A stretch of DNA of 32,052 bases, from assembly GCF_004138215.1 (NCBI RefSeq), contig NZ_RYYS01000005.1, positions 1-32,052 on the forward strand, in the 5' to 3' direction. Below, one piece after another: positions 1 through 32,052 of this stretch. A program made the translations under genes and the position numbers. The DNA is from Anaerophilus nitritigenes (GTDB taxonomy: Bacteria > Bacillota > Clostridia > Peptostreptococcales > Thermotaleaceae). Numbering within the stretch: the first letter of the stretch is position 1; each line of letters begins with the position of its first letter. Below the pieces are notes generated by a model. The model worked only from the letters and a program-made list of their open reading frames with translations. It had not been told where the DNA came from and did no database searches.

Positions 1-10
1 CTTTATTTTT

Positions 11-51
11 TTGCAAAAAATTAAATGTTGGAGTTATTCACCCCAACATTT
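11..51 (-). terminator. Possible rho-independent terminator for a minus-strand gene
   Basis: Bases 23-31 (AAATGTTGG) pair perfectly with 43-51 (CCAACATTT). On the minus strand the hairpin is followed, after two As, by six Ts (complement of 15-20). On the plus strand no T-run follows, so termination looks better for a minus-strand transcript, or the element is a weak bidirectional end for the gene left of the window. No minus-strand gene is visible here. Confidence 0.35.
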
Positions 52-71
52 ATTATAGAACCAGTTTTTTG

Positions 72-101
72 GTCATAAACTCTTCCATAGAAGCATATCT
101 T
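72..101 (+). promoter_or_regulatory. Candidate sigma-E promoter of yabP
   Basis: GTCATAAA at 72-79 and CATATCTT at 94-101 are separated by 14 bases. This resembles the mother-cell sigma-E consensus (GTCATATT, about 14 bases, CATACAAT). yabP and yabQ are known sigma-E genes in Bacillus and clostridia, which supports the call. The match is imperfect in the second half of both boxes. Confidence 0.5.
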
Positions 102-139
102 TGAATAAGAATAATAGGAAAGAAAAGAAGGGAGAAACT

Positions 140-430
140 ATGGAGGAAAGAAGAAGCATAAAAAGCAAAAATCAAAACATTATTTTGGAAAATAGAGAGA
201 AATTAAGTATATCTGGAGTAGAACATGTAACAAGCTTTGATGAAAATACTGTGATCTTAGATACAATAAAAGGAGTCCTTACCATAAAGGGAAGTAACTT
301 AGATATTAATAAATTAAATTTAGATGATGGCAATGTGATTGTAGAGGGAGAAGTCGGGACTATGATCTATAGCGAAAAAGAAAGTTTTGGAAACAAAGGA
401 ATAGGATTTTTAGGAAAAATGTTCAAATAA
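140..430 (+). CDS. yabP: Sporulation protein YabP
   Basis: This is a small (96 aa) sporulation protein of the YabP/YqfC family. In Bacillus it is made in the mother cell under sigma-E and belongs to the coat/cortex-stage genes; its biochemical role is not known. The sequence shows the family core, beginning with residues REKLSISGVEHV and continuing with alternating beta-strands, and the usual length of about 100 aa. The ATG at 140 is chosen because GGGAG lies just before it; an in-frame TTG at 101 lies inside the likely promoter. It is followed by yabQ, the normal order, and has a candidate sigma-E promoter upstream. Confidence 0.9.
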   Translation: MEERRSIKSKNQNIILENREKLSISGVEHVTSFDENTVILDTIKGVLTIKGSNLDINKLNLDDGNVIVEGEVGTMIYSEKESFGNKGIGFLGKMFK

Positions 431-451
431 CCGCAAAGCGGTTATTTTTTT
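429..451 (+). terminator. Terminator after yabP
   Basis: AACCGC (429-434) and GCGGTT (438-443) form a short GC-containing stem with a 3-nt AAA loop, followed by TATTTTTTT. The yabP stop codon overlaps its foot. It may only partly stop transcription, because yabQ has no obvious promoter of its own. Confidence 0.75.
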
Positions 452-488
452 AGCTGTTTTAAATCTTTGGTGAAAGCAGGGGGGTTAT

Positions 489-998
489 ATGATTACTTAT
501 GTATCTGAACAAATCTATGTATTCTTAGCTACTTTATATGGGGGAATAATTATAGGATTTATATATGATTTGTATAGAATATTTAGAGGTGTTTTTAAAC
601 CCAAGAAAATTGCTACAATGATCGAAGATTTTATTTTTTGGATGCTTATTGGAATGGCAGCAGTGTTTGTGCTTCTTTTCTCTAATGATGGTCAAATTAG
701 ATTATACACATTTTTAGGATTTGTTTTAGGAGCTACTTTGTATTACAAAATTTTAAGTGGTTTTGTGATTTACTTATTAGTAAAAATAATTAAGATCATT
801 CAAAAAATATTTGTAAAAATATTAAAAATTATTTTGTATCCTATAAATAAATTGATAAAATGGATAAAAAGACCTTGTAGAGTGATAAAAAAGCGAGTTT
901 CTTTTGTTGGGTATAAGATAAAAAGAGTGGCATCCTTGCCTAAAAGGGTATATAAAGAATGTAAAAAATATATAAAATGGATGAGACGAAAAAAATAG
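489..998 (+). CDS. yabQ: Spore cortex biosynthesis protein YabQ
   Basis: This is an integral membrane protein needed for spore cortex formation in Bacillus. The 169 residues start with a YabQ-type hydrophobic segment (about 10-25, with the family pattern GGIIIGFIYDLYR), followed by two more hydrophobic stretches (about 48-65 and 72-98). The C-terminal third is very rich in Lys and Arg and would lie in the cytoplasm under the positive-inside rule. The start ATG has a G-rich ribosome site (AGGGGGG). The position right after yabP and before divIC matches Bacillus. The basic tail is low in information, so the identification rests on the N-terminal half and on synteny. Confidence 0.88.
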   Translation: MITYVSEQIYVFLATLYGGIIIGFIYDLYRIFRGVFKPKKIATMIEDFIFWMLIGMAAVFVLLFSNDGQIRLYTFLGFVLGATLYYKILSGFVIYLLVKIIKIIQKIFVKILKIILYPINKLIKWIKRPCRVIKKRVSFVGYKIKRVASLPKRVYKECKKYIKWMRRKK

Positions 999-1058
999 GA
1001 GGAAAAGAGTTTTTTTTATAGAATTATTTAAAGAAATAATATAATGAGGGATGTAATA

Positions 1059-1361
1059 ATGGATGAATATAAAAAAAAACAGAAGAAAAAGAAAATAAAT
1101 AGGATTCCTATATTTTTTTTAGTCATAGGAATTTATATATCTTGGATTTTTGTTAGACAACAAATAGAATTAAAAGAATTAAAAACTCAAGAAGAAGTTT
1201 TATATAAGCAAATGGCAGAACTAAAAAAAGAAAAGGCTCAATTACAAGAAGAAAAAAATATGGGGAATGATCCTAAATATATTGAAAAAATAGCTAGAGA
1301 AAGATTGAAGATGGTAAAAATGAATGAAATTATTTATATAGATACTCATAAAACTAAATAA
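1059..1361 (+). CDS. divIC: Septum formation initiator DivIC/FtsB-like protein
   Basis: This is a small bitopic cell-division protein that, in Bacillus, forms a complex with FtsL and DivIB at the septum. The sequence has the expected layout over 100 aa: a short, very basic cytoplasmic N-terminus (about 1-18), one membrane segment (about 19-33), then a heptad-rich coiled coil (about 36-70), and a C-terminal part ending with ARERLKMVKMNEIIY, typical of the DivIC/FtsB family. The ATG at 1059 has GAGGG eight bases upstream. The in-frame ATG at 1044 has no such site, so the shorter form is preferred. Its place between yabQ and the S1 protein gene is the same as in Bacillus. Confidence 0.88.
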   Translation: MDEYKKKQKKKKINRIPIFFLVIGIYISWIFVRQQIELKELKTQEEVLYKQMAELKKEKAQLQEEKNMGNDPKYIEKIARERLKMVKMNEIIYIDTHKTK

Positions 1362-1395
1362 AATTAGGAAAAAATTTAAAGATAATAGGAGTATA

Positions 1396-1424
1396 TTGAC
1401 AGGCTCATAAATATAATTTATAAT
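1396..1424 (+). promoter_or_regulatory. Consensus sigma-A promoter of the S1-domain protein gene
   Basis: TTGACA (1396-1401) and TATAAT (1419-1424) are separated by exactly 17 bases, a perfect housekeeping promoter. The predicted transcript starts near 1431, about 40 bases before the ATG at 1472. Confidence 0.85.
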
Positions 1425-1471
1425 GAGTGCAAATAGATTTGTAATTATTTAAAAGGAGGAAGATTTAAGTT

Positions 1472-1897
1472 ATGCCCGTTGAAATAGGAAAAGTTGTAGA
1501 GGGCACTGTAACTGGCATTACAAACTTTGGTGCTTTTGTTGAACTGCCAGAAGGGAAAACAGGGTTGTGCCACATTTCAGAGGTAGCAGATGATTATGTA
1601 AAGGATATTCGCAGTTATCTGAAAGAACAGCAAAAGGTAAAGGTGAAGATTGTTTCTATTGATGAAAAAGGAAAAATAAGTCTTTCTATTAGGAAAGCCA
1701 TATCTAAACTTCCTCAAAGACCAGCTTCTAAACCTATAGAGGTAGATTGGCAAAAAAAAGAGAAAGAAAAGCATTTATCTTTTGAAGATAAACTTAGCCA
1801 ATTCTTAAAAGATAGTGAAGAAAAACAACAACAAGTGAAAAAGAATATGAATACAAGAAGAGGAAATGGATTCAATAGAAAAGAATTAGTTAGATAA
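1472..1897 (+). CDS. yabR: S1-domain RNA-binding protein YabR (general stress protein 13 family)
   Basis: Residues 1-70 form one S1 RNA-binding domain: VGKVVEGTVTGI, then NFGAFVELPEGKTGLCHIS and the closing KISLSIRKA. The rest is a charged, unstructured Lys/Glu-rich tail. The family is related to polynucleotide phosphorylase S1 domains and YabR/YugI of Bacillus, and is thought to act on RNA or ribosomes. The protein has 141 aa, a strong AAAGGAGGA site, its own consensus sigma-A promoter, and a terminator directly after the stop. It is therefore likely a single-gene unit expressed in growing cells, unlike the sporulation genes around it. Confidence 0.9.
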   Translation: MPVEIGKVVEGTVTGITNFGAFVELPEGKTGLCHISEVADDYVKDIRSYLKEQQKVKVKIVSIDEKGKISLSIRKAISKLPQRPASKPIEVDWQKKEKEKHLSFEDKLSQFLKDSEEKQQQVKKNMNTRRGNGFNRKELVR

Positions 1898-1898
1898 T

Positions 1899-1925
1899 AA
1901 CCGAGACAATGTCTCGGTTTTATAT
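1899..1925 (+). terminator. Terminator after yabR
   Basis: AACCGAGAC (1899-1907) and GTCTCGGTT (1911-1919) form a perfect stem with a 3-base loop, followed by T-rich sequence. Confidence 0.9.
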
Positions 1926-1949
1926 ATTTGCACCCTAGGAGGAGATTTT

Positions 1950-2861
1950 ATGAAAAAACTTGGGGCTATTGATATCGGAACAAACTCTATGAGGATATTG
2001 ATTGCAAAAGTAAAAGAGAATAAAATGATCGAAAGTTTTAAAGATTTAAGGAGTACTAGGATTGGAGAAGGGGTAGACAAAACAGGAGTTTTGTCTCAAA
2101 ATTCTATACAAAGAAATATAGATGCATTAAAAGAATTTGTTGAAATTGCACAGAGAGAGAAAGTTGAAAAATTATCTATTATTGCAACGAGTGCAGTAAG
2201 AGATGCAAAGAATAAAGAAGACTTTCTAATAAGAGCTTACGAAGAAGTGGGAGTACATATAGAAGTGATTAGTGGAGAAAGAGAAGCTAAACTTGGATTT
2301 TTAGGGGTTTTAAAGGGAATAGGACAAATCAAAAACATATTAGTGTTAGATATTGGGGGAGGAAGTACAGAATTTATCTTAGGAAATGAAAAAGGAATAC
2401 ATCATGTTATAAGTATAAATATAGGAGCAGTTAGGATGACAGAAAAGTTTGTAACAACAGATCCAGTATCCAAAGCAGAAATGGATCGAATGTCTGAAGA
2501 AATAGATCACAAAATTAAAATAGCTATGGATGATATGAAAGATTTTTCTATTGATTGTATTGTAGGAATTGGAGGAACGATCACTACTTTAGCAGCAGTA
2601 TGGAAGAAATTAAAAATATATGATAGAAATCAAGTTCACAATACAAAGTTACAACATAATCAGATTAAAGAAATGATAGATATATTTTTATCTAAAAATA
2701 TTGAAGAAAGAATAAAAATGGAAGGTGTTCATCCTAAGAGAGCAGATATTATTACAGCAGGTACATTGATTTTAGAGAGGATTCTTTCTAAGATTCATAA
2801 AGATGTCATAGTAAGTGAGTATGATAATTTGGAAGGACTAATATTTGAGGAGTTGCATTAG
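1950..2861 (+). CDS. ppx: Ppx/GppA-family exopolyphosphatase (short form)
   Basis: This is a member of the ASKHA (actin/Hsp70-like) phosphatases that cleave inorganic polyphosphate or pppGpp. The N-terminal phosphate loop is seen as IDIGTNSMR (about residues 7-15) and the second as LVLDIGGGSTEF (about 131-142); a third glycine-rich segment, VGIGGTITTLAAV, follows near residue 206. At 303 aa it contains only the two-lobed actin-like core and lacks the C-terminal HD region of long E. coli-type enzymes, as is common in Gram-positive short forms. The start has an AGGAGGAG site. Terminators on both sides suggest a single-gene unit. Whether polyphosphate or pppGpp is preferred cannot be decided from the sequence. 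Confidence 0.88.
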   Translation: MKKLGAIDIGTNSMRILIAKVKENKMIESFKDLRSTRIGEGVDKTGVLSQNSIQRNIDALKEFVEIAQREKVEKLSIIATSAVRDAKNKEDFLIRAYEEVGVHIEVISGEREAKLGFLGVLKGIGQIKNILVLDIGGGSTEFILGNEKGIHHVISINIGAVRMTEKFVTTDPVSKAEMDRMSEEIDHKIKIAMDDMKDFSIDCIVGIGGTITTLAAVWKKLKIYDRNQVHNTKLQHNQIKEMIDIFLSKNIEERIKMEGVHPKRADIITAGTLILERILSKIHKDVIVSEYDNLEGLIFEELH

Positions 2862-2878
2862 CAACTCTTCATTTTTTT
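2850..2878 (+). terminator. Terminator overlapping the end of ppx
   Basis: GAGTTGC (2850-2856) pairs with GCAACTC (2861-2867). The stem includes the stop codon in its loop region and is followed by TTCATTTTTTT. Confidence 0.85.
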
Positions 2879-3036
2879 ATCGATAAACTTTTAGCAAGAC
2901 CTACAAAGTTTAACAGCAAAAAAATTTATGTTTTGGTTTGTATTTCAAAATAGGAAAGGAGTCAACACAATATACAAAATAAAATGTAAAAAGGCAACAT
3001 TAACTGTCTGAAATTTCTAAAAATAAGTACACACAA

Positions 3037-3070
3037 CTTGACAAATGTTTCAAACCCTTATTGATATAAT
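3037..3070 (+). promoter_or_regulatory. Spo0A-type sigma-A promoter of spoIIE with 21-bp spacer
   Basis: TTGACA (3038-3043) and TATAAT (3065-3070) are both perfect but lie 21 bases apart, four more than normal. The spoIIE promoter of Bacillus subtilis is known for the same unusual spacing and for Spo0A~P binding over the -35 box. Here CTTGACAAA (3037-3045) is the reverse complement of TTTGTCAAG, close to the 0A box (TTTGTCGAA). Confidence 0.72.
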
Positions 3071-3102
3071 TTTTTTAAGAATAATCAATAGGTGGTGTAA
3101 AA

Positions 3103-5496
3103 ATGGCAGAAAGAACAAATGTAATTCCTTATAAAAGGGAATATAGTGGACAAGCTAGAGGGATTTTTAAAGATAGGAAAAAACAAGAAAGTTTTCATTT
3201 ATCAAAAAATATGACTGTACTGGTGCTAATTTCTTTTCTATTAGGAAGGACAACTATTTTAGAAAGTCTTGCTCCTTTTGGTATAGCTCTGTATATTACC
3301 CTTGTTGTCAAAGAAAAAAGATACACTTATTTAGGATTATTTATTTTATTTGGAATATTTACAGCAGGAGAAGGAATTAGTGTTGCTAAATATTTTATAG
3401 CCCTTGCTCTTTCATTTATGATTTTTGGTTATGTAAGAGAAAAAAAGAAATTTAAAATTTTCGTATTAGCTCTTTGTGCAGCAGGAACAATGTTTATTTC
3501 GGGACTTATTTTTATAATGGCAACAGAATTTTATATGTATGACTTATTTATGGCAGGTTTTGAATCCGTAGTTGTGTTTGTATTTGTATATATTCTTTCT
3601 TATGCAATACCCGTTATTATTCAAAAAAATAATAGAAAAATCTTATCTAATGAAGAATTGATTTGTATAGCAATCCTTACAGCTATTGTGGTTTCAGGTC
3701 TTTCTAATATTTCATTAGGAGGCTGTAGTATTAAGAATATATTTGGCATATTGCTTACTCTTGTGTTTGCATATAAAGGAGGTGCAGGTGTAGGTTCAAG
3801 TGTAGGAATTACCATTGGGATTATTACAAGTATGTCTACTATAGGAACTCCTTTTATGATAGGGATATATGGATTTTGTGGATTATTAGCAGGTGTATTT
3901 AAAGATTTAGGACGAATTGGATCAGGAATAGGGATAATATTGGGAAATGCTATTTTAACCTTTTATACAAATGGTTCTACAGAGGTATTAATACAGATCC
4001 AAGAGGTTTTTCTAGCATTAGGAATGTTTCTGATTGCACCAAACTCTGTATTGCAGTATATGGACAAGTTTGTAAATACTAATGCCATACAAGGAGATCA
4101 AACCTATAGTGATAGAATACAAAGAATAGTATATGAAAAATTGCAAGCTTATTCTAATGCTTTTTCTGAGTTAGCGCTAACTTATGGCAATATTGCAGAA
4201 ACAAAACAAGTTCTTGACCAAGGGGATATGGCTAATATGGTAGATGAAATTGTAGAGAAACTTTGTAAAAATTGTGGCATGTGTAGAAGCTGTTGGCAAA
4301 ATAATTTTTATGGTACGTATAATGATGTATTAGATGTGGTTACATACTTAGAAACCTATGGAGGTATTAAAGAGAGCCAAATTCCTAACACTTTAAGAAA
4401 AAGATGTATTAAATTAGATACTTTAATGGAAGTTATTCATGGAAGATTTGAAGTATGTAAAGTTCATTATGAATGGCAAAGAAAGTTATTTGAAGGAAGA
4501 CAATTGGTGGCAGAACAATTTAAGGGAGTTTCTAATATTATTCATAATCTTTCTAAAGAAATAGATACAAAGATAGAATTTAAAATAGATATAGAAGATG
4601 CTTTATATGCAGTATTTGATAAAGAAGAAATTTTGGTTGATAAAATTACCATTATGGAAAGAGAAGATGGTAAATTTGAAATAGAAATTCAAAAAAGGGC
4701 ATGCTTTGATAGAAATAAATGTGAAGAAGAAATTATTCCTATTGTATCGAAGGTAATTGGAAGAGAGGTAGTAAAGAAAAGTAATCATTGTAAATATGAT
4801 GAAGATACAGGAAAATGTAGATTTACATTGGTAGAAGCAAAAAAATATAAAGTACTTACAGGAGTAGCTAGAGTATCAAAAGATGATAGAGGGATTTGTG
4901 GAGATAATTATTCTTTTATTGATTTAGAGGATGGAAAATATATGATGGCTTTAAGTGATGGAATGGGATCTGGAGAAAAAGCAGCAAAGGAAAGTCAAGC
5001 AACTATTTCTGTGCTAGAGCATTTGATGGAATCAGGTTTTGAAAAGGATATAGCCATTAAAACCATTAATTCAATATTGGTACTCAAATCCTCTGATGAG
5101 ATTTTTTCTACAATGGATTTATCTATATTAGATCTATATACAGGAAAAATAGAGTTTGTAAAAATAGGTGCTGCATCTAGCTTTATTAAGAGGGCTAGTG
5201 GGAAAGTAGAAGTGATTCGTTCTACCTCTTTACCTATAGGAATTTTCAATAATATAGATGTAGAAAGCTTTGGACAAGAATTAAAAGATGGAGATTTTAT
5301 GATTATGATGTCTGATGGAGTAGCTGATGCAGATAAAAATATGGAAGATGGATGGATAGTTGAGGCTATTAAAGGAATCAATAGTAAAAATCCTGAGAAA
5401 ATAGCGGATAAGCTTTTAGATATAGCTATTCAAAAGTATGGAAATAAAATAGAGGATGATATGACTGTCATGGTATCAAAAATTTGGAAAATATAA
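3103..5496 (+). CDS. spoIIE: Stage II sporulation protein E (PP2C phosphatase SpoIIE)
   Basis: This membrane serine phosphatase dephosphorylates the anti-anti-sigma factor SpoIIAA in the forespore, so that sigma-F becomes active; it also takes part in asymmetric septation. Of 797 aa, about 35-320 is a block of roughly ten hydrophobic segments. A regulatory middle region follows, with a Cys cluster (CKNCGMCRSCW, about 387-397). The C-terminal PPM/PP2C domain (about 585-797) carries metal-binding aspartates in GDNYS (about 600), LSDGMGSG (about 617) and MSDGVAD (about 735). The start has GGTGG upstream. The gene is a single unit between a Spo0A-type promoter and a terminator. Length and layout match the family. 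Confidence 0.97.
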   Translation: MAERTNVIPYKREYSGQARGIFKDRKKQESFHLSKNMTVLVLISFLLGRTTILESLAPFGIALYITLVVKEKRYTYLGLFILFGIFTAGEGISVAKYFIALALSFMIFGYVREKKKFKIFVLALCAAGTMFISGLIFIMATEFYMYDLFMAGFESVVVFVFVYILSYAIPVIIQKNNRKILSNEELICIAILTAIVVSGLSNISLGGCSIKNIFGILLTLVFAYKGGAGVGSSVGITIGIITSMSTIGTPFMIGIYGFCGLLAGVFKDLGRIGSGIGIILGNAILTFYTNGSTEVLIQIQEVFLALGMFLIAPNSVLQYMDKFVNTNAIQGDQTYSDRIQRIVYEKLQAYSNAFSELALTYGNIAETKQVLDQGDMANMVDEIVEKLCKNCGMCRSCWQNNFYGTYNDVLDVVTYLETYGGIKESQIPNTLRKRCIKLDTLMEVIHGRFEVCKVHYEWQRKLFEGRQLVAEQFKGVSNIIHNLSKEIDTKIEFKIDIEDALYAVFDKEEILVDKITIMEREDGKFEIEIQKRACFDRNKCEEEIIPIVSKVIGREVVKKSNHCKYDEDTGKCRFTLVEAKKYKVLTGVARVSKDDRGICGDNYSFIDLEDGKYMMALSDGMGSGEKAAKESQATISVLEHLMESGFEKDIAIKTINSILVLKSSDEIFSTMDLSILDLYTGKIEFVKIGAASSFIKRASGKVEVIRSTSLPIGIFNNIDVESFGQELKDGDFMIMMSDGVADADKNMEDGWIVEAIKGINSKNPEKIADKLLDIAIQKYGNKIEDDMTVMVSKIWKI

Positions 5497-5519
5497 AAAG
5501 AGCTGTAAGGCTCTTTTTT
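5496..5519 (+). terminator. Terminator after spoIIE
   Basis: AAAAGAGC (5496-5503) and GCTCTTTT pair around a 6-base loop, with the T-run reaching 5519. Confidence 0.9.
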
Positions 5520-5522
5520 GTT

Positions 5523-5552
5523 GTATAGAAAAATATGGAAAAGACAATAATG
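5523..5552 (+). promoter_or_regulatory. Candidate sigma-F/sigma-G promoter of the yabS-like gene
   Basis: GTATA (5523-5527), then 15 bases, then GACAATAATG (5543-5552). This fits the forespore consensus GYATA-N15-GGNNANANTR at all defined positions but one. The predicted start near 5559 lies about 18 bases before the TTG start at 5577, which excludes the ATG at 5535 as a start codon for this transcript. Confidence 0.5.
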
Positions 5553-5576
5553 AATAAAAAGAAAGGAGAGATTCAA

Positions 5577-6281
5577 TTGGAAATGAAACAAATTATAGTG
5601 GTGACAGATGGACAATCTAATATAGGTGGAAATCCTGTATCAGCAGCAAAAGAAGCTAAAGAAGAAGGTGTGATTGTAAATGCTATTGGAATTATAGATG
5701 GACAAGCAGATGAGGCTCTTTGGGAGGTAGAAAAAATTGCACAAGGAGGAGGAGGTATATGGGAAAATACAATGATACAAGAATTAGGACAAACTATGCA
5801 CGGAGTAACTCAAAAAACTGTTCATAAAACAATTGAAACAATTGTAGGAAAACAATTAAAGGAAATAATAGGAACAGACCTTGAAAATATTCCACCTAAA
5901 GAAAGAAGTAAAATTGTAGATTATATGGACAAAGTCAGCGAAGAGATAGGGATTAAATGTTGCATTGTAATGGATTGTAGTGGAAGTATGAAGAATAAGA
6001 TGGCAGTAGCAAGGCAGAGCATTATAGAACTTATGAATTCATTAAAGGGTAGAAAAGGGAAAAATGAAATAGCAATTATTGCATATCCAGGGAAAAATGG
6101 AGAGTGTACAGATATGATTAGTGATTTTACACAAGATATTCAAAAAATCAAAGAAAAAGTTTTTTTACTCAAAGCAGGAGGAACTACACCTACTGCTGCA
6201 GCAATTAATCATGCTATTTCTTTGTTTAAGATGGATGTATCTATAAAAGAAGAAGTATTTTTAGAAGAAAGTATGGTTTAA
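5577..6281 (+). CDS. yabS: YabS-like von Willebrand factor A (VWA) domain protein
   Basis: This 234-aa protein has VWA metal-site motifs in an unusual order. VVTDG (D11), normally the last motif, is near the N-terminus. The DxSGS motif (D133, S135, S137) and GGTTPT (about 201-206), normally first and second, are near the C-terminus. Between them lies a helical segment (about 65-125). Such domains bind a divalent ion and mediate protein contacts; no partner is known here. The TTG start at 5577 is chosen because AAGGAG lies eight bases upstream and because the promoter overlaps the earlier ATG. B. subtilis yabS and yabT also follow spoIIE, which supports the name and a sporulation role. Confidence 0.75.
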   Translation: MEMKQIIVVTDGQSNIGGNPVSAAKEAKEEGVIVNAIGIIDGQADEALWEVEKIAQGGGGIWENTMIQELGQTMHGVTQKTVHKTIETIVGKQLKEIIGTDLENIPPKERSKIVDYMDKVSEEIGIKCCIVMDCSGSMKNKMAVARQSIIELMNSLKGRKGKNEIAIIAYPGKNGECTDMISDFTQDIQKIKEKVFLLKAGGTTPTAAAINHAISLFKMDVSIKEEVFLEESMV

Positions 6282-6306
6282 AGCGACTAATTATAGTCGT
6301 TTTTTT
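6281..6306 (+). terminator. Terminator after the yabS-like gene
   Basis: CGACTA (6284-6289) and TAGTCG (6294-6299) form a 6-bp stem followed by seven Ts. The kinase gene starts only 20 bases later, so read-through may supply it. Confidence 0.7.
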
Positions 6307-6325
6307 GTGAGAAAGGAAGAGGTAT

Positions 6326-7222
6326 ATGAAAAAAATAAGACTTTCTCTAGGAGATTATGTGATCGGAAAATGGAATAAAAATAAATATAAAATACTAAGT
6401 GTATTAGGGGAGGGGGGAGTTGGAAAGGTTTATAAAGTAAAAAATCAAAGTACAAATAAGATATGGGCGCTAAAAGTTAGTGATGATTTAAGTAGCATTA
6501 CAAAAGAATATGATATGTTAAAAAAATTTTATTATATTGATGCTATTCCTTGTGTAAAAGAAATAGATGACTTTATATTTGAAAATGACACATTGTATTA
6601 TATTGTTATGGAGTATATAGAAGGTCAAAATTTAAAAGAATATATCAAAACAAAAAAAATAAGTATAAAAAATGCTTTTGGGATTATTTTATTTATTGGG
6701 AATGTATTTAAAATACTACATGATCAAAATTTTATATTTGGCGACTTAAAGCTTGAAAATATAATGATAGATCAAAAAAATAATGAAATGAAAATTATTG
6801 ATTTGGGAGGAGTAGTATATGTAGGTGATTCCATAAAGGAATTTACACCTAATTATGATCGAGCAAGCTTTAATATGGGACTTAGACGAGCTGATGAAAA
6901 GTATGACTTGTTTTCTATTACTATTTTAATGATCAACCTTTTGAGTGGTACTATTTTTTATCCTCAAGAAACGAATATAAAGCAAATGATTCAAAAATTA
7001 AAAGAACTTAAATTTTCTCCTAAACTTATACTTCTAATTCAAAGATGTTTAAATCAAAATATTACCTTCAAAATATTTTTGATGGAGATAGAAAAATACT
7101 ATAAAGAAGAAAAATATAAAAAAAATATATTTATTTTTGATATATATAAAAGTATTGATATAGTATTTATAGGAAGTTTTATTTTTTTTATATTGGTTTT
7201 GTATAAGTGTTGTATAAAGTGA
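6326..7222 (+). CDS. yabT: YabT-like membrane serine/threonine protein kinase
   Basis: This is a Hanks-type kinase of 298 aa. Visible elements are the glycine loop GEGGVGKV (about 28-35), the ATP-binding lysine in WALK (K50), the helix-C glutamate (about E61), the catalytic FGDLKLENIM (D140, N145), and IIDLGG (D159) in place of DFG. The residue before the catalytic Asp is Gly, not Arg, so this is a non-RD kinase that may not need activation-loop phosphorylation. One C-terminal membrane segment (about 276-293) puts the kinase domain inside the cell. B. subtilis YabT, at the same locus, is a forespore kinase with a C-terminal membrane anchor, activated by DNA, that phosphorylates RecA. A similar role is inferred, not shown. 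Confidence 0.82.
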   Translation: MKKIRLSLGDYVIGKWNKNKYKILSVLGEGGVGKVYKVKNQSTNKIWALKVSDDLSSITKEYDMLKKFYYIDAIPCVKEIDDFIFENDTLYYIVMEYIEGQNLKEYIKTKKISIKNAFGIILFIGNVFKILHDQNFIFGDLKLENIMIDQKNNEMKIIDLGGVVYVGDSIKEFTPNYDRASFNMGLRRADEKYDLFSITILMINLLSGTIFYPQETNIKQMIQKLKELKFSPKLILLIQRCLNQNITFKIFLMEIEKYYKEEKYKKNIFIFDIYKSIDIVFIGSFIFFILVLYKCCIK

Positions 7223-7354
7223 ACCAATTCTTATGACAAATGAATTTAAAGTAGAAAAATGATTAAAAATATAAAAAGTATTTGGTTTTAGCAGGGTTTT
7301 AAGGGTAATATATAGAAGTATTAGGATATAAAAGCTAAGAACAGGAGTAAGGAA

Positions 7355-8746
7355 ATGTTAAAAAAGTTTTTAAAAACCATACACAAACATAAAATGTTTC
7401 AAAGAGGAGAGAGCATTGTTGTAGGGGTTTCGGGTGGACCTGATTCTATTTGTCTTCTACATCTTTTGTGGAGTATTCAAAAAGATTATGATTTAAAGCT
7501 TTATGTGGTACATTTGAATCACCAATTTAGAGGAAGTGCGGCAGATGAAGATGCTATATATGTAGAAAAATTTTGTAAGAAGTTGAATATACCTGTTTTT
7601 ATCTATAAAAGAAATGTAGAAGAATATAGTAAGAGAAAAGGAATTACTTTTGAAGAGGGAGGACGAGAAATAAGATATGACCTATTTGAAGAAGTCTTAC
7701 AAAAAACAAAATCTAAAAAGATAGCAATTGCACAAAATATGGATGATCAAGCAGAGACTGTTCTTATGAGAATTATGAGAGGGTCTGGACTTGAAGGATT
7801 GTGTGCTATTTCGTATGTAAGAGATCAAAAAATTATAAGACCTATATTAGATTGTAGTAGATATGAAATAGAAGATTATTGTAACAAAAATAATCTTCAT
7901 CCTAGAATAGACCATACAAACTTAGAAGCGATCTATACAAGAAATAGAATAAGATTAGAGTTAATTCCTTATATAAAAAAATATTTTAACCCAAATATTA
8001 AAGAGACTCTTTCAAGAACAGCTAATATTTTAAGGGAAGATAAAGATTTTATAGAGGATTATCAAAAAAAATTATATCATGAGATAGTAACAAGAAAAGA
8101 GCAAGAGATTTATATTGACAAAATTGTATTTAAAAAACAACATATAGCTATTCAAAAGAGGATATTAAGACGAGCTATATGGCAAATGACAGGAAATTTA
8201 AAAGATATACAGATGAAACACATACAAAGCATTATAAACATTATAGAAAGTGATTCTTTAGGAATAAAAATAGATCTTCCAAGAGGTTTATGGGCTAGAG
8301 TAGAAAAAGAATGTTTAATTTTTTCTATGGAAAAAAAAGAAATAGAAAAGTATTATTTTGAATACAATATAAATATTGGTGAAATACTATATCTTCAAGA
8401 AACAAGGTGTGAAATTTTTTCTTGTGTAATGGATATAAAAGATTTAAAACATATTTCAACGAAAGACCATATGAAATTTTTTGATTATGATAAAATCTGT
8501 GGAAATTTAGTCGTTAGAAATCGAAAGAATGGAGATAGATTCTCTCCTTTAGGAATGAAAGGAAGTAAAAAGTTAAAGAATTTTTTTATTGATGAGAAAA
8601 TACCAAAACAAAAAAGAGAGGATATTCCTCTTATATGTGATCAAAATGAAATTATATGGATTATTGGATATAGAGTCAGTGAAAAATATAAAATCGATAA
8701 AAATACTAAAAAAATTTTAGTAATAAGCTATAAAAAGAAAAAATGA
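7355..8746 (+). CDS. tilS: tRNA(Ile)-lysidine synthase
   Basis: TilS uses ATP and lysine to change cytidine 34 of the CAU-anticodon isoleucine tRNA into lysidine, so that it reads AUA. This is essential and important in an AUA-rich genome such as this one. The PP-loop GVSGGPDS is at about residues 24-31, followed by HLNHQFRG and the RNRIRLELIPY motif typical of the family (about 198-208). The C-terminal TilS domain is seen in RNRKNGDRFSPLGM and the stretch ending GYRVSEKYKI. Length (463 aa) is normal. The ATG has CAGGAG upstream. In Bacillus tilS is followed by hpt and ftsH; here hpt is missing. The 132 bases upstream hold no clear promoter. Confidence 0.96.
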   Translation: MLKKFLKTIHKHKMFQRGESIVVGVSGGPDSICLLHLLWSIQKDYDLKLYVVHLNHQFRGSAADEDAIYVEKFCKKLNIPVFIYKRNVEEYSKRKGITFEEGGREIRYDLFEEVLQKTKSKKIAIAQNMDDQAETVLMRIMRGSGLEGLCAISYVRDQKIIRPILDCSRYEIEDYCNKNNLHPRIDHTNLEAIYTRNRIRLELIPYIKKYFNPNIKETLSRTANILREDKDFIEDYQKKLYHEIVTRKEQEIYIDKIVFKKQHIAIQKRILRRAIWQMTGNLKDIQMKHIQSIINIIESDSLGIKIDLPRGLWARVEKECLIFSMEKKEIEKYYFEYNINIGEILYLQETRCEIFSCVMDIKDLKHISTKDHMKFFDYDKICGNLVVRNRKNGDRFSPLGMKGSKKLKNFFIDEKIPKQKREDIPLICDQNEIIWIIGYRVSEKYKIDKNTKKILVISYKKKK

Positions 8747-8788
8747 AAATTTTTTAAATTTTTAATCATAAGAGAAAGATAGTCTTTG

Positions 8789-8817
8789 TTGTTTTACCAA
8801 AAAAAATATGGTAGAAT
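8789..8817 (+). promoter_or_regulatory. Sigma-A promoter of ftsH
   Basis: TTGTTT (8789-8794) and TAGAAT (8812-8817) are 17 bases apart, with TG at 8809-8810 giving an extended -10 box. Confidence 0.6.
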
Positions 8818-8867
8818 AAAAAGATGTTACATGAAAGGAAATAATCGCATTGAAGGGAGGGCTTTTG

Positions 8868-10736
8868 TTGAAGAAGTTTTTTAGGGGAGCTAGCTTCTAC
8901 ATACTATTATTCATCATTATTATCTCTATTGTGCATTTTTATGGTCAGCCGACACAAGAGAGAGTACCTTTAGGTATGTCTGATTTGGTAATGGAGCTAC
9001 AAAAACAAAATGTTAAAGAAATTTATATTGTTGAGAATTTAGTAAAGGGTGAACTGAAGAGTAATGGTCAGTCCTTTGAAACATATATACCTCCAGTGGT
9101 CCGTTCAGAAATTTTAACAGAAAAGTATTTACTTCCCCAAATGGAAAGTGGAGTTTTAAAAGTTTCAGGAGAACCACCAGCAAAGACACCTTGGTTTTTT
9201 GAAATATTACCATCTATATTTATGGTATTAATATTTGTTGTGTTTTGGTTTGTATTTATGCAACAGTCCCAAGGTGGTGGGAGCAGAGTTATGTCTTTTG
9301 GAAAGAGCAAAGCAAAGCTCCATAAAGAAGATGAAAGAAAAAAAGTTACTTTTAATGATGTGGCAGGCTTAGATGAAGAAAAAGAAGAACTTCAAGAAGT
9401 AGTTGACTTTTTAAAAAATCCTAAAAAATATATGGAGTTAGGAGCAAGGATTCCAAAAGGAATCTTAATGGTAGGACCTCCAGGAACTGGAAAAACCTAC
9501 TTGTCTAGAGCTACTGCAGGAGAAGCAGGAGTACCATTTTTTAGTATTAGTGGTTCTGATTTTGTTGAAATGTTTGTAGGGGTAGGAGCATCTCGTGTAA
9601 GAGACCTTTTTGAACAAGCAAAGAAAAATTCTCCATGTATTGTATTTATTGATGAAATTGATGCAGTAGGAAGAAAAAGAGGAGCAGGTCTTGGTGGAGG
9701 GCATGATGAAAGAGAACAAACTCTAAATCAATTATTAGTTGAAATGGATGGGTTTGGAATCAATGAAGGAATTATTATCATTGCAGCTACCAATAGACCA
9801 GATATATTAGATCCAGCATTACTTAGACCAGGAAGATTTGACAGACAAGTAATGGTAGGAGTACCAGATATTAAGGGAAGAGAAGAAATACTAAAAGTTC
9901 ATTCAAGAAATAAGCCATTAGAAGATGATGTAGATTTGAAAGTATTAGCGAAAAGAACACCAGGATTTACACCTGCTGATATTGAAAATCTTATGAATGA
10001 AGCTGCCCTTTTATCAGCAAGAAAAGATAGAAAGAAAATCAATATGGATACTATAGAAGAAGCTATTACTAAAGTGATTGCAGGTCCAGAGAAAAGAAGT
10101 AGGGTAGTAAGTGATGAAGATCGAAAGCTTACAGCTTTTCATGAAGCAGGTCATGCAGTTGTAGCCAGAATGATTCCACATTCTGATCCGGTCCATCAAG
10201 TAACGATTATTCCTAGAGGGCGAGCAGGTGGATTTACTATGTATTTGCCTAAAGAGGAAAAATCTTATACTACTAAAAGAGAAATGGAAGATAGAATTGT
10301 ACAATTATTAGGTGGTAGGGTAGCAGAAAAACTAGTATTAGATGATATTAGTACAGGAGCAAGCAATGATCTAGAGAGAGCTACAAACATTTCTATGGCT
10401 ATGGTTACTAAGTACGGAATGAGTGATACTTTAGGTTCTGTAAATTATAGCTCTGAAGATGAAGTGTTCTTAGGAAGAGATTTTTCTACCAAGAGAAATT
10501 ACTCTGAAGAAATTGCGTCTAAGATCGATAAAGAAGTGAGAAAGATCATTGATCATGCTTATGAAAGAGCAGAAACGATATTAAATGAAAATATGGATAA
10601 ACTTCATCTTGTAGCAAATAGACTTTTAGAAGTAGAAACATTAAATGCAGAGGAATTTGAAAAATTATTTACAGGAGAAGTAGATTTAGAAAAAATACAA
10701 GATCAAAATGATTCAATAGACTTAGATAAGGAATAG
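8868..10736 (+). CDS. ftsH: ATP-dependent zinc metalloprotease FtsH
   Basis: This membrane AAA+ protease degrades misfolded membrane and regulatory proteins. Two membrane segments (about 8-25 and 113-132) flank a small outer domain. The AAA domain has Walker A GPPGTGKT (203-210), Walker [10 protein letters not shown] (257-265), the pore motif [10 protein letters not shown] (about 232-241) and the second region of homology [21 protein letters not shown]. The zinc site HEAGH is at 425-429, and the third ligand lies in [11 protein letters not shown]. The TTG at 8868 is chosen because GGGAGG lies seven bases before it and the protein then begins [11 protein letters not shown], typical of clostridial FtsH. 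A TTG at 8850 is the alternative. Length (622 aa) is normal. Confidence 0.97.
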
Positions 10737-10737
10737 T

Positions 10738-10774
10738 AAAAAACCCCCTTTTGTACATGAAAAGGGGGTTTTTT
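10738..10774 (+). terminator. Strong terminator after ftsH
   Basis: CCCCCTTTT (10744-10752) pairs with AAAAGGGGG (10760-10768), extended by A/T pairs and followed by a T-run. It closes the conserved spoIIE-ftsH region just before the metabolic block. Confidence 0.93.
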
Positions 10775-10864
10775 AGAAATAGAATAAGATAAAAAATAAT
10801 GAAGAATATATGAAAATTTCCTAGGAAATACTTATATATTAGCAAAGAATTTTTAAAATTGTTG

Positions 10865-10870
10865 TATAAT
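10865..10870 (+). promoter_or_regulatory. Probable -10 box of the malic enzyme gene
   Basis: A perfect TATAAT lies 32 bases before the ATG. No good -35 box is seen at 16-18 bases upstream (the sequence there is AGCAAAG), so the strength or need for an activator is unclear. Confidence 0.4.
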
Positions 10871-10902
10871 GAAAGTAGAAAAGAATAAGGAGGGTATAAT
10901 CT

Positions 10903-12078
10903 ATGGCAGATTATAATGAAATGGCACTAAAACTCCATAAAGAAAACAAGGGTAAAATTACAATTGAAAGTAAAATTCCTGTAAAAAATAAAGATGATCT
11001 TTCTACTGCCTATACTCCTGGAGTGGCAGAGCCTTGTAAAAAAATTTATAAGAATAAAGAAGATGTGTATACATATACAGCAAAAGGAAATATGGTAGCT
11101 GTTGTAAGTGATGGAACTGCTGTATTGGGACTGGGAGATATAGGACCTTATGCAGCAATTCCTGTTATGGAAGGAAAAGCAGTGCTTTTCAAAGAATTTG
11201 CTGGAGTGGATGCTTTTCCTATTTGCTTAAATACTAAAGATGAAGAAGAAATTATAAAGACCATAAAGTTTATGGAGCCTATGTTTGGAGGAATTAATTT
11301 AGAAGATATTGCAGCACCTAGATGTTTTGAAATAGAAAGACGACTTCAAGAAGAATTAGATATTCCTGTATTTCATGATGATCAACATGGAACTGCTATT
11401 GTATGTTTAGCAGCTTTAATTAATGCTTTAAAACTTGCAGATAAAAAAATAGAAGATACAGAAGTAGTTATCAATGGACCAGGATCAGCAGGTATTGCAA
11501 TCGGAAAGATTCTTTTGCAAGCAGGAGTGAAGGATATTATATTTTGTAATAGAGAAGGTGCTATTTATGAAGGAATACAAGGACTGAATTGGGCACAAGA
11601 AGAAATCTCAAAAGTAACCAATAAGAAAAAACAAAAAGGAACTTTAAAAGATATAATAAAGGATAAAGATGTATTTATAGGAGTATCTGCTCCAAATGTA
11701 TTAACAAAAGAGATGGTATCTTCTATGAATAAAAAAGCTATTATATTTGCGATGGCAAATCCTACTCCTGAAATTATGCCTGATGAGGCTAAAGAAGCTG
11801 GAGCTTTTATTGTAGGGACAGGAAGATCTGACTTTCCAAATCAAATTAATAATGTACTTGCTTTTCCTGGTATATTTAAAGGAGCATTGGCTATTAGAGC
11901 AAAAAAAATTACAGATTATATGAAGTTACAAGCAGCTTATGCAATTGCTAATGTTTTAGGAGATGAGGAATTAAGAGTAGATCAAATTATTCCAAACCCT
12001 TTTGATGAAAAGGTAGCGCAAGCTGTATCAGATGCAGTAATGAAAGCTGCTAAAGAAGAAGGAATGACAAGTAAATAA
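10903..12078 (+). CDS. NAD(P)-dependent malic enzyme (malate -> pyruvate + CO2)
   Basis: This enzyme oxidatively decarboxylates L-malate to pyruvate in the cytoplasm. The 391 aa match the short bacterial class (similar to B. subtilis YtsJ and the N-terminal part of E. coli MaeB). Catalytic Tyr is in AYTPGVAEPCK (Y37) and catalytic Lys in GKAVLFK (K92). Metal ligands are in NLEDIAAPR (E134, D135) and FHDDQHGTA (D160). The nucleotide-binding loop GPGSAG is at 192-197. Cofactor preference cannot be read with confidence. The gene has an AAGGAGG site and its own terminator, and stands alone between ftsH and the two-component pair. It may supply pyruvate and reducing power when C4-dicarboxylates are used. 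Confidence 0.95.
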   Translation: MADYNEMALKLHKENKGKITIESKIPVKNKDDLSTAYTPGVAEPCKKIYKNKEDVYTYTAKGNMVAVVSDGTAVLGLGDIGPYAAIPVMEGKAVLFKEFAGVDAFPICLNTKDEEEIIKTIKFMEPMFGGINLEDIAAPRCFEIERRLQEELDIPVFHDDQHGTAIVCLAALINALKLADKKIEDTEVVINGPGSAGIAIGKILLQAGVKDIIFCNREGAIYEGIQGLNWAQEEISKVTNKKKQKGTLKDIIKDKDVFIGVSAPNVLTKEMVSSMNKKAIIFAMANPTPEIMPDEAKEAGAFIVGTGRSDFPNQINNVLAFPGIFKGALAIRAKKITDYMKLQAAYAIANVLGDEELRVDQIIPNPFDEKVAQAVSDAVMKAAKEEGMTSK

Positions 12079-12099
12079 AAAAGCCCTAAGGGCTTTTTT
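12078..12099 (+). terminator. Terminator after malic enzyme
   Basis: AAAAGCCC (12079-12086) and GGGCTTTT (12090-12097) form a stem with a 3-base loop, followed by more Ts. Confidence 0.93.
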
Positions 12100-12225
12100 A
12101 TTTACTGTTGAGCAATTTTCAGGAGAATATAAGGGATTTTAAATATATTTTGTTCTAAAATAGTAAAAGGAATTTTTACCAATCTATAGAATTGAATAAA
12201 TAGTATTTGTATAGGAGTGAATTTA

Positions 12226-14400
12226 GTGAAAAGTTTAAAAGTAAAGATACCGATACTGATTATTTTACTAGTTATATTTACTATTTTAGCAAGCAGTTAT
12301 GCATCCTATGAAATATTCTCAAATCAAATAAGAACAAACATTATAAATGAAAATGAAAGAATTGGAAATATGATTTCAGATCAAGTGAATCAATATTTAT
12401 TAGATGCACAAAACACAATAGAATATGTAGCTAAGAATGCTTCGACAGAGAGTATTGAAAATATTAAAAAAGATATTAAAAAAGTTTATAGTAGTTACAG
12501 ATGGATGGATGTTATGTTTTTTATGAATTCTGATGGAAAAATTATATATAGTATTCCTCATAACGATATTATTTATCATAGAGATTATTTAGATAGAGAA
12601 TATTATACATATATTAAAAAATATAAAAAAACATATATTAGTAAAGTGTTTACAAGCAGTATTTTGAATAAACCCCATATTATAATTGTATCACCTGTAT
12701 TTAGAGATTATAGTACAACTATTAAAGGAATTGTAGGGGGAGGAGTTCCTTTAGAATCTATTCAAAGAATTATATATAAAACGCAAAAATCTTATGAAGG
12801 AAGAATTTATGTAATTGACAAAGATATAAAAATATTAGTAAGTTCAGAACCCAAAGATATAGGACAAAAAATATTTTTGGATAAAAAGATTCAAATGAAT
12901 AACAAAGAATACACTGTAGATGAAATTATAAAAAATAATATAAAAGGAATAGGAAAATATCAAAAAGAATCTCATATAGTCCATATATCTTTTCATCATA
13001 TTGAAAATTACGAAGGGGTAGTAGTAGTAGAAAGAGATGAAGCTTATATTGGAAAGGAAATACAGCGTATTCAAAAAGAATTAATTATCTGGATTACTAT
13101 GATTATGGTTATAGCTTTAATACTTAGTTTATTCATTGCATATACTATTACAAAACCTATTGAAAAATTAGTTGTATATACAAGAAAAATAAGTAAAGAC
13201 ATCAAACAAGGGATCAAAGGATTTCAAGTTACAAAAAAGAATGAGATAGGAGAATTAGAGATTTCATTTTATAAAATGAGCAAGGAATTGAATAAAAAGA
13301 TAGAGGACTTAAAGAGACTTCATAAAAAAGAAGAAGACACCAAAAAATATTTGAATAATATCTTAAAAAGTGCAGGAACTGGTGTTATTGTTATTAATGA
13401 GGAAAAACAAATTGTAATTTTTAATAAAACTGCTGAAGAAATTACAGGAGTAGATGATATAAATATAATCGGCCAAAAAATAGAAAAATTAGTTTCAGTT
13501 TTAGAATTTCCTGAAGAATTATGGAGTATTTATGAAAAAGAGCAAAATAAAATTATAGAAAAAGAATATAAAATCAAAAACAGTAAGAAAGAAGAGATAT
13601 TTATAAGTATGATCGTTTCATCTGTATATAATGATGATGGACAGAGCATAGGTATAGTATGCTTGATGAAAGATTTAACTCATATAAAAAGGTTAGAAGA
13701 TCAATTAAGAAGAGAAGACAAATTAAAAACTATAGGAGAACTATCAGCTTCTATTATTCATGAAATAGGAAATCCTTTAGCAGGAATGACAAATCTTTTA
13801 GAAGTATTAAAAGATAATATGGATCATAAAGACATAAGAGAAGAAATCATATATACTTTAATAGAGGAAGTAGGTATGCTTAACAATATTGTAATTAATT
13901 ATTTGGATTTTACAAGAATGTATAGTGATAAGAAAGTATATATAAACATATTACATATTATACAAAGTGCTTTAAATATATTAAAAACAGAAATTAGATA
14001 TAAACATATTCGAATAATGAAAAAATTTCCATCTCAGGTTCCTCTGATTAAAGTATCTCCATCTACTATGAGACAAGCTATAGTAAATATAATTAAAAAT
14101 GGGATACAAGCTGTTGATAATTATGGCATTATTCAGATTGAAGTACAAAAGATAGACATTAATAAGGTTATGATTTTAATTATAGATAATGGAATAGGAA
14201 TAGATGAAAATATATTAGATAAAATATTTAATCCATTTTTCACCACAAAAGAAGATGGAACAGGGTTAGGTCTTTCTATTGTTCATAAAATTATTAAAGA
14301 TAATCAAGGACATATTTCTGTAAAGAGTAAAAAAAATAAAGGAACAGAATTTATATTGACCTTTGAAGGAGGAGATCCAGATGAAGGTACTTATTATTGA
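12226..14400 (+). CDS. Membrane sensor histidine kinase (Cache-like sensor, HAMP, PAS; DctB/NtrB-like)
   Basis: This sensor has 724 aa. Membrane segment 1 is at about 8-26, and an outer sensor region at about 35-283 with the dCache-like stretch from YRWMDVMFFMNSDG to HIIIVSPVF. Membrane segment 2 is at about 286-308 and is followed by HAMP (about 309-365). A PAS domain lies at about 373-490. The phosphoacceptor helix has H512 in SIIHEIGNPLAG, and the ATPase domain has the N-box (IIKNGIQAV), DNGIGID and TGLGLSIV. The GTG at 12226 has AGGAG eight bases upstream; the GTG at 12217 overlaps that site. It overlaps the sigma-54 activator gene by 20 bases. The layout resembles DctB-type dicarboxylate sensors; the ligand is inferred from the downstream genes. 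Confidence 0.9.
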   Translation: MKSLKVKIPILIILLVIFTILASSYASYEIFSNQIRTNIINENERIGNMISDQVNQYLLDAQNTIEYVAKNASTESIENIKKDIKKVYSSYRWMDVMFFMNSDGKIIYSIPHNDIIYHRDYLDREYYTYIKKYKKTYISKVFTSSILNKPHIIIVSPVFRDYSTTIKGIVGGGVPLESIQRIIYKTQKSYEGRIYVIDKDIKILVSSEPKDIGQKIFLDKKIQMNNKEYTVDEIIKNNIKGIGKYQKESHIVHISFHHIENYEGVVVVERDEAYIGKEIQRIQKELIIWITMIMVIALILSLFIAYTITKPIEKLVVYTRKISKDIKQGIKGFQVTKKNEIGELEISFYKMSKELNKKIEDLKRLHKKEEDTKKYLNNILKSAGTGVIVINEEKQIVIFNKTAEEITGVDDINIIGQKIEKLVSVLEFPEELWSIYEKEQNKIIEKEYKIKNSKKEEIFISMIVSSVYNDDGQSIGIVCLMKDLTHIKRLEDQLRREDKLKTIGELSASIIHEIGNPLAGMTNLLEVLKDNMDHKDIREEIIYTLIEEVGMLNNIVINYLDFTRMYSDKKVYINILHIIQSALNILKTEIRYKHIRIMKKFPSQVPLIKVSPSTMRQAIVNIIKNGIQAVDNYGIIQIEVQKIDINKVMILIIDNGIGIDENILDKIFNPFFTTKEDGTGLGLSIVHKIIKDNQGHISVKSKKNKGTEFILTFEGGDPDEGTYY

Positions 14401-15709
14401 TGATGAAAAAAGTATAAGATTGTCTTTAAAAGTGGGAATTGAAACAACAGGAATAACAATTTTTACTGCTGCTTCAGGGGAAGAGGGAATAGAAATTTTT
14501 AATAAGGAAAGACCTCGTCTATGCATTATAGATATTAATTTACCTGGAGTCAGTGGAATAGAAGTATTAAGAAAAATTCGAAAAAAAGATAAAGAATGTA
14601 TAATTATTATGATTACATATATTAGTGAAGTAAAACTTGCAGTGGAGGCTATGAAATTAGGAGCAAATGATTATTTTACAAAACCTTTTCATATTAAAGA
14701 ATTAAAAGAAACTATAGAGAAAAATATAAAATACATAGAAAAAATAAGAAGAATACCTAATAAAGAAAAAAATGAAATGCAAATTATAGGTGAGAGTGAA
14801 TGGATTGAATATATTAAACAAATTACTTATAAAGTTGGAAATATACATTATGATACTTTTATTTTTATTCAGGGAGAAAGTGGTACAGGAAAAGATGTTA
14901 TTGCAAAGGCTATTCATTTCAATGGAATACGTAAAAATAAGCCTTATGTAGCATTAAACTGTGCTGCTATTCCTAAAAATTTGCAGGAAAGTGAATTGTT
15001 TGGATATGAAAAAGGAGCTTTTTCAGGTGCAATAACTCAAAAAAAAGGACTTATAGAAGAAGCCAATGAGGGTACTTTATTTCTAGATGAAATAGGAGAT
15101 ATGGATATTTTACTTCAGGCAAAACTCTTAAGAGTTTTACAAGAAAAAAAATTTAGAAGAATAGGAGGAGTAAAAGAAATTGGATTTCGTGCAAATGTGA
15201 TTTCGGCAACGAATAAAGAAATCATAAAAGAGATAAAAAACAATAATTTTAGAGAAGATTTGTATTATCGGTTAAATGTAATTCCTATTCATACAAAACC
15301 TTTAAGAGAAAGGAAAAAAGATATTCCAGTTTTATTAGAATTTTTTATAAGACAATATAATAAAGAATTAAATAAAAACATAAAAGGAATGACAAAAGAA
15401 GCTTTGGAAATTGCAAAAAACTATGATTGGAGAGGAAATGTAAGAGAGTTAAAAAATCTTGTAGAAAGAGTAATGATTTTTAAAGAAGATGAATGGGTTG
15501 ATGTAGAGGATTTGCCACAAAATATTATTAGTTATGAAGTCGAAAACCCTAATGATTCTTTAAATATGAATCTTGAAAATGTTGAAATGGAAGCAATTCA
15601 TGCTGTATTAAGAAAAAATGAATGGAATATTACTAAAACAGCAGAAATTTTAGGGATATCTCGTGTGACGTTAAGAAGAAAAATTGAAAAATATAGTATT
15701 AATAAATAG
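14381..15709 (+). CDS. Sigma-54-dependent response regulator (NtrC/DctD family)
   Basis: This is an enhancer-binding protein that activates sigma-54 RNA polymerase when phosphorylated. The receiver domain is at 1-115, with phospho-acceptor D51 in CIIDINLPG and the conserved Lys in FTKPF. The AAA+ domain spans about 135-365, with Walker A GESGTGK (165-171), the sigma-54 contact loop GAFSGA (212-217; the usual form is GAFTGA), and Walker B TLFLDEIGD. A Fis-type helix-turn-helix is at the C-terminus (about 405-440, TKTAEILGISRVTLRRKI). The ATG at 14381 has AGGAGG upstream; an in-frame ATG at 14363 precedes that site. It shares an operon with the kinase and directly precedes a sigma-54 promoter, its likely target. 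Confidence 0.95.
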   Translation: MKVLIIDDEKSIRLSLKVGIETTGITIFTAASGEEGIEIFNKERPRLCIIDINLPGVSGIEVLRKIRKKDKECIIIMITYISEVKLAVEAMKLGANDYFTKPFHIKELKETIEKNIKYIEKIRRIPNKEKNEMQIIGESEWIEYIKQITYKVGNIHYDTFIFIQGESGTGKDVIAKAIHFNGIRKNKPYVALNCAAIPKNLQESELFGYEKGAFSGAITQKKGLIEEANEGTLFLDEIGDMDILLQAKLLRVLQEKKFRRIGGVKEIGFRANVISATNKEIIKEIKNNNFREDLYYRLNVIPIHTKPLRERKKDIPVLLEFFIRQYNKELNKNIKGMTKEALEIAKNYDWRGNVRELKNLVERVMIFKEDEWVDVEDLPQNIISYEVENPNDSLNMNLENVEMEAIHAVLRKNEWNITKTAEILGISRVTLRRKIEKYSINK

Positions 15710-15722
15710 GTGGTAAATTTTG

Positions 15723-15758
15723 AAACAAAGGTGATAAATTATTTATCACCTTTGTTTT
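15723..15758 (+). terminator. Terminator of the two-component operon
   Basis: A perfect 16-bp stem (15723-15738 with 15742-15757) has a 3-base loop. The stem contains AAAGGTGATAAA and ends in TTTGTTTTA. It separates the regulator pair from the sigma-54 promoter. Confidence 0.85.
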
Positions 15759-15780
15759 ATTATGTAGAAAAAAATATATA

Positions 15781-15812
15781 AATTATTTAAAGTAAAAAAA
15801 TATTAAATAATT
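15781..15812 (+). promoter_or_regulatory. Inverted repeat upstream of the sigma-54 promoter (possible activator site)
   Basis: AATTATTTAA (15781-15790) and TTAAATAATT (15803-15812) are perfect inverted copies separated by 12 bases. They are centred about 105 bases before the predicted transcription start, where sigma-54 activators usually bind. Because the region is almost all A and T, chance is a real alternative. The rest of the 15759-15875 stretch shows nothing else I can support. Confidence 0.35.
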
Positions 15813-15875
15813 AAGTAAAAGAAATATACTGCAAGATAATAAAAAATATTTTATTTATTTAGAATATTTTTAAAA

Positions 15876-15891
15876 TGGCATGAAAATTGCT
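15876..15891 (+). promoter_or_regulatory. Sigma-54 (-24/-12) promoter of the transporter/methylmalonyl operon
   Basis: TGGCAT-GAAAA-TTGCT fits the sigma-54 consensus TGGCAC-N5-TTGCW with one mismatch. GG (15877-15878) and GC (15889-15890) are exactly 10 bases apart, as required. The predicted start is near 15902, giving a leader of about 110 bases before the transporter ATG. It lies directly after the gene for a sigma-54 activator. Confidence 0.85.
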
Positions 15892-16010
15892 AATATAAAT
15901 TAATACAATTAAAAAATATGAACATAATGAATTTGGACTATATAAAAAATCTCTAAAAGAGAGGAGAAGGATAAAAATAAATTATATAAAAAAAAGAAGG
16001 AGGTAGGTAT

Positions 16011-17381
16011 ATGAAGTTTGATGCAGTAGCTTGGATTATGAGTCCGTATATTCTTATGTTTATCGCTGTTGTAACAGGATTATTATTTGGGAAAATTAAA
16101 TTTGGAAAATTTAATTTTGGAATATCAGGGGCTCTATTTACTGGACTTGTTATAGGATGGGGAGTACTAAAATATGCAAATGAGTTTACACCGTTAGATC
16201 AACATTTTAATACAGCTCAAAAATTAATTGAGACAGGAGTTATTTCTAAGAACTTTTTTACTATTTTTCTAATTTTATTTGTAGCAGCAGTAGGCCTTTT
16301 AGCGGCAAAAGATATGGATACTGTTCTTAAGAGATATGGATCAAAGTTTATAGCATTAGGAATAATAATTACCTTTATGGGGGCAGTGGCGACTTATGGA
16401 ATGACTCTTTTAAGTGATGATGCAAATCCATATCAAGTATCAGGAGTATATACAGGAGCTTTAACTAGCTCTCCTGGTCTTGCTGCAGCTATTGAAACAG
16501 CAACAAAACATTCTACTAAGGCTGTAGAAAATTATGAAAATTATACATTAGAAGAGAAACAAAAATTATTAAAATTATTAGAACCACTTGGAAACTTGAC
16601 TCCACAAGATCATCCTACTTTAACAAAAGAGCAAGCAAATCAGTTTATAAAAGATGCACAAGCAGGCATTGGAGTAGGTCATGCTATTGGATATCCTTTT
16701 GGAGTAATTGTTATAATTTTAGCTATAAATTTAATCCCTAAGTTATTTAATATTGATGTAGAAAGTGAATTAAATCAATTTAGAATAGAAATGGAAGAAG
16801 CAAGAAAAGAGAAAGGAGGGAAACAAGTTTCAGAAGTTTCATTTGATCTATTAGCTTTTATTGCAGCTTGTCTATTTGGATATACTATTGGAGTTATAGA
16901 AATTCCTCTAGGACCGTTAGGAAACTTTAGCTTAGGAGCTACAGGAGGAGTTTTGATTGGAGCTTTAATTTTAGGATATATAGGTAAAATTGGATTTATG
17001 AATTTTAGAATGGATAATAAAATACTAGGAGTAATTCGTCAAGTGGCATTAGCATTTTTCTTGGCAGTTGTAGGTTTACAATATGGATTTAAAGTATTCG
17101 ATGCTATAGCAGGAAGTGGAATGTATTTAGGAATAGTATCCTTGGTAGTAGGTTTTGTATCTTGTGTAGTAGGTTTTGGAATAGGCAAATATATTTTTAA
17201 GATCAATTGGATTATGTTATCAGGTGCTATATGTGGAGGAATGACATCTACTCCAGGTTTGGGAGCAGCCATAGATGCAATAGGTAGTGATGAGCCTGCA
17301 GCAGGATACGGAGCTACTTATCCGTTTGCTTTACTAGGAATGGTTATATGGACAATTATATTGCATAATTTGCCTATGTAA
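16011..17381 (+). CDS. Aspartate:alanine-exchanger (AAEx) family transporter, probably for a dicarboxylate
   Basis: This is a 456-aa membrane protein with about ten hydrophobic segments in two halves around a hydrophilic stretch (about 163-218). Each half carries the family signature: LTSSPGLAAA (151-160) and MTSTPGLGAA (411-420). Both are followed by a Y-P-F segment (GYPFG, ATYPFA). Family members include the AspT aspartate/alanine antiporter, YidE/YbjL, and the SucE succinate exporter of Corynebacterium. The TrkA-C (RCK_C) domains found in many YidE-type members are not visible here. As first gene of the sigma-54 operon, ahead of succinate-converting enzymes, it is a candidate succinate uptake system or succinate/propionate antiporter; substrate and direction are inference. 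The site AAGGAGG precedes the ATG. Confidence 0.82.
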   Translation: MKFDAVAWIMSPYILMFIAVVTGLLFGKIKFGKFNFGISGALFTGLVIGWGVLKYANEFTPLDQHFNTAQKLIETGVISKNFFTIFLILFVAAVGLLAAKDMDTVLKRYGSKFIALGIIITFMGAVATYGMTLLSDDANPYQVSGVYTGALTSSPGLAAAIETATKHSTKAVENYENYTLEEKQKLLKLLEPLGNLTPQDHPTLTKEQANQFIKDAQAGIGVGHAIGYPFGVIVIILAINLIPKLFNIDVESELNQFRIEMEEARKEKGGKQVSEVSFDLLAFIAACLFGYTIGVIEIPLGPLGNFSLGATGGVLIGALILGYIGKIGFMNFRMDNKILGVIRQVALAFFLAVVGLQYGFKVFDAIAGSGMYLGIVSLVVGFVSCVVGFGIGKYIFKINWIMLSGAICGGMTSTPGLGAAIDAIGSDEPAAGYGATYPFALLGMVIWTIILHNLPM

Positions 17382-17432
17382 GTATGGCAACTATGATATT
17401 TTTATAAATATGGATGGTTTGGAGGGGTGTAT

Positions 17433-18932
17433 ATGTTAGAAAAAAGAATTAGAAGAGCAGATTTAAAAGATAAAATTATGTCTGCTGAAGATGCAGCTAT
17501 GCTATTTGAAGATGGAATGACTGTAGCAACTAGTGGATTTACTCCTGCGGGATATCCAAAAGAAGTTCCTTTGGCTTTAGCAAAAAGAGCAGAGAGAGGA
17601 GACAAGATAGGAATTACTTTAATTACAGGAGCCTCTGTAGGAGATGAGTTAGATGGAGTATTAACAAGAGCTGGTGTTATAAAAAGAAGATTTCCTTATC
17701 AAACTCATTCAGATTTAAGAGATTCTATTAATAAAGGCAATATTTATTATCAAGATATGCATCTTAGTCATGTACCACAATATATAGACTATGGTTTTTT
17801 TGGAGAAATTCATATTGCTGTAGTTGAGGCTTTGGCTATAACAGAAGAAGGAGGAATTATTCCTACTACTTCTGTTGGCATATCACCTCATGCTATTAAG
17901 AATGCAAAGAAGGTAATTGTAGAAATTAATACAAGTCAGCCTATGGAGTTAGAGGGAGTACATGATATTTATATTCCTAATAAACCCCCTAATAGAGAGC
18001 CTATACCTATTATTCATCCAGCAGATCGTATTGGAACTTCTTATATACCTTGTGATCCTGATAAAATTAAAGCTATTGTAATTACAGATAAAAAAGATAA
18101 AGTTAGACCTCTTGGAAGCATTGATGAAGATTCAAAAAAAATATCAGGATATATTATAGAATTTTTAGAACATGAAGTAAAAATGAATAGAATGCCTAAA
18201 AATTTATTACCATTACAATCTGGAGTGGGATCTGTTGCAAATGCAGTATTAGGAGGAATAGTAGATTCGAAATTTGAAAATTTAACTTGTTATACAGAAG
18301 TAATTCAAGATGCTATGTTTGATTTAATTGATGAGGGAAAAGTAACTGTAGCATCTGGTACGTCTTTTAGTCCATCGGAGGAGGGATTGAAAAGACTTAT
18401 TAAAAATATGAAGCATTATGCAAAACATTGCATTTTAAGACCTATGGAAATTAGTAATAATCCAGAAGTAACTAGAAGACTAGGTGTTATTGCTATGAAT
18501 ACAGCTATAGAAGTGGATATATATGGACATGTAAATTCTACTAATATTATGGGGTCTAAAATGATGAATGGAATAGGAGGATCAGGAGATTTTACAAGAA
18601 ATGCATACATTTCTATATTTACAACTGTTTCTACTGCTAAGAATGGAGATATATCTTCTATTGTACCTATGGTCTCTCATGTAGATCATACAGAACATGA
18701 TGTAGAAGTCATAGTTACAGAACAAGGAATTGCAGACTTAAGAGGACTTTCTCCACGAGAAAGAGCTAAAAAAATAATAAAAAACTGTGCTCATCCTGAT
18801 TATCAACATGTATTAATGGATTACTTAAAAAGAGCTGAGAAAGAAAAATTTAAATATCAGCCACATGTTTTAGAAGAAGCATTATCTTTTCATGATAGAT
18901 TCTTAAAAACAGGTAGTATGAAGATCAAGTAA
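17433..18932 (+). CDS. Acetyl-CoA hydrolase/transferase family protein, likely succinyl-CoA:acetate or propionyl-CoA:succinate CoA-transferase
   Basis: The enzyme moves CoA between carboxylic acids through a glutamyl-CoA intermediate. The 499 aa match the AarC/Cat1/ScpC class. The catalytic Glu is in the conserved CYTEVIQDAMFDL (E289), and a Gly-rich CoA-binding loop is in NGIGGSGDFTRNAY. The C-terminal VTEQGIADLRGLSPRERAK is a family hallmark. The ATG at 17433 follows GGAGGGG by a normal distance; a GTG at 17427 overlaps that site. In this operon it would activate succinate using propionyl-CoA (or acetyl-CoA), closing the cycle with no ATP cost. The exact acceptor and donor cannot be read from the sequence. 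Confidence 0.9.
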   Translation: MLEKRIRRADLKDKIMSAEDAAMLFEDGMTVATSGFTPAGYPKEVPLALAKRAERGDKIGITLITGASVGDELDGVLTRAGVIKRRFPYQTHSDLRDSINKGNIYYQDMHLSHVPQYIDYGFFGEIHIAVVEALAITEEGGIIPTTSVGISPHAIKNAKKVIVEINTSQPMELEGVHDIYIPNKPPNREPIPIIHPADRIGTSYIPCDPDKIKAIVITDKKDKVRPLGSIDEDSKKISGYIIEFLEHEVKMNRMPKNLLPLQSGVGSVANAVLGGIVDSKFENLTCYTEVIQDAMFDLIDEGKVTVASGTSFSPSEEGLKRLIKNMKHYAKHCILRPMEISNNPEVTRRLGVIAMNTAIEVDIYGHVNSTNIMGSKMMNGIGGSGDFTRNAYISIFTTVSTAKNGDISSIVPMVSHVDHTEHDVEVIVTEQGIADLRGLSPRERAKKIIKNCAHPDYQHVLMDYLKRAEKEKFKYQPHVLEEALSFHDRFLKTGSMKIK

Positions 18933-19054
18933 ATAAAATATTTTTTATGAAAAGTATAAAAATACAACAGTTGAAAAAAATGGAAAATCATCAATTACTG
19001 TGATATTCTTAAAGTATAATTAATATCCTATATAGTTAGAAGAGGAGGATAAAT

Positions 19055-20731
19055 ATGGTTTTGAAAGAGAAATTAGACCAAATCAAAGAAACTTATATAG
19101 CTTATGAAGAAAAGGTAGGAGAATCTTTAAAGAAGAGACCCGAAAGAAAAGAAACTTTTGAAAGTGGGTCAGGAGAAATAGTTAATAGATTATACACTCC
19201 TTTAAATATTGAAAATTTTGATTACGAAAAAGATTTAGGTATGCCAGGTAGTTTTCCTTATACAAGAGGGGTACAACCAAATATGTATAGGGGAAGACTC
19301 TGGACTATGCGTATGTATGCAGGTTTTGCTACAGCAGAAGAATCTAATAAGCGTTACAAATTTTTAATTGAACAAGGTTCTATGGGACTTTCTGTAGCTT
19401 TTGATCTTCCAACTCAAATAGGATATGATTCAGATCATCCATTAGCAGAAGGAGAAGTTGGAAAAGTTGGAGTAGCTATTGATTCTTTAGCAGATATGGA
19501 GATCTTATTTGATGGTATTCCATTAGATAAAGTATCTACTTCAATGACTATTAATGCACCAGCATCTGTTCTTTTAGCTATGTATATTGCAGTTGCTGAA
19601 AAACAAGGAGTTACTCCAGAAAAATTAAGAGGGACTATTCAAAATGATATTTTAAAAGAGTATATTGCTCGTGGAACATATATTTTCCCAACAGAAGCAT
19701 CTATGAGACTTATTACGAATATATTTGAGTATTGTTCAAAAGAAGTACCACAATGGAATACAATAAGTATTTCAGGATACCACATTAGAGAAGCAGGCTC
19801 TACTGCTGCACAAGAAGTAGGATTTACTTTAGCAGATGGAATTGCTTATGTAGAAGCTGCTATTAATGCAGGATTAGATGTAGATACTTTTGCTCCTAGA
19901 TTATCATTTTTCTTTAATGCTCATAATGATATTTTAGAAGAAGTGTCAAAATTCAGAGCAGCAAGAAGATTGTGGGCAAAAATTATGAAAGAAAGATTCA
20001 ATGCAAAGAAGCCAAAATCAATGCAACTAAAATTTCATACTCAAACAGGGGGATCAACTCTTACAGCTCAACAACCAGAGAATAATATTGTACGTGTAGC
20101 TATTCAAACTCTAGCAGCTGTTTTAGGAGGAACTCAATCCCTTCATACAAATTCTAAAGATGAAGCTTTGGCTCTTCCTACTGAGGAATCTGTAAGAACA
20201 GCTTTAAGAACACAACAAATTGTAGCCTACGAAAGTGGTGCTGCAGATACGGTAGATCCTTTGGCAGGTTCATACTTTATTGAAGCAAAAACAAAAGAGA
20301 TAGAAGAAGAAGCTATGGAATATATTAGAAAAATAGATGAAATAGGTGGTGCACCAAGAGCGATTGATAATGGATATATTCAACAAGAAATTATGGATGC
20401 AGCTTACAATTATCAAAGAGATATAGAGAACGGAAAAAGAATTATTGTAGGAATGAATAAATTCCAAACAAAAGAAGAACCACCAAAAGGATTACTAAGA
20501 GTAGATCCTATTGTAGGGGAGCTTCAAAAGAAAAAATTAAAAGATTTAAGAGCTAGAAGAGATAATGAACTTATAAAAGAAAGATTAGAAAACTTAAGAA
20601 AGGCATGTGAGGGAAATGATAATTTAATGCCTTATATATTAGATGCAGTAAGAGTATATGCTACATTAGGAGAGATATGTGGAGTTATGAGAAAAGTTTT
20701 TGGAGAATATCAACAAAGTATACAATTATAA
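19055..20731 (+). CDS. mcmA1: Methylmalonyl-CoA mutase large (catalytic) subunit
   Basis: This is the substrate-binding barrel of B12-dependent methylmalonyl-CoA mutase, which interconverts succinyl-CoA and (R)-methylmalonyl-CoA. The 558 aa lack the B12 domain, which is made by the next gene, as in split mutases of archaea and many Gram-positives. [11 protein letters not shown] (about 81-91) keeps the Tyr (Y88), and EASMRLI keeps the Arg (R218), that bind the carboxylate of methylmalonyl-CoA; isobutyryl-CoA mutases have Phe and Gln there. Other hallmarks are [16 protein letters not shown] and GVAIDS. The 122-base gap before it holds a TATAAT (19015-19020) without a good -35 box, so a secondary promoter is possible. 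The ribosome site is GAGGAGG. Confidence 0.95.
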
Positions 20732-20773
20732 ACATATATTGTTAAAAAAGAATAAATAAAGGGGGAAAAAATT

Positions 20774-21169
20774 ATGGATAGACCCATTAGAGTATTAGTA
20801 GCAAAGCCTGGCTTGGATGGACATGATAGAGGGGCAAAAGTTATTGCAAGAGCTTTAAGAGATGCGGGAATGGAAGTTATATATACAGGTCTTAGACAAA
20901 CTCCAGAACAAATTGTCAGTGCTGCAATTCAAGAAGATGTTGAATGTATTGCTATGAGTATTTTATCTGGAGCACATAATACACTTCTTCCAAAAGTAGT
21001 TGAGATATTACAAAAAGAAGGAGTAGATGATATTTTAGTTTTGGGTGGAGGGGTAATTCCAGATGAGGATATTCCATTTTTAAAAGAAAAAGGAATTAAA
21101 GAGATTTTTACTCCAGGAACTCCAACTTCAAAAACTATCGAATTTATAAGAAATAATATAAAAAGATAA
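20774..21169 (+). CDS. mcmA2: Methylmalonyl-CoA mutase small (B12-binding) subunit
   Basis: This is a 131-aa cobalamin-binding domain. Residues [18 protein letters not shown] contain the DxHxxG motif (D15, H17, G20), whose His replaces the lower ligand of cobalt. The Rossmann-like strands (SILSGAH near 57-63 and [11 protein letters not shown] near 90-100) are typical of the mutase C-terminal domain. It begins 42 bases after the large subunit, with AAAGGGGG as ribosome site. It would join the large subunit to form the active mutase. The length equals the standard detached B12 domain, so it is intact. Confidence 0.95.
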
Positions 21170-21182
21170 ACTTTTGAATAAA

Positions 21183-21215
21183 AGCAGACACAGATCAAGA
21201 GGTCTGTGATCTGCT
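21183..21215 (+). promoter_or_regulatory. RNA hairpin inside the operon, between mcmA2 and meaB
   Basis: AGCAGACACAGA (21183-21194) pairs with TCTGTG-A-TCTGCT (21203-21215): 12 base pairs with a single bulged A and an 8-base loop. No T-run follows, so it is not a normal terminator. It more likely protects or processes the message or lowers expression of meaB relative to the mutase. Confidence 0.55.
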
Positions 21216-21245
21216 AGTATAACTATGTGTAGAGGTGGTGATCAA

Positions 21246-22175
21246 ATGGATTTAGGAGCTAGATTATTAAATGGAGAAAAGAGAGCTGTTGCAAGATTAA
21301 TTACAATGATTGAAAATAACGAAAAAGAAGCAGTTAATATTTTAAAAAAATATTATAATAAAACAGGAAAGGCTCATGTTATTGGTATTACGGGGCCTCC
21401 AGGGGCTGGGAAAAGTACTCTTACAGATAAGCTTATAAAGCAATTAAGAAAAGAAGGGAAAACTATAGGGGTGATTGCTATAGACCCTACTAGTCCTTTT
21501 ACGGGTGGATCTATATTAGGAGATCGTGTAAGGATGAATGAATTAAGTACAGATCCAGGTGTTTTTATAAGAAGTATGGGAACAAGGGGTCAGTTAGGGG
21601 GACTTTCTAAAGCTACTCAAGGAGCTGTAAAAATATTAGATATTTATGGAGTTGATTACATATTTATTGAAACAGTGGGGGTAGGACAATCAGAAGTAGA
21701 TATTGCAAAAAATGCAGATACTACTCTTATGGTAATGGTTCCAGGTTTAGGAGATGACATTCAAGCTATTAAAGCAGGAATTATGGAGATAGGAGATGTA
21801 TTTGCTATTAACAAAGCAGATAGAGATGGTGCAAAGAGAACTGCAACAGAGATTGAAATTATGCTTGATTTTAATAAAACAGACCGAAGACCACCTGTAC
21901 AAAAAGTTATAGCAATCGAAAATAAAGGAATCGATGAATTGATTGTACATATTAAAGAGCATATGAATTATTTAAAAGAAACAGGTCAACTACACAAAAA
22001 AAGGATTAAAAATAGCAAATTAGAGATTGTTGATTTGATTCAGCAAAAAATGATGAATATGATATTAGATCGATCATCTAAAGAAGAGATAGTTGATAAA
22101 TTAGCAAAAGATGTTGCTTTAAGAAAGCTAGATCCATATTCAGCTGGAGAAAAAATATTAGAAGAAATAAAATAA
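21246..22175 (+). CDS. meaB: MeaB-type G-protein chaperone of methylmalonyl-CoA mutase
   Basis: This GTPase of the G3E/MeaB (ArgK) group guards B12 loading and protects the mutase from inactivation. Of 309 aa, the P-loop GPPGAGKST is at 50-58. Next come the switch region [19 protein letters not shown], the Walker B/switch II part [13 protein letters not shown], and the base-recognition motif [10 protein letters not shown]. The C-terminal helical tail is the dimerisation arm of the family. The ATG at 21246 has AGGTGGTG upstream; a TTG/ATG start further upstream would extend into the hairpin. The gene lies directly after both mutase subunits, the usual place. ArgK transport-kinase labels on such genes are historical. 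Confidence 0.94.
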
Positions 22176-22206
22176 TAAAAAAATAAAAATTAAGGAGGAT
22201 AAAACA

Positions 22207-22608
22207 ATGAATATATTGAATGTAGATCATATTGGGGTAGCTGTAAAAAACTTGGATGAAACGTTAAAATTTTATCAAAATATTTTAGGATTAAAGCTAC
22301 AAGGAACAGAAGTAGTACAAGAACAGAAAGTAAAAGTTGCATTTATTCCAATAGGAGATACAGAAGTGGAATTACTAGAATCTACAGAAGTAGATGGACC
22401 CATTGCAAAATATATTGATAAGAAAGGAGAAGGACTACAACATATCGCATTTAGAGTTGAAAATATTGAAGAGGCTATTAAGGAATTAAAGGAAAAAGGT
22501 GTTAAAATGATAGATGAAAAACCACGATATGGTGCAGGTGGTGCAAAAATTGCATTTTGTCATCCTAAGGATACAAATGGAGTTTTGATAGAATTAAGTG
22601 AAAGATAA
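22207..22608 (+). CDS. mce: Methylmalonyl-CoA epimerase
   Basis: The enzyme interconverts (R)- and (S)-methylmalonyl-CoA, needed because the mutase makes the R form and the decarboxylase uses the S form. The 133-aa vicinal-oxygen-chelate fold shows metal ligands His in [11 protein letters not shown], His in [12 protein letters not shown] and Glu in GVLIELSER at the C-terminus, plus ELLEST. Length is typical. It has a perfect AAGGAGGA site and lies 31 bases after meaB and 42 bases before mmdA, clearly inside the operon. Confidence 0.95.
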
Positions 22609-22650
22609 TAGTGACTACTTTTATGAAGGATAAGGGATAGGAGGATATAT

Positions 22651-24198
22651 ATGTCAAATAATAAACTAGAAGATTTACAAAGACGAAAAGAAAAAATAAT
22701 CCTTGGAGGAGGACAAAAAAGAATTGAAAAACAACATGCATCAGGAAAATTAACAGCAAGAGAAAGATTAAATCTTTTGTTTGACGAGGGTACTTTTGTA
22801 GAATTAGATGCCTTTGTAAAACATAGATGTACAAATTTTTCAATGGAAAAAGAAGAAGCACCGGGAGAAGGAGTAGTTACTGGATACGGTATGGTAGATG
22901 GCAGATTAGTATATGCTTATGCGCAGGATTTTACTGTAATTGGAGGATCTTTAGGGGAAATGCATGCAGCAAAGATATGCAAAGTACAAGAAAATGCTAT
23001 GAAAGTAGGGGCCCCTATAGTAGGACTAAATGACTCAGGAGGAGCAAGAATTCAAGAAGCAGTAGATGCATTATCAGGATATGGAAAAATATTTTATAGA
23101 AATACTATTGCTTCAGGAGTAATTCCTCAAATATCAGCTATTATGGGACCTTGTGCAGGAGGAGCAGTATATTCACCAGGAATTACAGATTTTATATATA
23201 TGGTAGATCAAACAAGTAAAATGTTTATTACAGGACCGCAAGTAATAAAGACTGTTACGGGAGAAGAAGTTTCAGCAGAAGATTTAGGTGGAGCCAAGAC
23301 TCATAATACTATTAGTGGAGTTGCTCATTTTGTAGCATCAGACGATGAAGATTGCATACTGCAAATCAGAAAACTTTTAAGTTTTTTACCATCTAATAAT
23401 ATAGAAACAGCTCCAGTGTATGAAACAGAAGATGATGTAAATAGAATTATTCCAGAACTAGATGAATTGCTTCCAGATAACCCTAATAAACCATATGATA
23501 TGTTTGATGTTATTTCAAAAGTTGTAGATGATGGAGATTATTATGAGGTACATTCTCAATTTGCGAAAAATATTATTACTTGTTTTGCAAGAATGAATGG
23601 AAGTACAGTAGGAATTATTGCAAATCAGCCCAAATTTTTAGCTGGATGCTTAGATATTAATGCATCTGATAAATCAGCAAGATTTATCAGGTTTTGTGAT
23701 GCTTTTAATATTCCACTCCTTAATATTGTAGATGTTCCAGGATTTTTGCCAGGAACAAAGCAAGAATATGGTGGAATTATACGTCATGGAGCAAAACTGC
23801 TTTATGCATATAGTGAAGCTACAGTGCCTAAAGTTACATTAATTACAAGAAAAGCTTATGGAGGATCATATATTGCTATGTGCAATAAAGAACTAGGAGC
23901 AGATATGGTGTTTGCATGGCCTAGTGCTGAAATTGCAGTTATGGGACCTGAGGGAGCTGCAAATATTATTTTTAAAAATGATATTAAAAATGCACAAGAT
24001 CCTGTTGAAGAAAGAACAAAAAAAATTCAAGAATATAAAGATGAATTTGCTACACCTTATAAAGCAGCAGAAAGAGGTTATGTAGATGATGTTATTGAGC
24101 CAAATTCTACAAGACCAAGACTTGTAGATGCTCTTAATATGCTTATGTCAAAGAGAGAAAATAGACCTGCTAAAAAGCATGGAAATATTCCTCTATAA
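22651..24198 (+). CDS. mmdA: Methylmalonyl-CoA decarboxylase alpha subunit (carboxyltransferase)
   Basis: This soluble subunit moves the carboxyl group from (S)-methylmalonyl-CoA to biotin on MmdC, leaving propionyl-CoA. The 515 aa show the two-part crotonase-like carboxyltransferase: N-half with [20 protein letters not shown] and [15 protein letters not shown]-half with [25 protein letters not shown] shortened here by description and [10 protein letters not shown]. The family also includes propionyl-CoA carboxylase beta. The decarboxylase role is preferred because membrane subunits (mmdD, mmdB) and a free biotin carrier follow, while no biotin carboxylase gene is present. GGAGGA precedes the ATG. 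Confidence 0.94.
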
Positions 24199-24230
24199 GG
24201 GGAAGGATACTTTAAAAGAGAGGTGAGAAT

Positions 24231-24653
24231 ATGGATAACTTAATACTTCTAGAGAAATTTGCTAACCCAGAGTTAATTCATAGTTTGTCCCTTGGAGATA
24301 AGTTAGTAGCTTCTTTGAATGTAATGATATTAGGAATGGGTGTAACATTTATTGCTTTAGTTATTTTATGGGGGTTGATTGTACTAATGTGTAAAATGTT
24401 AAAAAGTCAAGAAAAAGAAATCAAAATACAACAAGAAGTATCTGTAGAGGATTCTATTATAAAAGACCCTACTATAGATGGAGTAGAAAATGAAGAAGAA
24501 TTAGTAGCTGTAATTACTGGAGCGATTGCTGCAACTTTAAGAACTTCTACTCATAATATTGTAGTAAAAAATATTAAAAGAATAACAGATCCTACACCAA
24601 CTTGGGCAAGAGCTGGGAGAATGGAACAAATGAACTCAAAAATATTTCATTAA
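24231..24653 (+). CDS. mmdD: Methylmalonyl-CoA decarboxylase delta subunit (OadG/MmdD type)
   Basis: This is a small membrane subunit that holds the Na+ pump together. In 140 aa there is one membrane segment (about 28-54, starting at LNVMILGMGVTF), a charged linker, then a C-terminal region (about 84-140) with AVITGAIAA and TPTWARAGRMEQM. The WARAGR-type end is typical of MmdD; in Veillonella a separate small epsilon subunit resembles this C-terminal part, but no such extra gene is seen here. It sits between mmdA and mmdC with 32 and 42 base gaps. The ribosome site is GAGAGGTG. Confidence 0.9.
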   Translation: MDNLILLEKFANPELIHSLSLGDKLVASLNVMILGMGVTFIALVILWGLIVLMCKMLKSQEKEIKIQQEVSVEDSIIKDPTIDGVENEEELVAVITGAIAATLRTSTHNIVVKNIKRITDPTPTWARAGRMEQMNSKIFH

Positions 24654-24695
24654 TATGTATTTAAAGATATTAAAAAAGACGAGAGGAGTATGAAA

Positions 24696-25103
24696 ATGAA
24701 AAAATTTAATATTACTGTAAATGGAAATAGTTATGAAGTAGAAGTAGAAGAAATCAAGGGAGGATCTTCAACGCCAATACAAAGACCTATACAACAACCT
24801 ACACAACAAAGAGTATCACCTCCAAAGGTACCAACTAAGGTAACACCAAAAGCTGAAACAGTATCAGCACCAAAAGAAGTACCAGCAGGAGCAAATACAG
24901 TTACAGCTCCTATGCCAGGAACAATTTTAGATTTAAAAGTAAAACAAGGAGATGTAGTAGCTAAGGGTCAAGTACTTTTAATTTTAGAGGCTATGAAAAT
25001 GGAGAATGAAATTATGTCTCCTTCAGAAGGAAAGATCGTGTCTATTAATACAACAAAAGGTGCTTCTGTAAATGCAGGAGATGTATTGGTTGTAGTAGGA
25101 TAA
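24696..25103 (+). CDS. mmdC: Methylmalonyl-CoA decarboxylase biotin carrier subunit
   Basis: This 135-aa carrier shuttles carboxyl groups from MmdA to the membrane subunit MmdB. Its N-terminus (1-20) is a short conserved strand. A flexible Pro/Thr/Gln-rich linker spans about 22-65, and the biotinyl domain about 66-135. Biotin is attached to K101 in LEAMKMENEI. The ATG at 24696 has AGGAG seven bases upstream; the ATG at 24690 is too close to that site. BirA, which would attach the biotin, is encoded just after the operon. Confidence 0.95.
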   Translation: MKKFNITVNGNSYEVEVEEIKGGSSTPIQRPIQQPTQQRVSPPKVPTKVTPKAETVSAPKEVPAGANTVTAPMPGTILDLKVKQGDVVAKGQVLLILEAMKMENEIMSPSEGKIVSINTTKGASVNAGDVLVVVG

Positions 25104-25140
25104 TTCTTAACCTCTTAAATTGAAAGGAAAGGAGATTTAA

Positions 25141-26283
25141 ATGATGATACATACAATCACAAAATTTCTGTATGATACTGGTTTTAGAGGATTATTTGAA
25201 CAGCCAGGAAATATTATTATGATTATTGTTTCGTTTGTATTGTTGTATTTAGCGATTAAAAAAGGTTTTGAACCTCTCCTTTTGATACCCATAGCTTTTG
25301 GTATGCTTTTGGCAAATTTACCCTTTGCAGATTTAATGAAGCCTCATGGAGGGCATGGAGATCCAGGAGGATTGTTATGGTATTTTTTCCAAGGAGATGA
25401 ATTCGGAATTTTTCCACCTATTATTTTTATGGGTGTAGGTGCTATGACTGACTTTGGACCTCTTATTGCAAATCCAAAAGCCTTGCTTTTAGGAGCAGCA
25501 GCTCAATTTGGCATATTTACTACTTTTATAGGAGCTATTTTATTAGGATTTACAGGACAAGAAGCAGGATCTATAGGAATTATAGGAGGAGCGGATGGAC
25601 CTACAGCAATATTTTTGGCATCAAAATTAGCACCAAATTTATTAGGAGCTATTGCTGTAGCAGCGTATTCGTATATGGCACTCGTACCTATTATCCAGCC
25701 TCCTATTATGAAATTTTTAACTACGAAAGAAGAACGTATGATCAAAATGGATCAATTAAGAACAGTATCAAAAACTGAAAAAATTATATTTCCTATTATG
25801 GTTACACTTGTAGTATCTTTAATGCTTCCACCAGCAGCTACTTTAATTGGTATGCTTATGCTTGGAAATTTATTTAGAGAAAGCGGATTTACTAAAAGAT
25901 TATCAGAGACAGCACAAAACTCTTTGATTAATATCGTAACCATATTTTTAGGACTTTCAGTAGGAGCTACTGCAAGTGCAAAAAATTTTTTAACGGAAGA
26001 AACATTGAAAATAGTTTTTTTAGGGGTAGTAGCTTTTGCAGTAGGAACTGCAGCAGGAGTGATTCTTGCTAAAATTATGAATAAGTTATCGGGAGGAAAA
26101 ATTAATCCTTTAATTGGTTCAGCAGGAGTTTCAGCAGTTCCAATGGCAGCTAGAGTTTCACAAGTAGTAGGGCAAAAAGAAAATCCTTCTAACTTTTTAT
26201 TAATGCATGCTATGGGGCCGAATGTGGCAGGGGTTATAGGTTCAGCTGTAGCGGCAGGAATGATGCTTTCGTTGTTTGGTTAA
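25141..26283 (+). CDS. mmdB: Methylmalonyl-CoA decarboxylase beta subunit (Na+-translocating)
   Basis: This membrane subunit decarboxylates carboxybiotin and exports Na+. The 380 aa form about ten hydrophobic segments. The most conserved parts are [21 protein letters not shown], whose Asp takes part in Na+ transport in the related OadB, and [17 protein letters not shown]; the C-terminal part contains [17 protein letters not shown]. The family also includes the beta subunits of oxaloacetate and glutaconyl-CoA decarboxylases, so the substrate comes from the neighbours, not from this gene. ATG at 25141 follows AAGGAG; ATG at 25144 is also possible. It is the last gene before a strong terminator. 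Confidence 0.95.
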
Positions 26284-26315
26284 AAAACAGGTAGAATTAT
26301 CTGCCTGTTTTTTTA
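26283..26315 (+). terminator. Terminator of the sigma-54 operon
   Basis: AAAAACAGGTAGA and TCTGCCTGTTTTT pair with one G-T pair around a 4-base loop, and the T-run follows. It closes the ten-gene operon. Confidence 0.92.
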
Positions 26316-26377
26316 TTAAATTAAAATAATAAGTAATTTTGATAAGAATATTAGAATTTCTTAGATAAGAGTTATAG

Positions 26378-26383
26378 TATAAT
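26378..26383 (+). promoter_or_regulatory. Possible -10 box of birA
   Basis: TATAAT lies 54 bases before the birA ATG. The -35 region (AATTTC) does not match, and an overlapping TATAGT (26373-26378) exists. No clear biotin operator is visible. Confidence 0.3.
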
Positions 26384-26436
26384 AAAAGTTTTTTGTGTAC
26401 TATATAGATAGAATTATATGAAGGAGAGATTAACTT

Positions 26437-27426
26437 ATGAAAAAGCAAATTCTAAGAGCTTTAAAAAATAATAAAGAAAATTTTATATCAGGAGAAGAAT
26501 TAAGTCATCAAATAGGAGTTACAAGAACAGCAGTATGGAAACATATAAAAGGTTTAAAAGAAGATGGTTATGAAATAGAGTCTATCTCAAGAAAGGGATA
26601 TAGACTTTTGAAAGAACCAGATATTTTAGATGCAGATATTTTAGAAATAGAAATAAAAAATAGATATATTGGTAACAAAGTAATCCATTTTGACCAAGTA
26701 GAATCTACTAATACTGTAGCAAAAAGAATGGCTAGTGAAGGAGCTGAAGAAGGGACAGTAGTAATTGCAGAAGAACAAATAGGAGGAAGAGGGAGATTGG
26801 GTAGAAATTGGATTTCACCAAAGAAAAAAGGCATATGGATGTCTATTATTTTAAGACCTTTAATAGATCCTATGGAGGCTGCAAAAATAACACAAATAGC
26901 AGCTGCAGCTGTAGCAAATGGACTTATGAACATTACTCATAAATTTGTGGGGATAAAATGGCCAAATGATATTATTATAAACAATAAAAAAGTATGTGGA
27001 ATTTTAACAGAAATGAGTGCTGAATTAAATTGTATGAATTATATCATTGTAGGAATTGGAATGAATGTAAATATGACAAATAAAGAGTTCCCAGAAGAAA
27101 TCGAAAGTATAGCCACATCGATAAGGGAATGTATAGGAAAAGAAGTTTCTAGAAAAGAAATTATAAAGGAAGTACTTCATTCATTTGAAGAGTTGTATTT
27201 AGATTTTATACAAAATAAGAATATACAAAAAAGTTTAGATTTATGTAAAGATTATTCTGTTACATTAGGAAAAGAGGTAAAGATCAAAAGTCAACATGAA
27301 GAAATTATAGCTTATGCTATGGATATATCAGAAGATGGACAGCTTATTATTAAAAAAAGTACAGGAGAGATTAAAAAGGTTTTATCAGGGGAAGTATCTG
27401 TAAGAGGGATTACAGATTATGTATGA
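26437..27426 (+). CDS. birA: Bifunctional biotin-protein ligase / biotin operon repressor
   Basis: BirA activates biotin with ATP and joins it to carrier proteins; forms with an HTH also repress biotin genes. The 329 aa begin with a winged helix (about 1-60, GVTRTAVWKHIKGL as recognition helix). The ligase domain has GRGRLGR (117-123) and KWPNDI (K174), and the C-terminal SH3-like part ends with VLSGEVSVRG. It is therefore a group II BirA. In this window it lies directly after the biotin-dependent decarboxylase operon, whose MmdC is an obvious substrate, but a terminator separates them. In many Gram-positives birA is next to coaX anyway, so the closeness may be accidental. Confidence 0.95.
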   Translation: MKKQILRALKNNKENFISGEELSHQIGVTRTAVWKHIKGLKEDGYEIESISRKGYRLLKEPDILDADILEIEIKNRYIGNKVIHFDQVESTNTVAKRMASEGAEEGTVVIAEEQIGGRGRLGRNWISPKKKGIWMSIILRPLIDPMEAAKITQIAAAAVANGLMNITHKFVGIKWPNDIIINNKKVCGILTEMSAELNCMNYIIVGIGMNVNMTNKEFPEEIESIATSIRECIGKEVSRKEIIKEVLHSFEELYLDFIQNKNIQKSLDLCKDYSVTLGKEVKIKSQHEEIIAYAMDISEDGQLIIKKSTGEIKKVLSGEVSVRGITDYV

Positions 27427-27483
27427 AGATAAATAAAGGGGTTATAATTAAGGAAGACAAGTAGATTCTTTTATAGTTTTTGG

Positions 27484-27512
27484 TTGCAAAATAAATACTC
27501 AGATGATAACAT
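27484..27512 (+). promoter_or_regulatory. Possible promoter of coaX
   Basis: TTGCAA (27484-27489) and TAACAT (27507-27512) are 17 bases apart, with TG at 27504-27505 (extended -10). The -10 box is weak, so this is a suggestion only. Confidence 0.33.
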
Positions 27513-27578
27513 ATAAAAGGAAAAAAACACATTTGAAATAGATGATAAAGAAACAAATGAGAAAGGTTGATCAAAAAT

Positions 27579-28349
27579 ATGTTATTAGCATTTGATGTCG
27601 GGAATACCAATATTGTTTTAGGCGCATATAAAGACGAAAAACTACTAAATTATTGGAGATTTGCTACAGATAAGACTAAGAGTTCAGATGAGTATGGAAT
27701 TTTGATCCATCAATTATTTGAATATGAGGGACTTAAACTTGAAGATGTAAAAGATGTAATTATATCATCTGTTGTACCACCTATCATGTATACCCTTGAA
27801 CATGCAGCTTTAAAATACTGCAATAAAAAAGCAATGGTAATTGGGCCTGGCATCAAAACAGGAATGAATATAAGATATGACAACCCAAAACAAGTAGGAG
27901 CAGACCGAATTGTTAATGCAGTTGCAGCATATGAAAAATATGGAGGACCTTTAGTGATTGTAGATTTTGGAACAGCTACAACTTTTTGTGCTATCTCAGA
28001 AAAGGGAGAATACTTAGGAGGAACTATCGCACCAGGAATAAAAATTTCTAGTGAGGCATTGTTTGAGCATGCAGCAAAATTGCCTAGAGTGGAACTTGTG
28101 AAGCCTGGAAAAGTAATATGTAAAAATACTGTAAGTAGTATGCAATCAGGAATGGTTTATGGATACGTAGGACTTGTAGATTATATTGTTCGTAGAATGA
28201 AAAAAGAATTAGGAAGTGAAGAAACAAAAGTAATCGCAACAGGAGGTCTTGCTAGTTTAATTAGAACTGAATCAGAGACTATAGACTGCATTGATAAACT
28301 TCTTACCCTTGAAGGGCTTAGAATTATTTATAACAGAAACAAGGAATAA
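27579..28349 (+). CDS. coaX: Type III pantothenate kinase
   Basis: CoaX phosphorylates pantothenate in the first step of coenzyme A synthesis; type III enzymes are not blocked by CoA. The 256 aa show DVGNTN (D6), GADRIVNA (D109) and VDFGTATTF (D129, T132), the ASKHA-fold motifs of the family. The ATG at 27579 gives the usual start [11 protein letters not shown]; a TTG at 27567 would add four residues and lies right on the AAAGG site. The same gene follows ftsH in Bacillus, showing that the backbone continues here after the metabolic insert. Confidence 0.96.
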
Positions 28350-28353
28350 AATA

Positions 28354-28404
28354 AAAATTAGGGTCATTTTTTAGAATCGTTTCTAAGGATGACCCTAATT
28401 TTCT
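28354..28404 (+). terminator. Long terminator hairpin after coaX
   Basis: AAAATTAGGGTCAT (28354-28367) pairs perfectly with ATGACCCTAATTTT (28389-28402). Inside, TTAGAA and TTCTAA form a second stem around TCGT. T-rich sequence follows but with only a short T-run. Confidence 0.75.
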
Positions 28405-28473
28405 ATAATACATTAGGAAGTTATGCATTAAATAAAATTGTGAGTAAATTTATAATTCTTGTTACGTATTTCA

Positions 28474-28512
28474 AAAAAGTCTACTTAGGAGGCTTACAAA
28501 GGAAGACTTTTT
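28474..28512 (+). promoter_or_regulatory. Hairpin in the dusB leader
   Basis: AAAAAGTCT (28474-28482) pairs with AGACTTTTT (28504-28512) around a 21-base loop containing AGGAGG. The final Ts could make it a weak terminator or attenuator 50 bases before dusB. I do not recognise a known riboswitch. Confidence 0.35.
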
Positions 28513-28561
28513 ACATAAAAAAATTCATATTGGTTATAGATAAGAAACAGGTGGTGAAAAA

Positions 28562-29527
28562 ATGAAAATAGGAGATGTAGTACTCAAGAACAATTTGTCT
28601 TTAGGACCTATGGCTGGAGTAACGGATTTGTCCTTTAGACTTCTTTGTAAAGAACAAGAAGTAGGTCTTGTATATACAGAGATGATCAGTGCAAAGGGAC
28701 TTGTTTATAATGATCAAAATACTAAAAAGCTTATTGAAATTCATGATAAAGAAAAACCTGTAGCTCTTCAAATCTTTGGATCAGATCCTGAGTTTATGGC
28801 TAGAGCTGCAGAAAAGTTAAATGATCATGATCATGCTATGCTAGATATTAATATGGGATGCCCTACTCCTAAGATTGTAAGAAATGGGGATGGATCAGCA
28901 CTTATGAAGAATCCTAAGCTTGCAGGGGAAGTTGTACGTGCTGTAGTGAATCATACAGATAAACCAGTCACTGTAAAAATTAGAAAAGGATGGGATGATG
29001 ATCACATCAATGCAGTGGAGATGGCTAAAAGAATAGAAGAAAATGGAGCAAAAGCAATTGCAGTTCATGGAAGGACACGAGAACAATTTTATACAGGTAA
29101 AGCGGATTGGAATATTATAAAAGAAGTAAAAAATTCAGTATCTATTCCAGTGATAGGAAATGGAGATGTATTAAGTATAGAAGATGCATTGAAAATGAAG
29201 AAAATGACAAATTGCGATGGAATAATGATTGCAAGAGGAGCACAAGGCAATCCATGGATCTTTAGAAGAATAAGTCATTATATGAAAACGGGTGAGATTC
29301 TAGCAGAGCCTACTATAGAAGAAAAAATAAATATGATGATGAAACATCTTTATTTATTTATTGAATATAAAGGAGAATATGTAGCAGTTAGAGAGATGAG
29401 AAAACATATAGGATGGTATTTAAAAGGAGTGAGAAATTCAAGCATCATTCGTGGAAAATTAAATACCCTTCAAACAAAAGAAGACATAAAAGAGATGTTA
29501 CAAAAAATTTTAGAGTATTCTGTATAG
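28562..29527 (+). CDS. dusB: tRNA-dihydrouridine synthase (DusB family)
   Basis: This FMN enzyme reduces uridines in the D-loop of tRNAs. The 321 aa form a TIM barrel with GPMAGVTDLSFR near the N-terminus, QIFGSDP, the catalytic Cys in INMGCPTPKIV (C100), VKIRKGWD, the substrate/FMN His in AVHGRTREQFYTG, and the FMN-phosphate site IGNGDV ... GIMIARGAQGNPW. A helical tRNA-binding tail follows. AGGTGG precedes the ATG. Position before greA-lysS matches Bacillus and clostridia. Confidence 0.96.
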   Translation: MKIGDVVLKNNLSLGPMAGVTDLSFRLLCKEQEVGLVYTEMISAKGLVYNDQNTKKLIEIHDKEKPVALQIFGSDPEFMARAAEKLNDHDHAMLDINMGCPTPKIVRNGDGSALMKNPKLAGEVVRAVVNHTDKPVTVKIRKGWDDDHINAVEMAKRIEENGAKAIAVHGRTREQFYTGKADWNIIKEVKNSVSIPVIGNGDVLSIEDALKMKKMTNCDGIMIARGAQGNPWIFRRISHYMKTGEILAEPTIEEKINMMMKHLYLFIEYKGEYVAVREMRKHIGWYLKGVRNSSIIRGKLNTLQTKEDIKEMLQKILEYSV

Positions 29528-29555
29528 CTAGATTTCAAAATATTCAGGGGATAGC

Positions 29556-29584
29556 TTGACAATGAGTAGTATGTACATTATAAT
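29556..29584 (+). promoter_or_regulatory. Consensus sigma-A promoter of greA-lysS
   Basis: TTGACA (29556-29561) and TATAAT (29579-29584) lie exactly 17 bases apart. The leader to greA is about 140 bases; I see no T-box or lysine riboswitch in it. Confidence 0.85.
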
Positions 29585-29732
29585 ATTTCGCATATAGTGA
29601 TGAAAAGAATTAAAAATTTTGAAAATTTAATGCAATATAGATATATGGAATAGGTAGAATAAGAATAAAATTATGATGAAAACATATAATGAGTAGCAAG
29701 TATTTTATAAAAGGGAAAAGGAGAGAAAGTAG

Positions 29733-30209
29733 ATGGTTGATAAGGAGATTATATTAACTCGTCAAGGGTTACAAAAAATAGAAGAGGAATTAGAACAATT
29801 AAAAACTGTTAGAAGAAAAGAAGTAGCAGAAAGAATAAAAGAAGCAATTGCTTTTGGAGATATTAGTGAAAATTCAGAGTATGATGAAGCAAAAAATGAA
29901 CAGGCCCAAGTAGAAGAAAGAATTGCAAAGCTTGAAATGACTTTAAGAAAAGCAAAAGTAATTGATGAAGAAGATATATCTTTAGATGTAGTAGGAATTG
30001 GAACTGTTGTTAAAGTAAGAGATTTAGAATTTGATGAAGAAATGGAATATACTATTGTCGGTTCTGCAGAAGCAGATCCTTATGAGTTAAAGATCTCTAA
30101 TGAATCTCCTGTAGGAAGAGGTTTACTAGGAAAAAAAGTAGGAGAAGTTGTAGATGTACAAGTTCCAGATGGAATTATAAAATATGAAATATTAGAAATT
30201 AGTAGATAA
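29733..30209 (+). CDS. greA: Transcription elongation factor GreA
   Basis: GreA enters the RNA polymerase channel and stimulates cleavage of the backtracked transcript. The 158 aa have the N-terminal coiled coil (about 8-75), whose tip holds the acidic pair in [14 protein letters not shown], and the C-terminal FKBP-like domain (about 84-158) with [18 protein letters not shown]. Length and motifs are standard. The ATG has AAGGAGAG upstream. lysS starts 19 bases after the stop, so the two genes are one operon. Confidence 0.97.
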
Positions 30210-30228
30210 CTTTGGAGGTGTACAAAAG

Positions 30229-31704
30229 ATGAGTGAAGAAATGAGTCTTAGTGAAGTATTACAAGTTAGAAGAGATAAACTTAAAAAACTTCAAGATATG
30301 GATAGAAATCCATTTAAAGTAGAAAAATATGAACAAACTGCATTTAGTGGAGATATAAAAGATGATTTTGAACATATAGAAGGACAAGAAGTATCCATTG
30401 CAGGAAGAATCATGGCAAAAAGAACTATGGGAAAGGCTTCTTTTTTAGATATACAAGATAAACAAGGAAGAATTCAATCTTATGTTCGAAAAGATGCATT
30501 AGGAGAAGAAGAGTATGAAATTGTTCTTACATATGATATAGGAGATATTATAGGGATAACAGGTGTTGTATTTAGAACACAAAAGGGAGAAATCTCTGTA
30601 AAAGCTCAAAAAGTAGAGCTTCTTTCTAAATCATTACAACCGCTTCCGGAAAAATGGCACGGGTTAAAAGATAAAGAATTAAGATATAGACAAAGATATG
30701 TAGATTTAATTGTAAATCCTCAAGTAAAAGAAACTTTTATAGCTAGAACAAAAGCTATAAAAGCATTAAGAAAATATTTAGATGATCGTGACTTTTTAGA
30801 AGTAGAAACACCTATATTAGATACTGTTGCATCAGGTGCTACTGCTAGACCTTTTGTTACTCATCATAATACGCTAGATATAGATATGTATATGAGAATA
30901 GCTACAGAACTACATTTAAAAAGATTAGTTGTAGGTGGAATAGATAGAGTATATGAAATAGGAAGATTATTTAGAAATGAAGGGATGTCTCAAAGACACA
31001 ATCCTGAATTTACGACGATTGAATGGTATATGGCTTATGCAGATTATGAAGTTATGATGAGAATGTGTGAAGAAGTAGTATCAGAAATGGCAATGGCTGC
31101 GGCTGGCAAAACCAAACTAATATATCAAGGACAAGAAATAGATTTTACTCCTCCATGGAGAAAAATAAAAATGGTAGATTTAGTTACAGAAGTAACAGGA
31201 ATTAACCTTGAAGAAATAGATACAGATGAAGAAGCAAGGAAAGTTGCTAAAGAAAAAGGAATAGAAGTAAAAAAAGAAACAACAAAAGGAGAGATTATTA
31301 ATCTATTTTTTGAAGAATTTTGTGAAAAAACTCTTATGCAACCTACATTTGTTACCCATCATCCAGTTGAGATTTCACCTTTTGCTAAGAGAGATCCAGA
31401 AAATCCAGGATATACTCATAGATTTGAGGCATTTGCAAATACTTGGGAAATTGCAAATGCATTCTCAGAATTAAATGATGCAATGGATCAAAGACAAAGA
31501 TTTGAAGATCAAATAAAAAAGAAAGAAATGGGAGAAGATGAAATTGCTATGATGGATGAGGATTTCTTAAATGCTTTAGAAGTAGGACTTCCACCAACAG
31601 GAGGAATTGGTATTGGTATTGATAGATTAGTGATGCTTCTTACTGATTCTCCAACTATTAGAGATGTTATTTTATTTCCAACCATGAAACCTATTGAAAA
31701 GTAG
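30229..31704 (+). CDS. lysS: Lysyl-tRNA synthetase, class II
   Basis: This enzyme charges tRNA(Lys). The 491 aa have an anticodon-binding OB fold (about 50-155, with [17 protein letters not shown]), then the class II core. Motif 2 is in [20 protein letters not shown] (from about 247), and motif 3 is in [21 protein letters not shown] shortened to its core GIDRLVMLL (about 465). HHPVEISPF is a LysRS signature. The ribosome site is GGAGGTG. In Bacillus lysS is also followed by an rRNA operon, as here. Confidence 0.98.
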
Positions 31705-31737
31705 AGCGTAGGGGTTTATCCCTATGCTTTAAATTTT
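31705..31737 (+). terminator. Terminator after lysS
   Basis: AGCGTAGGG and CCCTATGCT (31705-31728) form a 9-bp stem with one G-T pair, followed by TTAAATTTTTT. The next 110 bases (31740-31848) show no gene or motif I can support. Confidence 0.85.
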
Positions 31738-31848
31738 TTAATATATAGTTTATCTACAAATTATAATAAAATTCATAGAAAATAAAAGAAAAAATGAATA
31801 TATTAATAAAAAACAGAAATAATAATAAATAGAGTCGAAAAAAAGATA

Positions 31849-31877
31849 TTGCTTATATATTTTGTTTATGATATAGT
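31849..31877 (+). promoter_or_regulatory. Upstream promoter P1 of an rRNA operon
   Basis: TTGCTT (31849-31854) and TATAGT (31872-31877) are 17 bases apart, in an AT-rich stretch after the lysS terminator. It lies 83 bases upstream of a second, better promoter, as in tandem rRNA promoters. Confidence 0.55.
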
Positions 31878-31931
31878 AAGCATTGTCGTTAGCGAAAACA
31901 TCAAAAAAGTTTTCTAATGACAAAAAAATGT

Positions 31932-31960
31932 TTGACAAGAATGAATAAAAATGATAAACT
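31932..31960 (+). promoter_or_regulatory. Main promoter P2 of an rRNA operon
   Basis: TTGACA (31932-31937) and TAAACT (31955-31960) are 17 bases apart, with A/T-rich sequence before the -35 box that could act as an UP element. It precedes the boxB/boxA-like leader signals. Confidence 0.75.
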
Positions 31961-31964
31961 AATT

Positions 31965-32052
31965 AAGCTGTCAAAATAACGGCAGTTTTAAAAAATAGAT
32001 TGACCTTTGAAAACTAAACAGCACAAGAAATGACAAGCAAACAAATTAATTG
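31965..32052 (+). promoter_or_regulatory. rRNA operon leader with boxB-like hairpin and boxA antitermination site (partial)
   Basis: AAGCTGTC (31965-31972) and GGCAGTTT (31981-31988) form a boxB-like hairpin, followed by CTTTGAAAACT (32005-32015), the boxA-type sequence seen in Bacillus and clostridial 16S leaders. Such signals bind Nus factors and prevent early termination of rRNA transcripts. The window ends before the 16S gene starts. Confidence 0.75.

Follow-up and report, generated by a model that had tools for sequence, protein, structure and literature searches.

As has been described for the aspartate:alanine exchanger (AAEx) family (PF06826, TIGR01625, TC 2.A.81), transport by AspT is an electrogenic exchange that is tied to the decarboxylation of aspartate (PMC9508256), and SucE (SucE1) of Corynebacterium glutamicum is a succinate exporter (PMC9527358, PMC7419537). 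As the family holds both a succinate exporter and an amino-acid exchanger, membership fixes neither the direction of transport nor the substrate. In Clostridioides difficile, CD2344 has been assigned to succinate uptake, in an operon described as importing and converting succinate (PMC6143707), and has been termed a putative succinate transporter (PMC6232153). Carriers of other families are also relevant, including the SLC13/DASS proteins encoded beside the succinate pathway of Phascolarctobacterium faecium, which are proposed succinate importers (PMC7568257), and the 2HCT family of CitS, which includes precursor/product exchangers (PMC7419537).

The carrier and its family

The window, a stretch of 32,052 nucleotides from Anaerophilus nitritigenes (NCBI RefSeq assembly GCF_004138215.1, contig NZ_RYYS01000005.1), encodes at positions 16011..17381 of the + strand an AAEx-family carrier of 456 residues with an ATG start. 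It is of the CD2344 type and probably imports succinate. The original prediction had placed the protein in the AAEx family on the basis of duplicated TSSPGLA/TSTPGLG signatures and had noted no TrkA-C domain, and both observations are borne out. PF06826 matches in two stretches (16056-16739 and 16857-17366; whole-protein score 211.3 bits, Pfam cut-off 27), corresponding to the two Asp-Al_Ex membrane repeats of the family, and TIGR01625, the duplication domain of AspT, YidE and YbjL, passes its cut-off of 71.95 with a score of 109.6. Elsewhere in the genome (3.06 Mb, 112 contigs, 99.5% complete) no second place that matches PF06826 was found. In an alignment of 24 relatives, each position of TSSPGLA (residues 152-158; 16464..16484, + strand) and TSTPGLG (residues 412-418; 17244..17264, +) shows conservation of 90% or more, up to full invariance, and the same holds in 48 aligned relatives except for A158.

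Pfam gives PF06826 alone, with no TrkA-C, and the linker between the repeats (residues 246-279; 16746..16847, +) is 34 residues long, compared to 180-205 residues in eight AspT, YidE, YbjL and TrkA-C-type rows of the same alignment. The large inter-repeat domain in those rows is annotated as TrkA-C in three of the eight, and we take the same name to apply to AspT, YidE and YbjL; the carrier does not have this AspT/YidE/YbjL architecture. It does possess a clade-specific insert of about 50 residues in repeat 1 (residues 166-217; 16506..16661, +), which measures 52 residues in the carrier and 1-13 residues in the short relatives and the AspT, YidE and YbjL rows. The insert is restricted to a long clade and is lacking from short relatives that are likewise linked to a CoA-transferase. 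A histidine in the motif GHAIGYP, which the window carrier shares with the rows from Propionigenium and C. difficile, is replaced by tyrosine in L118, a SucD-type locus, and thus shows no clean correlation with specificity.

An AlphaFold2 model of the carrier (pLDDT 85.7) has AspT as its best structural match (Foldseek E 9.3e-11), and aligns to four solved AspT entries with Z of 33.6-36.6, the highest over 389 residues, so that by its predicted model the protein has the AspT fold. Behind AspT come the Na+/citrate symporter CitS, with Z reaching 20.4, and, at a greater distance, the oxaloacetate decarboxylase beta-gamma complex (Z 14.4); VIA-align rows from about Z 11 downward represent general CPA-type folds and were not taken as functional evidence. 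The protein is best read as an anion carrier of two repeats with an AspT fold, probably of the elevator type.

Despite sharing two copies of PF06826, a fold and linkage to a substrate-consuming enzyme with AspT, the carrier is not AspT, as judged from its TIGR03802 score (122.4, far short of the equivalog cut-off of 546.95), the tree, the signatures and the linker. Two AspT rows lack TSSPGL/TSTPGL, while the window carrier lacks the inter-repeat domain of about 190 residues, and the window has no aspartate decarboxylase; in two records aspT lies beside aspD. A quick-method tree, which has long branches for the YidE, YbjL, AspT and TrkA-C forms and was used just for broad separation and for context changes within the clade, places the carrier in a clade separate from AspT and YidE and together with CD2344, which answers, for AspT and YidE, a phylogenetic check that had been proposed with the original prediction. 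In the quick tree, two TrkA-C forms (from Actinomyces and Caballeronia, one each) lie a long way outside this clade. SucE can be likened by description only, as an AAEx member tied to succinate and described as an exporter.

The operon and its promoter

The carrier gene is the first of an operon that consumes succinate and makes propionate, as had been predicted, and the same order recurs in another phylum (see below). All genes lie on the + strand, and the order is carrier, succinate CoA-transferase (17427..18932; TIGR03458 and NF053853 over cut-off), large (catalytic) subunit of methylmalonyl-CoA mutase (19055..20731), B12-binding mutase subunit (20774..21169), MeaB GTPase (21225..22175), methylmalonyl-CoA epimerase (22207..22608) and the decarboxylase subunits. 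The latter comprise methylmalonyl-CoA decarboxylase alpha, mmdA (22651..24198; TIGR01117 969.5 bits, slightly below the cut-off of 998.8), an OadG/MmdD-like subunit (24231..24653), a biotin carrier subunit (24690..25103) and the Na+-translocating decarboxylase beta subunit (25141..26283). The B12-binding subunit, MeaB, the epimerase and the biotin carrier share 76%, 62%, 72% and 48% identity, respectively, with annotated Ilyobacter counterparts.

Upstream, also on the + strand, are a malic enzyme gene (10903..12078), linked to the operon, a sensor kinase with dCache_1, PAS, HisKA and HATPase domains (12217..14400) and an NtrC/AtoC-type sigma-54 response regulator (14363..15709). A terminator-like hairpin 3' of the regulator genes (15721..15759, +; -21.5 kcal/mol, z -7.15), which lacks a strict T run and was not listed by a terminator scan of the window, parts them from the operon. 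About 120 bp 5' of the carrier gene lies a sigma-54 (-24/-12) promoter-like site, TGGCATGAAAATTGCT (15876..15891, +), the best such site of the window and the sole one with a single mismatch. Sites with up to two mismatches number 14 in the window against 8.3 expected, and the others therefore carry little meaning. Relatives provide a stronger test: a site scoring at least 9/11 is present in 9 of 9 loci with this regulator just upstream (7 distinct, because some order-level and named loci, such as L044/L073 and L046/L074, come from the same genomes) and in 6 of 89 loci without it; in L143, where this regulator does not directly precede the carrier, a site scores 10/11. The sensor kinase and the sigma-54 activator would probably turn on the operon at the -24/-12 site, and the sensor domain may read a carboxylate, although its matches to KinD (E 0.0019) are too weak to show a ligand class. 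An Rfam search of the window gave no family over threshold.

Comparison with CD2344

Both CD2344 qPCR primers, as printed in PMC12285225, have perfect matches within the AAEx ORF of the C. difficile locus L110, and one of them, tried on 179 loci, matched four, the C. difficile loci L110-L113. The gene order in L110 (AAEx carrier, CoA-transferase, SucD-like dehydrogenase, 498-residue protein, second CoA-transferase, iron alcohol dehydrogenase) is the published order of CD2344-CD2338 (PMC6143707, PMC3510511). The regulatory-site sequence listed for CD2344 in PMC3510511 has no exact match in L110, which counts against the assignment in detail and may reflect a strain difference. From the primer matches and gene order, the C. 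difficile loci are identified as CD2344.

The L110 protein is 56% identical to the window carrier over its full length, and the two fall into one clade apart from AspT, YbjL and YidE (quick tree), share the 52-residue insert and the signatures, and are each encoded directly before a succinate CoA-transferase. They differ in setting: CD2344 is described as feeding succinate to crotonyl-CoA (PMC6143707), while the product of the window operon, which includes a Na+ pump, is propionate, and a sigma-54 system lies upstream. Since CD2344 is a putative succinate transporter, succinate transport by AAEx proteins of this kind has already been proposed and the window carrier is a further member. The expectation that a succinate specificity would be new consequently does not hold for succinate uptake, given the description of CD2344 in PMC6232153, and the list of known family members given with it, which named aspartate/alanine exchange and succinate export by SucE, omitted CD2344.

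Gene context among relatives

A sample of named genomes was drawn from at least 591 candidates, of which 532 were confirmed as relatives and the best 80 were used, and thus leans towards close relatives. With Ilyobacter added there are 81 loci, of which one has no AAEx ORF, ten are too short to judge (four of these still show a CoA-transferase) and 70 were judged. Within these 70 (best 80 of 532 plus Ilyobacter), 30 loci are propionate-type, with the mutase downstream, 13 are SucD-type and 27 are neither, and a CoA-transferase is among the next two genes in all 43 propionate- and SucD-type loci and in none of the 27 others. One of the latter, L121, has two upstream ORFs that by eye resemble another kind of CoA-transferase. 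Split by identity, the linkage in the same set (best 80 of 532 plus Ilyobacter) is present in 41 of 46 loci at 55% or above and in 2 of 24 below, with five of the 27 unlinked loci at 55% or above. At the order level, all 18 full-length loci of the long clade whose context was retrieved have the CoA-transferase (13 with the mutase, two with SucD, three alone), a count that leaves out the window's own locus, G037 (too short) and a fragment from G026 (L065), in which the carrier is followed directly by the mutase and no CoA-transferase was called.

Context labels were assigned by BLAST against the window proteins and a few neighbors, with NCBIfam models applied to the proteins of L110, L058 and L047 only. 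In these three loci, none of the SucD-like proteins, the 498-residue protein, the second CoA-transferase or the alcohol dehydrogenase reaches the cut-off of the model that would name it, so that their names rest on the published CD2344-CD2338 order and 'butyrate-type' is our own reading of such sets. In other loci, the label SucD reflects similarity and what we take this enzyme to be.

The propionate operon extends beyond the Bacillota. An identically ordered operon with the same kind of carrier at its head is present in Ilyobacter polytropus (Fusobacteriota), and Propionigenium maris likewise has the operon with this kind of carrier first. In P. maris the carrier-CoA-transferase pair is present twice, in the propionate operon and beside a SucD-like dehydrogenase, and both proteins are 88% identical between the copies. 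In one genome of the window's own family, carriers with and without a mutase operon are 90% identical. Across a tree of 47 rows, the setting changes between SucD-type and propionate-type at least five times. As the carrier is also tied to gene sets of a succinate-to-butyrate type, propionate is not its constant partner.

Distant short relatives display a third setting, with the gene for the beta subunit of succinyl-CoA synthetase next in seven of eight loci (the exception being L064) and the alpha subunit as well in six; the identity of the synthetase was checked with NCBIfam for one of them. Seven short paralogous loci include four with a CoA-transferase, two with a SucD-like dehydrogenase alone and one with neither.

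Several further contexts were observed. On a plasmid of Thermovirga lienii (Synergistota; L036:4446-7101), an AAEx gene that is split by a transposase gene adjoins a succinate CoA transferase. Two Clostridium loci (L145 and L150) with carriers of about 50% identity have neighbors that by eye resemble aconitase, PrpF and PEP carboxykinase, which suggests that other members of the clade transport di- or tricarboxylates, and a 45% identical carrier in Fusobacterium vincentii (L034) has no CoA-transferase and, by eye, neighbors that resemble cell-wall and division genes. A small DUF3870 protein (PF12986) is encoded directly after the carrier in 28 of 99 loci, and in 4 more it precedes the carrier at a distance of one or two genes; by any BLAST match it is present in 34 loci from the Bacillota and Fusobacteriota (e.g., L078:11497-11829). 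Searches of the window's genome and of the genus relative G001 gave no match, and three other genomes gave matches.

Substrate and direction of transport

Succinate or succinyl-CoA is the metabolite common to a CoA-transferase with the mutase, a CoA-transferase with SucD, and succinyl-CoA synthetase. The constant across these settings is succinate, not propionate. The carrier is thus a strong candidate for a succinate importer of the CD2344 type, possibly carrying other C4-dicarboxylates too (probability about 0.82). This reading rests on the clade shared with CD2344, the conserved pairing with succinate-activating enzymes and the presence of the operon in succinate fermenters, and is well supported by computation; succinate as the substrate and the inward direction are our inference. 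The carrier would take up succinate and pass it to the adjacently encoded CoA-transferase, the resulting succinyl-CoA would be isomerized to methylmalonyl-CoA, which the Na+ pump would decarboxylate, and the propionyl-CoA so formed would donate its CoA to the next succinate. The setting resembles that of the SLC13/DASS carriers of P. faecium, which also lie beside a succinate-to-propionate pathway, though these belong to another family and are proposed to work by Na+ symport (PMC7568257).

The remainder of the genome was surveyed for other routes. No match to DcuA or DcuB was found in the genome, which has one CitM/ArsB-like protein and two systems of the TRAP type. One is a DctP-type transporter that is accompanied by regulators of its own and could also import C4-dicarboxylates, and the other has an NMT1-like binding protein. 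The sole PF02910 protein is NadB, so a classical fumarate reductase was not found in the genome by this model, while an unusual type may still exist. As this leaves no classical fumarate reductase identified as an internal source of succinate, uptake is favored, short of proof. In a separate cluster (L171, G000:C64:33000-50000), genes for MutL, a B12-binding protein of the glutamate-mutase type, methylaspartate ammonia-lyase, a class-I fumarase-type hydratase and citrate-lyase-type proteins occur together, probably representing the methylaspartate pathway of glutamate fermentation.

For a succinate importer, possible modes of coupling are exchange against a released monocarboxylate, in the manner of AspT, or symport with H+ or Na+, the latter as in CitS. 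Exchange is plausible given that AspT is an electrogenic exchanger, and the same fold also serves Na+ symport. A bolder and rather unlikely proposal is that the carrier and CoA-transferase form a movable exchange module, in which external succinate2- is swapped 1:1 for the monocarboxylate just released (propionate, butyrate or acetate); if true, uptake would cost nothing, one charge would be conserved, and the module would plug into different succinate fermentations.

It is also conceivable, if improbable, that the carrier mainly imports malate or fumarate for a dismutation of C4-dicarboxylates, with succinate made inside the cell. The malic enzyme gene upstream indicates that malate or fumarate may also be carried, and genes of the fumarase or malic enzyme type are present in the fetched stretch of 11 of the 30 propionate-type named loci (best 80 of 532 plus Ilyobacter). 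However, in the SucD-type and succinyl-CoA synthetase-type settings it is succinate itself that is activated, the sole PF05681 gene of the genome sits in the methylaspartate-pathway cluster, and the search of the genome turned up no classical fumarate reductase that would form succinate internally.

The original prediction had offered the carrier as an importer or as a succinate/propionate antiporter, and it is the first half that is well supported, through the CD2344 clade and the pairing with succinate-activating enzymes. An obligate antiporter would take succinate2- in and propionate- out, adding one charge per turnover to the work of the Na+ pump. Such a scheme has its prototype in AspT, an electrogenic exchanger that works with a decarboxylation (PMC9508256) and whose gene lies beside aspD; the fold is related to that of CitS, from a family that includes precursor/product exchangers (PMC7419537), and a 1:1 exchange would fit a CoA-transferase that frees one product acid for each succinate activated. 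The association with propionate is nevertheless not exclusive, as 13 of the 43 CoA-transferase-linked named loci (best 80 of 532 plus Ilyobacter) are SucD-type and the settings interchange repeatedly on the 47-row tree, and a phrase search of the available literature for such an antiporter gave no match. On the basis of the SucD-type linkage, the duplicated pair of P. maris and the 90% identical carriers with and without a mutase operon, a propionate-specific antiporter was rejected, and an obligate one is unlikely. With 2 Na+ moved per decarboxylation, as stated for oxaloacetate decarboxylase (PMC8473912), and the fermentation yields given below, there would be room for one more charge through exchange only when product concentrations are low, if 10-14 kJ/mol is taken as the price of a charge.

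Export of succinate or another acid, with the operon fed by internal succinyl-CoA or propionate, has a precedent in SucE of the same family (PMC9527358, PMC7419537) and could apply to the succinyl-CoA synthetase-linked relatives, which might be releasing succinate, but is very unlikely here as the description of the CD2344 operon is one of succinate uptake and conversion (PMC6143707), Propionigenium modestum, of a genus sampled here, is described as living from succinate decarboxylation (PMC8473912), and a classical fumarate reductase was not found in the genome.

Succinate import in succinate-fermenting anaerobes

Import of succinate by a carrier of this type bears on the energetics of a fermentation that yields -24.4 kJ/mol under standard conditions and -43.5 kJ/mol at 1 mM (PMC8473912), as at so low a yield the cost of import affects whether succinate supports growth. 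A search of literature titles found none on succinate import in Propionigenium, and the available text of PMC8473912 and PMC7568257 names no carrier for it. The protein is of a kind that is already known, that of CD2344, and, as a probable succinate importer, is encoded at the head of a Na+-pumping succinate fermentation operon. The carrier-CoA-transferase pair, present in P. maris, Ilyobacter and many Clostridia, offers a concrete candidate for succinate import by succinate-decarboxylating anaerobes, and links CD2344 of C. difficile to a family with solved structures, those of AspT.
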